Shown one piece after another: positions 1 to 64,000 of a stretch of DNA of 64,000 bases (position 1 is the stretch's first letter; each line of letters begins with the position of its first letter). The translations under genes were made by a program, and so were the position numbers. This DNA is from Gemmatimonadaceae bacterium (GTDB lineage: Bacteria > Gemmatimonadota > Gemmatimonadetes > Gemmatimonadales > Gemmatimonadaceae). The stretch covers positions 124,001-188,000 of the forward strand of contig WYBP01000022.1 in assembly GCA_011525845.1 (NCBI GenBank), in the 5' to 3' direction. Under the pieces are notes generated by a model. It had not been told where the DNA came from, made no database searches, and saw only the letters and a list, made by a program, of their open reading frames with translations.

Positions 1-306
1 AACGAGCTGCGCGCGGGGTTCGATCGCCCCAACCGGCCGGTGGTGGCCACGGAGCTCGTCGGCACCTCGCTCTCATCCGGAGGGGATGGCAGCGACGCCT
101 GGGGTTCCGTGGCACCCGCGATGGCGGACAATCCGCACCTCAAGTGGCATTCGGCGCGCCGGGGCTACGTGATCTGCGACGTGAACGACCGGGAGTGGCT
201 GGCCGACTTCCGCGAGGTGCCGTTCGTCACCCGTCCGGGCGCGCCGGTGCGCACGCGCACCAAGTGGCGGATCGAGCACGGACGACCCGGGGTGGTCGAG
301 GTCTAG
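1..306 (+). CDS. PhoD-type alkaline phosphatase, C-terminal fragment
   Basis: The reading frame is open from the first base of the window, so the gene begins upstream; about 101 C-terminal residues are present. The segment carries the end-of-domain signature of PhoD metallophosphatases: the stretch VVATELVGTSLSSGG, then an asparagine-histidine pair (NPHLKW), a glycine-tyrosine turn (RRGYVICDV) and a basic tail with VPFVTRPGAPV. PhoD enzymes are secreted calcium/iron phosphomonoesterases or phosphodiesterases used for phosphate scavenging. The catalytic metal ligands and any Tat signal lie outside the window, so activity cannot be judged. A DUF1648 gene follows after 4 nt, suggesting co-transcription. 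Confidence 0.8.
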   Translation, partial: NELRAGFDRPNRPVVATELVGTSLSSGGDGSDAWGSVAPAMADNPHLKWHSARRGYVICDVNDREWLADFREVPFVTRPGAPVRTRTKWRIEHGRPGVVEV

Positions 307-310
307 GCGG

Positions 311-835
311 GTGCGCATCCTCCGGCTCCTCGCGTGGGCCGCGCTCCTCGCGCTGATCGGACTCGCCGCCGCGAGCTACGGCCAGCTGCCTGCGGAGATC
401 CCCGCCCACATCGGGCTCGGCGGCGAGGTCACGCGCACCTCCCCGAAGAGCATCCACGGCTGGTTCGCGCTCCCCCTCATCGCGCTCGCCGTCCACCTCC
501 TGATCGAGGGCGTCGGCCTGATGCTGCCGAGCAGGCCGCACTGGTTCAACTTCCCCGAGAAGGCGCGCTTCCTCGCGCTGCCGAAGGCGTCGCAGGCACC
601 GGTGATCGAGGAGATGCGCACCCTGCTGGACATCACCCTGCTCGGCACGAACGGGCTGATGCTCGTGATCCAGTACCACCTCTGGCGCATCGCGCTCGGC
701 GATCGCTCGGACGGCGTGTTGCTGGCGGTGGCGATCGTCCCCGTCTTCCTCACCCCGGCGATCCTCTTCTGGCTCACGCGCGTGACCGCCGCGCTCGAGC
801 GGGAGGAGGCGCGGCTCAAGTCCGGCGGCGCCTGA
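311..835 (+). CDS. DUF1648-domain integral membrane protein
   Basis: A 174-residue membrane protein of unknown function starting at GTG, 4 nt after the phosphatase stop. The first helix (about residues 4-22) is followed by the DUF1648 signature LPAEIPAHIGLGGEV, as found at the N-terminus of SdpI-like proteins. Further hydrophobic segments lie near residues 58-77, 110-130 and 135-155, giving about four helices, and the C-terminus is charged (REEARLKSGG). DUF1648/SdpI members include immunity or signalling proteins, but no toxin gene is visible nearby, so no specific role is claimed. Confidence 0.7.
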   Translation: MRILRLLAWAALLALIGLAAASYGQLPAEIPAHIGLGGEVTRTSPKSIHGWFALPLIALAVHLLIEGVGLMLPSRPHWFNFPEKARFLALPKASQAPVIEEMRTLLDITLLGTNGLMLVIQYHLWRIALGDRSDGVLLAVAIVPVFLTPAILFWLTRVTAALEREEARLKSGGA

Positions 836-959
836 CGCCCGGTGGCCCCCGGTGACGCCGGGTGGTGGAACGCGATGGAACCGACCGCGGGCGCGCAGCG
901 TTCGTCCTCGGATGGGGGACGACCCCCCGCACGTCACCCGAACCACGGAGAAGGCACCG

Positions 960-1502
960 ATGCGACTCACGACCCTGGTCACCCCGCTCGCGGCGCTCGC
1001 GCTCGCACTCCCCCTGCAGGCGCCGCAGGCGCAGGCCCCCACGAAGGGGTGGCGCGCGGAGTTCCTCGCGGTGATGGCGGCAGCGGAGGAGAAGTACGTG
1101 AAGCTCGCCGAGGCGACGCCGCAGGAGAAGTTCAACTGGCGCCCCGCCCCAGGCGTCCGCTCCGTCGCGGAGGTCTTCCTGCACGTCGCGGGCGCGAACT
1201 ACGGCCTGGTGGGGCGCCTCGGCGCCGCGCCACCGGCGGGTGTCGATCTCGCGAACCTGGAGAAGAGCACCACCGACAAGGCCGCCATCATCAAGCACAT
1301 AAAGGATGGCTTCGCCGCGTTCCGCGCGGCGGTGGTGGCGTTCCCCGAGGGAGAGGCCGAGAAGATGGTGCCGCTCTTCGGCGGCCAGCAGGTGACGGCG
1401 CGGCACTTCCTCACCTTCATCGCGGACCACAACGGCGAGCACCTGGGGCAGTCGATCGCCTACGCCCGCACCAACGGGATCGTGCCTCCCTGGTCGATGT
1501 GA
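960..1502 (+). CDS. Secreted DinB-family protein
   Basis: A 180-residue protein with a cleavable signal peptide (MRLTTLVTPLAALALALPLQ, cleavage near AQA) followed by a DinB/YfiT-like four-helix bundle. The DinB fold is suggested by the conserved histidines in FLHVAG near residue 74 and in FIADHNGEHLGQ near residue 160, the usual metal-binding triad of the family. DinB proteins include thiol-dependent transferases and hydrolases, but most are uncharacterised and the substrate is unknown. The start at 960 is preferred over longer in-frame starts because GGAGAAGG precedes it by 5 nt and the signal peptide begins there. A strong hairpin follows. Confidence 0.75.
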   Translation: MRLTTLVTPLAALALALPLQAPQAQAPTKGWRAEFLAVMAAAEEKYVKLAEATPQEKFNWRPAPGVRSVAEVFLHVAGANYGLVGRLGAAPPAGVDLANLEKSTTDKAAIIKHIKDGFAAFRAAVVAFPEGEAEKMVPLFGGQQVTARHFLTFIADHNGEHLGQSIAYARTNGIVPPWSM

Positions 1503-1519
1503 GCTGAGCGTCGGATGTG

Positions 1520-1558
1520 CGAACGGGGCAGCCGGCGATCCGCCGGCTGCCCCGTTCG
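1520..1558. terminator. Perfect 18-bp hairpin between convergent genes
   Basis: CGAACGGGGCAGCCGGCG at 1520-1537 is exactly complementary to 1541-1558, with a 3-nt ATC loop. It lies 18 nt after the DinB stop and 16 nt before the stop of the convergent DUF481 gene. There is no long T-run on either side, so it is best read as a bidirectional hairpin terminator of the GC-rich type. Confidence 0.75.
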
Positions 1559-1573
1559 CCTTCCGTCACCGGC

Positions 1574-2317
1574 TCAGAAGGTGATCTGGATGCCCGTGGT
1601 GAAGAGCTTGTCGGTGTCCGTGAACCCCGGCTCCGGCATGTTGTCGAAGCGGATCACGTACGCCAGCTTGATGCCGATCTTGGCCGAGATGGGCGCGACC
1701 ACGGCCGACTCGCTGTTCACGCGCCAATCCTCGGTCTCCTTGAGGTTGGGGATGAACTCGACGTTCTGCTGGAAGTACGCCGCCGGGGAGAAGACGTGGC
1801 GCCACGAGGCGGCCCCGCGCGCGGAGGGGAAGTTCTTCTGCACGCCGTCGGTGCCCACCTGCTGCGTGAAGCTCCCGCCGCCCTCGATGCGGACGGTGTC
1901 GGACTCGGTGCCGAGCAGGCGCGCCTGCACGCCGACGTTCTCCTCGAAGCGCCGCGCGATGCCCGCGAACCTGTCGCGGTCGAAGCCCGTCCCGATGAAG
2001 AGCGCGAAGATCTTGTCGATCCGGTAGTCGCCGCGGAGGTTGGCCCGCAGGGCGTTGGTGGTGATGACGCCACGCTGCTTGCCGTACACCATCGCGAAGC
2101 CCTGCTGGAGGTTCAGGCGGCCGCGCTGCTGCGTGAACTTCTCGCCGAGGTTGAGCGTGGTGACCTGCGTGTTGCCGCTGGTCTGCACGTAGCCGAGGTC
2201 GGCGGTGATCTTGGTGACGACGGCCGGTGCGGCATCCTGGGCGGCGGCGCGAGGCGCGAGGAGCGCGGCCATGACCGCAGCCGTCGCGAGGACCGGGACG
2301 AATCGAAGTCTCAGCAT
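1574..2317 (-). CDS. DUF481 outer-membrane beta-barrel protein (YdiY-like)
   Basis: A 247-residue protein with an N-terminal signal peptide (MLRLRFVPVLATAAVMAALL, cleaved near RAAAQ). The mature part begins with the DUF481 hallmark ADLGYVQTSGNTQVTTLNL, followed by alternating amphipathic strands expected of a small barrel, and ends in TGIQITF with a C-terminal phenylalanine, the usual BamA recognition signal. DUF481 proteins such as YdiY are salt- or stress-induced outer-membrane proteins without a defined biochemical role. It is convergent with the DinB gene and is followed upstream by the Omp85/TamB operon in the same direction. Confidence 0.8.
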   Translation of the reverse strand: MLRLRFVPVLATAAVMAALLAPRAAAQDAAPAVVTKITADLGYVQTSGNTQVTTLNLGEKFTQQRGRLNLQQGFAMVYGKQRGVITTNALRANLRGDYRIDKIFALFIGTGFDRDRFAGIARRFEENVGVQARLLGTESDTVRIEGGGSFTQQVGTDGVQKNFPSARGAASWRHVFSPAAYFQQNVEFIPNLKETEDWRVNSESAVVAPISAKIGIKLAYVIRFDNMPEPGFTDTDKLFTTGIQITF

Positions 2318-2395
2318 GCTCTCGTGGTTGGAGGGTGGACGTCGAAACCTAGGACGGTGCGCGGGCGGGCTGTACCCGTGCGCGCGCCCGGCGGC

Positions 2396-5300
2396 TCACC
2401 AGCGCCAGTCGCGGTAGAGGTCGAGGCCGAACTGGTAGATCTGGCTGAAGGTGCCCACCCGGTTGCACGGGGTGGAGCCCGGGTTGAGCGAGAGCAGCGC
2501 CGAGAGGCGCTCGCGCGGGCGGTACTCGACGGCGATGCCGAACCAGCGCGCGAGTGCGCTCGCGGCGCGGCTCTCCCCGCGGCAGACGCCCGCGGAGACG
2601 TTGAGGTAGGAGTCGGTGCCGATCTGCGACCCCGCCGTGAGCGCGAGGCTGTTGAGGAGTCCTTCGAACGAGTTCAGCGTGAAGTCGGTGGGGGAGTCCC
2701 CGGCCACGGTGGTGACCTGCAGCTCGCTGATGAACGGGATCCGGCCGCCGAGCGCACGCTCCACCGCGCCGCCGAGCGAGGGCACGAGCGCCGCGGTCGC
2801 GGTGCGCACCGCCCAGGTGCCGTTGTTGTCGAGCGCGAACGAGGGCGACCCGAAGATCAGGTACGAGATGATCTCGGTCTCGCTCGCGGTCGACCCGAGG
2901 TCGGCGCTGGAGAGCACGAGGCGCGGCTCGCGCACGGTGCCGGTGAGGCGCGCCCCGATCTTCACGTCCTCGCGGTCGGCCTGCCGCACGAGGTACGAGG
3001 CGTGGATGTCGAGGGCCGGCGGGATGTCGAGCGGGCCGTTCATCCGCACCACGCCGCTGTCCACCTGGAAGGTGCGCTGGAGCGGACCGAGGTCGAGCCG
3101 GTACGTGCCGCGCGTGGCGAGGATCTCGCCGCGCACGGTCGGGTCGCGGAGGGTGCCGGTGACCCCGATGCTCCCGGTGAGCTGCACGTTCGCCTCCGGG
3201 GAGCGGAGGCGCACCTCGTTCCCCAGGCGGATGGTGAGCTCCTCGATCCGCGGCATGTACTGGTTGACGGTCGTCGCCGAGCCGTCGACCGGTTCGACAT
3301 CGAGCACCGCCCGCTGCCGCCCGATGTACGCGTTGGCGCTCGGCACGGAGATCTCGCCGCCGAGGACGAGCGAATCGACCTGGCCCCGGAGGCGGAGCTG
3401 CCACGACGCGTCGGCCTCGGCGAGGCGGGGATCGTCGATCACGCGGAGGTTCCGGGCGAAGGTGCGGAGATCCGCGTTCCAGCGGTCGCCGCGGCGGAAG
3501 ACCGTCCCCTCGAGGGTCGCGGAATCCCCGGGCGCGCGTTCGTCCGAGAGCCGGAACCGGTGCACGATCACGGAGTCGGGGGTGAGGGCGACGTCGGCGA
3601 GCACGTCGCGGAATCCGGTGCGGAGGGCCGGCACGGCGAAGGAGCCGTCGCGGAGGAGGAATGAGCCGCGCGGCTCGAGCGCGCCCCATCGCCCCGAGAC
3701 GAGCACGTCCGCGTCGAATCCTCCCTGCAGCTCGCTCACCTCGGGGAGGAGCGCCTCGAATCCGCTCAGCGAGCTGCCGTCCGCGACGAACCGGATGAAG
3801 ACCTCGTCGCCGAGCTTCCGCTGCGCGAGCGTCCGCGACTCGAAGGTGAGGTCGAGCGGGAGCGCGGCCGTGAGCCGGAAGGCGTCGCGCGTGGCCGCCG
3901 GGTCGGCGGCGAGTCCCTGCAGGTCGAGGTCGAGGAGGCGACGTGCATAGGAGGCGCGCAGGCGCACGCTCGGGGCGGCGCGTCCCTCGACCCGCGCCGA
4001 GTCGAGGCTCCCCGTGGCCTGCAGGGTCGGCTCCGCCCAGGTCCCGCCGAGTTCGGCGTCGAACGAGACGAGGCCATCGACGCCCGCGGGTGCGAGCCCC
4101 GTGAAGGCGGCGTGCGCGATCGGCACGCGCACCGCGTGGAGCGTGCCGGTGATGGGTCCGGAGGAGTCGATCTGCGCGAGGAGGTCGAAGCGCGCGCCGT
4201 CGCTGCTCACCATCCGGACGGAGTCGAAGTGGAGGCGCGTCGCGCTCGAGGTGATCCGGGCCGGCTGCGTGAGCCGCCACTGCATGGTCGGGGCGCGGGC
4301 GTCGAGCGAGTCGAGTCGCAGGTGCACGCTGTCCGCGGTCCAGCGCGCGTCGAGCCGCGCGGTGGCGTAGAGCGAGTCGCCCGCCATCAGGCGCACCGAC
4401 GCATCCGCCCAGGTCGGCTCCCGGACCGTCGCCTCGGCCGAGATGCGGTGGATCGGCACGCCGCCGAGCAGGACACCCACGGCGTCGAAGGTCGCGAGCC
4501 CGCGCGTGGCGGAAGGGAAGTCGAAGAGCAGGAGGTCGCCGCGCAGGCTGTCGGCCCCGTGGCTCCCGGCCCGGATCCGCTCCCCCTCCCACTCGGTGCG
4601 GATGTCGAGCGTGTCGAGCGAGCCGAACGCCAGCCCGTTCAGGAGTGCGCTGCCGTGCAGCGAGTCCCCCCACGCCGCCGCGAGGCTGTCGGGGAGGAGG
4701 CCGCGGATCAGGGCGAGCGAGTCGATCATCGCCGCGAACCGGAGCGTGTCGCGGAGTGCGGGGTCGCGGCTGAGGCGGCCCTGGGCGGTGAAGCGGCCGA
4801 GGGGTGCCTCCACGATCAGCGTGTCCACGCGCACGCCCCCGGGCTCCAGGGTGAGGAGCGCGCGCGCGTCGTGGATCGCGAGTCCCGCGACGGTGCTCGT
4901 GGAGTCGAGGATCAGGTCGAGCGGGCCCGCCGGCTCGTCCCATCGGCCGTCGATCCCGAGCGCGGCACGCGCGGTGATCGCGTGGGCGGGGAGGTCGCGC
5001 GCCGCGAGGTACCGATTCGCGTCGAACCGGGTGAACGTCATGTCGCCGCGGGCGAGGAGTCGCGCGGTGTCGAGCGACGTGGTGCCGTCGAAGGTGAGGC
5101 GGCTCTCGCCATCGTGCAGCGCGAGGCGGAGGGTGACCGAGTCGCCCCGGGCGCTCGCGTCCAGTCGCCCCGCCAGCACGCCGCGGAGCGGCTCCGGCGT
5201 GACGGCGGGACCGAGCGCCGCGAGGCCGACCTGCTCGAACTCCAGGGACGACTCGAGCCAGGTGCGCGCGGTGTCGGCGGCGATGCGCCCACTCCCGCGC

Positions 5301-6727
5301 ACGACCGTGCGCGGGAGCGCCCCGTCGTGGTGCGTCAGCTCGAGCCCGCTGAACCGGTAGTCCTCGAGCGGACCCTCGAGGCGCACGCGCCCCGTGAGAT
5401 ATCCCGCGAGGGAGTCGGCCACCGCGGTCACCGCGCCCGCGGTGCGCACGTCGAGCGAGTCCACGGTCACGTCCAGCGGGGCGAGCACGGTGCTGGGTGC
5501 GAGGAGGTCGAGCACGCCAGCGATAGTGAGCCGCGACCGCGCACCGCCGATGCGACGGTCCTCGAACTCGAGCGTGGAGGGGTCGAGGCGCCAGCGGTCG
5601 AGCGGACCGCCCGTCGCGCGCAGGCGTCCCCGGAGCGCGCCGTCCCACGGCGGTGCCGGCACGGAGTCGCCGAAGAGCTCGCGGATGAGCGCGAAGTCGA
5701 GCGGTTCGGTCATCAGGTCGAGGTCGCGGATCGCCACCGTCTCGCCGACCTCCGCGACGAACCGGCCGCGGACGCGGGAGTCGGTCGCGCGGGCGTCGAT
5801 CGAGTCGATCGCGTACCGCAGCGCGCCCCCGGGGAGCCCGTCGGTGACCCGCACGACGGCTCGCCCGCGCCCGCCGCGCGGCACGAGCGGAGAGATCCAG
5901 GCGATGTCGGTGAAGCCGAGTGAGTCGGTGCGCGCCTCGAGCGCGAGCCGCTGGCGGGGCGCCGCCGTGTCCCAGCGCACGCGGCCGTCGAGTCGCGCCA
6001 CGGTCGCCGGCAGGCGCACCACCGGCAGGGCGAGGCGGAGTGAGTCCCTCCAGAGGAGCACCTCACCCGCCGCGTGGGTGACCTCAACGGGCGGGGCGTC
6101 GAGCGACGCGACGAGGCGCTGCACGCGCACGGCGCCGACCCTGCTGACGGTGTGGAACTGCGAGGCGCCGAGGTCCAGCGCCCGGAGGCGATGGTGCGAC
6201 GTGTCACCCGGCGCGCCCGCCGTGGACGTGCGCCGTGTCGAGACCTCGGCGTCACGGAGCGCGAGGGTGTCGAGCACGATGCGCCATCCTCCGCCCGTGG
6301 TCCCTGCCGGCGTGCCACCGTCACCGGCGAAGAGTGTCGCCACGTTCCACGTGCCGGCGCTGTCCGCCACGAGATGCGCCACCGGCTGGTCGATCTCGAC
6401 CGCGCGGAGCTGCACCACGCGATCGGCCAGCGGGAGGAGCTCGAATCGCGCCCGGACGGGTCCGCTGCCGAGGACCAGCACACCGGCGGAGTCGCGCACG
6501 GTGATCGAGTCGAGCATGAGCGTGCCGAAGGGCGCCAGTCGCAGCGTCCCGAGCGCGACGCGCCCGCGGTCGCCGACGGCGTCCTGCAGCGCGCGCTCCA
6601 CCCGGTCGCGCACCCAGGCGTTGCCGCGGTCGGTGTGCACCACGAAGAGCCCGGCGCCGAGCACGCCGAGCCCGACCGCCCCGACGAGCCCGAGCGCGAC
6701 GAGGAGCGCGACGCGGAGTCGCCGCAC
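2396..6727 (-). CDS. tamB: TamB-family translocation/assembly module protein
   Basis: A 1443-residue protein with an N-terminal membrane anchor (hydrophobic residues 5-30, VALLVALGLVGAVGLGVLG), then a very long beta-rich region made of AsmA/TamB-like repeats, and a C-terminal DUF490/TamB domain (TGTVREPRLVLSSADLGS, then SETEIISYLIFG). TamB spans the periplasm as a hydrophobic groove and moves lipids or helps assemble autotransporters with an Omp85 partner. The GTG start directly abuts the stop of the upstream Omp85 gene with zero spacing, so the two are translated as a unit. Length and architecture match the family; the final tryptophan fits an outer-membrane contact. Confidence 0.88.
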   Translation of the reverse strand: MRRLRVALLVALGLVGAVGLGVLGAGLFVVHTDRGNAWVRDRVERALQDAVGDRGRVALGTLRLAPFGTLMLDSITVRDSAGVLVLGSGPVRARFELLPLADRVVQLRAVEIDQPVAHLVADSAGTWNVATLFAGDGGTPAGTTGGGWRIVLDTLALRDAEVSTRRTSTAGAPGDTSHHRLRALDLGASQFHTVSRVGAVRVQRLVASLDAPPVEVTHAAGEVLLWRDSLRLALPVVRLPATVARLDGRVRWDTAAPRQRLALEARTDSLGFTDIAWISPLVPRGGRGRAVVRVTDGLPGGALRYAIDSIDARATDSRVRGRFVAEVGETVAIRDLDLMTEPLDFALIRELFGDSVPAPPWDGALRGRLRATGGPLDRWRLDPSTLEFEDRRIGGARSRLTIAGVLDLLAPSTVLAPLDVTVDSLDVRTAGAVTAVADSLAGYLTGRVRLEGPLEDYRFSGLELTHHDGALPRTVVRGSGRIAADTARTWLESSLEFEQVGLAALGPAVTPEPLRGVLAGRLDASARGDSVTLRLALHDGESRLTFDGTTSLDTARLLARGDMTFTRFDANRYLAARDLPAHAITARAALGIDGRWDEPAGPLDLILDSTSTVAGLAIHDARALLTLEPGGVRVDTLIVEAPLGRFTAQGRLSRDPALRDTLRFAAMIDSLALIRGLLPDSLAAAWGDSLHGSALLNGLAFGSLDTLDIRTEWEGERIRAGSHGADSLRGDLLLFDFPSATRGLATFDAVGVLLGGVPIHRISAEATVREPTWADASVRLMAGDSLYATARLDARWTADSVHLRLDSLDARAPTMQWRLTQPARITSSATRLHFDSVRMVSSDGARFDLLAQIDSSGPITGTLHAVRVPIAHAAFTGLAPAGVDGLVSFDAELGGTWAEPTLQATGSLDSARVEGRAAPSVRLRASYARRLLDLDLQGLAADPAATRDAFRLTAALPLDLTFESRTLAQRKLGDEVFIRFVADGSSLSGFEALLPEVSELQGGFDADVLVSGRWGALEPRGSFLLRDGSFAVPALRTGFRDVLADVALTPDSVIVHRFRLSDERAPGDSATLEGTVFRRGDRWNADLRTFARNLRVIDDPRLAEADASWQLRLRGQVDSLVLGGEISVPSANAYIGRQRAVLDVEPVDGSATTVNQYMPRIEELTIRLGNEVRLRSPEANVQLTGSIGVTGTLRDPTVRGEILATRGTYRLDLGPLQRTFQVDSGVVRMNGPLDIPPALDIHASYLVRQADREDVKIGARLTGTVREPRLVLSSADLGSTASETEIISYLIFGSPSFALDNNGTWAVRTATAALVPSLGGAVERALGGRIPFISELQVTTVAGDSPTDFTLNSFEGLLNSLALTAGSQIGTDSYLNVSAGVCRGESRAASALARWFGIAVEYRPRERLSALLSLNPGSTPCNRVGTFSQIYQFGLDLYRDWRW

Positions 6728-9001
6728 CTAGAAGGCCTCGCCGATGCTGAAGTGGAAGGCGAGCCGGGGGAAGATCCCGCGGCGCAGCGGCGGGCGGAAC
6801 GTGGTGGGGCAGGCGTACGGACCCGACGCGGCGTTGATGTCCGCGTCGTTGAACGGCTCCACCGTGCCCGGCGAGACGCAGATCGCGCGTCCGGATGTGC
6901 CGGCCGTGCGGTCGGCGGCGCGGACGAGGTAGGCGGGGCCGAACTCCAGCGGATACGGGTTGTAGCCCACATCGACGCGGAAAGGCCCGAGGTCCGTGAG
7001 GAGGCGGACGCCGAAACCGGGAGTCAGGCGAAGCCCACTCACGGAGTAGTTGCCCGTGTTGTTCCAGACGCGCCCGGCGTCCAGGAACACCACCCAGTGG
7101 AGGAGGTTGGCAGGCCACCCGATGCGCGTGCGGAGCTCGAGGTTGAGCAGCGCCATCGCGGTGCCCCCCGCCGGGGCGAGCCGCAGGTAGCCGGAGTCCG
7201 GTTCCGCGATCCCCACCGTGAAGGTGTCCACCGTGGCCGTGGTGGTGATCGCGTCCACGATGTAGACCGCGGGCCCCAGTTGGTTCTGCCCGTAGCCGCG
7301 GACGGTGTTCTGCCCGCCCGCGTAGAAGCGCTCCTGCGGCGGCACGAGCGGCTCGAGTGCGCGCTTGGTGATCACCGCGCCCGCGGAGACGCGCGCGGCG
7401 CCGATGATGTGCCGCGAGAGCGGGCGGTAGAGCGCGTACTCGAGCTGCGTGCGGTTGAAGTTCACCGTCTTCGCCGGCGCCCCCACGTGGATGGTCCCGA
7501 TGCGCGACTCGACCGCCCACCGCTCGTCGTTCACCGCCGGGGTGCCGAGCGCCGGCGCCGAGCGCGAGAGCGTCACCCCCGCCGCGTGCAGCCGGCTCGG
7601 CGTCAGGAGCAGGGCGCGGTCGTTGAAGCGGCAGAGGCCGAAGGTCGCACACGCCACCGCCTGGTCGGAGGTCGTGCGCCCGCCGTCGAAGCGGTAGGTG
7701 AAGGTGTTGTTCACCCGCGGGATGATCGGCCGCTCGAACGCCGCCAGCACGCCGAGGGTCGTCTCGCGGACGTAGCTCTGGAACTCGGTGCGGCGCTCGC
7801 TGAAGAGGGTGAGCTGCGGGTGCCACTGCTCCCCGATCACGCCGCGCAGCTGCACGGAGCTTCCGACGTAGTAGTTCAGCTTCTGGCTGAAGTCGTCGGC
7901 GCGCACACCCGGGGCGCAGAGGCCGGGGGCGACGTCGAGCGGCGCGCCGACGCCGATCTTCGCGAGGCGCGCGTCGAGCTGCAGCCGGTGCGCGCGCCCG
8001 AGGAAGTTCTGCTCGACGAACCGCGTCTGCGTGCGGAAGCAGTCGAGCGTGCCCCATCCACCGCCGGCGCGCAGCCGGCGGCTCGGCCCCTCCACCAGTC
8101 GCACGCGCATCAGGAGCGAGTCGCGCGCACTCCCCAGCGGGAAGGTGTCGATCGCGACGTTACGGTAGAGGTCGTACGAGTAGAGCAGTTGCTGGCTCTG
8201 CCCCACCGTACGGGCGCGGTAGGGGTCCCCGGGCGCGACCTTCAGGAGTTCGCGCACCTCCGGCTCGTCGAGGGCGGGCGCGTCGGCGCGCTGCGGGGTC
8301 AGGTCCACGTCGATCCGGCCGATGTGCACCAGCGGTCCCGGATGGAAGACGACGCGCACGCCGGCACGCCGCGCCGCGCTGTCCACGTAGATCCGGCGGT
8401 ACTCGGGCGCGCGGGCGCGCGCGTACCCCGACTGGCGCACGAGGAGCTGCACCGAGTCCACCTGGCGGAGGAGCAGGGTATCGTCGAGCGGCGTGCCGAG
8501 GATCGCGGCGCGGAGCGCGCGCACGGCGATCACGTCCGGCGGCAGGGAGTCGATGATGAGCGAATCCACGAGGATCGGTGGGGCCTCGCGGACCGTGAAT
8601 GCGACGTTGGCCGTGCGCGCGCCCTTGCGCTCCACGCGCACCGATGCGGTGGTGCCCGGGTAGCCCCGCATCTCGTACCAGCGCGCGATCCGGAGCGTGT
8701 CGCGGCGGACCTCCAGCGAGTCGAGGCAGGCGGCGGGCCCGACGTTCCAGCCGAACCAGCGCCGGAACCGGCCGGCGCGCTCGGTGAAGAGGATCGCCCC
8801 GAGCTCGGCGTCCGGGACCGAGCGGTTGCCGCCGATCCGCAGCGCCTCCACCCTCGGGCGGCGGGTCGTGCACTCCGCGTCCTGCGCCCGCACCGGGCCC
8901 GCGAGCGCCGCCGAGAGCGCCAAGAGCAGCGCCAGCAGCAGCGCAAGCCGCGGCACCGGCGTGCCGCACACACACGGCTCGACGGGAGGACGAATGGGCA
9001 T
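6728..9001 (-). CDS. BamA/TamA-family (Omp85) outer-membrane protein
   Basis: A 757-residue Omp85 protein. The N-terminus has a signal sequence near residues 15-38 (LALLLALLLALSAALAGPVR). Then come POTRA-like modules (VEALRIGGNRSVPDAEL near 45; IGRIDVDLTPQ, typical of a later POTRA) and a 16-strand-type barrel. The lid-lock region is suggested by GGQNTVRGYGQNQLG, matching the conserved VRGY motif, and the C-terminus ends in phenylalanine. Its partner tamB follows without a gap, so a TamA role is more likely than general BamA. The start at 9001 is the only ATG before the signal peptide; no clear Shine-Dalgarno sequence is seen. Confidence 0.85.
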   Translation of the reverse strand: MPIRPPVEPCVCGTPVPRLALLLALLLALSAALAGPVRAQDAECTTRRPRVEALRIGGNRSVPDAELGAILFTERAGRFRRWFGWNVGPAACLDSLEVRRDTLRIARWYEMRGYPGTTASVRVERKGARTANVAFTVREAPPILVDSLIIDSLPPDVIAVRALRAAILGTPLDDTLLLRQVDSVQLLVRQSGYARARAPEYRRIYVDSAARRAGVRVVFHPGPLVHIGRIDVDLTPQRADAPALDEPEVRELLKVAPGDPYRARTVGQSQQLLYSYDLYRNVAIDTFPLGSARDSLLMRVRLVEGPSRRLRAGGGWGTLDCFRTQTRFVEQNFLGRAHRLQLDARLAKIGVGAPLDVAPGLCAPGVRADDFSQKLNYYVGSSVQLRGVIGEQWHPQLTLFSERRTEFQSYVRETTLGVLAAFERPIIPRVNNTFTYRFDGGRTTSDQAVACATFGLCRFNDRALLLTPSRLHAAGVTLSRSAPALGTPAVNDERWAVESRIGTIHVGAPAKTVNFNRTQLEYALYRPLSRHIIGAARVSAGAVITKRALEPLVPPQERFYAGGQNTVRGYGQNQLGPAVYIVDAITTTATVDTFTVGIAEPDSGYLRLAPAGGTAMALLNLELRTRIGWPANLLHWVVFLDAGRVWNNTGNYSVSGLRLTPGFGVRLLTDLGPFRVDVGYNPYPLEFGPAYLVRAADRTAGTSGRAICVSPGTVEPFNDADINAASGPYACPTTFRPPLRRGIFPRLAFHFSIGEAF

Positions 9002-9059
9002 CTCGCGGGGAATGGGGATCGGGGGGCGACGGCGTCTCGCGCACGGCGTCCCACCGAAT

Positions 9060-9088
9060 TCTATATTGGGGGACACCGCCCCAGCCAA
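9060..9088 (-). promoter_or_regulatory. Candidate sigma-70 promoter for the Omp85-tamB operon
   Basis: On the minus strand TTGGCT (9088-9083) is followed after exactly 17 nt by TATAGA (9065-9060). Each hexamer matches consensus at 4 of 6 positions. Transcription would start near 9053, about 50 nt before the Omp85 start. On the plus strand the same AT-rich patch offers TATATT at 9062-9067 as a possible -10 for the divergent lipoprotein, but without a good -35. Confidence 0.4.
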
Positions 9089-9106
9089 TCCGTTCCGGGA
9101 GTGCCC

Positions 9107-9667
9107 ATGCGTCGTTCCGCCCTGCTCACCCTGCTGGTCCTCCTCCTTCCCGCCTGCGCGGCCGAGGAGCGCGTGCCCGAGGCTGCCGTCGACCGGAGCT
9201 GCTTCGGCGGACGCGTCCTCTCCTTCCGCGACCTCGTGGCGGAGGTGGTGATCCCCGCGGGCGAGACCTGCGACGCCGGCACCTTCCAGGTGGTGTTCAC
9301 GCGGGGCGCGGACACCCTCGCGACGCTCACCGAGACGCGCGTCGGGACCGTGGGGTTCATCGGCACGGCGGACGTGAATGGTGATGGGCGCGGGGAGTTC
9401 TTCGTCTCCACCCGCTCCATCGATGCGGACGCGCGTGGCGCGCTCTTCGCCTACACCGAGGGCGCGACCGAGATCGGCCGCCTGCAGATCGCCCCGCTCG
9501 ACTCGGCGCAGCTCGAGGGGTACGCCGGGCAGGACCGCTTCGGCTTCGGCGGCGCCGACCAGCTGGTGCGCGCCTTCCCCCGGGCGTCCGGCGACACCGC
9601 CTGGTTCGGGTACGCGCATGGGACGAAGGCGTGGAACAGCATCCAGCGCCCCGCCTGGGTGCGGTAG
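9107..9667 (+). CDS. Putative lipoprotein with FG-GAP-like segment
   Basis: A 186-residue secreted protein. A lipoprotein signal ends in a clear lipobox, LLPAC, with the lipidated cysteine at residue 17. The mature part contains GTADVNGDGRGEFFVSTR, which resembles a calcium-binding FG-GAP (integrin-like) loop. I do not recognise the family as a whole. The start at 9107 is chosen because the signal peptide begins there; a GGGAG run lies just upstream. It is divergent from the Omp85-tamB operon and could serve the envelope, but no function can be assigned. Confidence 0.65.
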   Translation: MRRSALLTLLVLLLPACAAEERVPEAAVDRSCFGGRVLSFRDLVAEVVIPAGETCDAGTFQVVFTRGADTLATLTETRVGTVGFIGTADVNGDGRGEFFVSTRSIDADARGALFAYTEGATEIGRLQIAPLDSAQLEGYAGQDRFGFGGADQLVRAFPRASGDTAWFGYAHGTKAWNSIQRPAWVR

Positions 9668-9681
9668 CGCGGCCCGGGTGA

Positions 9682-12234
9682 TCAGCGCGGGCGCGGCTTG
9701 GCGCGACGTGTCGCGGGGGCCGTGAGCGGATCGTCGGGCCAGGGGTGCCGCGGGTAGCGCCCCTTGAGGTCGCGGCGCACGTCGAAGTACCCGGTGCGCC
9801 AGAAGCTCGCGAGGTCGCGCGTCACCTGCACCGGACGGTGCGCGGGGGAGAGCAGGTGCAGCGTGAGCGCGACCCGGCCGTCGCCCACGCGCGGGGTCTC
9901 GGTCAGGCCGAAGACCTCCTGCAGCCGCACCGCGAGCACCGGCTCCGCGGGGTTCGAATAATCCACTGCGATCCGCGAACCGCTCGGCACCTCGAGGTGC
10001 GTGGGGGCGATCCGGTCGAGGCGCGCCCGCGCCTCCCAGGGGAGCCAGGCGAGCAGGGCACCGGCGAGGTCAGCGCGCGCCAGGTCCGCGAGGCGGCGCA
10101 CGCCCGCGAGCGCCGGCGCGAGCCAGGACTCGAGGGCGCTTAGCAGCGCCGCTTCGGAGACGTCCGGGAAGCGGTCGGGTTCCACGCCGTGGGCGAACGC
10201 GAGCCGTTCGCGGAGCGCGCGTGCCGCGGGGCTCCATGTGAGGAGCGAGAGTCCGGCATCGCGCACCGCGTCCACGAGCGCGGCCGTGACCTCCTCGGGG
10301 GCGACCTCGCGCAGTTCGCGCTCGCGGAGCACCAGGGCGCCGTGTCGCTCGCGTTCCACCGCGCGGACGCGTTCGGTCCGCGTGTCCCAGCGCACGATGC
10401 GTTCCGTGGTGATGGCACCCGGCGCGGCCGCGCGCACCGCTGCCTCGTCCAGGGGAGCCGCGAGCCAGATCCGGCTCTCCGCGGGGTCGCCGTCGAGGTC
10501 CGCCACGACGAGGAACGGTTCGCGTCCCAGCGGGTCGCCGTCGCGCAGTCGAGCGCCGCGTCCGTTGCGGAGCAGGTAGCGCGGCTCCGCACCGCTGCGA
10601 CGCATGGCGATGCGGTCGGGGAAGGCGTGCGCGAGCAGCGCGCCCACGCGGGTCGGGTCGGAGGCCGCCGGCTGCACGGAATGCGCACCATCCTCGCTCC
10701 CCCGCGCGTGGCGCCCGGAGGCGTCGCCGTGGCGGAGCGAGCGGTGCAGCGCCCGCGCGTCCTGCCGCACGCGCTCGAGCCTGCCGCGGTCGGCCTCCGG
10801 GTGCGCGCGCGGGTCGCGCAACGCCGCGAGTCGTGAGCGGAGATCGGCGTCCAGTTCCGTGGCCTCCCGCCGCAGCACGTCCCGCTCGGCCAGCAGCGCC
10901 GCGAGTTCGCACGCGACGCGCCCGTCGCCCTGCGCGTCGCCCGCGAGCACGAGGTGCGCGAGACGGGGAGCGACGCCGAGCGCGGCCATCGCCTTCCCGT
11001 GCGGCGTGACGCGCCCGTCGGCGCCGAGCGCGCCGAGCTCGGTGAGGAGCGCCCGGCCCGCGGCGAGTGCGCCGGCCGGAGGTACGTCCATCCAGCGCAG
11101 CTGCGTGGCGTCGGCGATGCCGGCGCAGGCCAGCTCGAGTGCGAGCGGGGCGAGGTCGGCGTCCAGGATCTCGGGCACCGCGCGCTCGAGCAGCTGGGCG
11201 TGCGTGCCCTCGTCCCAGAGCCGGAGGCAGATCCCCGGGGCGGTGCGCCCGGCGCGGCCGCGGCGCTGGTCGGCGGAGGCGCGGGAGACGCGCGTGGTCT
11301 CGAGCCGCGTCATCCCGCTCCGGGCCGCGAAGCGGGGCACGCGCGCCAGGCCGGCATCCACCACCACGCGCACCTCGGGGAGCGTCACCGAGGTCTCGGC
11401 GATCGCGGTGCTCAGCACCACGCGGCGCCGGTCGCCGGAACGGCGGAGCACGCGGTCCTGCTCGGGGAGCGAGAGGGAGCCGTGCAGCGCGAGCACCTCC
11501 GCCCCCGCGAGCTCGGCGCTCCCCTCGAGCGCGGCACGCGCCCGCTCGATCTCGGCGAGGCCGGGGAGGAAGACGAGGACGTCGCCATCCGTGTCGTGCC
11601 ACGCCTCACGCACCGCGTGCGCGACGCCGGCTGCGAGCGGGACGCGCTCCCGCTGCGGTCGCCAGCGCGTCTCCACGGCGAAGGCGCGCCCCGCGCTCTC
11701 GATCACCGGCGCGTCCCCGAGCAGCCGCGCCACCCCGGAGGCCTCCAGCGTGGCGGACATCACGAGGATGCGGAGGTCGGGTCGGAGCGCCGCGCGCGCG
11801 TCGAGCGTGAGGGCGAGGCCGAGGTCGGCCGTGAGGTGGCGCTCGTGGAATTCGTCGAACAGCACGGCGGCGACTCCCTCGAGCGAGGGGTCGTCCTGCA
11901 CGAGGCGGGTGAGGATGCCCTCGGTGATCACCTCGATGCGCGTGTGCGCACCCACTCGGGACTCGTGGCGCACGCGGTAGCCGACCGTGCGGCCCACCTC
12001 CTCGCCGAGCAGGCGCGACATCTGCTGCGCGGCGGCGCGCGCCGCGATGCGCCGCGGTTCGAGCACGAGGATCCGCCCGTCGGCGCGCCAGGGCGCGGCG
12101 AGGAGGTCGAGCGGCACGCGCGTGGTCTTCCCCGCGCCCGGCGGCGCGACGAGCACGGCGGCCCCCGCGTCGGCGAGGGCGACGCGGAGTGCCGGCAGCA
12201 CCTCGTCGATCGGGAGGGGCGGTGCGTCGCGCAT
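9682..12234 (-). CDS. hrpB: ATP-dependent helicase HrpB
   Basis: An 850-residue DExH-box helicase. Motifs in order: Walker A PPGAGKTTRVPLDLL near residue 31, motif Ia EPRRIAARAAA, DEFH box (LFDEFHERH), motif III (VMSATL), motif V (STAIAETSVTLPEV) and motif VI (QRRGRAGRTAPG). Helicase-associated and HrpB C-terminal domains follow. The C-terminal region with PAHRPVQVTRDLASFW and a terminal LKGRYPRHPWPDDP is diagnostic of HrpB. HrpB is a DEAH/RHA-type helicase whose RNA substrates remain poorly defined. The ATG at 12234 gives the family length (about 820-850); a longer in-frame extension upstream has no family support. Confidence 0.92.
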   Translation of the reverse strand: MRDAPPLPIDEVLPALRVALADAGAAVLVAPPGAGKTTRVPLDLLAAPWRADGRILVLEPRRIAARAAAQQMSRLLGEEVGRTVGYRVRHESRVGAHTRIEVITEGILTRLVQDDPSLEGVAAVLFDEFHERHLTADLGLALTLDARAALRPDLRILVMSATLEASGVARLLGDAPVIESAGRAFAVETRWRPQRERVPLAAGVAHAVREAWHDTDGDVLVFLPGLAEIERARAALEGSAELAGAEVLALHGSLSLPEQDRVLRRSGDRRRVVLSTAIAETSVTLPEVRVVVDAGLARVPRFAARSGMTRLETTRVSRASADQRRGRAGRTAPGICLRLWDEGTHAQLLERAVPEILDADLAPLALELACAGIADATQLRWMDVPPAGALAAGRALLTELGALGADGRVTPHGKAMAALGVAPRLAHLVLAGDAQGDGRVACELAALLAERDVLRREATELDADLRSRLAALRDPRAHPEADRGRLERVRQDARALHRSLRHGDASGRHARGSEDGAHSVQPAASDPTRVGALLAHAFPDRIAMRRSGAEPRYLLRNGRGARLRDGDPLGREPFLVVADLDGDPAESRIWLAAPLDEAAVRAAAPGAITTERIVRWDTRTERVRAVERERHGALVLRERELREVAPEEVTAALVDAVRDAGLSLLTWSPAARALRERLAFAHGVEPDRFPDVSEAALLSALESWLAPALAGVRRLADLARADLAGALLAWLPWEARARLDRIAPTHLEVPSGSRIAVDYSNPAEPVLAVRLQEVFGLTETPRVGDGRVALTLHLLSPAHRPVQVTRDLASFWRTGYFDVRRDLKGRYPRHPWPDDPLTAPATRRAKPRPR

Positions 12235-12267
12235 CGCGGGGGAGGGGGGAACGCCGAAACGGTGACC

Positions 12268-12289
12268 GCGTACCACTCGTACGGTACGC
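12268..12289. promoter_or_regulatory. 22-bp dyad in the hrpB/lspA divergent region
   Basis: GCGTACC (12268-12274) and GGTACGC (12283-12289) form a perfect inverted repeat around an 8-nt centre ACTCGTAC. It lies between divergent hrpB and lspA, just upstream of TAAACT (12294-12299), a plausible -10 for lspA. It may be an operator; no regulator is identified. Confidence 0.3.
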
Positions 12290-12328
12290 TCGATAAACTT
12301 AGGCGCTTCGTCCCCCCGACCCCGTCCG

Positions 12329-12883
12329 ATGTCCGACGCTCCACTCGCCGTCCGTTCCTCCACGAACCCCCGCGACCTCACCTTCTGGTCGCTGCTGCTG
12401 AGCGTGGCCATCGCCGACGTGGCGACGAAGCGCTGGGCGGAGCAGGCGCTCGGGCTGCACGCGCCGGAGGAGGTCGTGGGGCACTGGCTGCGCTGGACCC
12501 TCACGTACAACACGGGCGCGGCGATGAACCTCTCGCTCGGGTCGGCGTCGCGCGTGGTGTTCAGCCTGATCGCGCTGGCGATGATCGTCTATCTCTTCCG
12601 GCTCTACCGGCAGTCGCCCCCCGATGCGCGGGCCACGCCCGCGGCCATCGCGCTCATCTCGGCCGGCGCACTCGGCAACCTCCTCGACCGCCTCCGCCAC
12701 ACCAAGGGCGTCGTGGACTTCATCGACGTGGGCACGGCGGAGTGGCGCTTCTGGACGTTCAACGTGGCCGACATGGGCGTCACAACGGGCGCGCTCCTGC
12801 TCGCGTTATTGCTCTGGCGTGAGGACGCCGCCGCTGCCAGGATCCACCCCACACCCTCCCCGGACCAGGGCCCATCGACATGA
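12329..12883 (+). CDS. lspA: Lipoprotein signal peptidase (signal peptidase II)
   Basis: A 184-residue inner-membrane aspartyl protease that removes the signal peptide from prolipoproteins after diacylglyceryl transfer. All conserved regions are visible: ADVATKRW at residues 29-36, the loop NTGAAMNL at 61-68, GNLLDR, VVDFID and the catalytic block FNVADMGVTTG. The two catalytic aspartates are those in GNLLDR and FNVAD. Four transmembrane helices are predicted from hydrophobicity. The many lipoboxes in this window are potential substrates. The stop overlaps the next start by 4 nt (ATGA), implying coupled translation. Confidence 0.95.
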   Translation: MSDAPLAVRSSTNPRDLTFWSLLLSVAIADVATKRWAEQALGLHAPEEVVGHWLRWTLTYNTGAAMNLSLGSASRVVFSLIALAMIVYLFRLYRQSPPDARATPAAIALISAGALGNLLDRLRHTKGVVDFIDVGTAEWRFWTFNVADMGVTTGALLLALLLWREDAAAARIHPTPSPDQGPST

Positions 12884-13548
12884 CGCAACGCCGTGAGTTC
12901 CTCCGCCAGGCCTCCGTACTCGCCGCCGGTTCGCTGGCGGCGGGCACCCTCCACGCGCAGGGCACGGCCGCCGCGGCACCGCAGGCCGCCGCGTCCTACG
13001 ACATGTCCTGGGTGGACCGGATCACCGGCCGCTACCGCATGGCGTTCGACGTGCCGGAGATCAGCGGGGGCACGGCGCTCCACCAGGTGCGCTCCTTCCT
13101 CTCGGGCTACAACACCGTGTACGGACTGGCCGACGCCGACCTCTCGGCCGTGCTCGTCATCCGGCACGCGGCGGTCCCGATGGTGCTCGGGGACGAGCTC
13201 TGGTCCGACGGCAAGTTCGGCGAACCGGACGAGCTCAAGGACCCGGCCACCGGGGAGCCGACGAAGCGCAACCCGTTCATCAACGTCGCGCCGGGGAGCC
13301 GCAACGCGATGACCTGGCCCGATGGGGCGCTCGACACGCTGATGTCCCGCGGCGTGATCGTGCTCGCCTGCAACCTCGCGCTGAGCAATGTCGCCGGCAC
13401 CATCGCGCGCAACCGCTCGATCCCGCGGCAGGAAGCGGCCGACCTGATCACCCAGCACATCCTCCCGGGCGTGTACCGCATGCCGACGGGCGTGTTCGCC
13501 ACCTGCCGCGCCCAGGCGGCCGGGTGCGGCGTGATGCACGGCGTCTGA
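12880..13548 (+). CDS. Tat-signal DsrE/F-like protein
   Basis: A 222-residue exported protein. The N-terminus MTQRREFLRQASVLAAGSLAAG is a twin-arginine-type signal (RREFLRQ) with cleavage near LHA. The mature region resembles periplasmic DsrE-like proteins: VLVIRHAAVPMVLGDELW and a C-terminal MSRGVIVLACNLAL, where a cysteine follows a buried strand. Such proteins are often found beside sulfur or copper handling genes, but the function here is unknown. It overlaps lspA by 4 nt and itself overlaps the next gene by 25 nt, so all three are probably one transcript. Confidence 0.65.
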   Translation: MTQRREFLRQASVLAAGSLAAGTLHAQGTAAAAPQAAASYDMSWVDRITGRYRMAFDVPEISGGTALHQVRSFLSGYNTVYGLADADLSAVLVIRHAAVPMVLGDELWSDGKFGEPDELKDPATGEPTKRNPFINVAPGSRNAMTWPDGALDTLMSRGVIVLACNLALSNVAGTIARNRSIPRQEAADLITQHILPGVYRMPTGVFATCRAQAAGCGVMHGV

Positions 13549-14153
13549 CCCCGCGCAAGCCGTACGACGCGGAGTACTTCCGGCGCTGGTACCACGACCC
13601 GGCGCGCCGGGTGATCACGCCATCCGCCGTGGCGCGCAAGGTGCGGCTCGTGGTCGGGATCGCGGAGGCGCTGCTCGAGCGTCCCATCCGGAACGTGCTC
13701 GACGTGGGGTGCGGGGAAGGGGCCTGGCGCGCGCACCTGCGCCGGCTCCGCCCGCGCGTGCGCTACACGGGCGTCGAGTCGAGCGCCTACGCGGTGGAGC
13801 GATTCGGCCGCTCCCGCGGGATCCGCCAGGGGTCGTTCGGCACGCTCGACGCCCTCGGCCTCCGCGGTCCATATGACCTGATCGTCGTCTGCGACGTGCT
13901 GCACTACGTGCCCGACCGGGAGCTGGCCGCCGGCTTCGGCGCGATCGCGGAGCGGCTCCGCGGCGTGGCGTACCTCGAGGCGTACACCACCGCGGACGCC
14001 ATCGAGGGGGACCGCGGGGAGTGGCACCACCGGCCCCCCGAGCAGTACCGGCGCCTCCTCCGCCGTGCCCGGCTCCAGGCGGTCGGGATGCACTGCTACG
14101 TGACGGGCGATCTCGCGGACGGGACCGCCGCGATGGAGCGGGGCCACCCCTGA
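13524..14153 (+). CDS. Class I SAM-dependent methyltransferase
   Basis: A 209-residue cytosolic methyltransferase. Motif I VLDVGCGEGAWRAHL lies near residues 59-73, with an acidic end of strand 2 (YTGVESSAYAVERF) and motif IV region YDLIVVCDVLHYVPD. This is the class I Rossmann fold binding S-adenosylmethionine; the acceptor cannot be deduced. The GTG start lies inside the end of the preceding gene (25-nt overlap in another frame) and is needed to keep the N-terminal helix (PYDAEYFRRWYHDP) seen in this family. A small GC hairpin follows the stop. Confidence 0.75.
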   Translation: MRRDARRLTPRKPYDAEYFRRWYHDPARRVITPSAVARKVRLVVGIAEALLERPIRNVLDVGCGEGAWRAHLRRLRPRVRYTGVESSAYAVERFGRSRGIRQGSFGTLDALGLRGPYDLIVVCDVLHYVPDRELAAGFGAIAERLRGVAYLEAYTTADAIEGDRGEWHHRPPEQYRRLLRRARLQAVGMHCYVTGDLADGTAAMERGHP

Positions 14154-14161
14154 ACTCCGGC

Positions 14162-14179
14162 GCCGCGCTCAAGCGCGGC
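14162..14179 (+). terminator. Short GC hairpin after methyltransferase gene
   Basis: GCCGCGC (14162-14168) and GCGCGGC (14173-14179) pair around a TCAA loop, 9 nt after the stop. There is no T-tract, so it is a weak terminator candidate. Confidence 0.35.
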
Positions 14180-14237
14180 CCCCGTCCCCCCGATACTGGA
14201 CCGGAAGGCCCACGTCCGCCCACCAGTCCGGATCCAC

Positions 14238-15041
14238 ATGCGCCGATCGCTCCTCGTTCCCGTCCTCTCGCTGCTCGCGCCGGCCCTCCTCGCGGGAGGA
14301 TCGCTCGTCGCGCAGTCGCACGGCCCCACGGCGAAGCCGGCGTCGAACGTGAAGGGCGCGCCTGCCGGCCCGCACTGGGCGTACGAAGGCGCCGAGGGGC
14401 CGCACGCCTGGGGCCGGATCGACGCGGCGTGGCGCGCCTGCTCCGTCGGGCGCGAGCAGTCGCCGATCGACCTCGGCGGGACGGTGATGGCGCGGCAGGG
14501 CCGGATCGCGGAGCGCTTCGTCTCGACTCCCCTCGTCCTCTTCAACAACGGGCACACGGTGCAGGCGGCCCTCGAGAAGGCGAGCACGCTCACGATCGAC
14601 GGCACGCCGTACGCGTCGCTCCAGTTCCACTTCCATCATCCGTCGGAGCACACGGTCCGCGGGAAGGCCTATCCCGCGGAGCTGCACCTCGTGCACAAGA
14701 GCGCGAAGGGGGAGCTCGCGGTGCTCGGGATCTTCATCGAGATCGGGGCCCGGGAGAACCCGGCGTTCGAGGCGCTGATCGCCAAGCTTCCGCACACCAG
14801 CGGTGACAGCGTGCCCTTCAAGGCGCCGGTGGACCTGGCCGCGCTGCTCGAGGACCGGCCGGGCGCGGACGAGGCGGTGTACGCCTACCATGGCTCGCTC
14901 ACGACCCCGCCCTGCTCGGAGGGGGTGCGCTGGACGGTCCGTGAGCGCCCCGTGGCCGTCTCCTTCCGCCAGATGCAGCGCCTCGTGGCCGTGCTCGGCG
15001 AGAGCGCCCGCCCCGTCCAGCCCGTCTTCGACCGCCGCTGA
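14238..15041 (+). CDS. Alpha-type carbonic anhydrase, secreted
   Basis: A 267-residue periplasmic enzyme interconverting CO2 and bicarbonate. A signal peptide (MRRSLLVPVLSLLAPALLAG, cleavage near VAQ) precedes the alpha-CA domain. Visible marks: the opening WAYEGAEGPHAWG, SPIDL near residue 75, the zinc site QFHFHHPSEH (histidines 131 and 133) with the third ligand in ELHLVH (histidine 150), and the substrate pocket GSLTTPPCSEGV. All three zinc ligands are present, so it should be active. It stands alone between a methyltransferase and the ArsR-methyltransferase gene. Confidence 0.93.
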   Translation: MRRSLLVPVLSLLAPALLAGGSLVAQSHGPTAKPASNVKGAPAGPHWAYEGAEGPHAWGRIDAAWRACSVGREQSPIDLGGTVMARQGRIAERFVSTPLVLFNNGHTVQAALEKASTLTIDGTPYASLQFHFHHPSEHTVRGKAYPAELHLVHKSAKGELAVLGIFIEIGARENPAFEALIAKLPHTSGDSVPFKAPVDLAALLEDRPGADEAVYAYHGSLTTPPCSEGVRWTVRERPVAVSFRQMQRLVAVLGESARPVQPVFDRR

Positions 15042-15075
15042 GCCGCCCTTGACCTGAGGCGGGAACGGAGTAACC

Positions 15076-15099
15076 TTTCATCCGGATATACGGATGAAA
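15076..15099. promoter_or_regulatory. 24-bp dyad overlapping the ArsR-methyltransferase start
   Basis: TTTCATCCG (15076-15084) and CGGATGAAA (15091-15099) are perfect inverted repeats around a 6-nt GATATA centre. The ATG of the ArsR-family gene (15094) is inside the right arm. The position and symmetry are those of an autoregulatory operator for a dimeric winged-helix repressor. Confidence 0.55.
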
Positions 15100-16032
15100 C
15101 GATCCCCCCTCTTCGACCGCCTCTCGGCCCTCTCGGACCCGATCCGCACGCGCCTCCTCCTCGTCCTGGAGCGGCACGAGCTGACGGTGTCCGAGCTGCG
15201 CGCCGTGCTCCAGCTCCCCCAGTCCACGGTGAGCCGGCATCTCAAGGTGCTGGCGAGCGCGGGGTGGGTGGCGGCGCGCGAGGACGGCACCTCCAACCGC
15301 TACCGGCTCGACCCCAAGGGGCTCGACGGGGCCGCGCGCCGGCTCTGGGCGCCGGTGCGCGACGAGGCGGCGACGCTCCCGGCCGCGCGTCGCGACGCGG
15401 AGCGCGTGAAGGGCGTGCTGGCCGAGCGGCACACGAGGTCGCAGGCGTTCTTCGCGACCTCCGCCGCCCAGTGGGACCGGCTGCGCGCCGAGCTCTTCGG
15501 CACGCGCACCGAGCTCTTCGCGCTCGCCGGGCTGCTCGACCCAACCCACACCGTGGCCGACCTCGGCTGCGGCACGGGCCAGCTCGCCGAGGTGATGGCG
15601 CCCTTCGTGAAGGGCGTGATCGCCGTGGATGAGTCGAGCGCGATGCTCAAGGCCGCGCGCGCACGGCTCGCCTCGCAGGGGAACGTCGACCTGCGCGAGG
15701 GCTCGATCGAGGCGCTCCCCATCGAGGACGGCGCGCTCGACATCGCCGTGCTCTCGCTGGTGCTCCATTTCGTGGCCGAGCCCGCCGCGGCGCTCGGCGA
15801 GGTCCGCCGCACCCTGCGCCCGAAGGGCGCACGGCTCCTGATCGTCGACATGCTGCCGCACGACCGCGAGGAGTACCGGCAGACGATGGGCCACGTCTGG
15901 CTCGGCTTCGACGCCGCACAGTTGAATCGCTGGTCCGACGACGCCGGTTTCGCGTCGATGCGCCACCACCCCCTGCCGTCCGCCTCGCAGGGCAAGGGCC
16001 CAACGTTGTTCGCTGCTGTTCTGACCACGTGA
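15094..16032 (+). CDS. ArsR-family regulator fused to SAM methyltransferase
   Basis: A 312-residue fusion. Residues 1-80 are an ArsR winged helix: [20 protein letters not shown], then the recognition helix [16 protein letters not shown] and a wing with REDGTSNRY. No cysteine metal site is seen in it. Residues about 140-290 are a class I methyltransferase ([30 protein letters not shown]). In Proteobacteria, ArsR-type SahR regulators sense S-adenosylhomocysteine and control the methionine cycle. Here the next gene, 49 nt downstream, is ahcY, which breaks down that metabolite, so a SAH- or SAM-responsive role is inferred. A 24-bp dyad covers the start codon. Confidence 0.82.
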
Positions 16033-16042
16033 GCGCTGTTGC

Positions 16043-16073
16043 CTCACCTCTCACATCTCACATCTCCCATCTG
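16043..16073. repeat. Degenerate heptamer tandem repeat upstream of ahcY
   Basis: Four heptamers of the form CTCMCMT run from 16043 to 16070 (CTCACCT, CTCACAT, CTCACAT, CTCCCAT), followed by CTG. The same heptamers recur in the palindromic element after ahcY (17670-17697), so this looks like a solo arm of that element. Confidence 0.6.
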
Positions 16074-16081
16074 AGCCTCTC

Positions 16082-17572
<1,491 letters not shown>

Positions 17573-17575
17573 AAC

Positions 17576-17702
17576 GGCAGAGGTGAGATGGGAGATGGGA
17601 GAGGGGAGGGGGTTCGGCCGCCGGATGGCGCGCCGAGCCCCCTCTCCGCACGTTTGGCAGTGGCCGTTCCTCACATCTCCCATCTCCCATCCCACATCTG
17701 CC
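17576..17702. repeat. 127-bp MITE/REP-like imperfect palindrome after ahcY
   Basis: The outer arms 17576-17609 and 17669-17702 are complementary over 34 nt with 4 mismatches and consist of degenerate heptamers (GGGAGAT on one side, CTCCCAT on the other). A second, inner stem is formed by 17606-17618 with 17632-17644 (13 nt, one G-T wobble). The element begins 3 nt after the ahcY stop and ends just before the GTG of the next gene. As RNA it could act as a terminator or stabiliser; as DNA it resembles a non-autonomous repeat with terminal inverted arms. Confidence 0.6.
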
Positions 17703-17703
17703 C

Positions 17704-19335
17704 GTGAAGCGTCGTGCCTTCGTCACCCAGGTCGCCGCCGCGACCTCCGCGATCCTCGGCGCGCCAGCGATCCTTCGATCGCACCAGGCCGACGCCGACC
17801 TGATCCTCCGCGGCGGCGTGATCATCGACGGCTCCGGCCGCCCCCGCTTCCAGTCCGACCTCGCCATCACCGGCGACCGCATCACCGCGATCGGCGCACG
17901 CATCGCCGAGATCGGGAAGCGCGAGCTCGACGTGCGCGACCATGTCGTCGCGCCGGGGTTCGTCGACCTCCACTCGCACGGCGACGGCTCGCTCTTCGAG
18001 GACCCGCTGATGGAGTCGATCGTCCGGCAGGGGGTCACCAGCATCGTCGTCGGGGCGGACGGCTCCTCGCGCACGCCGACACGCGCCGAGGCGGCACGGG
18101 GCGATGCGCACGCGATGCGCGCCCTCCTCGACCGGCTCGACGAGCTGCGCCCGGGGGCGAACGTCGGCTCGATGGTCGGTCTCGGCACCGTGCGCGGCGC
18201 CGTGGTCGGCGACGACGACCGGCCCGCGATGCCGGCGGAACTGGCGCGGATGACCGCGCTCGTGGAGTCCGCCCTCGCGGATGGCGCGCTCGGCGCCTCG
18301 AGCGGGCTCGAGTACACCCCCGGCGCCTTCGCCTCCCTCGACGAGCTCGTCGCGCTCTGCCGGCCGCTGGCCGCGCGCGGGCTCGGCTACCACACCCACA
18401 TGCGCAACGAGGACGACCGGCTCCTCGAGGCGATCGACGAGTCTATCGCCGTGGCGCGCGGAGCGGGGTGCGCGCTCCAGGTCTCGCACCTGAAGACACA
18501 GGGCCCGCGGAACTGGGGGAAGCTCGACGAGGTCTTCGCGCGGGTGGGCGCCGCGCGCGACGCGGGGGTGGACGTCGCCTTCGACCGCTATCCCTACCTC
18601 GCCTACCAGACGGGGCTCACGAACCTCTTCCCGGTCTGGGCGCGCGACGGCGGCACCGACCGCTTCCTCGCCCGCCTCGACGAGCCCGAGGCCGCGGGGC
18701 GGATTCGCACCGAGTCGCTCGGGCGCGTGGAGCTGATCGGCGGGTGGGGGAACGTGCAGATCACCAGCGTCTCCGCCGCCGAGGACAAGGGCGCGGAGGG
18801 GAAGCGGATGGATGCGTGGGCGCGGGAACGCGGCGAGGAACCCTACGCGCTCGCGGTCGCGATGCTCCGGCGGAACCGTGCGAGCGTGGGGATGATCGGC
18901 TTCGCGATGAGCGAGGCGAACCTCGAGCGGATCCTGCAGCACCCCTGGGGGATGGTCGCGTCGGACGGCGGGTCGCTCGCGACGAGCGGTCCGGCGCGGC
19001 GCGGCGTGCCGCACCCGCGCGGGGCGGGGAGCTTCGCGCGCGTGCTCGGCCGCTACGTGCGGGAGCGGAAGGCGCTCACGCTCGAGCAGGCGGTGCGGAA
19101 GATGAGTGCGCTGCCCGCGTCCCGGTTGCGGCTCGCAGGGCGGGGGACGCTCGCCGTCGGTGCGTACGCCGACGTCGCGGTCTTCGATCCCGGCACGGTG
19201 ATCGATGTCGCCGACTTCAGCGATCCGTTCCAGTATGCGCGCGGGTTCAAGGCGACGGTGGTCAACGGCGGCGTGGCGTTCCTCGACGGGGAGCGGGGCG
19301 CGCGCACGGGGCGGGCGCTGCGCGGGGCAGGGTAG
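17704..19335 (+). CDS. N-acyl-D-amino-acid deacylase family amidohydrolase
   Basis: A 543-residue metal-dependent amidohydrolase. A Tat/Sec-like N-terminus (MKRRAFVTQVAAATSAILG) suggests export. The urease-type barrel is marked by VIIDGSGRPRFQSDLAITGD, the metal site GFVDLHSHGDGS, the glycine-rich SSGLEYTPGAFAS typical of D-aminoacylases, HTHMRNEDDRLLEAI, and the C-terminal aspartate region GMVASDGGSLA. Family members remove N-acyl groups from D-amino acids, or cleave related amides and D-peptides. The GTG start directly follows the palindromic repeat, and no Shine-Dalgarno sequence is obvious. It may salvage envelope-derived D-amino acids; this is an inference. Confidence 0.85.
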   Translation: MKRRAFVTQVAAATSAILGAPAILRSHQADADLILRGGVIIDGSGRPRFQSDLAITGDRITAIGARIAEIGKRELDVRDHVVAPGFVDLHSHGDGSLFEDPLMESIVRQGVTSIVVGADGSSRTPTRAEAARGDAHAMRALLDRLDELRPGANVGSMVGLGTVRGAVVGDDDRPAMPAELARMTALVESALADGALGASSGLEYTPGAFASLDELVALCRPLAARGLGYHTHMRNEDDRLLEAIDESIAVARGAGCALQVSHLKTQGPRNWGKLDEVFARVGAARDAGVDVAFDRYPYLAYQTGLTNLFPVWARDGGTDRFLARLDEPEAAGRIRTESLGRVELIGGWGNVQITSVSAAEDKGAEGKRMDAWARERGEEPYALAVAMLRRNRASVGMIGFAMSEANLERILQHPWGMVASDGGSLATSGPARRGVPHPRGAGSFARVLGRYVRERKALTLEQAVRKMSALPASRLRLAGRGTLAVGAYADVAVFDPGTVIDVADFSDPFQYARGFKATVVNGGVAFLDGERGARTGRALRGAG

Positions 19336-19385
19336 TCAGGGGCCGTCCCAGCGCACTAGGCGCGCGAGGGAGATCCCCGCACGCC

Positions 19386-20540
19386 TCACCGCCGCACGTC
19401 GATCCCGCCCGCCTGCTGCCCCACCTCCACCGTCGCCACGCGAGTGCGCGTCGCGAGGTCGATGATGTCCACCGTCGACATCTCCGAGCCGATCCCCTCG
19501 TTCGAGACGAAGGCGTAGCGGTCGTCGCTGGTGATCGCGACGCCGTGCGTCACCCGCCGCGTGGTCGGGATGCGCGCGAGCTCCTTCCCCGACCTGGCGT
19601 CGAAGATCGAGACCGACTGGCCGCGCTTGTTCGTCGCGACGACGCGAGCGCCATCGTGCGTGAAGGCGAGGTTGTAGACGCCGGGTCCCGCCGGGAGTCG
19701 CCGCACCAGCGACCAACTGGCCACGTCGATCTCGACGAGCTCGCTCGACTTGTTGCAGGCGACCCAGACCCGCTGGCCATCCACCGAGGGCTGCGCCCAG
19801 GTCGGCGAGCAGCCGATGTCGCCGGGGGCAGGGGGCGTCAGGCCGTGGCCGCCCATGTCGTGCCCGGCGTGCTCGCCGCCGGCCACCCGCACCGGCGGCG
19901 CGCCCGTCATCCCCATCTCCTTCCCGGCGGTGAGGAAGAAGTGGCGCGCGACCTTGAACTCGCGCGTGTCGATCTCCACGAGCTCCTCATCCATCATGCA
20001 GACGGAGTAGTGCCGGCGCCCCGTGGGGTCGAGGCGCGAGCCGTGCGGCATGGTGCAGGTGGGGATGCGCGCGATCTCGAGCATCTCCCCCGTCTCGACC
20101 ACCGAGACGCTCGAGGTCTCCATCTCGCCGTAGAGGTTGAAGTTCACCACATAGGCGAACCATCCGTCGGGGGAGACCTGCGCGGTGGCGGGGAAGTAGC
20201 CGAGCGTGGCCTTCGCCAGCGGCTCGTGCGTGCGCGCGTCGAACTTCCAGAGGTCGCCCCCGGGGATGCCGTGGGCGGTGCTCACGTAGTAGAACCGGCC
20301 GTCCGGCGCGACGCTCACGCCGTGCGGTCCGTCGGGGTCGGTGATCGAGATGCCCACCGGCACGGTGCGCTCGACCTTCGCGCCCTCCGGGCCGAAGCGG
20401 ATGACCGCGATCTGGTCCACTGCCTCCGAGACGACGTACGCGACGTAGTCGCGGGTGGGGGGAGCGGCCGCCGGGCCCGGCGCCGACTGCGCGCCGAGCC
20501 CGGTGGTGACGAGCAGGAGGCCGAGTGCCGTGCGAATCAC
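19386..20540 (-). CDS. Secreted YVTN-type beta-propeller protein
   Basis: A 384-residue protein with a signal peptide (MIRTALGLLLVTTGLGAQS) and a seven-bladed propeller of roughly 40-residue units. Recognisable blades: PHGVSVAPDGRFYYVSTA, ATAQVSPDGWFAYVVN, YNLAFTHDGARVVATN and HGVAITSDDRYAFVSNE. Between blades lies a histidine- and methionine-rich insert, GGEHAGHDMGGHGL (near residue 223), not part of the repeat. Propellers of this class bind partners or metal cofactors at the surface; no catalytic role is evident. It overlaps the upstream LVIVD gene by 4 nt (ATGA), so the two are co-translated. Confidence 0.75.
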   Translation of the reverse strand: MIRTALGLLLVTTGLGAQSAPGPAAAPPTRDYVAYVVSEAVDQIAVIRFGPEGAKVERTVPVGISITDPDGPHGVSVAPDGRFYYVSTAHGIPGGDLWKFDARTHEPLAKATLGYFPATAQVSPDGWFAYVVNFNLYGEMETSSVSVVETGEMLEIARIPTCTMPHGSRLDPTGRRHYSVCMMDEELVEIDTREFKVARHFFLTAGKEMGMTGAPPVRVAGGEHAGHDMGGHGLTPPAPGDIGCSPTWAQPSVDGQRVWVACNKSSELVEIDVASWSLVRRLPAGPGVYNLAFTHDGARVVATNKRGQSVSIFDARSGKELARIPTTRRVTHGVAITSDDRYAFVSNEGIGSEMSTVDIIDLATRTRVATVEVGQQAGGIDVRR

Positions 20541-22588
20541 GGCACCACGGTCGTCTTGGGCTCGATCCGCACGATCCAGAGCCCGTTCAGCATGTCATTC
20601 ACGTATGCGAGGCCGTCCTTCACGACCACGCCCCAGGTCATCGCGGCGTTCTTCACCACGCCGTCCATGTCCGCGGTGTTGAGGTGGCCGATCTCGCGCC
20701 CCTGCGCGCGCAGGTCGCCGCGCAGCTCACCGCTCACGTCGAAGACGCGGAAGCCGCCGTTGTACGCGCCGATGTAGAGCGAATCCCCGGCGACCCAGAC
20801 GTTGTGCACGCCGCCGAACTCCGGCTCGTAGAACGCCACCGACTTGGGCTTCTCGATGTCGGTCACGTCCACCACCTGCAACTGCCCGTACGCCCGCATC
20901 GCGGCGGCGTCCTTCGCCCCCTTGGGGCCGCTCGCCGGGAAGACCTCGTCGGCGATGAAGACGTAGTTCTTGTGCCGCCAGGCGGTGTGCGTGCCGCGGA
21001 TGAAGCCGGGGCCGCCCGAGGCCTCGACGTCGCGATAGAGCGCGTTCAAGTCGTACTTGAACTGCGAGACCATCACGGGCTTCGAGGGAGTGCCCCCCTT
21101 CATCCCGTTCCCGACGTCGAGGATCACGAGGCCGTCGTTCCACCAGGAGCCGTAGAGGAGGCCGTCCTGCACGTCGATGTCGTGCAGCGAGCGTCCCGCG
21201 TCGGGGCGGTTCTCGGTCTTCCACTGCGCGACCTCGCGCGGCTTGCTCGGGTCGTCGATGTTCACGACGTGCAGCGCGCCGGTGCCGTTGTTCGTGAGGA
21301 AGACGTGCTGGCCGTGCTTCGGGTCCTTGAAGATGAACGACGAGTGCACGCCGCCGGCGACCCCCTCGGTGAACTCCGCCACCACCTTCGGGTGGCGCGG
21401 GTCCTCGAGCGAGGCGAACACCACGCCATTCTTCCGGTCCGACGCCCCCTCGCGCGTGTGCACGAGGAACTTGCCATCCGGCGTCGTCATCACGTCGTTC
21501 ACGCGGCGCGTGTTGGAGACGAGCGAGTCGGTGACGAACGGCGCCGCCGGATCGGTGATATCGATGACGTAGAGCACGTCGCCACCACTCCCCGAGCCGA
21601 GGTACGCGACCTTCTCCGTCGGGTGGAGCCAGACCTCTTCCGTGGTGAAGCGCATCCGCGGCAGGCGTCCCATCACCGTGAGCGGACGGCGCACGTCACG
21701 CGGTGTGAGCGAGACCACCGCCTCGGCCGTCGTGTTGCCGAACGACGCGGTCACCGTGTAGTCCCCGGGCTGGTAGCCCACGAACGCGCCCTCGGCGTCG
21801 ATGAGCCCCTGGCCCGGGTTGAAGCTCCAGACGGGCGTGAGGCCTGCGATCTCGCGCCCCGCGGCGTCCTTCGCGACGGCCTTGAAGCGGATCACGTCGC
21901 CCGTCCGGGCGTTCGACACCGCCGGCGTCACCGCCAGCGTCGCCACCGGCGTGGCGGCGACCTCCACCGCGAGTGTCTGCTGCACGTTCCCCACGCTCGC
22001 CGAGATCGTCGCCTTCCCGGCGGCGACCGCGCGCACGAGCCCGACGTCCGAGACCGAGACGACGGCGCTGTTCGACGAGCGCCACGTCACCTTGTCCGCG
22101 CGGCGGTCCTGCAGCTTGGAGTAGACCTCGGCGGTGAGGCGGATCCGCTGTCCGGGCGCCAGCTTCGCCGGCGCCGGCGTGATCGCGATGCGCGCCGCGG
22201 GACCGGGCACCATCCGGACCTCGATCCGCTCGACCTTCGGCTGCTCGCCCGGCAGGATCGCCACCACCGCGACGGGCATCGTGCCCGTCGAGCCGGAGGT
22301 CACGAGGCCGCTCGCGTCCACGCTGCCCTCGAACCGGGCCCCCGCACCGCTGAACCGGAACTGCACGCCGGGGATCACCTTGTTCGACGCGTCGCGCGCC
22401 TCGGCCGTGAGCCGGAGCGTGTCGCCCGCGTGCATCACGCGCTGCACGGGGGAGACGATGATGCGGGCGATCGACGACGGGGCGCCGCTCGGCGCGGCCT
22501 GCTGTGCGCCGGGGGCGGTCTGCGGGATCTGGGCGCCGAGCATCAGAGGCGCGGCGAGGAGCAGGGAGAGCAGTCTGGGCGACATCAC
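20537..22588 (-). CDS. Secreted Ig-like (BIG2) and LVIVD-repeat protein
   Basis: A 683-residue exported protein. After a signal peptide (MMSPRLLSLLLAAPLMLGAQ) there are three or four bacterial Ig-like domains of about 85 residues: VSPVQRVMHAGDTLRLTAEA, ITPAPAKLAPGQRIRLTAEV with VTWRSSNSAVVSVSDVGLV, and VTPAVSNARTGDVIRFKAVA. The C-terminal half is an LVIVD propeller (YVIDITDPAAPFV, HVVNIDDPSKPREVAQW, QVVDVTDIEKPKSVAFY, GGFRVFDVSGEL). Such proteins sit on the cell surface. The downstream gene encodes another propeller and is overlapped by 4 nt, suggesting a joint surface function that remains undefined. Confidence 0.8.
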   Translation of the reverse strand: MMSPRLLSLLLAAPLMLGAQIPQTAPGAQQAAPSGAPSSIARIIVSPVQRVMHAGDTLRLTAEARDASNKVIPGVQFRFSGAGARFEGSVDASGLVTSGSTGTMPVAVVAILPGEQPKVERIEVRMVPGPAARIAITPAPAKLAPGQRIRLTAEVYSKLQDRRADKVTWRSSNSAVVSVSDVGLVRAVAAGKATISASVGNVQQTLAVEVAATPVATLAVTPAVSNARTGDVIRFKAVAKDAAGREIAGLTPVWSFNPGQGLIDAEGAFVGYQPGDYTVTASFGNTTAEAVVSLTPRDVRRPLTVMGRLPRMRFTTEEVWLHPTEKVAYLGSGSGGDVLYVIDITDPAAPFVTDSLVSNTRRVNDVMTTPDGKFLVHTREGASDRKNGVVFASLEDPRHPKVVAEFTEGVAGGVHSSFIFKDPKHGQHVFLTNNGTGALHVVNIDDPSKPREVAQWKTENRPDAGRSLHDIDVQDGLLYGSWWNDGLVILDVGNGMKGGTPSKPVMVSQFKYDLNALYRDVEASGGPGFIRGTHTAWRHKNYVFIADEVFPASGPKGAKDAAAMRAYGQLQVVDVTDIEKPKSVAFYEPEFGGVHNVWVAGDSLYIGAYNGGFRVFDVSGELRGDLRAQGREIGHLNTADMDGVVKNAAMTWGVVVKDGLAYVNDMLNGLWIVRIEPKTTVVP

Positions 22589-22791
22589 GAGTCCGGTTGC
22601 GAGGGAACGGGGCGTCGGGAGCCTCGGGAGCGGCGGGTGTCCAGCCGCGAGGCCAGTACGAATCTAGTACCAGGGGCAGGGGTCGGGGTTTCCCGCGCCC
22701 GGGACTCGGTGATCAGCCGACAGCGTGACGCGGGCGCGGGGCCCAGCTTCCATATCGAGGCCCTTTCCACCTGAACGCCGGAGTAAGTGCC

Positions 22792-22989
22792 ATGGCCACC
22801 AACATGGGGACCTTCGACCGCGGACTGCGGGTGATCGTCGGCGTGTTCCTCCTCTCGCTCGTCGTCGTGGGCCCCCGCACGCTCTGGGGCCTGGTCGGGC
22901 TCGTGCCGATCGGCACCGCCCTCGTCGGCTGGTGCCCGCTCTACGCGCTCTTCGGGCTCACCACCTGTCCGAGCAAGACCGCAAGCTGA
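22792..22989 (+). CDS. DUF2892 small inner-membrane protein
   Basis: A 65-residue protein with two hydrophobic helices (LRVIVGVFLLSLVVVG and LWGLVGLVPIGTALVG) separated by a short loop. This is the YgaP C-terminal/DUF2892 pattern, including the start NMGTFDRGLRVIVG and the ending WCPLYALFGLTTCPSK. The two cysteines in WCPLY and TTCPS are conserved in the family and may relate to sulfide or rhodanese chemistry, but no rhodanese domain is adjacent. The start is preceded by GGAGTAAG at 8-nt spacing. Confidence 0.85.
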   Translation: MATNMGTFDRGLRVIVGVFLLSLVVVGPRTLWGLVGLVPIGTALVGWCPLYALFGLTTCPSKTAS

Positions 22990-23085
22990 CCGCGCGGGCG
23001 GGGAATGCGGCGGGCGCGGTGCCGCCCCTACCATGAGCCGGACGGCGGTGTGAGGTTCCATCGGACCCCTGACCCCACACCGCCG

Positions 23086-24324
23086 ATGCGACGCGTACTC
23101 ACGATCACCACCCTCGCGCTGGTCACCTCCGGCTGCATCCACGCGCAGGCGACCCCTGCCGCGGACACCTACCTGCAGCGCGCCGAGCGCCTGCTCCGCA
23201 GCACGCCCCTGATCGACGGGCACAATGACCTGCCCTGGGCGATCCGCGAGTCGAAGACCGCCCCGAAGGACGTGGAGGCGTACGACCTGCGGACCACCAC
23301 TCCGGGGCACACCGACCTCGCGCGCCTCAGGAGCGGGATGCTCGGCGGCCAGTTCTGGTCCGTCTACATCCCCGGCGACACGAGCATCGCGCGGCAGGGG
23401 TACGCCAAGGTCCAGCTGGAGCAGATCGACATCGCGCGCCGGGTGTTCGCGAAGTACCCCGAGCGCTTCGAGCCCGTGACCACCGCCGCCGGGTTCCGCG
23501 CCGCGTTCGCGGCGGGGAAGATCGGCTCGGCCATGGGGATGGAAGGCGGGCACGCGATCGAGAACTCCCTCGGCGCGCTCCGCGCGTTCTACGACCTCGG
23601 CGCGCGCTACATGACGCTCACGCACAACCAGACGCTCGACTGGGCCGACGCGGCCGCCGGACCGGCGCGCCATGGCGGGCTCACGCCCTTCGGCAAGGAG
23701 GTCGTGCGCGAGATGAACCGGCTCGGCATGCTGGTGGACCTCTCGCACACGTCACCGGCCGTGATGAGCAACGCGCTCGACGTGACGGAGGCGCCGGTGA
23801 TCTACTCGCACTCCAACGCCCGCGCGCTCGCCGACCACGTGCGCAACGTCCCCGACTCGATCCTCGCGCGCCTGCCGAGGAACGGCGGCGTGGTGATGGT
23901 CACCTTCGTGCCCGGCTTCATCTCGCAGGAGTTGATCGACTGGAACCGGGTCCCGGCGGCGCAGCGCCCCACGAACCGGACGGCCCCCCGCGCCACGCTC
24001 TCGCAGGTGGCGGACCACATCGACCACATCCGCAAGGTGGCCGGCGTGGACCACGTCGGGATCGGCGGCGACTTCGACGGGATCGACGACGTGATCCTCG
24101 GCCTCGAGGACGTCTCGACCTACCCGCGGCTCTTCGCGGAGCTGATGCGCCGCGGGTGGAGCGATGCCGACCTGCGGAAGCTGGCCGGCGAGAACGTGCT
24201 GCGCGCCTTCACGGAGGCCGAGCGCGTGTCGGCACGGCTCCGTGCGTCGCGCCCGCCGAGCACCGGGACCATCGAACAACTCGATGGTCCGACGCGTAAT
24301 ACCTCGAACCCCCAACAGGACTGA
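23086..24324 (+). CDS. Membrane dipeptidase (peptidase family M19)
   Basis: A 412-residue zinc dipeptidase. The N-terminus MRRVLTITTLALVTSGC is a signal with a possible lipidated cysteine at residue 17. Family motifs: the first metal site LIDGHNDLPWAI, bridging glutamate in GMEGGHAIENSLGAL, LTHNQTLDWADAA, the histidine in VDLSHTSPAVM, SHSNARALADHVRN, and IGGDFDGIDDV near the C-terminus. These hydrolyse dipeptides, including D-containing ones, and could work with the D-aminoacylase-like enzyme nearby. The start at 23086 is chosen for the signal sequence; a longer frame upstream has no such feature. Confidence 0.92.
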   Translation: MRRVLTITTLALVTSGCIHAQATPAADTYLQRAERLLRSTPLIDGHNDLPWAIRESKTAPKDVEAYDLRTTTPGHTDLARLRSGMLGGQFWSVYIPGDTSIARQGYAKVQLEQIDIARRVFAKYPERFEPVTTAAGFRAAFAAGKIGSAMGMEGGHAIENSLGALRAFYDLGARYMTLTHNQTLDWADAAAGPARHGGLTPFGKEVVREMNRLGMLVDLSHTSPAVMSNALDVTEAPVIYSHSNARALADHVRNVPDSILARLPRNGGVVMVTFVPGFISQELIDWNRVPAAQRPTNRTAPRATLSQVADHIDHIRKVAGVDHVGIGGDFDGIDDVILGLEDVSTYPRLFAELMRRGWSDADLRKLAGENVLRAFTEAERVSARLRASRPPSTGTIEQLDGPTRNTSNPQQD

Positions 24325-24329
24325 GCCCG

Positions 24330-24899
24330 ATGCGATTCCTCCCGACGTTCGCTGCCACCCTCCTCCTCGCGGCGCCCCTGGCGGCGCAGCAGCCGGCCGC
24401 CCTCGTCGCGGCGCCGAGCACGCGCGCGACCACGGTGCTCTCGGTCAGCCCGCCGCGTGAGCGCGGTCAGCCCGCGCCCGCCGCGAAGACGGTCACGATC
24501 GACTATGGCCAGCCGCACGCGCGCGGCCGCGCGGTCCCGACCGAGCTCGCCACGGACGGCACCATCTGGCGCACCGGCGCCAACTCCGCCACGACGCTCA
24601 CCTCGCAGGTGGACCTGACCATCGGCGGGGCCAAGGTCCCGGCCGGCGCCTACTCGCTCTACACCATCCGCGAGGGGGGCAAGTACGTCCTGATCATCAA
24701 CAAGAACACGGGACAGTGGGGCACGGAGTACGACCAGGCGCGCGACCACGCGCGGGTGCCGCTCCGGATGCGCACCACGCCCGAGACCACCGAGTCGCTG
24801 CAGATCGCGCTCGTGCCGCAGGCGGAAGGTCCGGCGAAGGGCGTGCTGACCATCGCGTGGGGCAAGCTCCACCTCTCCGCGGACTGGTCGGCGCCCTGA
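24330..24899 (+). CDS. Secreted DUF2911 protein
   Basis: A 189-residue protein with a signal peptide (MRFLPTFAATLLLAAPLAAQ). The mature part is a DUF2911 domain: VTIDYGQPHARGRAV, IWRTGANSATTLT, VPAGAYSLYTIREGG, VLIINKNTGQWGTEY and the closing LTIAWGKLHLSADW. The family is widespread in Bacteroidota and Gemmatimonadota with no known activity. It begins 5 nt after the dipeptidase stop and is probably co-transcribed with it. Confidence 0.88.
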   Translation: MRFLPTFAATLLLAAPLAAQQPAALVAAPSTRATTVLSVSPPRERGQPAPAAKTVTIDYGQPHARGRAVPTELATDGTIWRTGANSATTLTSQVDLTIGGAKVPAGAYSLYTIREGGKYVLIINKNTGQWGTEYDQARDHARVPLRMRTTPETTESLQIALVPQAEGPAKGVLTIAWGKLHLSADWSAP

Positions 24900-24918
24900 G
24901 CCGGCGGCCCCGTGCGCC

Positions 24919-25284
24919 TCAGCGGGGCAGGACGGCCCTCAGTTCCGCCGCCAGTGTCATCGGGTCGAACGGCTTGGCCAGGCAGGCGATGGCACCGGTG
25001 CGGAGCAGGCCGTCCACCTCGTCCCGCTGGGCGCGGGCGGTGAGGAAGACCACCGGGAGGTACGCGGTGGCCGGGTCCGCCTTGAGCCGGCGGCAGGTCT
25101 CGGCGCCATCCATCCCCGGCATCATGGCGTCGAGGAGCACGGCGTCGGCACCGCCCCGCCGGGCGCGCTCGAGGAGCGCGGCGCCGGAATCGAACAGCTC
25201 CGCCTCGATCCCCGGGTCGAGCCCGAGGGCGAGCTCGAGGATCGTCCGGATGTCGGGTTCGTCGTCGGCGCAGAGGAGTCGCAT
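24919..25284 (-). CDS. Single-domain response regulator receiver
   Basis: A 121-residue stand-alone receiver. The acidic pocket is DDE near residue 6 (LLCADDEPDIRTIL), the phosphoacceptor aspartate is in AVLLDAMMPGMDG, the switch threonine is in VVFLTA and the lysine in CLAKPFD. No output domain is attached, so it probably acts as a phosphate shuttle like CheY or Spo0F. The ATG at 25284 is chosen because the receiver fold starts immediately; a 21-residue upstream extension is arginine/alanine-rich and unlike the family. It is divergent from an HPt gene and near a hybrid kinase. Confidence 0.88.
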   Translation of the reverse strand: MRLLCADDEPDIRTILELALGLDPGIEAELFDSGAALLERARRGGADAVLLDAMMPGMDGAETCRRLKADPATAYLPVVFLTARAQRDEVDGLLRTGAIACLAKPFDPMTLAAELRAVLPR

Positions 25285-25373
25285 GGCGCGTGCAATGTGC
25301 CCGGCTCCGCGTGCGGCGCGCAACGCATCCGCCACGGGTGCGAGCACCCCGCCACCCCCGTCGGCACGCCCCG

Positions 25374-25751
25374 GTGCCCGGTCCCGCTGACCTGACCGAG
25401 GCCCTCGCCCGGCTGCGCGCGCGCTTCGCGGCCGCGAGCGGCGAGACGGTCGCGGTCTACCGCCGCATCGCGGACGAGCTGGAGCGCGACCCGGGCGCGG
25501 CCGACGCGCTCGACGGGCTGCGGCGCGAGGCGCACAAGCTCTTCGGCACCGCGGGGAGCTACGGCTTCCACGAGGCGAGCCGGCTGGCGGGCGCGCTCGA
25601 ACGCACCGCCGAGCAGTGGCACGCCGACCCGGTAATCGACCGCGCGCGCCGCGCGGCGATGGTCCGGGAGTTCGCCGACGCGGTCGCCAGCGCGCTCACG
25701 CTCCCCGACCGACCCCCGCCGGAGGGACCCGCGCGCCCGTCCGGGGGCTAG
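25374..25751 (+). CDS. HPt domain phosphotransfer protein
   Basis: A protein of about 125 residues containing one histidine phosphotransfer bundle. The phosphorylated histidine is in RREAHKLFGTAGSYGF, fitting the HPt pattern H-x-L-x-G-x-x-x-x-x-G. It would relay phosphate between the hybrid kinase receiver next door and another receiver. The start is uncertain: GTG codons at 25290, 25338 and 25374 are all in frame. The shortest is used because upstream residues are proline/arginine-rich and lack the helix. Its stop overlaps the stop of the convergent kinase on a shared CTAG. Confidence 0.75.
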   Translation: MPGPADLTEALARLRARFAAASGETVAVYRRIADELERDPGAADALDGLRREAHKLFGTAGSYGFHEASRLAGALERTAEQWHADPVIDRARRAAMVREFADAVASALTLPDRPPPEGPARPSGG

Positions 25752-27700
25752 GTCGCCTTCTGCAGCTCGTGACGCAGGCGCTCGAAGAGCAGCGCGTCGG
25801 AGTCACGGCTCTTCACGAACGCGTCGGCCGCGCGGATCCCGGCGGCGTGGAGCTCCGCGGTGGTGAACTCGCGCGACGAGTAGAGGAACATCGGCATCCG
25901 GCGCAGGCGCTCCGACCCGCGCACGCGCCGCGCGAAGGTCAGCCCGTCCATCCCCGGGAGCCCCGGGTCGAGGATGATCGCCGCCACCTCCTCGCGTGCG
26001 AGGTGATCCAGCGCGGCCTCGGCGCTCGGCACGCCCACGGCCCGTGCGATGGCGTCGAACTGCGCCACGAGCACCGCACGCATCGAGGGGTCGTCCTCCA
26101 CGATCAGGATGGCGCGCCGCGGGTCCGCCTCGGGCGTGACCGGGGCGACCGTGGGCACCCGCACCCAGAACGTGGTGCCGCCTCCCTCCGCCGGCTCGAA
26201 CCCGATGGTGCCCCCGTGCATCTCGACGATCGACTTGGCGATGCTGAGGCCGAGCCCGGTGCCGCCGCTGCGGTGGAGCGCGGGGTCGGAGGCCTGCTGG
26301 AAGCGCCCGAAGATGCGCCCGGCGAACTCGCCGGAGATCCCCGGGCCGCGGTCCCGGACGCTCACGCGGATGGTCCCCGCCTCGAGGGCGATCGCCACGT
26401 CCACCACGCCACCCGCGGGCGAGAACTTGATCGCGTTCGAGAGGAGGTTGGTGAGCACCTGCACCATCCGGTCCGCGTCGCCGATGATCTCCGCGTCCTG
26501 CCCGGGACCGCCGGTGAGCGCGACGGTCACCTGGTGCTCGCGCGCGTACCCCTCGAGGCTCGTGATGGTCGTGAGCACCAGCGCGCGCATCTGCAGCCGG
26601 TCGCGCCGCACGTCGATCCGGCCGGCGTCGATCTTCTCGACGTCGAGGATGTCGTTGATGAGCCGGATCAGCCGCTCGGTGTTCTGCATCGCGATCCGCA
26701 GGAGGTCCTGCCCCTTCGCGGGCACCTCGCCGACCTTCCCGCCGAGGATGAGCCCGAGCGCCCCGCGCATGGAGGTCAGCGGCGTCCGCAGTTCGTGGCT
26801 CACCGTCGAGACGAAGTCGCGCTTGAGCTGGTCGAGCTCCTTCAGCTTCACGATGTCGTCCTGCAGCTGCCGCTCCCGCTGCTCGATGCTCGTGGCGAGT
26901 TGCTCGAAGGTCGCCGCGAGCTCGGCGGTCTCGCGGTTCGGCGCGCGCTCGCCGGAGGGGAAGCGCGCCTCCCGGTAGCGCCCGGCCTCGAGTGCGCGCG
27001 CCGCCGCGATCACCTGCGCGAGCGCCAGGCCGAAGAGGCGCACGATGAGGGTCAGCAGCAGGAGGAAGACCGCCAGCGCCGCCATGAGGATCAGCAGCTC
27101 CTCCCACGACGCGGTGGACTCGAACCGTTCCGCCTCGAGTGCCGCGGCGCCGAGGTCGCGGCGCAGCTCGGCCTGCAGCTGCTCCTGCATCAGGAGCGCC
27201 CGCCGCATGCGGGCCGAGCCGCGCACGACGAGCTCCGCCCCCTCGGATCCGCGGTCGAACCCCGCCAGTCCGCGCGCCTGGCGCAGCCGGACGGTGGGCG
27301 TGAAGGCGGAGTCGAACCAGGTGGCCACCTCGAGCGTCAGCGCGTCCACCTGCCGCACCATCGACGGGCGCCGCTCCTCGGCCAGCAGCTGCGTCACGGC
27401 CTGGTCGAAGGCGCGGCGCTGGGCGGCGACCTCCGCGAGCTGCGCCGGGTCGCCGATCAGCAGGTAGCCGCGATGCTCGCGCGAGATGCTGGGGAGGGCG
27501 CTCCCCATGCGGCCGAGCGCATCGTTCGCGCGCCGCAGGCCGGCGTAGCGGGCGGCGCGCTCCGCGCTCGCGGCCTGCTGCCGGTCGCTGGCGAGGCGTG
27601 CGGTGAGGAACCAGGCGAGGCTCACCACCATCCCGATCGCGAGCAGCTGCGCGGTGAGCGGCAGGCGCCGCCAGGGATGGGAGGGAAGGGGGGAACTCAC
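25748..27700 (-). CDS. Hybrid sensor histidine kinase
   Basis: A 650-residue membrane kinase. A first helix (about 15-35) and a second (near 188-212, LLILMAALAVFLLLLTLIV) flank a helical periplasmic sensor of about 150 residues resembling CHASE3. A HAMP-like linker leads to the HisKA box STVSHELRTPLTSMRGAL, then HATPase motifs N (LLSNAIKFSPAGG), G1 (RDRGPGIS) and G2 (GGTGLGLSIAKS). A C-terminal receiver has acidic residues in LIVEDDPSM, phosphoacceptor in IILDPGLPGMDGL and a serine pair (LYSSREF) in place of the usual threonine. A stand-alone receiver and an HPt protein adjoin it, forming a plausible phosphorelay. Confidence 0.9.
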   Translation of the reverse strand: MSSPLPSHPWRRLPLTAQLLAIGMVVSLAWFLTARLASDRQQAASAERAARYAGLRRANDALGRMGSALPSISREHRGYLLIGDPAQLAEVAAQRRAFDQAVTQLLAEERRPSMVRQVDALTLEVATWFDSAFTPTVRLRQARGLAGFDRGSEGAELVVRGSARMRRALLMQEQLQAELRRDLGAAALEAERFESTASWEELLILMAALAVFLLLLTLIVRLFGLALAQVIAAARALEAGRYREARFPSGERAPNRETAELAATFEQLATSIEQRERQLQDDIVKLKELDQLKRDFVSTVSHELRTPLTSMRGALGLILGGKVGEVPAKGQDLLRIAMQNTERLIRLINDILDVEKIDAGRIDVRRDRLQMRALVLTTITSLEGYAREHQVTVALTGGPGQDAEIIGDADRMVQVLTNLLSNAIKFSPAGGVVDVAIALEAGTIRVSVRDRGPGISGEFAGRIFGRFQQASDPALHRSGGTGLGLSIAKSIVEMHGGTIGFEPAEGGGTTFWVRVPTVAPVTPEADPRRAILIVEDDPSMRAVLVAQFDAIARAVGVPSAEAALDHLAREEVAAIILDPGLPGMDGLTFARRVRGSERLRRMPMFLYSSREFTTAELHAAGIRAADAFVKSRDSDALLFERLRHELQKAT

Positions 27701-27808
27701 GCTCCCCGGACGAGCCAGGACGAACCGAGGGCACGCGCGACGGCACGCGACCGTACGCCGTGGTAAATTCCCCCGTCGCCGCCCCCCTTCCTCCGCATCC
27801 GCCCGGAC

Positions 27809-28948
27809 ATGCCCGAGACCCCGCTCCACGCCCTCCACGCCGCCGGCCAGTCGATCTGGCTCGACTTCATCGACCGCACCCTCCTCGTGTCCGGGGAGCT
27901 GCCGCGCCGCATCCGCGACGACGCGCTGACCGGGATGACCTCGAACCCCACCATCTTCGAGAAGGCGCTGGCGACCGGGACGGCGTACGACGCGCAGCTG
28001 CGCACCGCCGCGGAGGGCCGGAGCGCGTGGGAGCTCTTCGAGCTGGTGGAGACGGACGACGTGCGCGCCGCGTGCGACGCGTTCGCGGGGGTGTACCGCG
28101 CGTCGCAGGGGACCGACGGCTTCGTCTCGATCGAGGTCTCGCCGGGCGCCGCGCACGACGCGGAGGCCACCGTCGCCGAGGCGCACCGCCTCTGGGAGAC
28201 CGTGGACCGGCCGAACGTGATGATCAAGGTGCCGGGCACGCCCGAGGGATGCGTCGCGCTCCGCCGGCTGATCGCCGACGGGCTGAACGTGAACGTGACG
28301 CTCCTCTTCGCCGTCGCGGCGCACGCGCGCGTGATCGACGCGTACCTCGCCGGCCTCGAGGACCGGGCGGCGGCCGGGGGGGACCTGCGGCACGTCGCCT
28401 CGGTGGCCTCCTTCTTCGTGAGCCGGGTGGACGGCGCGGTGGATGCGGCGCTCGAGGCGCGGGTGGCCGCCGGCACCCTCCCGCGCGAGCGGGCCACGGC
28501 GCTGCAGGGGCGCGCGGCGATCGCCAACGCCCGGCTCGCCTACCGCCTCTTCCGCTCCCGCTTCAGCGGCAAGCGCTGGGAGGCGCTCGCGGCGAAGGGG
28601 GCGCAGCTCCAGCGCCCGCTCTGGGCGAGCACGAGCACCAAGAACCCCGCCTACCGTGACGTGCTCTACGTGGAGCAGCTCATCGGCCCCGACACGGTGA
28701 ACACGATGCCCCCCGCCACGCTCGAGGCCTTCCGCGACCATGGCATCACCGCGCGCACCGTGGACGGGGACCCCGAGGGGGCGGAGCGGCTGCTCGGCGA
28801 GCTGCGCGCGCTCGGGATCGACCTCGACCAGGTCACCGACCAGCTCCTGACGGAGGGGCTCGCCTCGTTCCAGAAGTCGTTCGACACGCTGATCGCCGGG
28901 CTCGAGCGGAAGACGGCGGCGCTCGCCCACGCGGCGACCGTCGCGTGA
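27809..28948 (+). CDS. tal: Transaldolase (operon copy)
   Basis: A 379-residue enzyme of the long actinobacterial/cyanobacterial transaldolase type, moving a dihydroxyacetone unit between sugar phosphates. Signatures: SIWLDFIDRTLLVSGEL, LTGMTSNPTIFEKAL, DGFVSIEVSPGAAHD, the Schiff-base lysine in NVMIKVPGTPEG, and QRPLWASTSTKNPAY with IGPDTVNTMPP. It is the first gene of a tight operon with pyk (GTGA overlap), an MBL hydrolase, pgi and a class II aldolase. In some bacteria tal and pgi are fused, which fits this linkage. A second transaldolase lies at 40.1-41.2 kb on the other strand. Confidence 0.95.
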   Translation: MPETPLHALHAAGQSIWLDFIDRTLLVSGELPRRIRDDALTGMTSNPTIFEKALATGTAYDAQLRTAAEGRSAWELFELVETDDVRAACDAFAGVYRASQGTDGFVSIEVSPGAAHDAEATVAEAHRLWETVDRPNVMIKVPGTPEGCVALRRLIADGLNVNVTLLFAVAAHARVIDAYLAGLEDRAAAGGDLRHVASVASFFVSRVDGAVDAALEARVAAGTLPRERATALQGRAAIANARLAYRLFRSRFSGKRWEALAAKGAQLQRPLWASTSTKNPAYRDVLYVEQLIGPDTVNTMPPATLEAFRDHGITARTVDGDPEGAERLLGELRALGIDLDQVTDQLLTEGLASFQKSFDTLIAGLERKTAALAHAATVA

Positions 28949-30348
28949 GCCGTTTCGACACCACCAAGATCGTCTGCACGCTCGGGCCGGCCTCGTCGAG
29001 CCCGGACGTCATCCGCAAGCTGCTGCAGGCGGGGATGAACGTCGCGCGCCTCAACTTCTCGCACGGCACGCACGAGATGCACGCGCGCACCCTGGCCAAC
29101 ATCCGCGGCATCGCGGAGGACATGGGGCGCCCGGTGGCGATCCTCGGCGACCTGCAGGGGCCGCGCATCCGCATCGGCACGCTCGCCGACGCCCGGCCGC
29201 TCGAGGAGGGGGCGCGGCTCGTGCTCGCGCCGGAGGAGGTCGCGACGCCGGACGAGATTCCCGTCACCTACGACCTCGCGCGTGACGTGCAGGTCGGGGG
29301 CTCGGTCCTGGTGGACGACGGCCTCATCTCGCTCCGCGTGGATGCGGTGGAGGCGCCGCGCGTCCACGTCACGGTGCGCTATGGCGGCCTGCTCAAGTCG
29401 AACAAGGGGATGAACCTCCCGGGGATCGACGTCTCGGCGCCCTCCCTCACGGAGAAGGACTGCGAGGACATCCCCTTCGCGATCGAGCAGGATCTCGACT
29501 ACCTCGCCCTGAGCTTCGTCCGGCGCCCCGAGGACATCCTCGGCCTCCGCGCGCTGCTGCCGAAGGGGATGCTGATCGTCGCGAAGATCGAGAAGGATTC
29601 CGCGCTCACGCGCATCGAGGAGATCCTCAAGGTGTCCGACGCCGTGATGGTCGCGCGCGGCGACCTGGGGGTGGAGCTCCCGTTCGAGGAGGTGCCGCTG
29701 CAGCAGAAGCGGATCATCGGGCTCGCCGCGCGCTTCGGCCGCCCCGTGATCACGGCGACGCAGATGCTCGAGTCGATGGTGCAGCACCCGCGCCCGACGC
29801 GCGCCGAGGCGAGCGACGTGGCCAACGCGATCCTCGACGGCACCGACGCGGTGATGCTCTCGGCGGAGACGGCGGCCGGGCTGCACCCCGTGCTCGCGGT
29901 GCAGGCGATGCGGCGCATCGCGAGCGCCGCGGAGCAGGCGCCGGTGGAGCGGGGGCAGGGGATCGACCGCGTGAAGCCCGGGAGCGCGACGGTCGAGGAG
30001 ACCATCGCCGCCGCCTCGGTGACCGCCGTGCGCCTGCTCGGCGCCTCCGTGATCGTCGTCTTCACCAAGAGCGGGTTCTCGGCGCGCATCGTCGCGGCGC
30101 GGCGGCCCAACGTCCGGATCGTCGTGCTCACGGACAACCGCCGCACCTACCGCCAGCTCGCCCTCGTCTGGGGGGTGATCCCGTTCCTGGTGCCGCACTG
30201 CGACACCTACGAGGAGATGACCGCGCTCGCCAAGGGGATCCTCCGCGAGCAGGGGTACGCGAAGGAGGGGGACCGGATCGTGGTGACCGCCGGGGTGCCG
30301 TTCGACGTGCCGGGCACCACCAACCAGCTGAAGGTGGAGACGGTGTGA
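28945..30348 (+). CDS. pyk: Pyruvate kinase
   Basis: A 467-residue glycolytic enzyme converting phosphoenolpyruvate and ADP to pyruvate and ATP. Motifs: TTKIVCTLGPASSSPDVI, MNVARLNFSHGTHEMH, DLQGPRIRIG, the catalytic lysine region MLIVAKIEKDSAL, GDLGVELPFEEVPLQQK and TATQMLESMVQHPRPTRAE. The C-terminal domain ends IVVTAGVPFDVPGTTNQLK, so it is full length. The GTG start overlaps the tal stop (GTGA), and the stop overlaps the next start the same way, implying strict translational coupling. Confidence 0.97.
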   Translation: MSRFDTTKIVCTLGPASSSPDVIRKLLQAGMNVARLNFSHGTHEMHARTLANIRGIAEDMGRPVAILGDLQGPRIRIGTLADARPLEEGARLVLAPEEVATPDEIPVTYDLARDVQVGGSVLVDDGLISLRVDAVEAPRVHVTVRYGGLLKSNKGMNLPGIDVSAPSLTEKDCEDIPFAIEQDLDYLALSFVRRPEDILGLRALLPKGMLIVAKIEKDSALTRIEEILKVSDAVMVARGDLGVELPFEEVPLQQKRIIGLAARFGRPVITATQMLESMVQHPRPTRAEASDVANAILDGTDAVMLSAETAAGLHPVLAVQAMRRIASAAEQAPVERGQGIDRVKPGSATVEETIAAASVTAVRLLGASVIVVFTKSGFSARIVAARRPNVRIVVLTDNRRTYRQLALVWGVIPFLVPHCDTYEEMTALAKGILREQGYAKEGDRIVVTAGVPFDVPGTTNQLKVETV

Positions 30349-31124
30349 AGCTGACCTTCCTCGGCACCGGGACGAGCTTCGGGGTGCCGCAGGTGGGGTG
30401 CGCCTGCGCCGTCTGTGCGTCCACCGACCCGCGCGACAAGCGCGGCCGCGTCGGCGCGCTGGTCGAGTCGAAGGGGCTCCGCATCCTCATCGACACGCCC
30501 CCCGAGCTCAGGCTCCAGCTCATCGAGGCCAGGGTGAGCTCGGTGGACGCGGTGCTCTACACGCACGACCACGCGGACCACACGCACGGGATCGACGACA
30601 TCCGGGCCTTCTCCGTGCGTCGCGACGGGGCGCTGCCGATCTACGGGCCCCGCGAGACGCTCGACACGCTCGCGCGCCGCTTCCCCTACATCTTCGACGC
30701 GGAGTTGAAGCCGCTCCCGGGCACCTCGAAGCCCGAGGGGTTCGCGACGGCGCTCGAGCCGGACGTCCCCGTGCGCGTCGGGCACCTCGACGTGACGCCG
30801 GTGGAGGTGCCGCACGGCGGGGTGCGCGTCTTCGGGTACCGGATCGGGAAGCTCGCCTACGTCACCGACGCCAAGCGGCTGCCGGATGAGGTCGTCGCGC
30901 GGCTGGCGGGGGTGGAGGTGCTGGTGCTCAACGCGCTCTTCCGCACCGCGCACCCGACGCACCTCTCCATCGGCGAGGCGGTGGACGCCGCGCGCCGCGT
31001 GGGGGCCGCACGCACCTATTTCACGCACCTCACACACCAGACCTCGCACGCGGAGCTCTCGGCGTCGCTGCCGGCGGGGATCGAGCCGGCCTACGACGGC
31101 CTCACCGTGGAGATCGACGACTGA
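30345..31124 (+). CDS. PhnP-like MBL-fold metal hydrolase
   Basis: A 259-residue metallo-beta-lactamase-fold protein of the PhnP/RNase Z-like group. The glycine-rich opening MKLTFLGTGTSFGVPQVGC contains a family hallmark, followed by cysteines in CACAVCAS that may bind zinc, the metal motif THDHADHTHGID near residue 73, and later histidines in FRTAHPTHLS and YFTHLTHQTSH. PhnP hydrolyses cyclic phosphodiesters of phosphonate metabolism, but no phn genes are present, so the substrate is unknown. Its place inside a glycolytic operon hints at metabolite repair; that is inference only. Confidence 0.85.
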   Translation: MKLTFLGTGTSFGVPQVGCACAVCASTDPRDKRGRVGALVESKGLRILIDTPPELRLQLIEARVSSVDAVLYTHDHADHTHGIDDIRAFSVRRDGALPIYGPRETLDTLARRFPYIFDAELKPLPGTSKPEGFATALEPDVPVRVGHLDVTPVEVPHGGVRVFGYRIGKLAYVTDAKRLPDEVVARLAGVEVLVLNALFRTAHPTHLSIGEAVDAARRVGAARTYFTHLTHQTSHAELSASLPAGIEPAYDGLTVEIDD

Positions 31125-32503
31125 TGCGGATCCGACTGGACCTCTCCGGGATGATGCGGCGCGCCGTGCCGACCGGCGCGACCCCCGAGGGCCTGGGAGC
31201 GCTGGCCCCCCAGGCGGCGGCCGCGCACCAGGGGCTGCTGGCGGACGCCAAGCGCGGCGTGCTCGGCTTCCGCGAGCTGGAGGCGCAGCGCGCGGAGCGG
31301 GAGCGCGTGAAGGCCTGGGCCGCGGCGGCCGCCGGCACCCACGAGGATGTCGTCGTGCTCGGGATCGGCGGCTCGGCGCTCGGCGCGCTCGCCCTCCGCA
31401 CGGCGCTCCTCCCCCGCGACTGGAACGCGCGCTCCTCGGCGCGGCGCGACGGCCGGCCGCGCTTCCACGTGCTCGACAACGTGGATCCCCGCTCGGTGCG
31501 CGACCTGCTGGACGGCGTGGAGCTCGCGCGCACGCGCTTCCTCGTGGTGTCCAAGTCGGGGAGCACGGCCGAGACCATGGCACAGTACGTCGCGGCGCGG
31601 TCGCGGCTCACGGCGGCGCGCCTCGACCTCTCCCGCCACCTGGCGTTCGTCACGGACCCCGCGAAGGGCGCGCTGCGCCGGATCGCCGCCGAGGAGGGGA
31701 TCCCCGCGTTCGAGATCCCGCCGAACGTGGGCGGACGGTTCTCCGTGCTGAGCCCGGTGGGCACGCTCCCCGCCGCGCTCCTCGGGCTCGACGTGGACGC
31801 GCTCGTCGCGGGCGCGGCGGCGATGCGCGACCGGTGCGCGTCGCCGGAGCTGCGGAAGAACCCGGCCCTCGCCTTCGCCACGCTGCAGTGGCGCGCGCAG
31901 CAGGAGGCGGGGCAGGGGGCACATGTCCTCATGCCCTACAGCGACGCGCTGCGCGACCTGGCGCCCTGGTTCGTGCAGCTCTGGGCGGAGAGCCTCGGCA
32001 AGCGCACGCCCGCCGGGGCGCACGTGGGCCCGACGCCGATCGCCGCGGTGGGTGCGACGGACCAGCACGCCCAGGTGCAGCTCTTCATGGAGGGTCCGGT
32101 CGACAAGACCGTGACCTTCATCGACGTCGAGGAGTTCGAGGGGGGCGAGTACCCGATCCCGGCGGATGCGCCGCCCGAGCTCGCCTATCTCGGCGGGCGC
32201 GGATTCGGGGAGCTCCTGCGGACGGAGTGCCGCGCGACCGCCGGTGCCCTCGCGCGGGCCGGCCGGCCGACGATGACCCTGCGGGTGGAGCGGGCGGACG
32301 CCTGGCACCTCGGCGGGCTCTTCATGTTCTTCGAGCTGGCGACGATCTACGCCGGGCACCTGTATGGCGTGGACCCGCTCGACCAGCCGGGCGTGGAGCT
32401 CGGGAAGCAGCTCACCTACTGCCACTTCGGGCATCCCGAGTGGCGCCAGATGCAGGCCGTCTGGGACGCGCTCCCCCCGTCGGATCCCGACTGGGTGCTC
32501 TGA
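31124..32503 (+). CDS. pgi: Glucose-6-phosphate isomerase
   Basis: A 459-residue isomerase interconverting glucose-6-phosphate and fructose-6-phosphate. Signatures: VVLGIGGSALGALALRTALL, the phosphate-binding FLVVSKSGSTAETM, GGRFSVLSPVGTLPAALLG (family PROSITE-type block), the catalytic glutamate region LWAESLGKRTP, and a final histidine-lysine block LDQPGVELGKQLTY. It is shorter than the E. coli enzyme and like the Thermotoga/Firmicutes class. It begins with a TGATG overlap on the MBL gene. Confidence 0.95.
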   Translation: MRIRLDLSGMMRRAVPTGATPEGLGALAPQAAAAHQGLLADAKRGVLGFRELEAQRAERERVKAWAAAAAGTHEDVVVLGIGGSALGALALRTALLPRDWNARSSARRDGRPRFHVLDNVDPRSVRDLLDGVELARTRFLVVSKSGSTAETMAQYVAARSRLTAARLDLSRHLAFVTDPAKGALRRIAAEEGIPAFEIPPNVGGRFSVLSPVGTLPAALLGLDVDALVAGAAAMRDRCASPELRKNPALAFATLQWRAQQEAGQGAHVLMPYSDALRDLAPWFVQLWAESLGKRTPAGAHVGPTPIAAVGATDQHAQVQLFMEGPVDKTVTFIDVEEFEGGEYPIPADAPPELAYLGGRGFGELLRTECRATAGALARAGRPTMTLRVERADAWHLGGLFMFFELATIYAGHLYGVDPLDQPGVELGKQLTYCHFGHPEWRQMQAVWDALPPSDPDWVL

Positions 32504-32587
32504 CCGGTTTGCATGACCCGATGGGGAGGGACAAATTGCAGGGCTGACGCCTTTCGCGTCCCTCCCGGACCACCAGCCTCCCCCCTG

Positions 32588-34009
32588 ATGACTGACGCTC
32601 CCGCCACGCTTCGGCGCGCCCTCGGCGCGGCCGCCACGATCGCCTCCGGCCGCCTCACGGTGACCGACGCCGCGCAGCTCGCCACCCCGCTGATGGACGG
32701 CGTGGCCCGCCTGGCCGTGTTCGGGGACGAGGAGGAGAAGGCGTGGGCCCGCTGGGCGATCTGGGAGGCGGGGCGCGCCGTGGGGACCTGGTCGGCCTCG
32801 ATCCACGACTTCTACATGGCGCGCGGGCGGGGCGAGGTGCCGAGCGTGACCGTGCCGGCGATCAACGTGCGCGGCGCCGCGTACGAGACCGCGCGCGCGA
32901 TCTTCCGCACCGGCCTCAAGTGCGACGGCGCGGCGTTCATCCTCGAGATCGCGCGCTCGGAGATCGCCTACACCGACCAGCGGCCGGCGGAGTACGTGGC
33001 CGTGATGCTCGCCGCCGCGCTCCGCGAGGGATACCGGGGCCCCGTGTTCATCCAGGGGGACCACTTCCAGATCAACGCCAAGAAGTACAAGGCGGACCCG
33101 GGCCCCGAGGTGAAGGCGGTGAAGCAGCTGGCGCTCGAGGCCGTCTCGGCCGGGTTCTACAACGTGGACATCGACACCTCCACGCTCGTGGACCTGAGCC
33201 ACCCGACGCTCGATGCCCAGCAGCGCCTCAACTACGAGGTCGCGGTGGACCTCACGCGCTACGTGCGCTCCATCGAGCCGAAGGGCGTGACCGTCTCCCT
33301 CGGCGGCGAGATCGGCGAGGTGGGCACGGAGAACTCGACCGTGGCCGAGCTCGAGGCGTTCATGGACGGGTACAACCGCACGCTGGAGGCGAAGGCCAAG
33401 GGGATGACGGGGCTCTCGAAGATCTCGGTGCAGTCGGGGACGTCGCACGGGGGCGTGGTGCTCGCGGACGGCTCGATCGCGGACGTCGCGCTGGACTTCA
33501 AGACGCTCGAGGACCTCTCGCGGGTGGCGCGCGAGAAGTACGGGCTCTCGGGCGCGGTGCAGCATGGCGCCTCCACGCTGCCGGACGACGCGTTCTACCA
33601 CTTCCCCAAGACGCAGACGGCCGAGATCCACCTGGCCACCGGCTTCCAGAACATGCTGTACGACCACCTCCCGGACGCGCTCCGGGCGGAGATGTACTCC
33701 TGGCTCCTGGCCAACACCGCGGACGAGCGGAAGGCCGGGGACACGGACGAGCAGTTCTTCTACAAGACCCGGAAGAAGGCGCTGGGGCCGTTCAAGGCGA
33801 AGCTCTGGCACCTGCCGGCCGCCACGCAGGAGGCGCTCGCCCGCGCCTACGACGCGAAGTTCACCTTCCTGTTCGAGAAGCTCGCCGTGGGTGGAACAGC
33901 GGAGGCGGTGCGGCGGTATGTGAAGGGGGCGGCACGCGCGATGCCGGCCCCCGGCCGTGGCGGCCCCGCGGTGGAAGCGGCGCCGGACGATGCCGAAGCA
34001 GGCGAGTAG
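32588..34009 (+). CDS. Class II fructose-bisphosphate aldolase
   Basis: A 473-residue zinc aldolase of the long class II group. The zinc and catalytic blocks are visible: FIQGDHFQINAKKY (catalytic aspartate and first histidine), the glutamate region SLGGEIGEVGTENST, SGTSHGGVVLAD (second histidine) and GAVQHGASTLPDD (third histidine). An N-terminal extension of about 120 residues precedes the barrel. The likely reaction is reversible cleavage of fructose-1,6-bisphosphate, which fits the operon, though tagatose-bisphosphate cannot be excluded. The start is the ATG at 32588; an upstream in-frame ATG lacks a homologous N-terminus. Confidence 0.8.
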   Translation: MTDAPATLRRALGAAATIASGRLTVTDAAQLATPLMDGVARLAVFGDEEEKAWARWAIWEAGRAVGTWSASIHDFYMARGRGEVPSVTVPAINVRGAAYETARAIFRTGLKCDGAAFILEIARSEIAYTDQRPAEYVAVMLAAALREGYRGPVFIQGDHFQINAKKYKADPGPEVKAVKQLALEAVSAGFYNVDIDTSTLVDLSHPTLDAQQRLNYEVAVDLTRYVRSIEPKGVTVSLGGEIGEVGTENSTVAELEAFMDGYNRTLEAKAKGMTGLSKISVQSGTSHGGVVLADGSIADVALDFKTLEDLSRVAREKYGLSGAVQHGASTLPDDAFYHFPKTQTAEIHLATGFQNMLYDHLPDALRAEMYSWLLANTADERKAGDTDEQFFYKTRKKALGPFKAKLWHLPAATQEALARAYDAKFTFLFEKLAVGGTAEAVRRYVKGAARAMPAPGRGGPAVEAAPDDAEAGE

Positions 34010-34052
34010 CTCGCGCGCAGTCCGCACGACCCCCACTATCGGAGTAACAACG

Positions 34053-34940
34053 ATGCGTAGATACCTCACCGCCACCCTGCTGCTGCTGGTGGCCACCGCC
34101 TGTGTCTCCAAGTCGGAGTACGACCGGCAGATCGAACAGGTCGCCGCGATCTCCGCGGAGAAGGACTCGCTGCTGATGGAGGTCGTGCAGAACTCCGACT
34201 TCATCGCGGCCGTGAACAGCGAGCTCGACCGGGTGAAGAACAGCCAGCCGGTGGCCAAGGGGGCGGGCGAGATGGAGTCGATGTCGCCCACGCAGCGCCG
34301 GGCGGCGCTGGCCGAGCGCGTGAAGGCGCTCACGGAGCGCGTGCGCGAGAGCGAGGAGCGGCTGGCGCAGAGCCGCCGCCGCGTCACCTCGCTGACGGCC
34401 GACAACGCGACCATGCAGGCGCAGCTCACCGCGTTCGACTCCACGGTGCGGTCCTTCCAGACGCTGATCGAGAACCAGAAGGCGGAGATCGTCGCGCTGC
34501 TGGACCAGGTGTCGATCCTGACTTCGGAGAACATGGCACTGCGCGAGGCCAACACGACGCTCGAGTCGGAGCGCGCGACCCTCACGTCCGAGAAGTCCGC
34601 GCTCACGGCGGAGCAGAACACCGTCTACTGGGTGGCCGGCAAGAAGGACGAGCTCCTCCGGCGCGGCATCATCGAGCAGCGCGGCGGCATGCTCGGCATC
34701 GGCAAGACGCAGGTGCTCGCGCGCACGCTCGACGCGAGCGAGTTCACGGCGATCGACCGGACGGCGGTGCTCGAGCTGGCGCTCCCCGACGCCGCGAAGT
34801 CGTACAAGATGGTCTCGACCAATGACGTGGCCGGCTTGGATTCGCCGCCCGCCGATGGCAAGTTCAAGGGCGTGGTGAAGATCGCCTCGCCGGAGACCTT
34901 CTGGCGCACCTCGAAGTTCCTCGTCCTCATCGAGCAGTAG
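34053..34940 (+). CDS. Coiled-coil lipoprotein
   Basis: A 295-residue lipoprotein of unknown function. The signal MRRYLTATLLLLVATAC ends at a lipidated cysteine (residue 17). Residues about 20-200 are a long heptad-rich coiled coil (RVKALTERVRESEERLAQS and similar). A compact C-terminal domain follows (QRGGMLGIGKTQVLARTLD, then SYKMVSTNDVAGLDSPP and WRTSKFLVLIE). GGAG lies 8 nt before the ATG. The shape suggests a periplasmic spacer or envelope tether. The next genes encode a YtxH-like protein and a YihY-like membrane protein. Confidence 0.7.
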   Translation: MRRYLTATLLLLVATACVSKSEYDRQIEQVAAISAEKDSLLMEVVQNSDFIAAVNSELDRVKNSQPVAKGAGEMESMSPTQRRAALAERVKALTERVRESEERLAQSRRRVTSLTADNATMQAQLTAFDSTVRSFQTLIENQKAEIVALLDQVSILTSENMALREANTTLESERATLTSEKSALTAEQNTVYWVAGKKDELLRRGIIEQRGGMLGIGKTQVLARTLDASEFTAIDRTAVLELALPDAAKSYKMVSTNDVAGLDSPPADGKFKGVVKIASPETFWRTSKFLVLIEQ

Positions 34941-34949
34941 GAGGGCCTC

Positions 34950-35258
34950 GTGCCCGAGACCAACGGAGCGGACCCGGCCGGCGCCACGGAGCGCCGGTCG
35001 GGGAGCGGGATCGGGATCTTCGTGCTCGGCGTCGTGATCGGCGCCGGGCTCGCCCTGCTGTACGCCCCGCAGTCGGGGAGCGCGACGCGCCGGCAGGTGG
35101 CGCGGGGCGCCCGCCGCGTGCGGCGCAAGGCGCGCGACCTCGCCGAGACGGCGCGCGACGCCGCCGGTTCCACGCGTGACGCCCTCGAACGGCGGCTCGC
35201 CCGCCACCATGAGGCGCAGGGTGCCGACGAGTACGACGGAGAGGACGACGGCGTCTGA
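34950..35258 (+). CDS. YtxH-like small membrane protein
   Basis: A 102-residue protein with one transmembrane helix (GIFVLGVVIGAGLALLYAP) followed directly by PQSGSATRRQVARG, the YtxH/gas-vesicle-GvpP-like signature. A basic amphipathic helix (RRVRRKARDLAETARDAAG) and an acidic tail (EYDGEDDGV) complete it. Family members are general-stress proteins of undefined role. It starts at GTG 9 nt after the coiled-coil lipoprotein and leads into the YihY gene. Confidence 0.75.
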   Translation: MPETNGADPAGATERRSGSGIGIFVLGVVIGAGLALLYAPQSGSATRRQVARGARRVRRKARDLAETARDAAGSTRDALERRLARHHEAQGADEYDGEDDGV

Positions 35259-35284
35259 CGACCCTCCTCGGGTTCGTCCGCGAG

Positions 35285-36133
35285 GTGGTGCGACGGGCGG
35301 ACGCGGATGACGTCCTCTTCCTCGCCGGCGGGCTCGCGTTCAACGTGCTGCTCGCCGGACTCCCGTTCCTCCTCCTGCTGGCGGCGGGGCTGGGCTTCAT
35401 CCTCGACCAGTCCCCCACGGCGGCCTACGGCATCGCGCAGGCGGTGCTCGAGGCGCTCCTGCCGGCGCGCCTGGCGCAGGCGGAGCCCCTCCTCGACCCC
35501 GTGCTGGCCGACCTCGTCCGCACGCGCGCGATCGTCGGCATCGGCGGCGGCATCGGCTTCCTCTGGTTCGCCACGCGGCTCTTCGCCTCGCTGCGGCTCG
35601 TGATGGGGATCGTCTTCAACCACGGCCGCGAGCGGGGGTTCGTGCGCGGGAAGCTCTGGGACATCCACCTCACGCTCACCTCGCTCGTGCTCCTCACCGC
35701 CTGGGTGGCCCTGAGCACCTGGCTCACCGTCACCACCGGCCGGGTGGGGGCGGCGCTCGCGCGGGCCGGCCTCCTCCGCGACTCGATGGGCGGGCTCGAG
35801 TACGTCGTCACGCGGGCGCTCGCGATCCTCGTGGTCGCCGCGATGTTCTTCGCGCTCTACCGCTGGCTGCCGCGGACACGGACGCCCGTGCGCGTCGCCC
35901 TGACCGGCGCCGTCACCGCCGCCGCCCTCTTCGAGGTGGCGCGCTGGCTCTTCGGCGTCGTGATGCACGCCTTCCCGCCCTCCTCGGTGTACACCGGGAC
36001 GCTCGGCGCCATCTTCCTCGTCATCTTCTGGACCTACTACGCCGCGCTCATCTTCGTGCTCGGCGCCGAGGTGGCGCATACCGAGCAGGACCGGATCGGC
36101 GCTGGCATCCCTGAACCCTCTCCCGCGTCCTGA
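35285..36133 (+). CDS. YihY/BrkB-family inner-membrane protein
   Basis: A 282-residue membrane protein with about six helices. It matches YihY/UPF0761 (often misnamed ribonuclease BN): DDVLFLAGGLAFNVLLAGLPFLLLL at the first helix, GIGFLWFATRLFASLRLVM, and PPSSVYTGTLGAIFLVIFWTYYAALIFVLGAEV at the end. The GTG at 35285 is the first ordinary start, but ten in-frame residues before it (TLLGFVREVV) look native. A CTG at 35255 would overlap the preceding stop by 4 nt, so translation may begin there. The role is uncertain, possibly transport or stress related. Confidence 0.85.
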   Translation: MVRRADADDVLFLAGGLAFNVLLAGLPFLLLLAAGLGFILDQSPTAAYGIAQAVLEALLPARLAQAEPLLDPVLADLVRTRAIVGIGGGIGFLWFATRLFASLRLVMGIVFNHGRERGFVRGKLWDIHLTLTSLVLLTAWVALSTWLTVTTGRVGAALARAGLLRDSMGGLEYVVTRALAILVVAAMFFALYRWLPRTRTPVRVALTGAVTAAALFEVARWLFGVVMHAFPPSSVYTGTLGAIFLVIFWTYYAALIFVLGAEVAHTEQDRIGAGIPEPSPAS

Positions 36134-36140
36134 CCCCTCC

Positions 36141-37166
36141 GTGACCACCCCCATCGACCTCCGCAGCGACACCGTCACGCGCCCCACGGCCGCGATGCGC
36201 CAGGCCATCGCCGAGGCCGAGGTGGGGGACGACGTCCTCGATGGCGACCCCACCGTGCGCCGCCTCGAGGCGCGCGTCGCGGAGCTCCTCGGCAAGTCGG
36301 GCGCGCTCTTCTTCCCCACGGGCACGATGGCGAACCAGGCCGCGCTCTGGCTGCAGGGGGAGCCGGGGACCGAGGTCTTCGCGCACGACGACTCGCACAT
36401 CGTGAACTGGGAGATGGCCGGCGTGGCCGCGATCGCGGGGATGCAGATCCGCCTCGTGGGCGGGGGCCCCGTGCTGGAGCCCGACGCGCTCCGTGCCGCC
36501 TTCCGCCCCGCGTCGCGCCAGGCGATGCGCGCGAGCGTGGTCTGCACCGAGAACACGCACAACGGCGCCGGCGGCACCGTCTCGCGGCTCGAGAAGCTGC
36601 GCGCGATCCAGGCCACCGCGCGCGACGCCGGCATCAACGTGCACCTCGATGGGGCGCGCCTCTGGAACGCCCACATCGCCACGGGCACGCCGCTCAAGGA
36701 CTTCGCCGCCACCGCGTCCACGGTGATGGTCTCCTTCTCCAAGGGGCTCGGCGCGCCGGTGGGGGCCTGCCTCGCGGGGGACGAGCGGCCGATGCGGCGC
36801 GCGTACGAGGTCCGCAAGCGCTTCGGCGGCGGGATGCGGCAGTCGGGGATCCTCGCGGCGGCCGCACTCCACGGGCTCGAGCATCACCTCCCGCTGCTGG
36901 CGGCCGACCATGCGCGGGCCAAGCGCTTCGCCGAGGCGGTCGCGAAGGCGCCGGGCGTCAGCGTGGTGCCGCCGGACACGAACATCGTGATGATCGACCT
37001 GCTCGAGGGGCAGCAGGCGTCCAGGGTGATCGAGAAGGCGCGCAAGGCGGGCGTGCTGGTGCTGGCGTGGAACGACACGCGCCTCCGCTGCGTCTTCCAC
37101 CTCGATGTCGACGACGCCGAAGCGACGACCGCCGCCGAGGTGCTCGCGGCGGCGGTCGTTCACTAG
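36141..37166 (+). CDS. ltaE: Low-specificity L-threonine aldolase
   Basis: A 341-residue PLP enzyme of fold type I that cleaves threonine or allo-threonine to glycine and acetaldehyde. The N-terminus DLRSDTVTRPTAAMRQAI is diagnostic. Also visible: EVGDDVLDGDPTVRRLE, FFPTGTMANQAAL, the histidine stacking on PLP in DDSHIVNWE, the aspartate in NVHLDGARLWNA and the lysine in VSFSKGLGAPVG. The GTG start lies 7 nt after the YihY stop. It can supply glycine and acetaldehyde or degrade beta-hydroxy amino acids. Confidence 0.94.
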   Translation: MTTPIDLRSDTVTRPTAAMRQAIAEAEVGDDVLDGDPTVRRLEARVAELLGKSGALFFPTGTMANQAALWLQGEPGTEVFAHDDSHIVNWEMAGVAAIAGMQIRLVGGGPVLEPDALRAAFRPASRQAMRASVVCTENTHNGAGGTVSRLEKLRAIQATARDAGINVHLDGARLWNAHIATGTPLKDFAATASTVMVSFSKGLGAPVGACLAGDERPMRRAYEVRKRFGGGMRQSGILAAAALHGLEHHLPLLAADHARAKRFAEAVAKAPGVSVVPPDTNIVMIDLLEGQQASRVIEKARKAGVLVLAWNDTRLRCVFHLDVDDAEATTAAEVLAAAVVH

Positions 37167-37194
37167 CGGTCCGCGACTCCTCGCGCGTGGCGCG

Positions 37195-37974
37195 TCAGCG
37201 CCGGGTGATGGTCACGCGCGCGACCGGCACCTCGGCACCCATCGCCCCGAAGAACGTGGAGGGCGCGCGGGTCGTCGGCTTCTTCGGGTCGTTGTCGACG
37301 TCGGCCGCCCGGTAGGTCGTCCCCTCGTCGCCGCCCGAGTCATACGCGTAGAGGTCGAGCGTACGCGACGCCATCCAGTGGCCGTCCTTCATCAGATCGA
37401 CCGCCATCACCCCGGTGAACCAGTCGGGGCTCGGCGCGATCATCGCCACGAACGAGAGCAGGGGATGCTTCTCGTCCACCTTCACGGTCACGACGATCGA
37501 GTCGCGGAAGTCCTTCAGCGCGCCGGACTCGAAGACCGCCCCCGCCTTCCCGGCCGCCACCGCGGCCTTGAGCTCGGCATCGAGCGGCGAGTGCGCGCCC
37601 ATCTCCGAGAGCCGCTCCAGGCCCGGCGTCGGCTTCATCCCTTCCTTGAACAGCATGAACCCGTTCGCGTGGGTCGCGCCGATGATCCCGGAGAAGTGCG
37701 CGGAGCCAGAGGGATAGTCCTTGGGATGCCGCTCGGGTGTCCAGAGGCCCTTGACGACCAGCGTGTACTCCGCGCTGCCGGCGGTCTTCCCGTGCTCGGC
37801 ACCCATCATCCCCATCTCGGCGCCCATCTTGCCCTTGTCGGCGGCCTTGTCCTTGCCCTCCGGCATCTTCGCCTGCGCCGCGGCGGTGTCCGCAGCGATG
37901 CCCATCAGCAACGCGGTCGCGGCGGCCCGGATGGCCAGCGCCATGGTCCCGCGGCGGTTCGTCGTCCTGCTCAT
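37195..37974 (-). CDS. Secreted spondin-domain protein
   Basis: A 259-residue exported protein. After an N-terminal signal (MALAIRAAATALLMGIAADTAAAQ) there is a Met/His/Lys-rich stretch, KMGAEMGMMGAEHGK, then a spondin_N domain: YTLVVKGLWTPERHPKDYP, HFSGIIGATHANGFMLFKEG, APSPDWFTGVMAVDL and LDLYAYDSGGDEGTTY. Bacterial spondin domains are surface or periplasmic modules of unknown role, with a conserved divalent-metal site. The ATG at 37974 is used: GAGGAG lies 6 nt upstream, and the alternative ATG six bases earlier would sit on it. It is downstream of the ECF sigma/anti-sigma pair. Confidence 0.82.
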   Translation of the reverse strand: MSRTTNRRGTMALAIRAAATALLMGIAADTAAAQAKMPEGKDKAADKGKMGAEMGMMGAEHGKTAGSAEYTLVVKGLWTPERHPKDYPSGSAHFSGIIGATHANGFMLFKEGMKPTPGLERLSEMGAHSPLDAELKAAVAAGKAGAVFESGALKDFRDSIVVTVKVDEKHPLLSFVAMIAPSPDWFTGVMAVDLMKDGHWMASRTLDLYAYDSGGDEGTTYRAADVDNDPKKPTTRAPSTFFGAMGAEVPVARVTITRR

Positions 37975-38068
37975 CGTCATCTCCTCAGTCGGTGTGTTGG
38001 CCTGCCTGCGCGCGGCGATCGCCGCACCGACGTGGGGAATGCGATCCATCCCGGAATTGTTCCGGAGG

Positions 38069-38323
38069 TCAGGCCTCCGGATCGCGACCCCCGAGCGCGC
38101 CCCGCACCTTGTCCACCAGGCCGGGAGGGAGGTCGATGCGCCGGAGCTTCCCGCGCAGGTCGTCCAGGACGTGGCCCTCGAAGGCGAAGGCCTGCGCACA
38201 GTGCGCGCAGGTCTCGAGGTGCGCGGCCACGCTCGCCATCTCCTCGGCCGAGAGTTCCCGGTCGAGGAAGTCGTCGATGCGCGCGACCGCCTCGTCGCAG
38301 GTGAACGGCTTGCCAGGGTTCAT
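38069..38323 (-). CDS. Zinc-finger anti-sigma factor
   Basis: An 84-residue ZAS-type anti-sigma factor. The zinc motif H-x3-C-x2-C is seen in HLETCAHC near residue 35, preceded by the N-terminal cysteine in FTCDEAV. The C-terminal helix (DDLRGKLRRIDLPPGLVDKV) would wrap the sigma factor. ZAS proteins such as RsrA and ChrR release their sigma under thiol oxidation or singlet oxygen. It overlaps the ECF gene by 4 nt, as expected for a stoichiometric pair. Confidence 0.88.
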   Translation of the reverse strand: MNPGKPFTCDEAVARIDDFLDRELSAEEMASVAAHLETCAHCAQAFAFEGHVLDDLRGKLRRIDLPPGLVDKVRGALGGRDPEA

Positions 38324-38904
38324 TCCGTCACTCCTCCTCGCGAGTCCCCGACCAGGCCGCGGTCCACCGCGATCCGCCAGAGCTCCTGTTGCAGGATCCT
38401 GCGGGCCCGGTGGAGCCGGGACCGCACGGTGCCCAGGGGGGCCCCCACGATCAGCGCGATGTCCGCGTACTTCAGGTCCTCGATGAAGTAGAGGGCGGCC
38501 ACGACGCGGAACTCCTCCGGCAGGCGCTGCAGCGCCCCGTCGATGGCCTCCCGGTCGATGCGCGCCATCAGCGACCCCGCCGGGTCGGCCTCCTGCTGCA
38601 GGAGACCGAGCGACTCGGCGCCGTCATAGAGCTGCGGGTCGTCCACGTCCTCCACGGCCAGCTCGTCCACCCGCCGCTTGCGATGGCGGGCATAGAAGCA
38701 GTTCGTCAGGATCTGGAAGAACCAGCGTCGGAAGTTGGTGCCCGCCTGGAAGGTCGCGAAGCCCTTGCAGGCGGCGAGCGCGGCCTCCTGCACGAGGTCT
38801 TCCGCGTCCGGCCGGTCGCGCGTGAGGCGGAGCGCGTAGGCGTACGCGTGGTCGAGCACGGGCAGCAGGAGCGCCTCGATTCCCGGCGCGGTCTCCGCGG
38901 GCAT
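38320..38904 (-). CDS. ECF-type RNA polymerase sigma factor
   Basis: A 194-residue sigma-70 factor with only regions 2 and 4. Region 2: DHAYAYALRLTRDRPDAED with LVQEAALAACKGFATF, and the -10 recognition helix FRRWFFQILTNCFYARHR. Region 4: DGALQRLPEEFRVVAALYFI and the helix-turn-helix YADIALIVGAPLGTVRSRLHRAR. The partner ZAS anti-sigma overlaps by 4 nt downstream. The divergent DM13 and DUF417 genes and the downstream spondin gene are candidate regulon members. The ATG at 38904 matches family length. Confidence 0.93.
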   Translation of the reverse strand: MPAETAPGIEALLLPVLDHAYAYALRLTRDRPDAEDLVQEAALAACKGFATFQAGTNFRRWFFQILTNCFYARHRKRRVDELAVEDVDDPQLYDGAESLGLLQQEADPAGSLMARIDREAIDGALQRLPEEFRVVAALYFIEDLKYADIALIVGAPLGTVRSRLHRARRILQQELWRIAVDRGLVGDSRGGVTE

Positions 38905-39025
38905 GGCGGAATTCTGCCGCCGGTCCCGTCCCCCGGCAACGTCCGGCCGGGGCGGTGGAAGGATCCGCGGAGGCCCGGTCGGACGCGCCGGGAACCCTTC
39001 GTCACCGGCGAGCATTACGTGCGGC

Positions 39026-39505
39026 ATGACCAAGCGCACACTCCTCCTGGCGGCTGCCGTCCTCGCCGCCCCGATCGGCTGGTACCTCTTCCGGCCGGAG
39101 CTCCTCTTCATCGACAAGGCCGTGAGTGAAGCGGCCCCGGTCGCCGACCCGGCGGCCATGGATACCATCACCACCCTCGCCACCGGCGAGTTCCGCAGTG
39201 GCGCGCACGAGACCGCGGGCCGCGCGACGATCCTCCGGCAGCCCGATGGCCGGATCGTCCTGCGCCTCACGGGATTCTCCACGTCCAACGGGCCCGACGT
39301 GCGGGTCTATCTCGTGGCGGCGCGAGACGTGACCGACTCCACGTCGCCGAAGACGGCGGGGTTCGTCGACCTCGGTGCGCTCAAGGGGAACCTCGGCGAC
39401 CAGAACTACGAGATCCCTGCTGGCGTCGACCTGGCGCGACATCGTGCCGTCACGATCTGGTGCCGACGCTTCGCGGTGAACTTCGGTGCCGCGCCGTTGG
39501 CCTGA
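39026..39505 (+). CDS. DM13-domain exported protein
   Basis: A 159-residue protein with an N-terminal membrane anchor or signal (LLLAAAVLAAPIGWYLF) and one DM13 domain: TGEFRSGAHETAGRATIL, VLRLTGFSTSNGPDVRVYL and YEIPAGVDLARHRAVTIWC, with the conserved tryptophan-cysteine near the end. DM13 is predicted to bind a redox cofactor through that cysteine. The gene diverges from the ECF sigma factor (121-nt intergenic space) and precedes a DUF417 gene. Confidence 0.82.
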   Translation: MTKRTLLLAAAVLAAPIGWYLFRPELLFIDKAVSEAAPVADPAAMDTITTLATGEFRSGAHETAGRATILRQPDGRIVLRLTGFSTSNGPDVRVYLVAARDVTDSTSPKTAGFVDLGALKGNLGDQNYEIPAGVDLARHRAVTIWCRRFAVNFGAAPLA

Positions 39506-39568
39506 CGGCGCCCGGCTCATGCCGGACGCCGATCGAACATCACCGACCGTTGCATGGAGGTACGACTC

Positions 39569-40084
39569 GTGACCGCGATGGAACCGACCCATGACGCCCG
39601 GCCGACCGGGGGTGCGACGACGCGCGCCGAACGGATCGCGTCCGGCGCAGCGGCGGCGCTGCTCCGCTACGGGCTGGTGCTGCTGATCCTCTGGATCGGG
39701 GTGTTCAAGTTCACGCCCACCGAGGCGCGGGCGATCGAGCCGCTGCTGGCGAACAGCCCGTTGCTGGCGTGGCTCCTGACCGTCGCCGGGGTGGACGGCG
39801 CGAGCAGGGTCATCGGGGCGGCCGAGATCGTGATCGCGGGCCTGCTCGCGGTGCGTCCGTGGTACCCGCGGCTCTCGCTGGCCGGCAGCGCCGGGGCGAT
39901 CGGGATGTTCCTCACGACGCTGAGCTTCCTCGTGACGACTCCGGGCTCGTGGCGGGTGGTCGACGGCCTGCTCGTGCCGGCCGGGGGCGGATTCTTCATC
40001 CTCAAGGACCTCGTTCTCCTCGGGGCCGCCTTCTGGTCGGCGGCCGAGGTGACCGGATCGCTGCGCCAGCGCCCGACCGCGTGA
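39569..40084 (+). CDS. DUF417 (YkgB/RclC-like) inner-membrane protein
   Basis: A 171-residue membrane protein with four helices. Family features: LLRYGLVLLILWIGVFKFTP, EARAIEPLLANSPLLAWL, an amphipathic VIGAAEIVIAGLLAV and SLAGSAGAIGMFLTTLSFLVTTP. In E. coli the DUF417 protein RclC belongs to the reactive-chlorine response; the same role is not proven here. The GTG at 39569 is chosen because GGAGGT lies 7 nt upstream; an ATG 15 nt earlier overlaps that site. The neighbouring ECF/ZAS pair could give thiol-oxidation control. Confidence 0.8.
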   Translation: MTAMEPTHDARPTGGATTRAERIASGAAAALLRYGLVLLILWIGVFKFTPTEARAIEPLLANSPLLAWLLTVAGVDGASRVIGAAEIVIAGLLAVRPWYPRLSLAGSAGAIGMFLTTLSFLVTTPGSWRVVDGLLVPAGGGFFILKDLVLLGAAFWSAAEVTGSLRQRPTA

Positions 40085-40091
40085 GGGGCGG

Positions 40092-41225
40092 CTAGGCGCG
40101 CGTCGCCAGCACGGACGCCTTCCGCTCCAGCACCGTCCGCAGCGACTTCCAGCTCTCGACGAACTTCCGCACCCCCTCCTGCTCGAGCTCGGTGGCGACC
40201 TCCTCGAGCGAGATGCCCAGCCCCTCGAGCGCCGCGACCGTCCGGTGCGCCTCCGCGATGGCGCGCGCGTCGAGCCGCACCTTGGGGTCCCCCTTCTCCC
40301 GGTACGCCTCGAGCGTCTCCGGTGGGAGGGTGTTCACCGTCTCGGGGGCGATCAACGCCTCGCAGTACTCGAGCGGGTCGCGCGCGGGGTCCTTCACGCT
40401 GGTCGACGCCCAGAGCGGCCGCTGCGCGCGGGCGCCGGCGGCGGCGTAGGAGGCCCAGACGGGCCCGGCGAGCATCGCGAGGTAGGCCTCGTAGGCGAGG
40501 GCGGCGTTGGCGATCGCGGCCTTGCCGCGCAGGGTCTTCGCCTCCGGCGTGCCGATCGCGTCGAGCTTCGCGTCCACCAGCGTGTCCACGCGGCTCACGA
40601 AGAAGCTCGCCACGGAGCCGAGCCAGTCGAGCGGCAGCCCCGACACGCGGCGCGCCCCGAGCGCGCCGAGATACGCGTCGCTCACCTCGCGGTAGCGCTG
40701 CACGGAGAAGAGGAGGGTGACGTTCACGTGGATGCCGAGCGTGAGGCACTGCTCCACGGCGGCGAGTCCGGCCTTGGTGCCCGGGATCTTCACCATCAGG
40801 TTCTTGCGTCCCACCGCCTCCCAGAGGTGCCGCGCGTGGCGCACCGTGCTCGCGGCGTCGTGCGCGAGCAGGGGTGAGACCTCCAGCGAGACGAAGCCGT
40901 GCTGCCCCATCGACGACTGGTAGAGCTCGGCGAAGACGTCGCACGCCTCCTGCACCTCGGCCACCATCAGGCGCTCGAGGATCTCGTCCACCGCGAACCC
41001 CGCCTCCGCGAGCGCGATGATGTCCGCGTCGTAGATGCTCCCGCTCGCGATCGACTTCTCGAAGATCGTGGGGTTCGTGGTGAGCCCGCGCACGCCGTCC
41101 TCCTCCGCCATCCGGTGGAGGCGCTTGGAGCGGATCAGGTCGCGCGTGGTGAAGTCGAGCCAGGGGCTCTGGCCCAGGTCACCGAGGGTGAGCAGGGGGT
41201 TCCGGCGGTCGGGGCGGCGGCTCAT
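40092..41225 (-). CDS. tal: Transaldolase (second copy)
   Basis: A 377-residue transaldolase of the same long type as the operon copy: QSPWLDFTTRDLIRS, LTTNPTIFEKSIASG, HGFVSLEVSPLLAHD, the lysine in NLMVKIPGTKAG, and QRPLWASTSVKDPARD with IAPETVNTLPP. It is clearly diverged from the copy at 27.8 kb, so an old duplication or separate acquisition is likely. GAGGAG precedes the ATG by 5 nt. It stands alone on the minus strand, divergent from the SRP RNA gene. Confidence 0.93.
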   Translation of the reverse strand: MSRRPDRRNPLLTLGDLGQSPWLDFTTRDLIRSKRLHRMAEEDGVRGLTTNPTIFEKSIASGSIYDADIIALAEAGFAVDEILERLMVAEVQEACDVFAELYQSSMGQHGFVSLEVSPLLAHDAASTVRHARHLWEAVGRKNLMVKIPGTKAGLAAVEQCLTLGIHVNVTLLFSVQRYREVSDAYLGALGARRVSGLPLDWLGSVASFFVSRVDTLVDAKLDAIGTPEAKTLRGKAAIANAALAYEAYLAMLAGPVWASYAAAGARAQRPLWASTSVKDPARDPLEYCEALIAPETVNTLPPETLEAYREKGDPKVRLDARAIAEAHRTVAALEGLGISLEEVATELEQEGVRKFVESWKSLRTVLERKASVLATRA

Positions 41226-41319
41226 CGGGACTCCTCGCGTGGGGCGGGAAGGGCGGACTCTCGAACAATAACCAGGAAGGAGTTGCAGGAAATGTGCCGC
41301 CCGTCACCCGACGCACGGA

Positions 41320-41348
41320 TTGATGTGCCTCGCGGAACCGACTATCCT
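41320..41348 (+). promoter_or_regulatory. Sigma-70 promoter of the SRP RNA gene
   Basis: TTGATG (41320-41325) and TATCCT (41343-41348) are separated by exactly 17 nt. Transcription would begin near 41354, exactly where the terminal stem of the SRP RNA begins. Each hexamer is 4 of 6 to consensus. Confidence 0.6.
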
Positions 41349-41353
41349 TCCAG

Positions 41354-41452
41354 TGTTCCAGGTCCCGGAGGGCTTCGGCCCGCCAACTCCGCCAGGGCCG
41401 AAAGGCAGCAACGGTACGTGGTGTCCATCGTCGCTCCGTCAGGCCTGGAACA
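41354..41452 (+). ncRNA. ffs: Bacterial small SRP RNA (4.5S type)
   Basis: This is the RNA core of the signal recognition particle, binding Ffh to target membrane proteins. The ends pair: TGTTCCAGG (41354-41362) with CCTGGAACA (41444-41452). The conserved Ffh-binding domain is present as CCAGGGCCGAAAGGCAGCA (41392-41410), with a GAAA tetraloop and the AGCA asymmetric-loop strand. At 99 nt it fits the small bacterial form lacking an Alu domain. It lies 82 nt before dnaX, a common neighbour in bacteria. Confidence 0.88.
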
Positions 41453-41533
41453 TTCGCGCGGGAGAGCAGCCGGCCACGGCGCTCCCCGCGCGATGCATTT
41501 CCGGCCACGCGCCGCCGCGGCTAGCTTTCGGGC

Positions 41534-43258
41534 ATGTCCCTCGCGCTCGCCCGGAAGTACCGTCCGCGCCGCTTCGCCGACGTCGCCGTCCAGTCGCACG
41601 TGGCGAACACCCTGCGGAACGCGATCGCCGGCGACCGGCTCGGCCACGCCTACCTCTTCTGCGGCCCCCGGGGCACCGGCAAGACCACGCTCGCGCGCGT
41701 GCTCGCCATGGCGCTCAACTGCGAGCAGCGCCGCGAGGACCGCGAACCCTGCGGCACCTGCCCCTCCTGCGAGCGGATCTGGAGCGGCGGCGCCTCCCTC
41801 GACGTGGTGGAGATCGACGCGGCGTCCAACCGCGGCGTGGACGACGCCCGCGACCTGCGCGAGCGCGCGATGTACGCCCCCTCCGGCGCGGACCGCTACA
41901 AGGTCTACATCGTGGACGAGGCGCACATGCTCACGCGCGAGGCGTGGAACGCCCTCCTGAAGATCCTCGAGGAGCCGCCGCCGCGCGTGGTCTTCGTCTT
42001 CGCCACCACGGAACCGCAGAAGATCCAGCAGGCCGCGGCGCCCGTGCTCTCCCGGATGCAGCGCTTCGACCTCAAGCGCATCGGCCCCGCCGACGTCCGC
42101 GACCGGCTCGCCGTGGTCCTCAAGGCCGAGGGGCTCACCGCCAAGGCGGACGCGCTCGGCATGCTCGCGCGCGCCGCCGACGGCTCCATGCGCGACGCGC
42201 TCTCCCTCACCGACCAGGTGCTCTCGCTCGGCGGCGGCGACCTCACGGCCGAGCGCGTGCGCGAGGCGCTCGGGCTGGTGCACGAGGACGAGCACCTCGC
42301 GCTCCTCGACCTCGTCTCGGAGCGGCGGGCGGCGGATGTCTTCACGGTGGTCGGCCGGCTCGCGGACCATGGCGTGGACTTCGGCGTGCTGCTCGCGGAT
42401 TTCGCCGAGCTCCTGCGCGCGCAGCTCGCCGTGGTGCTCGGCGGCTCGCTGCCGGACATCTCGGAACGACTGCAGGAGGAGCTGCCGAAGCGCGCCGACC
42501 GCTTCTCCGCGGGCGACCTGCTCCGCATGCTCAACCTCGTGGTGGAGGTGGAGCCGCACCTCCGGCGGAGCGGACAGCAGCAGCTCCTCTTCGAGACGCT
42601 GCTCGTGCGCTTCGCGCTGCTCGACCGCACGCTCGACCTCGAGGCGGTGCTGCGCGACGTGGGTGGGGGATCGGCGGGTGGGGCGTCGAGCGGTGCCTCG
42701 AGCGGCGGCGCGGCCCGCGGTGCGAGTCGCACGCCGCCTACCGTCCGGGAGAGCTCACCGCCCGCGCGGTCCCCGGCCCCGGCGCGCGCCGAGTCTCCCC
42801 CCGCACCCCCGCGCCGCGCCGCCGCGCCCCCCGAGGTGGCCGACGCGCCCGCGCCGCGGCGCGAGCTCCTGGCGCTCGACATCAACCGGCTGGCCGAGTA
42901 CTGGGACGAGGTCGTGGACCGCGTGAACGCGGACAACCGCGCGCTCCTCCTCTCGTCCACCCTCGCGCACGCCACGCCCTCCGCCGTGACCGCCTCGGGC
43001 ACGGTGACGCTCACGGTGAGTTCGGACGCGCACGCGGAGTTGATCGCCGGGGGCGAGGCGACCGTGCTCGCCGCACTCCGCCACCGCTTCACGGGGGTGC
43101 AGAAGCTCGTGGTGCGCGTGGTGACGCCCGAGGGGGAGCAGGTGCCGCGGCGGCTGAACGAGTCGGCCGTGAAGGCGGACCGGATCGCGACGCTGCGCAA
43201 GCAGTCGCCCCTCCTCGACGCCGCGGTGGACGCGCTCGATCTCGAACTGCTCGAATAG
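41534..43258 (+). CDS. dnaX: DNA polymerase III subunits gamma/tau
   Basis: A 574-residue clamp-loader ATPase. The N-terminal AAA+ module shows RKYRPRRFADVAVQSHV, Walker A CGPRGTGKTTLARVL, a four-cysteine zinc module (C..CGTCPSC), IVDEAHMLTREAWNALLK (Walker B) and FATTEPQKI (sensor 1). Residues about 375-450 form a Gly/Ala/Ser/Pro linker. A C-terminal domain of about 120 residues, KH-like (LALDINRLAEYWDEVVDRV), replaces the E. coli tau tail. No A-rich slippage site is evident, so a frameshifted gamma form is not predicted. ybaB and recR follow. Confidence 0.95.
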   Translation: MSLALARKYRPRRFADVAVQSHVANTLRNAIAGDRLGHAYLFCGPRGTGKTTLARVLAMALNCEQRREDREPCGTCPSCERIWSGGASLDVVEIDAASNRGVDDARDLRERAMYAPSGADRYKVYIVDEAHMLTREAWNALLKILEEPPPRVVFVFATTEPQKIQQAAAPVLSRMQRFDLKRIGPADVRDRLAVVLKAEGLTAKADALGMLARAADGSMRDALSLTDQVLSLGGGDLTAERVREALGLVHEDEHLALLDLVSERRAADVFTVVGRLADHGVDFGVLLADFAELLRAQLAVVLGGSLPDISERLQEELPKRADRFSAGDLLRMLNLVVEVEPHLRRSGQQQLLFETLLVRFALLDRTLDLEAVLRDVGGGSAGGASSGASSGGAARGASRTPPTVRESSPPARSPAPARAESPPAPPRRAAAPPEVADAPAPRRELLALDINRLAEYWDEVVDRVNADNRALLLSSTLAHATPSAVTASGTVTLTVSSDAHAELIAGGEATVLAALRHRFTGVQKLVVRVVTPEGEQVPRRLNESAVKADRIATLRKQSPLLDAAVDALDLELLE

Positions 43259-43345
43259 CGGCCCCGGCGGTGAGTCCGCGGGTTGCCCGAGGGCGCGCGC
43301 GAGACCTAACTTCTTCTCTCAGAGCAACTTCGCCTACGTGGTGCG

Positions 43346-43672
43346 ATGACCGATTTCCTCAAGATGATGCAGCAGGCCCAGCAGATGACGGGCAAGCTCC
43401 AGGAGGTGCAGGAGGCGCTCGGACGGATGTCCGTCACGGGTGTCGCCGCCGCCGGGCTCGTCACCGTGGAGGCGGACGGGAAGGGGACGGTCAAGCGGGT
43501 CTCGATCGACCCCTCCGTCGTGAACCCCGCGGACGTGGAGATGCTCGAGGATCTCGTGGCCGTGGCGGTGCAGGAGGCGCAGAAGAAGGCGCGCGAGCTC
43601 TCCGAGCAGGAGATGAAGAGGGTGGCCGGCGGCCTGGGCCTCGGCGGTCTCCCGTTCAAGCTCCCGTTCTAG
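43346..43672 (+). CDS. ybaB: YbaB/EbfC nucleoid-associated protein
   Basis: A 108-residue DNA-binding protein. The N-terminal helix MTDFLKMMQQAQQMTGKLQ is the family signature, followed by the central strand block VTVEADGKGTVKRVSIDPS and the long C-terminal helix (VQEAQKKARELSEQEMK). YbaB dimers bind DNA and may link RecR-dependent repair to the nucleoid. It sits between dnaX and recR, the classic arrangement. Confidence 0.93.
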   Translation: MTDFLKMMQQAQQMTGKLQEVQEALGRMSVTGVAAAGLVTVEADGKGTVKRVSIDPSVVNPADVEMLEDLVAVAVQEAQKKARELSEQEMKRVAGGLGLGGLPFKLPF

Positions 43673-43677
43673 GGACC

Positions 43678-44265
43678 GTGTCGGCGATCGACGACCTCGT
43701 GACGGAGCTCTCCCGACTCCCGACCATCGGGCGGAAGTCGGCGCTGCGGCTCACCTACCACCTGCTCCGGCAGCCGGAGGAGCAGGGGCGGCGGATCGCG
43801 GCGGCCCTGGTGGCGCTGGCGGAGAAGGTCCGGCCCTGCGCCGAGTGCTTCAACTTCGCGGAGGCGGAGCGGTGCGCGTTCTGCACCGATCCGCGGCGGG
43901 ACCGCAGCGTGGTCTGCGTGGTGGAGGAGGCGTCGGACATCCCGGCGATCGAGCGGACGGGGGAGTATCGCGGGCTCTACCACGTGCTGGGCGGGCGCCT
44001 CGCGCCGCTCGACGGCGTGGGGCCCTCGGACCTCACGGTGGCCGCGCTGGTGACCCGCGTCACCGCGGGCGGGATGCGCGAGGTGATCGTGGCCACGAAT
44101 CCCAAGCTCGAAGGGGAGGCGACCGCGTTGTATCTTCAGGAGCAGTTGCGGCCCAGCGGGGTGACGGTCAGCCGGCTCGCGCGCGGTCTCCCGGTGGGCG
44201 GGGACCTCGAGTACGCCGACGGCGTCACGATCGTGCAGGCGCTGGCGGCGCGGCGGGCGATGTGA
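43678..44265 (+). CDS. recR: Recombination mediator protein RecR
   Basis: A 195-residue RecFOR-pathway protein that loads RecA on gapped DNA. The N-terminal helix-hairpin-helix ([20 protein letters not shown]), the four-cysteine zinc finger ([16 protein letters not shown]), the Toprim block ([20 protein letters not shown]) and the C-terminal Walker-B-like [15 protein letters not shown] are all intact. The GTG at 43678, 5 nt after ybaB, gives the normal length. Its stop overlaps the next start (GTGA). Confidence 0.95.
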
Positions 44266-44531
44266 ACCGGCGCGCCCTCTGGTTCGGCGTGGCGGCGGTC
44301 GGCGGGTTCCTCGCCGGCCTCTGGTGGTGGACGCGGGAGCAGGAGGAGCACCGGCGGGCGCTCTTCAGCCCGCGGCCGATGCGCCGCCTGGCGGCGCTCG
44401 GGTGGATCAGCGGGCAGCCGACCGTGGAGTCGGTGATGATGTTGCGCGAGTATCTCAGCTGGGAGAGCAATCCGGTGCTGCGCCGTCGGGCGCGGCGGTT
44501 GCTCACACGTTTCGAGGACGCCCTCGCATAG
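44262..44531 (+). CDS. Small membrane-anchored protein of unknown function
   Basis: An 89-residue protein with one N-terminal helix ([20 protein letters not shown]) followed by a charged cytoplasmic region containing [21 protein letters not shown] do not recognise the family. The GTG start overlaps the recR stop by 4 nt and mglB follows 9 nt later, so it is translated within the recR-mgl unit. A helper role for MglB/MglA at the membrane is possible but speculative. Confidence 0.6.
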
Positions 44532-44540
44532 GACGGGAGC

Positions 44541-45026
44541 ATGGCGGTCGGTTCGGCAAGCTGGTCCTTCACGGAAGAAGACTTCAACGCCATCACGGCG
44601 ACCCTGCAGCGGTTCCTCGGGGAGACCAACGCGCGCTGCGCGCTCCTCGTAGATCGTTCGGGGCAGCTCATCGCGACCGTCGGGGAGCAGCCCACCTTCG
44701 ACCCGACCGCGTTCGCCACGCTCACCGCGGCCGACTTCTCGGCCAACGACCAGCTCGCCAAGCTCATCGGCGAGTCGGACTTCAACTCGCTCTTCCACCA
44801 GGGCGAGAAGGAGTCGATGTACCTCGCCGACATCGCCCGACGGGTCATCCTCGTGGCGCTGTTCGACAACCGGACCACCCTCGGCCTCGTCCGACTCAAG
44901 ATCAAGGACACCGTGCTCGAACTCACCAAGCTCTTCCACGACGTCTTCACGCGCGGCAAGTCGGCTGCGTCCAAGCCCGGGCTCCTCTCCGGCGCGGACG
45001 ACGAGATCGACCAGCTGTTCGGGTAA
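44541..45026 (+). CDS. mglB: Roadblock/LC7-domain protein (MglB)
   Basis: A 161-residue protein of the roadblock/LC7 fold. The core runs from [16 protein letters not shown] through [18 protein letters not shown] to [20 protein letters not shown]. MglB is a homodimeric activator of the small GTPase MglA, together setting cell polarity or localising motility machinery in Myxococcus and Thermus. Here it directly precedes mglA by 11 nt. The C-terminal tail of about 20 residues ([10 protein letters not shown]-like) is acidic. Confidence 0.9.
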
Positions 45027-45037
45027 GGAGAACAGCC

Positions 45038-45715
<678 letters not shown>

Positions 45716-45725
45716 TGGCGGGCGC

Positions 45726-46412
45726 GTGAACCTCCCGAACTCGATCTCCGCCGCGCGGATCGCCGCCGCCCCCCTCCTGGCGGTGCTCCCGTTCATCCCG
45801 TCGGTCGCCTGGCGGGCGTTCGCGTTCGTGCTCTACCTCGTCACCGCGATGTCCGACCGATGGGACGGGCAGATCGCGCGCAGCCGCGGCCTCATCACCG
45901 ACCTCGGCAAGGTCCTCGATCCCCTCGCGGACAAGCTCCTCCTCCTCGGGACCTTCGTCCCGATGTTCCTCCTGCAGGGGCACGCGGAGGACCCGCTCCT
46001 CCGCCTCCTCCCGGAGGTCGCGGAGCGCTCGGCCTATCCGTTCATCTCGTGGGGCGTGGGCGCCTTCTGGTTCCCCTGGTGGGTGCTGGCGCTCATCCTC
46101 GGCCGCGAGGTGTTCATGACCTGGTTCCGCACCTTCGCGCAGCGCCGGGGCACGGTCATCGCCGCGCAGCGCCTCGGGAAGTGGAAGGCCGGGTTCCAGT
46201 ACACCTGGATGGGGGCCGCGTACGCCTGGTTCGTGCTCAAGCTCCTCTTCGACCAGCAGCGCTGGCACGGCCCGCTGCCGACCTTCGTCGCCCAGCTCCT
46301 CGGCGCGATCGGGATCGTGACGATGGCGGTCGCGTTCGTGCTGACCCTGGTCTCGCTCGGGGACTACCTCGTGCGGCACCGCGCGGTGTTCGGCGCGCCC
46401 CCCGTCCGCTAG
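45726..46412 (+). CDS. pgsA: CDP-alcohol phosphatidyltransferase (phosphatidylglycerophosphate synthase-like)
   Basis: A 228-residue membrane enzyme. The catalytic pattern D-x2-D-G-x2-A-R-x8-G-x3-D-x3-D is complete in SDRWDGQIARSRG followed by TDLGKVLDPLADK. It opens with LPNSISAARIAAAPLLAVL, typical of PgsA, and has about five helices. PgsA joins glycerol-3-phosphate to CDP-diacylglycerol for phosphatidylglycerol. A longer hydrophobic segment (about residues 95-135) is inserted compared with E. coli. The start is GTG, 10 nt after mglA. Confidence 0.88.
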   Translation: MNLPNSISAARIAAAPLLAVLPFIPSVAWRAFAFVLYLVTAMSDRWDGQIARSRGLITDLGKVLDPLADKLLLLGTFVPMFLLQGHAEDPLLRLLPEVAERSAYPFISWGVGAFWFPWWVLALILGREVFMTWFRTFAQRRGTVIAAQRLGKWKAGFQYTWMGAAYAWFVLKLLFDQQRWHGPLPTFVAQLLGAIGIVTMAVAFVLTLVSLGDYLVRHRAVFGAPPVR

Positions 46413-46419
46413 CACGCCG

Positions 46420-47670
46420 GTGGACGTCGAACTCGTCTCCATCGGTGACGAGCTCCTGCTCGGCTTCACCGTCGACACGAACACCGCGCACTTCGCGCGC
46501 GCGGCGGCGGACCACGGGATCCAGGTCGTGCGGCGGAGCACCGTGGGGGACGACGCCGACGCCATCACGAGCGTGGTGCGCGATGCCCTCGCGCGCACCG
46601 GCGCGGTGATCACCTGCGGCGGGCTCGGCCCCACCGCCGACGACCGCACCAAGCCGACGCTCGCCGCGCTCTTCGGGCGCACGATGCGCTTCGACGACGC
46701 CATCTGGGAGTCGCTCCGCACGCGCTGGAAGGCGCGCGGATGGCCCGGGGAGATCCCCGAGACGAACCGCGAACAGGCGATGGTCCCCGAGGGGGCCACC
46801 GTGCTCCCGAACGCCCACGGCTCGGCGCCCGGCATCTGGCTCGAGGACCACGACGGGCGCTGGGTGGCGATGCTCCCCGGCGTGCCCCGAGAGTTCCTCG
46901 GGATGATGCGCGACACGCTCCTCCCGCGGCTCGCGGCCCGCGGCGCGGGCGGGACGGTGATCCGCTCCCGCACGCTCCGCACGCAGGGGATCGCGGAGAG
47001 CGCGCTCGCCGAGACGCTGGGGGAGCTCGCGAAGGATCCGCTCGGCGTGCCCCTCGCCTTCATGCCCGGCTACGAGGGCGTGGACCTGCGCCTCACGGTG
47101 CGCGGCGTGAGCCCCGCCGTCGCCGACGAACGGCTCGCGGCCGCCGCCGACGCGCTGCGGGCGCGGGTGGGGAAGTGGGTGTACGGGGAAGGGGACGAGG
47201 ACCTGGCGACGCTGGTGCTCGACCGGCTCCGCGCGCGCGGGATGCGCATCGCGGTGGCCGAGAGCTGCACGGGCGGGATGCTCGGCATGCGGCTCACCGC
47301 GATCCCCGGGGCGAGCGACCGGTTCGTGGGCGGGGTGATCGCCTACGACAACGCGGTGAAGGTGCGCGAGCTCGGCGTGCGGGAGGCGACGCTCGAGGCC
47401 GTGGGCGCGGTGAGCGAGGAGGTCGCGCGGGAGATGGCGAGTGGCGTGCGCGCGCGCTTCGGGGTGGAGGTGGGGGTGAGCATCACCGGCGTGGCCGGGC
47501 CGGGGGGCGGCACGCCGGAGAAGCCGGTGGGGACCTTCTGCGTGGCCGTGGACGTGCAGGGCGAGGTGCGCTCCCTCCGGACCGCCGGGGTGGGAGACCG
47601 CCACGAGATCCGGCAGCGGGCGTCGCAGGGGGCGCTGAGCCTGCTGCGGCGCGTGCTCGCCAGGGAGTGA
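46420..47670 (+). CDS. cinA: CinA-family competence/damage-inducible protein
   Basis: A 416-residue two-domain protein. The N-terminal MoaB/MoeA-like domain has VSIGDELLLGFTVDTNTA and TCGGLGPTADDRTKPTLA, acting as an ADP-ribose/nucleotide pyrophosphatase. The C-terminal PncC-like deamidase has AVAESCTGGMLGMRLT, GGVIAYDNAVKVRELGV and SITGVAGPGGGTPEKPVGTF. CinA recycles pyridine nucleotides and is often near recA or pgsA, as here. The GTG start lies 7 nt after pgsA. Confidence 0.94.
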   Translation: MDVELVSIGDELLLGFTVDTNTAHFARAAADHGIQVVRRSTVGDDADAITSVVRDALARTGAVITCGGLGPTADDRTKPTLAALFGRTMRFDDAIWESLRTRWKARGWPGEIPETNREQAMVPEGATVLPNAHGSAPGIWLEDHDGRWVAMLPGVPREFLGMMRDTLLPRLAARGAGGTVIRSRTLRTQGIAESALAETLGELAKDPLGVPLAFMPGYEGVDLRLTVRGVSPAVADERLAAAADALRARVGKWVYGEGDEDLATLVLDRLRARGMRIAVAESCTGGMLGMRLTAIPGASDRFVGGVIAYDNAVKVRELGVREATLEAVGAVSEEVAREMASGVRARFGVEVGVSITGVAGPGGGTPEKPVGTFCVAVDVQGEVRSLRTAGVGDRHEIRQRASQGALSLLRRVLARE

Positions 47671-47698
47671 GCGCGCCGCCCGCGCGGTGGCGCCCCCC

Positions 47699-47738
47699 GG
47701 CGCCCGCTGGCGCCCGCTGGCGCGCGCCGGCGCCCGCT
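47699..47738. repeat. 10-bp tandem repeat, four units
   Basis: Units of GGCGCCCGCT occur at 47699, 47709 and 47729, with a degenerate copy (GGCGCGCGCC) at 47719. The array lies 29 nt after the cinA stop and upstream of the grpE regulatory region. Confidence 0.6.
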
Positions 47739-47742
47739 CCGA

Positions 47743-47801
47743 TCCAGTCAACCGAAACGACAGCCGGTTTCCGCCGTAGGGTGCGTATCTCCTTGACTGG
47801 A
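47743..47801. promoter_or_regulatory. Widely spaced inverted repeat upstream of grpE
   Basis: TCCAGTCAA (47743-47751) and TTGACTGGA (47793-47801) are perfect inverted 9-mers with centres 50 bp apart, close to five helical turns. They lie just upstream of the -24/-12 motif and could be sites for an activator or repressor. Confidence 0.4.
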
Positions 47802-47824
47802 CTGCAATTCCGGCATGTCCGGCC

Positions 47825-47839
47825 TGGCACGGCGGTTGC
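47825..47839 (+). promoter_or_regulatory. Sigma-54 (-24/-12) promoter of grpE-dnaJ
   Basis: TGGCAC (47825-47830), 5 nt, then TTGC (47836-47839) matches the RpoN consensus TGGCAC-N5-TTGC at every position. The predicted start is near 47851, 22 nt before the grpE ATG. No sigma-70 pair of similar quality is visible here. Confidence 0.5.
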
Positions 47840-47872
47840 CCCGGAGATGGCTGTCCGGCGAACTTTGACCCT

Positions 47873-48511
47873 ATGAAAGACGAACGCGTGAAACAGGATC
47901 CGACCAAGACCAGCTCCTTCGAGAACCGGGCCGTCGACGCGACGGATGCCGAGTCCGACGCCGCGGCCTCCGCCGCGGATGCGGGCGACGTGATCGACGA
48001 GGACGCGACCGGCTCCACCGGCGAGCACATGATCGTCGGCGAGGAGGCCGGCCTCGTGACCTCGGCGCTGCAGCACGAGCTCGCGGAGCAGAAGGAGAAG
48101 TACGTGCGGCTCTACGCGGAGTTCGAGAACTTCCGGCGCCGCGCGGTGAAGGACCGGCAGGACGCCGAGCACCGCGGGATGGGGAACCTGCTGCGCGGGC
48201 TGCTCGAGTCGCTCGACGACCTCGCGCGGGTGGCGCACATGACGCCGGCGAAGTCCGACACGGCGACGGTGCTGGAGGGGGTGGCGCTGGTGGAGCGCAA
48301 GCTGCTCAAGTCGCTCGCGGGGCACGGGCTCGAGGTGGTGGATCCCAAGGGACACCCCTTCGACCCGGCGCTGCACGAGGCGATCTCGACGGCTCCGGCG
48401 GCGAGCAAGGAGGAGGACCACCTGGTCGCCCAGGTGTTCCAGGTCGGCTATGTCTTCAACGGCACACTCCTCCGTCCCGCCCGCGTCGTGGTGACGCAGT
48501 GGAACGGGTGA
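47873..48511 (+). CDS. grpE: Nucleotide exchange factor GrpE
   Basis: A 212-residue DnaK co-chaperone. An acidic, low-complexity N-terminus (about 60 residues rich in Asp/Ala/Ser) precedes the long dimerisation helix (LQHELAEQKEKYVRLYAEFENFRRR). The beta domain holds the GrpE signature, seen as VALVERKLLKSLAGHGLEVV, PFDPALHEAIST and VAQVFQVGYVFNGTLLRPARV. It releases ADP from DnaK. dnaJ follows after 19 nt; dnaK itself is not in the window. A sigma-54-type promoter motif lies 34 nt upstream. Confidence 0.95.
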   Translation: MKDERVKQDPTKTSSFENRAVDATDAESDAAASAADAGDVIDEDATGSTGEHMIVGEEAGLVTSALQHELAEQKEKYVRLYAEFENFRRRAVKDRQDAEHRGMGNLLRGLLESLDDLARVAHMTPAKSDTATVLEGVALVERKLLKSLAGHGLEVVDPKGHPFDPALHEAISTAPAASKEEDHLVAQVFQVGYVFNGTLLRPARVVVTQWNG

Positions 48512-48530
48512 GCGCCACCCGCTGAGCGCC

Positions 48531-49655
48531 ATGGCCCAGAAGGACTTCTACGCCGTCCTCGGCGTGAGCGCGTCCGCCACCGCGGACGAGATCAAGAAGC
48601 AGTACCGGCGCCTCGCGAAGCAGTACCACCCCGACACGAACAAGGGGGACGCGAAGTCGGCCGACCGCTTCAAGGAGATCTCCGAGGCGTACAACGTCCT
48701 GGGGGACGCCGAGAAGCGGAAGCAGTACGACGAGATGCGGCGACTCGGCGCGTTCGACCCGTTCACGCGGTCGCGGCCCGGCGGGGCGCGCCCGGGCGCG
48801 GGCTCCGCGGGGCGCGCGCAGACCGGCGGCGCGCGGGTGGAGGACATCGACATCGGCGGGTTCGGCGGGCTCGGCGACCTGTTCAGCTCGATGTTCGGCG
48901 GCGGGGCGCGCGGCCCGCGGCCGAGCGGTCCGGAGAAGGGGCAGAGCGTCGAGACCACGCTCGAGGTCCCCTTCCGCGTGGCCGTGCTCGGCGGCAAGGT
49001 GCCGATCGAGCTCGAGGTGAACGAGGAGTGCGGGACCTGCGGGGGCTCGGGCGCGGCGAAGGGTGCACGCCTGCAGACCTGCCCGGAGTGCTCGGGGCGC
49101 GGCACCATCTCGTTCGGGCAGGGGTCGTTCGCCGTGAACCGTCCCTGCCCGCTCTGCCTCGGCAAGGGGCAGGTGCCCACCGAGAAGTGCGCCGCGTGCA
49201 ACGGCGCGGGGGCCTCCCGCTCGCACAAGAAGGTGTTGATCACCGTGCCCGAGGGGATCGAGAGCGGGTCGAAGATCCGGCTCAAGGGGCAGGGGGGGCG
49301 TGGCGTGCGGGGCGGCCCGAACGGGGACATCCTGATCACCTTCCAGGTGCGCGAGGACGCCGAGTGGGAGCGCGACGGGCTCGACCTGATCGTGCGCGCG
49401 CCGGTGAACATCGCGCAGGCCACGCTCGGCTCGCGCATCTCGGTGGTCACGCTCGACGAGAAGCGGGTGACGATCACGCTGCCCAAGGGCACGCCGAGCG
49501 GGAAGCGCTTCCGCGTGCGGGGGCAGGGGATCACCAAGGACAAGCAGAAGGGGGACCTGCTCGTGGAGATCCAGGTGGTGGTGCCGGAGACGCTCACGGC
49601 GGAGCAGGAGAAGCTGATGAAGCAGTTCGCGGCGGCGGGCGGGCTCGAGTACTGA
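48531..49655 (+). CDS. dnaJ: Chaperone DnaJ
   Basis: A 374-residue class A J-protein. The J domain has the HPD tripeptide in KQYHPDTNKGDAKS. A Gly/Phe-rich segment follows (DIGGFGGLGDLFSSMFGGG). Four CxxCxGxG-type zinc repeats come next: CGTCGGSG, CPECSGRG, CPLCLGKG and CAACNGAG, then the two client-binding beta domains. It stimulates the DnaK ATPase and delivers unfolded proteins. It is co-transcribed with grpE. Confidence 0.96.
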   Translation: MAQKDFYAVLGVSASATADEIKKQYRRLAKQYHPDTNKGDAKSADRFKEISEAYNVLGDAEKRKQYDEMRRLGAFDPFTRSRPGGARPGAGSAGRAQTGGARVEDIDIGGFGGLGDLFSSMFGGGARGPRPSGPEKGQSVETTLEVPFRVAVLGGKVPIELEVNEECGTCGGSGAAKGARLQTCPECSGRGTISFGQGSFAVNRPCPLCLGKGQVPTEKCAACNGAGASRSHKKVLITVPEGIESGSKIRLKGQGGRGVRGGPNGDILITFQVREDAEWERDGLDLIVRAPVNIAQATLGSRISVVTLDEKRVTITLPKGTPSGKRFRVRGQGITKDKQKGDLLVEIQVVVPETLTAEQEKLMKQFAAAGGLEY

Positions 49656-49680
49656 GGCGCGCCGCGCGCGCGCCGCGCGA

Positions 49681-51138
<1,458 letters not shown>

Positions 51139-51142
51139 CTAT

Positions 51143-51165
51143 ATGATGCAAGTGAAATACCTCTT
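51143..51165. promoter_or_regulatory. NsrR-like operator upstream of the nitrite module
   Basis: The 23 bp fit the NsrR 11-1-11 pattern (ATGCATTT-N-AAATGCAT core) at 15 of 20 defined positions; the left arm keeps GATGCA, the right arm GAAATAC. It lies 40 nt before the membrane Fe-S gene in an unusually AT-rich patch between divergent genes. NsrR is an Rrf2-family repressor relieved by nitric oxide. No nsrR gene is in the window. Confidence 0.5.
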
Positions 51166-51204
51166 AGCATTGGCCGTGTCCTCCCACCTCCACCCGGTGA
51201 TCCG

Positions 51205-52164
51205 ATGACGGCCATCCGCCTCCCCCTCGTGAGCGCGCACCCGCTCTGGGGAACCGCCCAACGCCTCGGGGTGCTGCTCACCGTCGCGCTGCTCGTCGCG
51301 CTCGTGCGCTGGCCCGACCCGACCCTGCACCTGCTCTGGGACATGGTCATCCCGCTCCTCCCGGCGACCTTCCTCCTGAGCCCGACGGTCTGGCGGAACG
51401 TCTGCCCGCTGGCGACGCTCAACGACCTCGGCGGGCGGCGGCGCGCCACGCCGGGCCTGAGCACGAGCCTCCTCGGCATCGGTTGGATGGTGGGGCTGGT
51501 GCTGCTCCTGCTCATGGTGCCGGCGCGCCGGTTCCTGTTCAACGAGCAGGGCCTCGTCCTCGCGCTGACGATCGCCGGCGTGGCGGGGCTCGCCCTCGGT
51601 GCGGGGTTCCTCTCCTCGCGGCGCTCCGGGTTCTGCAACTCGCTCTGCCCGGTGCTCCCCGTGGAGAAGCTCTACGGCCAGTCGCCCCTGCTCGCCATCG
51701 GGTCCGCGCGGTGCGCCGACTGCAACCGCTGCACCCCCGCGGGCTGCATCGACCTCTCCGGCCGGCGGAGCATGCTCCAGAGCGTCTCCGCCTCGCGTGC
51801 GCGGCACTGGCTGCTCGGTCCGCTCGGGCTCTTCGCGGCGCTCTTCCCGGGCTTCATCTACGGGTACTTCACCACCGCGGACGGCGGCCTGGGCACCGCG
51901 CTCGCGACCTACCGGTGGATCGGGCTCTGGAGCCTCGTGAGCCTGGGGGCGGCGGGCGCCGTGGTGCTGGCGACGCGCGTGCGCGCGGCACTCGCCCTGC
52001 CGGTGCTCGGCGGTCTCGCGGTCGGCGTCTACTACTGGTTCGCGGCGCCGAAGCTTGCGGAGGCGTACGCGGCGGGGGCCGTGGCTGGCGAGGTGCTACG
52101 GGTCGCGCTGCTCTCGCTCGTCGTGGCGTGGATCGCACGGGCGGTGCGGCGCGAGCTGCGCTGA
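51205..52164 (+). CDS. NapH/NosR-like membrane Fe-S protein
   Basis: A 319-residue polytopic protein with six or seven helices and cysteine motifs of the polyferredoxin-type electron-transfer proteins: a first [11 protein letters not shown], then [20 protein letters not shown] (the C-x3-C-P motif of NapH/NosR/RdxA), and one cluster motif C-x2-C-x2-C-x4-C in [12 protein letters not shown]. It lacks a second full cluster and an FMN domain, so it is smaller than NosR. It probably carries quinol-derived electrons outward. It is followed 121 nt later by nirK and preceded by a NsrR-like site. Confidence 0.75.
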
Positions 52165-52230
52165 TCCGATCGCTGGGCAGCGAAGTCGCGTGGGGGATAC
52201 TCGCACGAGGATTCAGGGATTCATTCGCAT

Positions 52231-52250
52231 CGTCGGGGGGACGCCCGACG
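52231..52250. promoter_or_regulatory. Hairpin/dyad in the nirK leader
   Basis: CGTCGGG (52231-52237) and CCCGACG (52244-52250) are perfect inverted repeats around 6 nt, 36 nt before the nirK start. It could be an operator or an mRNA hairpin. No FNR-type TTGAT-N4-ATCAA site is seen nearby. Confidence 0.35.
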
Positions 52251-52285
52251 CATATTCTTGGGGAACCCTCACAACGAGCCTCCGA

Positions 52286-53782
52286 ATGCCTGCTTACCGC
52301 CACCTGTCCGCCCTCCTCGGCCCCGCGCCCCGTGCGGCGGCCAGCGCCCTGCGGCGAGTCTCCGCGGCGTCGGCGATCGCCGTCGCACTCCTGGCCGGCA
52401 TGTCGTGCGCACCGTCGGGGGGGATCGTCGGCGAGGAGGACGCCGTCCTCACGTCGCCCCCGAACGTGCCGCCCCCGATCACGCGGCGGAACGCGACCAA
52501 GGTGGTGGTGCGGCTCGAGACGCGTGAGGTGACGCAGCGGCTCGCCGACGGCGTGGACTATACCTTCTGGACGTTCGGCGGCACGGTGCCGGGTTCGTTC
52601 ATGCGGGTGCGGCAGGGGGACCTCGTGGAGTTCCACCTCGCGAACCATCCGTCGAGCGCGAACCCGCACAACATCGACCTGCACGCGGTCACGGGGCCGG
52701 GCGGCGGCGCGGGCGCTTCGCTCGTCTCCCCCGGCACCGAGGCGACCTTCACCTTCGAGGCGCTCAATCCCGGGCTCTACGTCTACCACTGCGCCACCGC
52801 GCCTGTGGGGATGCACATCGCGAACGGGATGTACGGGCTGATCCTCGTCGAGCCCCCGGGCGGCCTGCCGGCGGTGGACCGCGAGTACTACATCGCGCAG
52901 GGGGAGTTCTACACGCGCGGCGGCTTTGGCGCGGCGGGACACCAGTCGTTCGACATGGCCAAGGCGATCGATGAGAACCCGCCTTACGTCCTCTTCAACG
53001 GCTCGGTCGGCGCGCTCACCGGCGACAACTCGCTCAAGGCTGAGGTGGGGGAGACGGTGCGTCTCTACGTCGGCAATGGCGGGCCGAACCTCATCTCCTC
53101 GTTCCACGTGATCGGCGAGATCTTCGACAAGGTGCACGTCGAGGGCGGCTCGCTGATCAACGAGAACGTGCAGACCACGCTGATCCCTGCCGGAGGGGCG
53201 GCGGTGGTGGAGTTCAAGCTCGAGACCGCGGGCACCTTCCTCCTCGTCGACCACTCGATCTTCCGCACCTTCAACAAGGGCGCGCTCGGCATGATCGCGG
53301 TCAGCGGAGCGGCGGACTCGTCCGTCTTCTCAGGCCGGATCGGTGAGGGCGTGTATCGGCCGGAAGGGAGTGCCGTGCAGACCTCGCCGAACGGCACCGC
53401 GGCCGCGCCGCGCGCGACGACACCGGCCCAGCAGGTCGCGTTCGGCGAGCGTGTCTACGGCCGCACCTGCGCGGCGTGCCACCAGCCGCAGGGGCAGGGA
53501 ATCCCGCTCGTCTTCCCGCCGCTCGCCGGCTCCGACTACCTGAACGCGAATCCCACCCGTGCGATCGCTGCGGTGCTGAACGGGCTCTCCGGTCCCATCA
53601 CCGTGAATGGCACGACGTACAACAGCGTCATGCCGGGGCTCGCGCTCTCCGACGACGATGTGGCCAACGTGCTCACCTACGTCTACAGCCAGTGGGGGAA
53701 CAACCGTACGGTGGTGTCACCGGCCCAGGTGCGGGCGGTGCGGGCGGCCGGGGGACCGAAGGCCAACGCGGACGCGCACTAG
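52286..53782 (+). CDS. nirK: Copper nitrite reductase fused to cytochrome c
   Basis: A 498-residue periplasmic enzyme reducing nitrite to nitric oxide. Residues about 70-340 are two cupredoxin domains. Type 1 copper: H128, C169, H177 and M182 ([21 protein letters not shown]). Type 2 copper: H133, H168 and H323 ([15 protein letters not shown]). The catalytic pair is D131 and H274 (FHVIGEIFD). Residues about 385-480 form a class I cytochrome c with CAACH at 395-399 and a distal methionine in VMPG. This AniA-type core plus cytochrome tail lets the enzyme accept electrons directly. The N-terminus is a signal sequence with a weak lipobox (GMSC, cysteine 41). Confidence 0.95.
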
Positions 53783-54237
53783 GCGCCCGCGCCCGTTCCT
53801 CCACGCCGCTCACTCCGCGCGCCGCCGGCGCGGATGCGCGTCCACATCGTCGCGAAGAAGAGCAGCACACCCGCCGTCTGCGCGAACCCCGCGGCCACGA
53901 GCAGGGCGCGCCATGCGGCCGAGGCGGAGGTATCCAGCCCGACCTCCAGCGCGACGCGCAGCGCCGTGCCGCCGGCGATGCCCCACCAGGCCAGCGCGGC
54001 GAGCCTCGGCCGGAAGACAGCATCGTCCGGCCGGGGCCGCGGGAACATCCAGAGCGCGACCCCGGTGATCATGAGCATCACGAACCCCACGAGCAGCGCG
54101 TGGGTGTGGGCGCTGCGCACGCGCGGTGGGAGCCACCCCCCGAACTCACGCGCGTGGAGCATCCAGAGGCCGAGGAGGAGCCCGACGGCGAGGAAGGCGA
54201 TCGCGGTCCTGAGGTAGCGGCGGACGAGTGGGTTCAT
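53779..54237 (-). CDS. Four-helix CcoN-like membrane protein
   Basis: A 152-residue membrane protein with four helices. The second helix carries [26 protein letters not shown], in which the H-x-H and G-x-x-x-M-I-x-G pattern resembles heme-binding helix II of cbb3-oxidase or NO-reductase subunit I. All other oxidase helices and copper ligands are absent, so it is not an oxidase. It may bind one heme or act as an electron or NO accessory protein. Its stop overlaps that of nirK on the opposite strand (shared CTAG). Identity is tentative. Confidence 0.55.
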
Positions 54238-54375
54238 CGGGGCGAGGTCCGGTGGCGGAGGTCGTCGACGACGATCGTGCCGTCACCGGAATCTCATGGG
54301 CGCGCTCCCGAGAGGCGAGTCCTGCGACCTCCGGCTGCCCGGTGCCGCCTCCACCGCCCCCGCTCCGATCCCGTG

Positions 54376-54684
54376 TCACCGCGCACAGCGGACGCACCAC
54401 TGCGTCGCCGGCATCACCTGCAGGCGATCGAAGGAGATCTCGCCGCCGCACGCGATGCAGACGCCGTACGTGCCCTCGTCGATCCGCCGCAGCGCACGGC
54501 GATACGAGTCGAGTTCCGGCGAGCTCCCGTCGGACGCGAGGGAGCGCTCCAGTCGGGTGATCTCCCGGCGCAGCTCGATCGCGAGATCGGTGAGCTGTGA
54601 ACGTGAGAGCGGTGCGTCGGCGGAGGCGCGGAACGCATCGCTCCGGTCGGGGGGGAAGTGGGTGGCCTGCGTGCGGGTCGTCAT
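54376..54684 (-). CDS. DksA/TraR-type zinc-finger protein
   Basis: A 102-residue protein with an N-terminal coiled-coil helix (SQLTDLAIELRREITRLERS) and a C-terminal four-cysteine finger CIACGGEISFDRLQVMPATQ ending in CVRCA. Proteins of this class enter the RNA polymerase secondary channel and, with ppGpp, shift promoter use; this one is shorter than DksA and closer to TraR. The acidic tip motif of DksA is not obvious. It overlaps the upstream hypothetical gene by 4 nt. Confidence 0.85.
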   Translation of the reverse strand: MTTRTQATHFPPDRSDAFRASADAPLSRSQLTDLAIELRREITRLERSLASDGSSPELDSYRRALRRIDEGTYGVCIACGGEISFDRLQVMPATQWCVRCAR

Positions 54685-55034
54685 GCGGCGGTCTCCGGTT
54701 CGGCGTATCGAATGGACTGCGTGGCAGCGTGGAGGCGCTGCGCGAGTTCGAGCAGGAGGGCGTGCCAGAGGTCGTCGGGCACGGAACAGGTGAAGCCGTG
54801 TGCGTCCGGGGTGAGGGCGACCCTGGCCTGGTCGCTCCCCATGGACCCCGGCGAGGGAGCGCGCCACCGGTGCAGGATGCGCCGCGCGATGTCCGCCGCG
54901 ACGGCGGCGCTCGCGCGGTCGGGAAAGCCAGTGATCGTGATGCGCCCCGGTGCCATGGAGCCGACCTCGCGCGTGCCATGCCTGATGGTCCAGCGCGCAG
55001 GGCCTTGTCGTTCGAAACGCAGGTATGCGAGCAT
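54681..55034 (-). CDS. Hypothetical protein coupled to the DksA/TraR gene
   Basis: A 117-residue soluble protein. I do not recognise it. A beta-rich N-terminus (MLAYLRFERQGPARWTIRHG) is followed by ITITGFPDRASAAVAADIAR and an alpha-helical end with LWHALLLELAQRLHAATQS. Its stop overlaps the DksA/TraR start by 4 nt (ATGA), which supports it as a real, co-translated gene. Confidence 0.55.
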   Translation of the reverse strand: MLAYLRFERQGPARWTIRHGTREVGSMAPGRITITGFPDRASAAVAADIARRILHRWRAPSPGSMGSDQARVALTPDAHGFTCSVPDDLWHALLLELAQRLHAATQSIRYAEPETAA

Positions 55035-55360
55035 GCGACGCCCGTCCGTTGGATGAGAGGGGGGAATGCCGACCGCCCCACGTGCGCGATCGGCAGGTGG
55101 GGCGGTCTCGCGGTGACGGGTTGCGTCACCGGGTGGTGTGGGGCTGTCGCGGCCTATCCGCCCTCGGGCCGGATGGACGAGCGTCCCACACGCGCGCGAG
55201 ACCGCGCGAGCGTGCGCAAGTCGGACACTCGGGTCTTGTGGGTGCGGGGGGCGACGACGGTCGTCATACGGAGCAAGCTAGCCGGTGGCGTGCGGAAGTC
55301 AACGCACGCGACGCGCGTGTGCGCCGCTGGTCGCGGCCGGACCGATGCTCGCTCGCCCGA
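55035..55360. other. Intergenic region with two hairpins
   Basis: About 326 nt with no convincing gene. It holds two perfect inverted repeats: GACCGCCCCAC (55071-55081) with GTGGGGCGGTC (55097-55107), and CGGTGACG (55111-55118) with CGTCACCG (55124-55131). They lie downstream of the kinase gene and upstream of the hypothetical/DksA pair, both read on the minus strand, and so may end one transcript or regulate the next. Confidence 0.5.
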
Positions 55361-58300
55361 CTATGCGCCCGCGGGCGAGGGGACGACGAGCTCCAGCACC
55401 GCCGCCGGCGAGAGGGCACTCCCGGACGCGACCAGCTCGTCGAGCTGCTCCCGCGGGATCGACTCGCGCAGCGCGTCGATCTGCGCCTTCGCGCCCGGTG
55501 CCATCGGGTGCTCCAGGAGCACGCCCGCCTTCTGCCGCATCAGCTCCGCCGACGCCGCGATCGCGACGGCCTGCTCGGTGTTCCCGGCCGCCACCTCGGT
55601 GGCGGCGAGCCCGATCAACGCCTGTCCCATCCCCGGCACGCTCCCGATCTCGTCGTGCGTGCGCAGCGCGCGCTGGAACGCATCACGCGCCGCGGCGAGG
55701 TCGCCCCCGGCGAGGGCCGCGTATCCCATCTCGCTCAGCACCCGCGCGATCTCCGGCGTGTCGCCGACCACGCCGAGCTCGGACTCCGCCTCGCGGTAGA
55801 GCCGGAGGGCGCCCTCGAGGTCTCCCAGCGCGAAGGTCATCGACGCGAGGAAGCTCAGCGCCACGCCGCCCCCCTCGTAGTCGCCGATGCGCGTCTGGAT
55901 CCGGCGCGCCGCCTCGACCGACGCGATCCCGCCCGCGGTGTCGCCGGTCGCGAAGAGGCGCATGCCGTCGATCGTGCGGCCGAGGCCGGTCAGCCAGTCA
56001 TGCCCGAGGCGCTCCGCCTCGGCGATCCCCTCCTCGAGCGAACGCCGGGCGCGCTCGACATCGCCCAGCCCGAGCGCGAGGTACCCGATGAAGTTGCGGG
56101 CGGTGACCACGATCTCCCGGTCGCCGATCGCGATCCCGTCCTCGAGCGCGCCGGTCCACTCGACGTCGCAGCGCGGCATCTGCCCCGTGCTCACGGAGAC
56201 CATCCCCGCGGTGAAGCGGGCGAGTGCGCGGCCATGGGTCGGCTCACGCTCGTCGGCGAGGGCGAGGAGGGGGTCCAGCATCTCGCGCGCGGCGTTGTGC
56301 AGGCCGGTGATGTGCCAGTAGAAGCCGAGGTAGCCGGCGAGCAGGAGGCCGCGTTCGAGTGCATCGGGGGTACCCATGCGGCACTGGAGGAGGAGCCACT
56401 GCAGCGCGGCGAAGGTGTTCGCGTTCTCGGTGCGGGCGCGCCGCACGGAGTCCACCTGGGCCGTGCCGAAGATCCCCTCGTGGACGCCGCGCGCGAACGC
56501 GATGAAGTGGTCCGCGTGCGCATCGCGCATCGCATCCACCTCGGCGCCCGCGTGGAGCTGCTCGGCGGCGAAGGCCCGGATCGTCTCGAGCAGAGTGTAG
56601 CGGGCGCCGCCCCCGATCACGCGCACCAGTCCCTTCTCGGCGAGCGACTCGAGTGCGTCGATGGCCCGCCAGCGGTCGGCCTCGTCGTAGCAGACCTGCT
56701 CGACCGCGTCGAGGGTCCATCCCTCGTGGAAGACGGAGAGGCGGCGGAGGAGGCGTTGCTCGTCGGCGTCGAGCAGCGAGTAGCTCCAGCTGATCGTCGC
56801 GCGGAGGGTGCGCTGGCGCAGCGGGAGGTCGCGGTCCCCCGAGGTGAGGAGGTCGAGGGCGTGGTCGAGGCGCTGCAGCAGCGCGGCGGGCTCGAGGATG
56901 CGGACGCGCGCCGCCGCGAGCTCGAGGGCGAGCGGGAGGCCGTCCACGCGCCGGCAGATGCCCACCACGGAGACCGCGTTCGCGGGGGAGAGCGTGAAGC
57001 CCGGCTTGACCTTGGCGGCGCGCTGCACGAAGAGCGCGACCGAGGGGCACTGCATCAGTTCGTCCGCCTCGGTCGCCTCGGTCGTGGGGAGCTCGAGGGG
57101 CGGGAGCGGGAGCTCGACCTCGGCGCCGATCTTGAGCGGCCGGCGGCTGGTCGCGATTACGCGCAGCTCCGGGCAGCGCGAGACGAGCGTGGCGATGTCG
57201 GTGGCGGCCTCGACCACCTGCTCCAGGTTGTCGAGCACGAGGAGGACCCGGCGGTCGCCGATGATCGTCACGACGGCGTCGAGCGCCGCGCGGCCGTGCG
57301 CCTCGGCGATCTCGAGCGTCGTGGCGATGGTGGGCATCACGTCGCCGGGCGCCGTGACCGACGCGAGGGAGACGAAGGCCGAGCCCCCGGCGTACCCCTC
57401 GTGCAGCTGGCGGTGCAACTCGATCGCGAGGCGCGTCTTCCCCGTGCCGCCGACGCCGGTCACCGTGAGCACCCGCGCGCCCTCCTGCAGCAGGGCCGCG
57501 GCCTGGCGCACCACCTCGTCGCGGCCGAGGAGCGGCGTCGCCGGGGTCGGCGGGAGCTTGAGGAGGGGCGCGATGGTCGCCCGCGGGCCGGCGCTGGCCG
57601 CGCGCCGGAGCGCCTCGCGCCACACCGCGACACTCGCGAACCGGTCCGCGGGCGTCTTGGCCAGGGCGCGCTCGATCGCCTGGTCCACCGCCGGCATCAC
57701 CGCGGGGCGCACCGTGCTGAGCCGGGGCACCGGGTCCGTCATGTGGCGCGCCATCACCGCCATCGCGTTCTTCCCCGTGAAGGGGGGCGTGCCGGCGAGC
57801 ATCTCGTAGAGCACGCAGGCCAGCGCGTACAGGTCGGAGCGGCCGTCCACCTCCTCGCCCGCGGACTGCTCCGGGCTCATGTAGTGCGGCGTCCCGAGGG
57901 ACATCCCCGTCATCGTGAGCTTTTCGCCGTTCGATTCCGACATCGCGTGCGCGATGCCGAAGTCCGCGACGATCGCGCGGCCGTCCTCGATCAAGACGTT
58001 CTCCGGCTTGATGTCGCGGTGGATCACGCCCCGGCCGTGCGCGTAGTGGAGGGCGTCGGCGATCTCGTCGGCGATCCGCAGCGCGTCCTCGAGCGGGAGT
58101 TGCGCCTCGCGCTCCATGCGGGCGCGGAGCGACTCGCCCGCCACGAAGGGCATCACGTAGTAGAGGAACCCGCCCGCCTCTCCCGAGTCGTAGAGCGGGA
58201 GGATGTGCGGGTGCCGGAGGTTCGCGGTGGTCGTGATCTCCCGCACGAAGCGGTCGGCGCCCATCGCGGCGGCGAGCTCGGGGCGGAGCACCTTGATGGC

Positions 58301-58420
58301 GACCTGGCGCTGGTGCTTCAGGTCCTCGGCGAGGTGCACGGTGGCCATCCCGCCGGCGCCGAGTTCACGGAGGAGGCGGTAGCGGTCGGCGAGCGCGTCA
58401 GCGAGTGTTGTATCGGTCAT
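55361..58420 (-). CDS. Ser/Thr kinase fused to STAND ATPase and TPR region
   Basis: A 1019-residue three-part regulator. Residues 1-280 are a Hanks-type kinase: GAGGMATVHLAE, lysine 43 (VAIKVL), HRDIKPEN at 134-141, DFG at 153-155 and GTPHYMSPEQ. Residues about 320-640 form a STAND/NB-ARC-like ATPase of the COG3903 type: Walker A GVGGTGKTRLA, Walker B VLLVLDNLEQ, TSRRPLKI sensor and GLPLALELAAAR. The rest is a TPR-like helical array (ERARRSLEEGIAEAERLG and similar). No DNA-binding domain is seen. Its ATG and the start of the divergent lactamase gene share the palindrome CATG. Confidence 0.88.
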   Translation of the reverse strand: MTDTTLADALADRYRLLRELGAGGMATVHLAEDLKHQRQVAIKVLRPELAAAMGADRFVREITTTANLRHPHILPLYDSGEAGGFLYYVMPFVAGESLRARMEREAQLPLEDALRIADEIADALHYAHGRGVIHRDIKPENVLIEDGRAIVADFGIAHAMSESNGEKLTMTGMSLGTPHYMSPEQSAGEEVDGRSDLYALACVLYEMLAGTPPFTGKNAMAVMARHMTDPVPRLSTVRPAVMPAVDQAIERALAKTPADRFASVAVWREALRRAASAGPRATIAPLLKLPPTPATPLLGRDEVVRQAAALLQEGARVLTVTGVGGTGKTRLAIELHRQLHEGYAGGSAFVSLASVTAPGDVMPTIATTLEIAEAHGRAALDAVVTIIGDRRVLLVLDNLEQVVEAATDIATLVSRCPELRVIATSRRPLKIGAEVELPLPPLELPTTEATEADELMQCPSVALFVQRAAKVKPGFTLSPANAVSVVGICRRVDGLPLALELAAARVRILEPAALLQRLDHALDLLTSGDRDLPLRQRTLRATISWSYSLLDADEQRLLRRLSVFHEGWTLDAVEQVCYDEADRWRAIDALESLAEKGLVRVIGGGARYTLLETIRAFAAEQLHAGAEVDAMRDAHADHFIAFARGVHEGIFGTAQVDSVRRARTENANTFAALQWLLLQCRMGTPDALERGLLLAGYLGFYWHITGLHNAAREMLDPLLALADEREPTHGRALARFTAGMVSVSTGQMPRCDVEWTGALEDGIAIGDREIVVTARNFIGYLALGLGDVERARRSLEEGIAEAERLGHDWLTGLGRTIDGMRLFATGDTAGGIASVEAARRIQTRIGDYEGGGVALSFLASMTFALGDLEGALRLYREAESELGVVGDTPEIARVLSEMGYAALAGGDLAAARDAFQRALRTHDEIGSVPGMGQALIGLAATEVAAGNTEQAVAIAASAELMRQKAGVLLEHPMAPGAKAQIDALRESIPREQLDELVASGSALSPAAVLELVVPSPAGA

Positions 58421-58428
58421 GAACGATA
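58411..58428. promoter_or_regulatory. Palindrome spanning two divergent start codons
   Basis: TATCGGTCATGAACGATA is an inverted repeat with 8 of 9 pairs matching. Its centre CATG holds both the kinase start (minus) and the lactamase start (plus). Both promoters must lie inside the opposite coding region, and one bound protein could block both genes. Confidence 0.5.
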
Positions 58429-59306
58429 TTGCACGCCGACTCCTCACTCGGCAACGCTTGCTGGTCGTGCTGCTCGCCGTCCTCGCGGTCCTGCTCTTCG
58501 GCCTGTGGAAGCGGGCGGGGAACCGGGGCGGCCAGCAATACGCCGAGCCCTTCCGCATCGCGGGCGATCTCTACTTCGTCGGCGCGAACGACGTGAGCGC
58601 CTTCCTGATCACCGGTCCGGAGGGCCACGTCCTGATCGACGGCGGCTATCCCGGCACCGCGCCGATGATCATCGCGAGCATCAACGCGCTCGGCTTCGAC
58701 ATCCGGGACGTGAAGGTCTTGCTCAACTCCGAGCACCACTTCGACCACGCGGGCGGGCTCGCGGAGCTCCAGCGGGCCTCCGGCGCGGCGCTCTGGGCGA
58801 GCGAGGCGAGCGCCGACGCCATCGCCCGCGGCGGCGACCATGCGGACCTTCCCCTGCCGGTGCGCGCGCTGATGTGGGCGCGGATCCTCTCGTACCCGCC
58901 GCCGCGCGTGGACCACCGCTTCCGGGATGGCGACACCGTGCGCGTGGGTCCGGTCGCGCTCAGGGCGCATGTGACGGCGGGCCACACGCGGGGCTGCACC
59001 TCCTGGTCGTTCGCGGTGCGGGAAGGGGAGCGCGAGCTGCAGGTGGTGAGCGCGTGCAGCCTGGTGGTCCTCGGTGTCGGGCGCTACGCCGAGCAGGGCG
59101 CGGACTTCGAGCGCACCTTCCGCGAACTGCGGGCGATCCCGGCGGACATCTGGGTGACGTCGCACGGGCGGCTCTGGGGGCGGTACCGCAAGTTCGTGGC
59201 GCGCGACTCGGTGGCGGATCCCGTGGAGGCGTTCATCGACCCTGCGGGCTACCGGGCGTACGTCGACTCGGGCGAGGCGCGGTTCAGGCGCGGGGTGGTG
59301 CAGTAG
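58419..59306 (+). CDS. Subclass B3-like metallo-beta-lactamase
   Basis: A 295-residue MBL-fold hydrolase with an N-terminal hydrophobic anchor or signal (LLVVLLAVLAVLLFGLW). B3 marks: FLITGPEGHVLIDGGYP, the zinc motif NSEHHFDHAGGL, TAGHTRGCTSW (histidine 189), a serine in SACSL near 214 and SHGRLW (histidine 249). The first zinc ligand, normally histidine or glutamine at B3 position 116, is glutamate here (E105), with H107, D109 and H110 kept. B3-E variants with that glutamate are known beta-lactamases. A beta-lactam substrate is likely but not proven. A downstream start is possible. Confidence 0.82.
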   Translation: MNDIARRLLTRQRLLVVLLAVLAVLLFGLWKRAGNRGGQQYAEPFRIAGDLYFVGANDVSAFLITGPEGHVLIDGGYPGTAPMIIASINALGFDIRDVKVLLNSEHHFDHAGGLAELQRASGAALWASEASADAIARGGDHADLPLPVRALMWARILSYPPPRVDHRFRDGDTVRVGPVALRAHVTAGHTRGCTSWSFAVREGERELQVVSACSLVVLGVGRYAEQGADFERTFRELRAIPADIWVTSHGRLWGRYRKFVARDSVADPVEAFIDPAGYRAYVDSGEARFRRGVVQ

Positions 59307-59339
59307 GGGAGGGTCGGCTCGTCCGAGACGGCCGCACTC

Positions 59340-59801
59340 CTACGCCTCGGCGTAGGCCTTCTCCAGCGCCGCCACGTCGAGCTTCACCATCGTCAACATG
59401 GCGTCCATCACCGCCTTCACCTTCGCCTGGTCCCGGTCGTTGATGAGCTCCATGAACCGCCGAGGCACGATCTGCCAGGTGAGGCCGAACGGATCGGTGA
59501 TCCAGCCGCACTGCGACGGCGTCGCGCCCGCCGCGACGAGCTTGCCCCAGTACTCGTCCACCTCGCGCTGGTCCTCGCAGTCGACGAAGAGCGAGAAGCC
59601 CTCCGAGAATGAGAAGTAGGGGCCGCCGTTGTATCCCTTGAACGACTGTCCGCCGACGACGAACTCGGCCGCGGTGATGGGGCCGTCCTTCCCGGTGCGC
59701 GAGATGTTCCGGACTTCCGAGTCGGGGAAGGTGGCCGTGTAGAACGCGATGGCGGCCTCGAGCTGGTCGTTGAACATCAGGAACGGCGTCACCTTGGTCA
59801 C
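59340..59801 (-). CDS. VOC-family (PhnB-like) protein
   Basis: A 153-residue protein of the PhnB/3-demethylubiquinone-methyltransferase-like subgroup of the vicinal oxygen chelate fold. Marks: VTPFLMFNDQLEAAIAFYT, FSLFVDCEDQREVDEYW and CGWITDPFGLTWQIVPR. Metal-binding residues are incomplete, as usual in this subgroup, and no substrate is known. It overlaps the upstream beta-barrel gene by 4 nt. Confidence 0.85.
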   Translation of the reverse strand: MTKVTPFLMFNDQLEAAIAFYTATFPDSEVRNISRTGKDGPITAAEFVVGGQSFKGYNGGPYFSFSEGFSLFVDCEDQREVDEYWGKLVAAGATPSQCGWITDPFGLTWQIVPRRFMELINDRDQAKVKAVMDAMLTMVKLDVAALEKAYAEA

Positions 59802-60475
59802 GGGGCCGCTCCTCGACGCCGCAGATAGAGGCTGACGTTGACGCCGAGGACCGGGTCCGAGTCGTCCAGTCCAAGTGGCACGATGATGGACGGCGTGACC
59901 GCGAACTGCCGACCGAACGCCACGCCAAGGCCGAAGCGCAACTGGCCATAGGTGTCCGAGAGGGTGATGTCGCTCACGCCGTCCGAGAACTTGATCGACG
60001 CGCTCGCGACACCGGCGCTCACCGTCGGGATCAGCGTCACGTCCTCCGACTGCGAGGCGACGATACCCCAGGTGACGCCGGCGCCGAGGTTCCGCACCGA
60101 CGCGTCGACCCCGGTTCCCTCGATGTCGTTCGGGCCGAAGCCGAGCTGACCCGTGAGGAACGGGCAGAGCTGGGCGCGACCGGCGCTGCCCACGGCCACC
60201 TGGTAGCCCACCGTGGCGCCGACCGTCGTGGTCGATCCCGAGAAGTCGTCGTACGTCACGCGGCCCACGGTCGCGCCGCCGTAGGCTCCCGTGCCCAGGC
60301 CCGTGATGCCGACCCCGAGCTCGGAGGCTCCATTGGCCGTCGCGAAGGCGGCACCGAGCGCCACCCGCCCTGCCGAACTCCCCGGGCGACCCTCGCAGAC
60401 CTGCGCGCCGGCGGTGCTGCCGACGAGACCCATGAGGATCGAAAGGACGATGTGCCAGCGCGTGAACGATCTCAT
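59798..60475 (-). CDS. Putative outer-membrane beta-barrel protein
   Basis: A 225-residue exported protein. The signal peptide (HIVLSILMGLVGSTAGAQ) is followed by alternating, glycine-rich strands such as VTYDDFSGSTTTVGATVGYQ and LRFGLGVAFGRQ, ending in VSLYLRRRGAAP. This is the pattern of a small OmpW/OmpA-like barrel, but the last residue is not aromatic. GGGAG lies 5 nt before the ATG at 60475. The role is unknown. Confidence 0.65.
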   Translation of the reverse strand: MRSFTRWHIVLSILMGLVGSTAGAQVCEGRPGSSAGRVALGAAFATANGASELGVGITGLGTGAYGGATVGRVTYDDFSGSTTTVGATVGYQVAVGSAGRAQLCPFLTGQLGFGPNDIEGTGVDASVRNLGAGVTWGIVASQSEDVTLIPTVSAGVASASIKFSDGVSDITLSDTYGQLRFGLGVAFGRQFAVTPSIIVPLGLDDSDPVLGVNVSLYLRRRGAAP

Positions 60476-60584
60476 GGTTCTCCCGGGTGTCGGTCCGAAG
60501 TCGAGTGGTGCTGTGGCCGCCAGATAAGCTGCCGCGACGGGGCCGCCGCGTGCCAGCCCGGCGGCCGCCGACGCCGGGGATCCC

Positions 60585-61355
60585 TCACCCCGGCACCAAC
60601 GACAGGTGTGCTCCCACTGGATCCCGGACCACCGCACAGGCGTACGCCCCATCGCGCCCCCGTGTCGCCTTGATGATCGTGCCCCCTTCCTCCGGGACGC
60701 GACGGACGCTCTCGGCGAGGTCGCCGACGGGGAGGTAGAGCATCCAGGTGGGCGGCAGCCCCTGGTTCACTCCGCGCGCATGGCAGATGCCCGCGGCTGG
60801 GTGCCCATCGTCGGCGAGCATGTTGAAGTCCGCGTAGCGCGCGCCGGCGTCCTCCATCTCGACCTCCTGCACCTTCCAGCCGACGACCTGTCGGTAGAAC
60901 TCCCGGGTCGCCGCCGCATCGGGGACCGTCAGGTCGGCCCAGGCGATGTGCCCGACGGGTGCGGTGGTGCCGTCGGCCGGCGGGACCGCCCCGGCGGGAA
61001 CGACGGGGACGATCCCGAACGCCGCCCCATCCGGGTCGAGCAGCACTGCCCATCGGTCCTTCTCGTCGAGCATGAGCGCCTTCCCGCCCAGGGCGAGCGC
61101 GCGCTTCGCGCTGGCGGCCACGTCGGCGACCTGGATGTGCGGCATCCATTGGAGCGGGAGGTGATCGTACTCCGCGCTGCGCGGACCCAGGCCGATGATC
61201 GGCGTGCCCGCGTTGTTCATCAGGTCCTCGCGCCAGAGCGGGTGCTCGCCCGTGGTGAGCACGCGTGCGTGGAAGCGCACCTCCCGTTCGTGCTCGGGCA
61301 CGGCGATGTCGGCGCTGAGGATCCCGCCGACGCGTGGGATGAAGGGGTCACGCAT
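60585..61355 (-). CDS. Two-domain VOC-family protein
   Basis: A 256-residue protein with two glyoxalase/bleomycin-resistance modules. First: GGILSADIAVPEHEREVRFH with DPDGAAFGIVPV. Second: GHIAWADLTVPDAAATREFY with MLYLPVGDLAESVRRV and DPVGAHLSLV. The pattern matches secreted-hydroxylase-like proteins of Streptomyces annotated CFP-30/BepA-type, function unknown. It is preceded by a membrane protein gene in the same direction. Confidence 0.85.
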   Translation of the reverse strand: MRDPFIPRVGGILSADIAVPEHEREVRFHARVLTTGEHPLWREDLMNNAGTPIIGLGPRSAEYDHLPLQWMPHIQVADVAASAKRALALGGKALMLDEKDRWAVLLDPDGAAFGIVPVVPAGAVPPADGTTAPVGHIAWADLTVPDAAATREFYRQVVGWKVQEVEMEDAGARYADFNMLADDGHPAAGICHARGVNQGLPPTWMLYLPVGDLAESVRRVPEEGGTIIKATRGRDGAYACAVVRDPVGAHLSLVPG

Positions 61356-61391
61356 GGTTCACGTCCTGGTTGGGATCACGCAGCGCTCGAC

Positions 61392-61754
61392 TCAGGACGT
61401 GATGGACCCGAGCCCGACGCCCAGTGCGGCGAGGAGGAGGAGCACGAAGGAGCCGACGCCGAGCACGGCCGCCGCGCCCTGGACGGCCTCCCACACGCCT
61501 TCGTGCGATGGGCGTTCGGGCCACGGGCGCGGGAGGAGATGGCGCTCGGCCAGCGCCCAGATCCCGTAGAAGGTGAAGCAGCCCGCCGCCGCAGCGACGA
61601 TGAGCCACCCGCCGGGTCTCGCCCAGACCGCCGTCCCCGCGATCAGGAGGCCGCCGATGACGTCGATCGCGAGCCGATCGCGCGGTGTCCGGCGCGCACG
61701 CGCGCTGAGGAGCTCGGCGAGACTCGCGTTCGCGGGAAGTTCAGCGGCGACCAT
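61392..61754 (-). CDS. Small membrane protein of unknown function
   Basis: A 120-residue protein with a short basic N-terminus and three helices (AIDVIGGLLIAGTAVWA, WLIVAAAAGCFTFYGIWALAE, AAVLGVGSFVLLLLAALGVG). No family is recognised. The ATG at 61754 follows GGGAGGACCTC. It lies 36 nt upstream of the two-domain VOC gene and could share its transcript. Confidence 0.6.
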   Translation of the reverse strand: MVAAELPANASLAELLSARARRTPRDRLAIDVIGGLLIAGTAVWARPGGWLIVAAAAGCFTFYGIWALAERHLLPRPWPERPSHEGVWEAVQGAAAVLGVGSFVLLLLAALGVGLGSITS

Positions 61755-61898
61755 GAGGTCCTCCCGGTGAAGTGTCGACTGTCGGAGCGATCGGCGGTGG
61801 CCCGCCACGGCCATCGGGCGGCCCGCCGGCGCGGCCGACGATCGCGCCCGTGAAGAGGGAGAGCACGCCATTGAGCTCCGGGGACCGCGCGCCCGTGT

Positions 61899-62405
61899 TC
61901 ACGGCCGCAGCGCGTTCCAATCGGCCTCCGTCATCGCCAGTTCGAGCTGTATCTCGACCAGGATCCGCCATCGGCCATCCCTCTTCACCAGGTACGAGTC
62001 GACCGTGCCGTAGTAATGATCCTGGCCCTCTTCCCAGTAGTGGTAGAGCCCGACCTCGTGGGCCGTGGTCGCGTCATGGACTCGCGACGAGAAGCGGAAC
62101 TCGAGGATCCGACGCTTGGGAGGGGCGCTCATCTCCGCGGGATCGGCCTCCTTGGCGGCGAACTCGGACCACAGAAGGTACGTCTTGTAGGAGCTCCGGG
62201 TCCCCGTCACCCCGACGGCATCCGGATGATAGGTGGCCTTCTGGGCTGGAATGCTCCACTCCGTCACCGACCTCACGACGCCCGCCCAGAAGGCATCGAG
62301 CTCAGCGGTGACCGGGTCACCCTGTGCCCTGGCCGACTGCGGTCCGAGGAGAACGCAGGCCAGGAACATCGCGACGGTCGTTCGGTGGATGCGGGAAGTG
62401 CTCAT
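61899..62405 (-). CDS. Secreted NTF2-like (DUF4440-type) protein
   Basis: A 168-residue protein with a signal peptide (VAMFLACVLLGPQSARAQG). The mature part resembles SnoaL/DUF4440 cone-shaped domains: a helix with AELDAFWAGVVRSVTE, a beta block with EFRFSSRVHDATTAHEVGLY, and VDSYLVKRDGRWRILVEIQL at the end. Such domains bind small ligands or act as scaffolds. No neighbour clarifies the role. Confidence 0.7.
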   Translation of the reverse strand: MSTSRIHRTTVAMFLACVLLGPQSARAQGDPVTAELDAFWAGVVRSVTEWSIPAQKATYHPDAVGVTGTRSSYKTYLLWSEFAAKEADPAEMSAPPKRRILEFRFSSRVHDATTAHEVGLYHYWEEGQDHYYGTVDSYLVKRDGRWRILVEIQLELAMTEADWNALRP

Positions 62406-62514
62406 GGCGCCTCGCTCCGGTGGCTATAAACATGCCACGGAACAACGGATGCGGCGAATCGAGCGGAGCACGCGAACCGACAGCGGCCCATGCGGTCCCC
62501 GGTCCGGTGAGGCC

Positions 62515-62646
62515 TCACCACCCGTCGATGGCGGACGATGCTCGCGACAGCACCCCGTTCACGGAGTCCAACATGGCGCGCAGCTTCGTGACGTCGCGCA
62601 CCTCGCCCTCCTGGATCCCGCGCTGCTGCATGTCGAGCGCGGTCAT
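62515..62646 (-). CDS. Small 43-residue ORF coupled to lipoprotein gene
   Basis: A 43-residue reading frame that starts on the ATGA overlapping the stop of the preceding lipoprotein gene. The peptide (opening MTALDMQQRGIQEGEVRDVT, with LRAMLDSVNGVLSRAS near the end) is helical and amphipathic, not arginine-rich like chance frames here. No Shine-Dalgarno sequence is seen, so it would depend on coupling. Unknown function; it may also be chance. Confidence 0.4.
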   Translation of the reverse strand: MTALDMQQRGIQEGEVRDVTKLRAMLDSVNGVLSRASSAIDGW

Positions 62647-63698
62647 GGGAGGATCGGACCGGTCAGCACGACCTCGAACGCCGCGGCGGGCACGGTCGCG
62701 AGCTGCGTGCCGATGTTCGGGTCCCAGTCCCAGCGCGTCGGATCCTGCACCTTCTCGCCGCGCATCATCCCCGCGGTGCCGCTCCCGTCGGTGACGATCA
62801 GCCCGTAGGCCTTCGCGGCACGGAGCAGGATGAGCGCGTCGCCCGTGTAGCCGGAGAGGTCGAAGGAGGACTTGAGCCGCAGCCTGAGTCCCATCGGTGC
62901 GTTGTTGGGATCGTCGTAGATGAAGGTGCCGGCGAGGACCTGCGCGCAGAGCGCCGGGAAGGAGAGGGAGTAGCTCGGCTGGCCGCAGGCGAGCGGGAGC
63001 TTCCACAGGTAGGTGGCGTTCGACTGCCAGGTGGTGGCGGGGCGGATCATCCCCTGCAGGGTGAGCGTGGCCGGGATGGAGAGCGCGTGCGTGATCGCGC
63101 CCGCGCGCACCTCCTCGGCGCGTGCGGTCCCGGCGAGGACCGGGAGCCCGGACGCCGACGAGGATGCGATGTGGTCCCGCCGGAGGGCGTTGGAGGTGAG
63201 GTCGAAGATCGCCCCGGAGCCGACCGTCCAGCTGCCATCCGGGTCCGGGCCCTTCACGCTCCACAGCTCGTAGAGCTTGCACCCGGCCACGTCCATCAGG
63301 ACCAGGTGATTGTCGTCGAGCACGAGCTTGGTGCTGTCCTTCACGTGGTAGCGCGCGTCGGCCGGGAGGGGCATCGGCCCCGGATCACCGCCGCCGTTGG
63401 TGTAGTTCACCGCGACGAAGGGCACCGGATCGCGTTCGCTGTCGACGATGTTGACCGGGAGGTTCGGCACGAAGCTCAGGCGCCAGGTGAGCGCGAGCCG
63501 TGAGATGTACGCATCCGACTCGGGATGCGCGGGCAGGGCGGAGACGTCCGTGTTCCACGCGTTGCTCGCGGGGAACACCGCACAGCTCCGCGCCGGCAGG
63601 CCGCCGGTCGCGGTGGGTGCGGGCGCTTCGCAGGCGGCGAGTGCGAGTACGAGCGCGGCGGTCGGGACGATGAGGCGGAGCGTCGAGGCGCGGGTCAC
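62643..63698 (-). CDS. Putative lipoprotein of unknown function
   Basis: A 351-residue secreted protein. The signal ends with LAAC (lipidated cysteine 23), given the GTG start at 63698; a longer GTG start at 63755 would spoil the signal. The mature domain has SNAWNTDVSALPAHPESDAY, VPFVAVNYTNGGGDPGPMPL, CKLYELWSVKGPDPDGSW and THALSIPATLTLQG, with several paired cysteines. This pattern is seen in uncharacterised, probably extracellular carbohydrate- or surface-binding proteins. Function is not assigned. Confidence 0.7.
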   Translation of the reverse strand: MTRASTLRLIVPTAALVLALAACEAPAPTATGGLPARSCAVFPASNAWNTDVSALPAHPESDAYISRLALTWRLSFVPNLPVNIVDSERDPVPFVAVNYTNGGGDPGPMPLPADARYHVKDSTKLVLDDNHLVLMDVAGCKLYELWSVKGPDPDGSWTVGSGAIFDLTSNALRRDHIASSSASGLPVLAGTARAEEVRAGAITHALSIPATLTLQGMIRPATTWQSNATYLWKLPLACGQPSYSLSFPALCAQVLAGTFIYDDPNNAPMGLRLRLKSSFDLSGYTGDALILLRAAKAYGLIVTDGSGTAGMMRGEKVQDPTRWDWDPNIGTQLATVPAAAFEVVLTGPILP

Positions 63699-63910
63699 GT
63701 CGGGGTCCCTGGGCGCCCGGCAGAGCGGGCGGAACGAGAGGTCACGCAGGTACACCTCGTTAGGGCAGGGCGGACGGGCGACGTTAAGCGGGCGTGGTCA
63801 GCGCACGTCGGGAACGTGACGTGGCGCACCGGAACTCGCCGACGCCCGGTGGCATTCCAGGGCGCCATCCCGCCCGACGCCACCGACTGGATGAACCGCA
63901 CGGCCGATGC

Positions 63911-64000
63911 TCAGCGCGGACTTCGCTCGAGCACCACGGCGGTCCCGTAGCACAGCACCTCGGTGACTCCCTTCATCATCTCGGTGGCGTCATAGCGCAC
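63911..64000 (-). CDS. YbjQ/UPF0145-family protein, C-terminal fragment
   Basis: Only the last 29 residues lie in the window; the gene starts beyond its right edge. The tail VRYDATEMMKGVTEVLCYGT followed by AVVLERSPR matches the end of the YbjQ (heavy-metal-binding, DUF74) domain, which forms pentamers of unknown role. Confidence 0.75.
   Translation of the reverse strand: MRYDATEMMKGVTEVLCYGTAVVLERSPR

Follow-up and report, generated by a model that had tools for sequence, protein, structure and literature searches.

Chaperone genes in textbook bacteria are controlled by the heat-shock switches sigma-32 and HrcA, both of which are titration circuits. Sigma-54 promoters are silent without an activator that uses ATP. 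The closest described system is that of Flavobacterium psychrophilum, a member of the Bacteroidota, where mapped 5' ends with -24/-12 (SM4) promoters lie before groES-groEL, lon, dnaK, grpE-dnaJ, htpG and clpB (PMC9723704). The organism has one sigma-54 and three PF00158 proteins, and in the parts of the report drawn on here neither an activator nor an activator site is named (PMC9723704). Predicted sigma-54 promoters of GroEL, GroES, IbpA, GrpE, DnaJ and DnaK are given as enriched in Planctomycetota and Bacteroidota in the aRpoNDB paper, whose claim for GrpE cites its reference 80, a Blattabacterium genome paper, and in whose main text 'Gemmatimonad' is absent (PMC12316311).

In Myxococcus xanthus the NtrC-like response regulator HsfA activates the heat-shock gene lonD. 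This system differs from the present one in that it concerns one protease gene and a hybrid kinase partner, with no DnaK-system regulon in the account of it consulted (PMC9109919). Rhodopirellula lends no support, as its rpoN did not respond visibly to heat shock according to PMC2754498, and in the parts of PMC3162934 drawn on here Gemmatimonas appears only for tree placement, with no dnaK. Among the titles and abstract openings listed, those on NtrX show no tie to a chaperone regulon, and those on sigma-54, RpoN and heat shock in Gemmatimonadetes, Gemmatimonas or Gemmatimonadota show nothing on such a regulon. A sigma-54 chaperone regulon is thus already known from Flavobacterium. What these sources do not describe in print are the features set out below: such a regulon in the Gemmatimonadota, the helical phasing of its palindrome, the separate control of groESL through CIRCE, and the activator proposed here.

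The motif before grpE-dnaJ and its surroundings

The window, which is the whole stretch of 64,000 nucleotides that was analysed, contains a single exact TGGCAC-N5-TTGC when both strands are scanned, and this is located upstream of grpE (Table 1). The spacing of its -24 and -12 boxes is the GG-N10-GC of sigma-54-dependent promoters. A sequence-only reading of the DNA had claimed an exact match at all ten conserved positions, which the scan bears out, and had placed it 34 nt before grpE; the position before the gene stands, with the counted gap between the last base of the motif and the grpE ATG (47873) being 33 nt. The base following TTGC is a C. The same reading had expected about 0.1 such motifs by chance in the window, in agreement with the mean of 0.10 obtained with dinucleotide-shuffled windows. 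Since at least one motif occurred in 10 of the 100 shuffled windows, the motif by itself is weak evidence. By the usual -12 rule, transcription of grpE would start at about 47851.

Table 1. Features of the window, with positions counted from its first nucleotide.
Feature	Position	Strand	Remarks
Putative sigma-54 -24/-12 promoter TGGCAC-GGCGG-TTGC (TGGCACGGCGGTTGC)	47825..47839	+	Exact match; GGCA-N6-TTGC core in 14 of 17 genus members
Imperfect palindrome TGCAATTCCGGCA, candidate activator site	47803..47815	+	9 nt upstream of -24 T; 10.2 bits
ECF-sigma-like promoter sequence GAAAC-N16-CGTA	47754..47778	+	94 nt before grpE ATG
Conserved leader CGGCGAACTTTGACCCT	47856..47872	+	Directly abuts grpE ATG; fills most of predicted 5' UTR
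grpE	47873..48511	+	Pfam GrpE 9e-38
dnaJ	48531..49655	+	Pfam DnaJ_C 2.5e-37, DnaJ 5.2e-27; 19 nt after grpE
Bacterial small SRP RNA	41357-41452		Sole Rfam match in window
Roadblock/LC7 protein gene, then small-GTPase-like ORF	44541-45715		Pfam 1.4e-10; pair MglB/MglA-like by eye

The grpE and dnaJ genes are probably carried on one transcript, and cinA lies upstream of them. The leader contains no Shine-Dalgarno sequence that could be recognised by eye, and CGAACT is present in 11 of the 14 aligned grpE leaders of the genus (counted by eye). A scan of 47650-47900 found no sigma-70 promoter in that interval and gave a terminator-like site on the minus strand at 47777-47760. The palindrome next to the motif is an imperfect one, scoring 10.2 bits compared with 19.7 at dnaK of the same genome, and it is spaced at 9 rather than 8 nt. 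Scored as a whole by the matrix derived from dnaK regions, the composite of palindrome and promoter in the window reaches 25.5 bits; the highest score among 474 shuffles was 8.9 bits.

Further upstream is the GAAAC-N16-CGTA element, which resembles promoters of ECF sigma factors. With a spacer of N15-18 it is found in 19 of 58 grpE regions (12 of the 17 in the genus), in one of 50 dnaK regions, in one of 50 groES regions and in none of 1160 shuffles, and the element may represent a second promoter of grpE-dnaJ. The match overlaps the sigma-54 core in two genomes (G055 and G056), where it may be fortuitous. In G005 the ECF-like element and leader of grpE are kept without a TTGC core and the dnaK composite is intact, as if the putative sigma-54 and ECF-like promoters of grpE were separable. 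The sequence-only reading had mentioned neither the adjacent palindrome nor the ECF-like element further upstream, nor that dnaK and clpB share the composite.

Distribution across the order and among chaperone genes

The genome from which the window is taken (3.58 Mb, 25 contigs, 99.77% complete) contains rpoN (PF04552, 5.6e-63) and nine strong PF00158 activator genes. Amongst the genomes searched, rpoN was found in 60 of 61, the one miss being 77% complete. GrpE was located in 58 of the 61, and scoring covered the upstream region of every one of these, together with dnaK regions from 50 of the 53 genomes with a match (G003, G004 and G029 were left out) and groES regions from 50 of 60. The eight named GrpE loci belong to metagenome-assembled genomes titled Gemmatimonadetes or Gemmatimonadaceae.

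The exact TGGCAC-N5-TTGC motif occurs five times in the whole genome, and the reversed pattern once. Three of the five precede chaperone genes, namely grpE-dnaJ, groES (Cpn10, 2.1e-34) and a second dnaJ (DnaJ, 7.2e-29; motif at G000:C18:50318-50332, minus strand, L005). Another (L002, G000:C3:385678-385692) is 68 nt before a fructose-1,6-bisphosphatase gene (8.9e-70) and overlaps the end of the preceding ORF, and one of the five is inside an ORF. No palindrome was found at the fixed distance from the core at groES or the second dnaJ of this genome, the latter having been inspected by eye as well. The same genome contains a composite at dnaK, TGCCATTTTGGCG-N8-TGGCCCCACCCTTGC, scoring 38.2 bits, and one at clpB (Clp_N, 1.8e-23), CGCCGATTCGGCG-N9-GGGTCCGGACATTGC, about 105 nt before the likely ATG. 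The presence of sigma-54 promoter sequences at dnaK, grpE-dnaJ and clpB agrees with a regulon of Flavobacterium type, and the three loci also have sigma-54 promoters in the part of the F. psychrophilum report consulted (PMC9723704).

Of the 17 genomes of the genus, 14 have the GGCA-N6-TTGC core upstream of grpE (5 of 1700 shuffles), and 12 have the palindrome with it. The 14 aligned sequences had been selected by this core, so that the core columns of the alignment are invariant by construction. A strict rule, which asks for the core and, 7-10 nt away, a palindrome scoring 4 bits or more, holds at grpE in 33 of the 58 genomes of the order (0 of 1160 shuffles), at groES in 8 of 50 (1 of 1000) and at dnaK in 48 of 50 (3 of 1000), the last figure being partly circular because dnaK is the training set. 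The sequence-only reading had suggested looking for rpoN in the genome and for the motif before grpE in relatives, and at the level of sequence both searches support its interpretation of the site as a sigma-54 promoter.

The dnaK regions served to train the weight matrix (consensus TGCCAattTGGCa-N8-nGGtnCcgccCTTGCn), which was then applied to grpE and groES. The 99% shuffle threshold is exceeded by all 50 dnaK regions (the training set), 39 of 58 grpE regions and 14 of 50 groES regions, eight of which are above 20 bits. For grpE the strict count of 33 is preferable to the matrix count of 39, which includes four regions without GG or TTGC (G005, G028, G039 and G059), one without a palindrome (G007) and one where the palindrome is weak (G044, 3.8 bits). 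The palindrome lies 9 nt from the -24 T at grpE in 12 members of the genus and 8 nt from it in 17 of 21 others; the best dnaK sites have it at 8 nt in 44 of 50, a distance that the scan favours. The strict test fails in 25 of the 58 grpE regions, including five of the 17 in the genus (core absent in G001, G005 and G009, palindrome absent in G007 and G010), and grpE is therefore not always in the regulon.

When the 61 whole genomes were scanned, a first composite pattern gave 20 matches against three with the reversed pattern, of which 15 were at grpE, three at dnaK and two elsewhere. Two sites are without explanation, L094 and L075, the latter a composite-like site (G054:C175:7143-7178) 57 nt before a STAS-domain gene (1.4e-15). 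A looser pattern gave 60 matches against 26 (summed from the table) for its reverse, and these consist of 24 at dnaK, 10 at grpE, four at clpB, one at hsp20, one at groES, three in coding sequence before secA and 17 that are unassigned. The unassigned and coding matches, 20 of the 60, are about equal to the reversed control. Two of the unassigned (G007:C218 and G003:C23) resemble dnaK sites by their letters. The matches before secA in G005, G008 and G011 are inside an ORF read as nadD and were not counted as members. One clpB gene (L328; Clp_N, 1.4e-27) and one hsp20 gene (L332; HSP20, 1.3e-21) were confirmed with Pfam, the other clpB genes being recognised by eye. The regulon appears to consist of dnaK, grpE-dnaJ and clpB, with hsp20 and groES as members in some lineages.

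The groES regions are organised differently. CIRCE-like sequences are present in 47 of 50 groES regions, 0 of 50 dnaK regions and 0 of 58 grpE regions, and the sigma-70-like TTGAC-N16-19-TANNNT in 40 of 50, 0 of 50 and 0 of 58, respectively. Here these genomes depart from F. psychrophilum, whose sigma-54 regulon includes groESL in the part of the report consulted (PMC9723704). At groES of the present genome (L136 / L003, G000:C10) the exact sigma-54 core is nested within the sigma-70-like spacer (TTGACTGGCACACCCCTTGCCCCTACATT) and CIRCE follows, an arrangement that recurs in several members of the genus; the nested core may serve as an additional promoter that overlaps the first, or it may be a by-product. 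In three other genomes (G012, G004 and G013; L128, L130 and L142) groES is preceded by TGACAAAGTGGCG-N8-TGGYAC-N5-TTGC, the spacer of which holds a sigma-70-like TTGAC box.

Phased palindromes and the candidate activator

A draw of 81 genomes from the phylum provided 29 that belong to five families (f4-f8) outside the order, and all 29 dnaK regions were read. Each has a -24/-12 core within 300 nt of dnaK (in one case, L262, 250 nt from the gene), compared with 1-2 of 29 on the opposite strand and 45-65 of 2900 shuffles, depending on whether the tight or loose pattern is used. With the palindrome matrix alone, at least one palindrome is present in 28 of the 29 and at least two in 23, the corresponding values for shuffles being 5.5% and 0.2%. 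Measured to the -24 box, the palindromes fall at preferred distances of about 8-10, 19, 30, 39, 50, 60, 71 and 82 nt. These distances fit 8.7 + n x 10.5 nt with R = 0.73, a value reached by none of 5000 random sets, where the null was the highest R over periods of 9-12 in each uniform set. Collapsing the data to 40 distinct family-distance pairs gave an R of 0.66 (0/5000), although even this removes shared descent only in part. The phase of 8.7 nt is also that of the single palindrome in the order of the window. Such helical phasing is what one would expect of an activator site that depends on the face of the helix, and no other single observation supports the proposed mechanism as strongly. 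Four more dnaK regions of the window's own family, from outside the first set (L321-L324), comprise two with the core and palindromes 52-69 nt away, one with a palindrome alone and one with a core alone.

The protein that may bind the palindrome was sought by comparing the nine activators of this genome with those of six others (two to nine in each; one has two and three have three). Only the L007 type among the nine finds a reciprocal best hit in each of the six genomes, at 66-74% identity. It is a response regulator encoded at G000:C3:61776-63143 and is composed of receiver, sigma-54 activator and Fis-type helix-turn-helix domains. Residues 2-450, near its full length, match PDB 5m7n (1.5e-97), a 'Nitrogen assimilation regulatory protein' that we take to be NtrX. 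With at most the 27 best candidates scored per genome, 56 of 61 genomes have an L007-type protein that is at least 58% identical. It was missed in four genomes that are 78-89% complete and in G054, which is 97% complete and has the composite at dnaK and grpE, yet has a best match of only 47%; this would either count against the candidate or reflect an assembly gap.

The recognition helix of the L007 type, ETAR-x-x-x-MPRSNLY, is constant in the 28 loci that were read out of 30, these 28 having been picked by the letters PR[ST]NLY. As a test of autoregulation, palindromes above 12 bits were sought near rpoN and the nine activator genes of this genome, and none was found there; three of the 28 L007-type loci that were read have a palindrome above 9 bits in the 400 nt upstream (9.3, 10.4 and 14.8 bits). 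The L007-type gene at G059:C57:68326-69684 reads through one in-frame TGA. On balance the L007 type is the leading candidate for the activator of the palindrome, with a chance that we put slightly above even.

A proposed signal-gated chaperone regulon and its alternatives

From the sites, their conservation and helical phasing, and the rpoN and activator genes, we infer a mechanism in which sigma-54 RNA polymerase would sit as a closed complex on the -24/-12 boxes. An activator of the NtrC family of AAA+ proteins would occupy the palindrome TGCCA-N3-TGGCA from a constant side of the helix and, once activated, open this complex with ATP. The activating input is presumed to come by way of a two-component system in response to protein stress or stress on the envelope, and the NtrX-like response regulator at G000:C3:61776-63143 is the leading candidate for the activator. 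Control of groESL would lie mainly with a sigma-70-like promoter and CIRCE, and in the genus grpE would have a second, ECF-like promoter. It is very likely that the motif in the window functions as a promoter, and likely that the palindrome is an activator site. The best explanation overall, that the motif is a working sigma-54 promoter of grpE-dnaJ within a sigma-54 chaperone regulon of the Gemmatimonadota, is a probable one.

Classical control of grpE by HrcA/CIRCE or by sigma-32 is hardly credible: CIRCE is present in the genome, at groES, but the 58 grpE regions contain neither CIRCE-like sequences nor the sigma-32-like consensus pattern CTTGA[AT]-N11-17-C[CT][CT]CAT. A sigma-32 likeness noticed by eye near 47792-47818 was dropped, with the pattern at 0/58. 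It is also very unlikely that the motif is a chance match and that the ECF-like promoter alone drives grpE, as might be argued from the shuffled windows that contain such a motif (10 of 100) and from G005, where the ECF-like element and leader persist without a TTGC core. Against this, both the core and the palindrome are kept in further genera and families and also stand before dnaK and clpB.

More closely related to the proposed mechanism are two readings that differ in what binds the palindrome. If the palindrome were a repressor operator, the sigma-54 promoter would be combined with a repressor released by stress, and the single palindrome abutting the promoter, as seen at 8 nt for 44 of the 50 top-scoring dnaK sites, would suit such an operator too. 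This is unlikely, as the sites in other families are mostly tandem, with many 20-135 nt upstream, and helically phased, none of which a simple operator needs, and a sigma-54 promoter requires an activator in any case. The palindrome may instead be bound by another activator of the same family, for instance of the L008 or L009 type, or by several, with the rest of the best explanation left standing. This we regard as less probable but by no means negligible, given that the search for the L007 type missed G054 and that its choice comes from co-occurrence alone. Against it, reciprocal best hits are lacking for the L008 type in G001, G043 and G047 and for the L009 type in G013 and G022, although the composite is present at dnaK in G001, G043, G047 and G022 and at grpE in G013.

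With activation of grpE-dnaJ by sigma-54 and a palindrome-bound activator as the preferred reading, placing the DnaK system under sigma-54 would make it a stress response that is gated by a signal, with little leak and a two-component input. The regulon is presumably such a signal-gated response, and a link to heat is not among the evidence. The palindrome provides a predicted binding site on which a single protein can be assayed. For the Gemmatimonadota, a little-studied phylum of soil bacteria in which there is little molecular genetics, a clear prediction is that sigma-54 serves dnaK, grpE-dnaJ and clpB and that CIRCE serves groESL. Gemmatimonadota and Bacteroidota are united in one lineage. 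A wider proposal, to which we would give somewhat less than an even chance, is that of a proteostasis switch common to the whole phylum: the DnaK-GrpE-DnaJ-ClpB disaggregation machinery would answer to sigma-54 and a single NtrX-like phospho-activator rather than to sigma-32 or HrcA, and HrcA would keep groESL. Considered alongside Flavobacterium, such a switch could be an ancient character of the Gemmatimonadota-Bacteroidota lineage.
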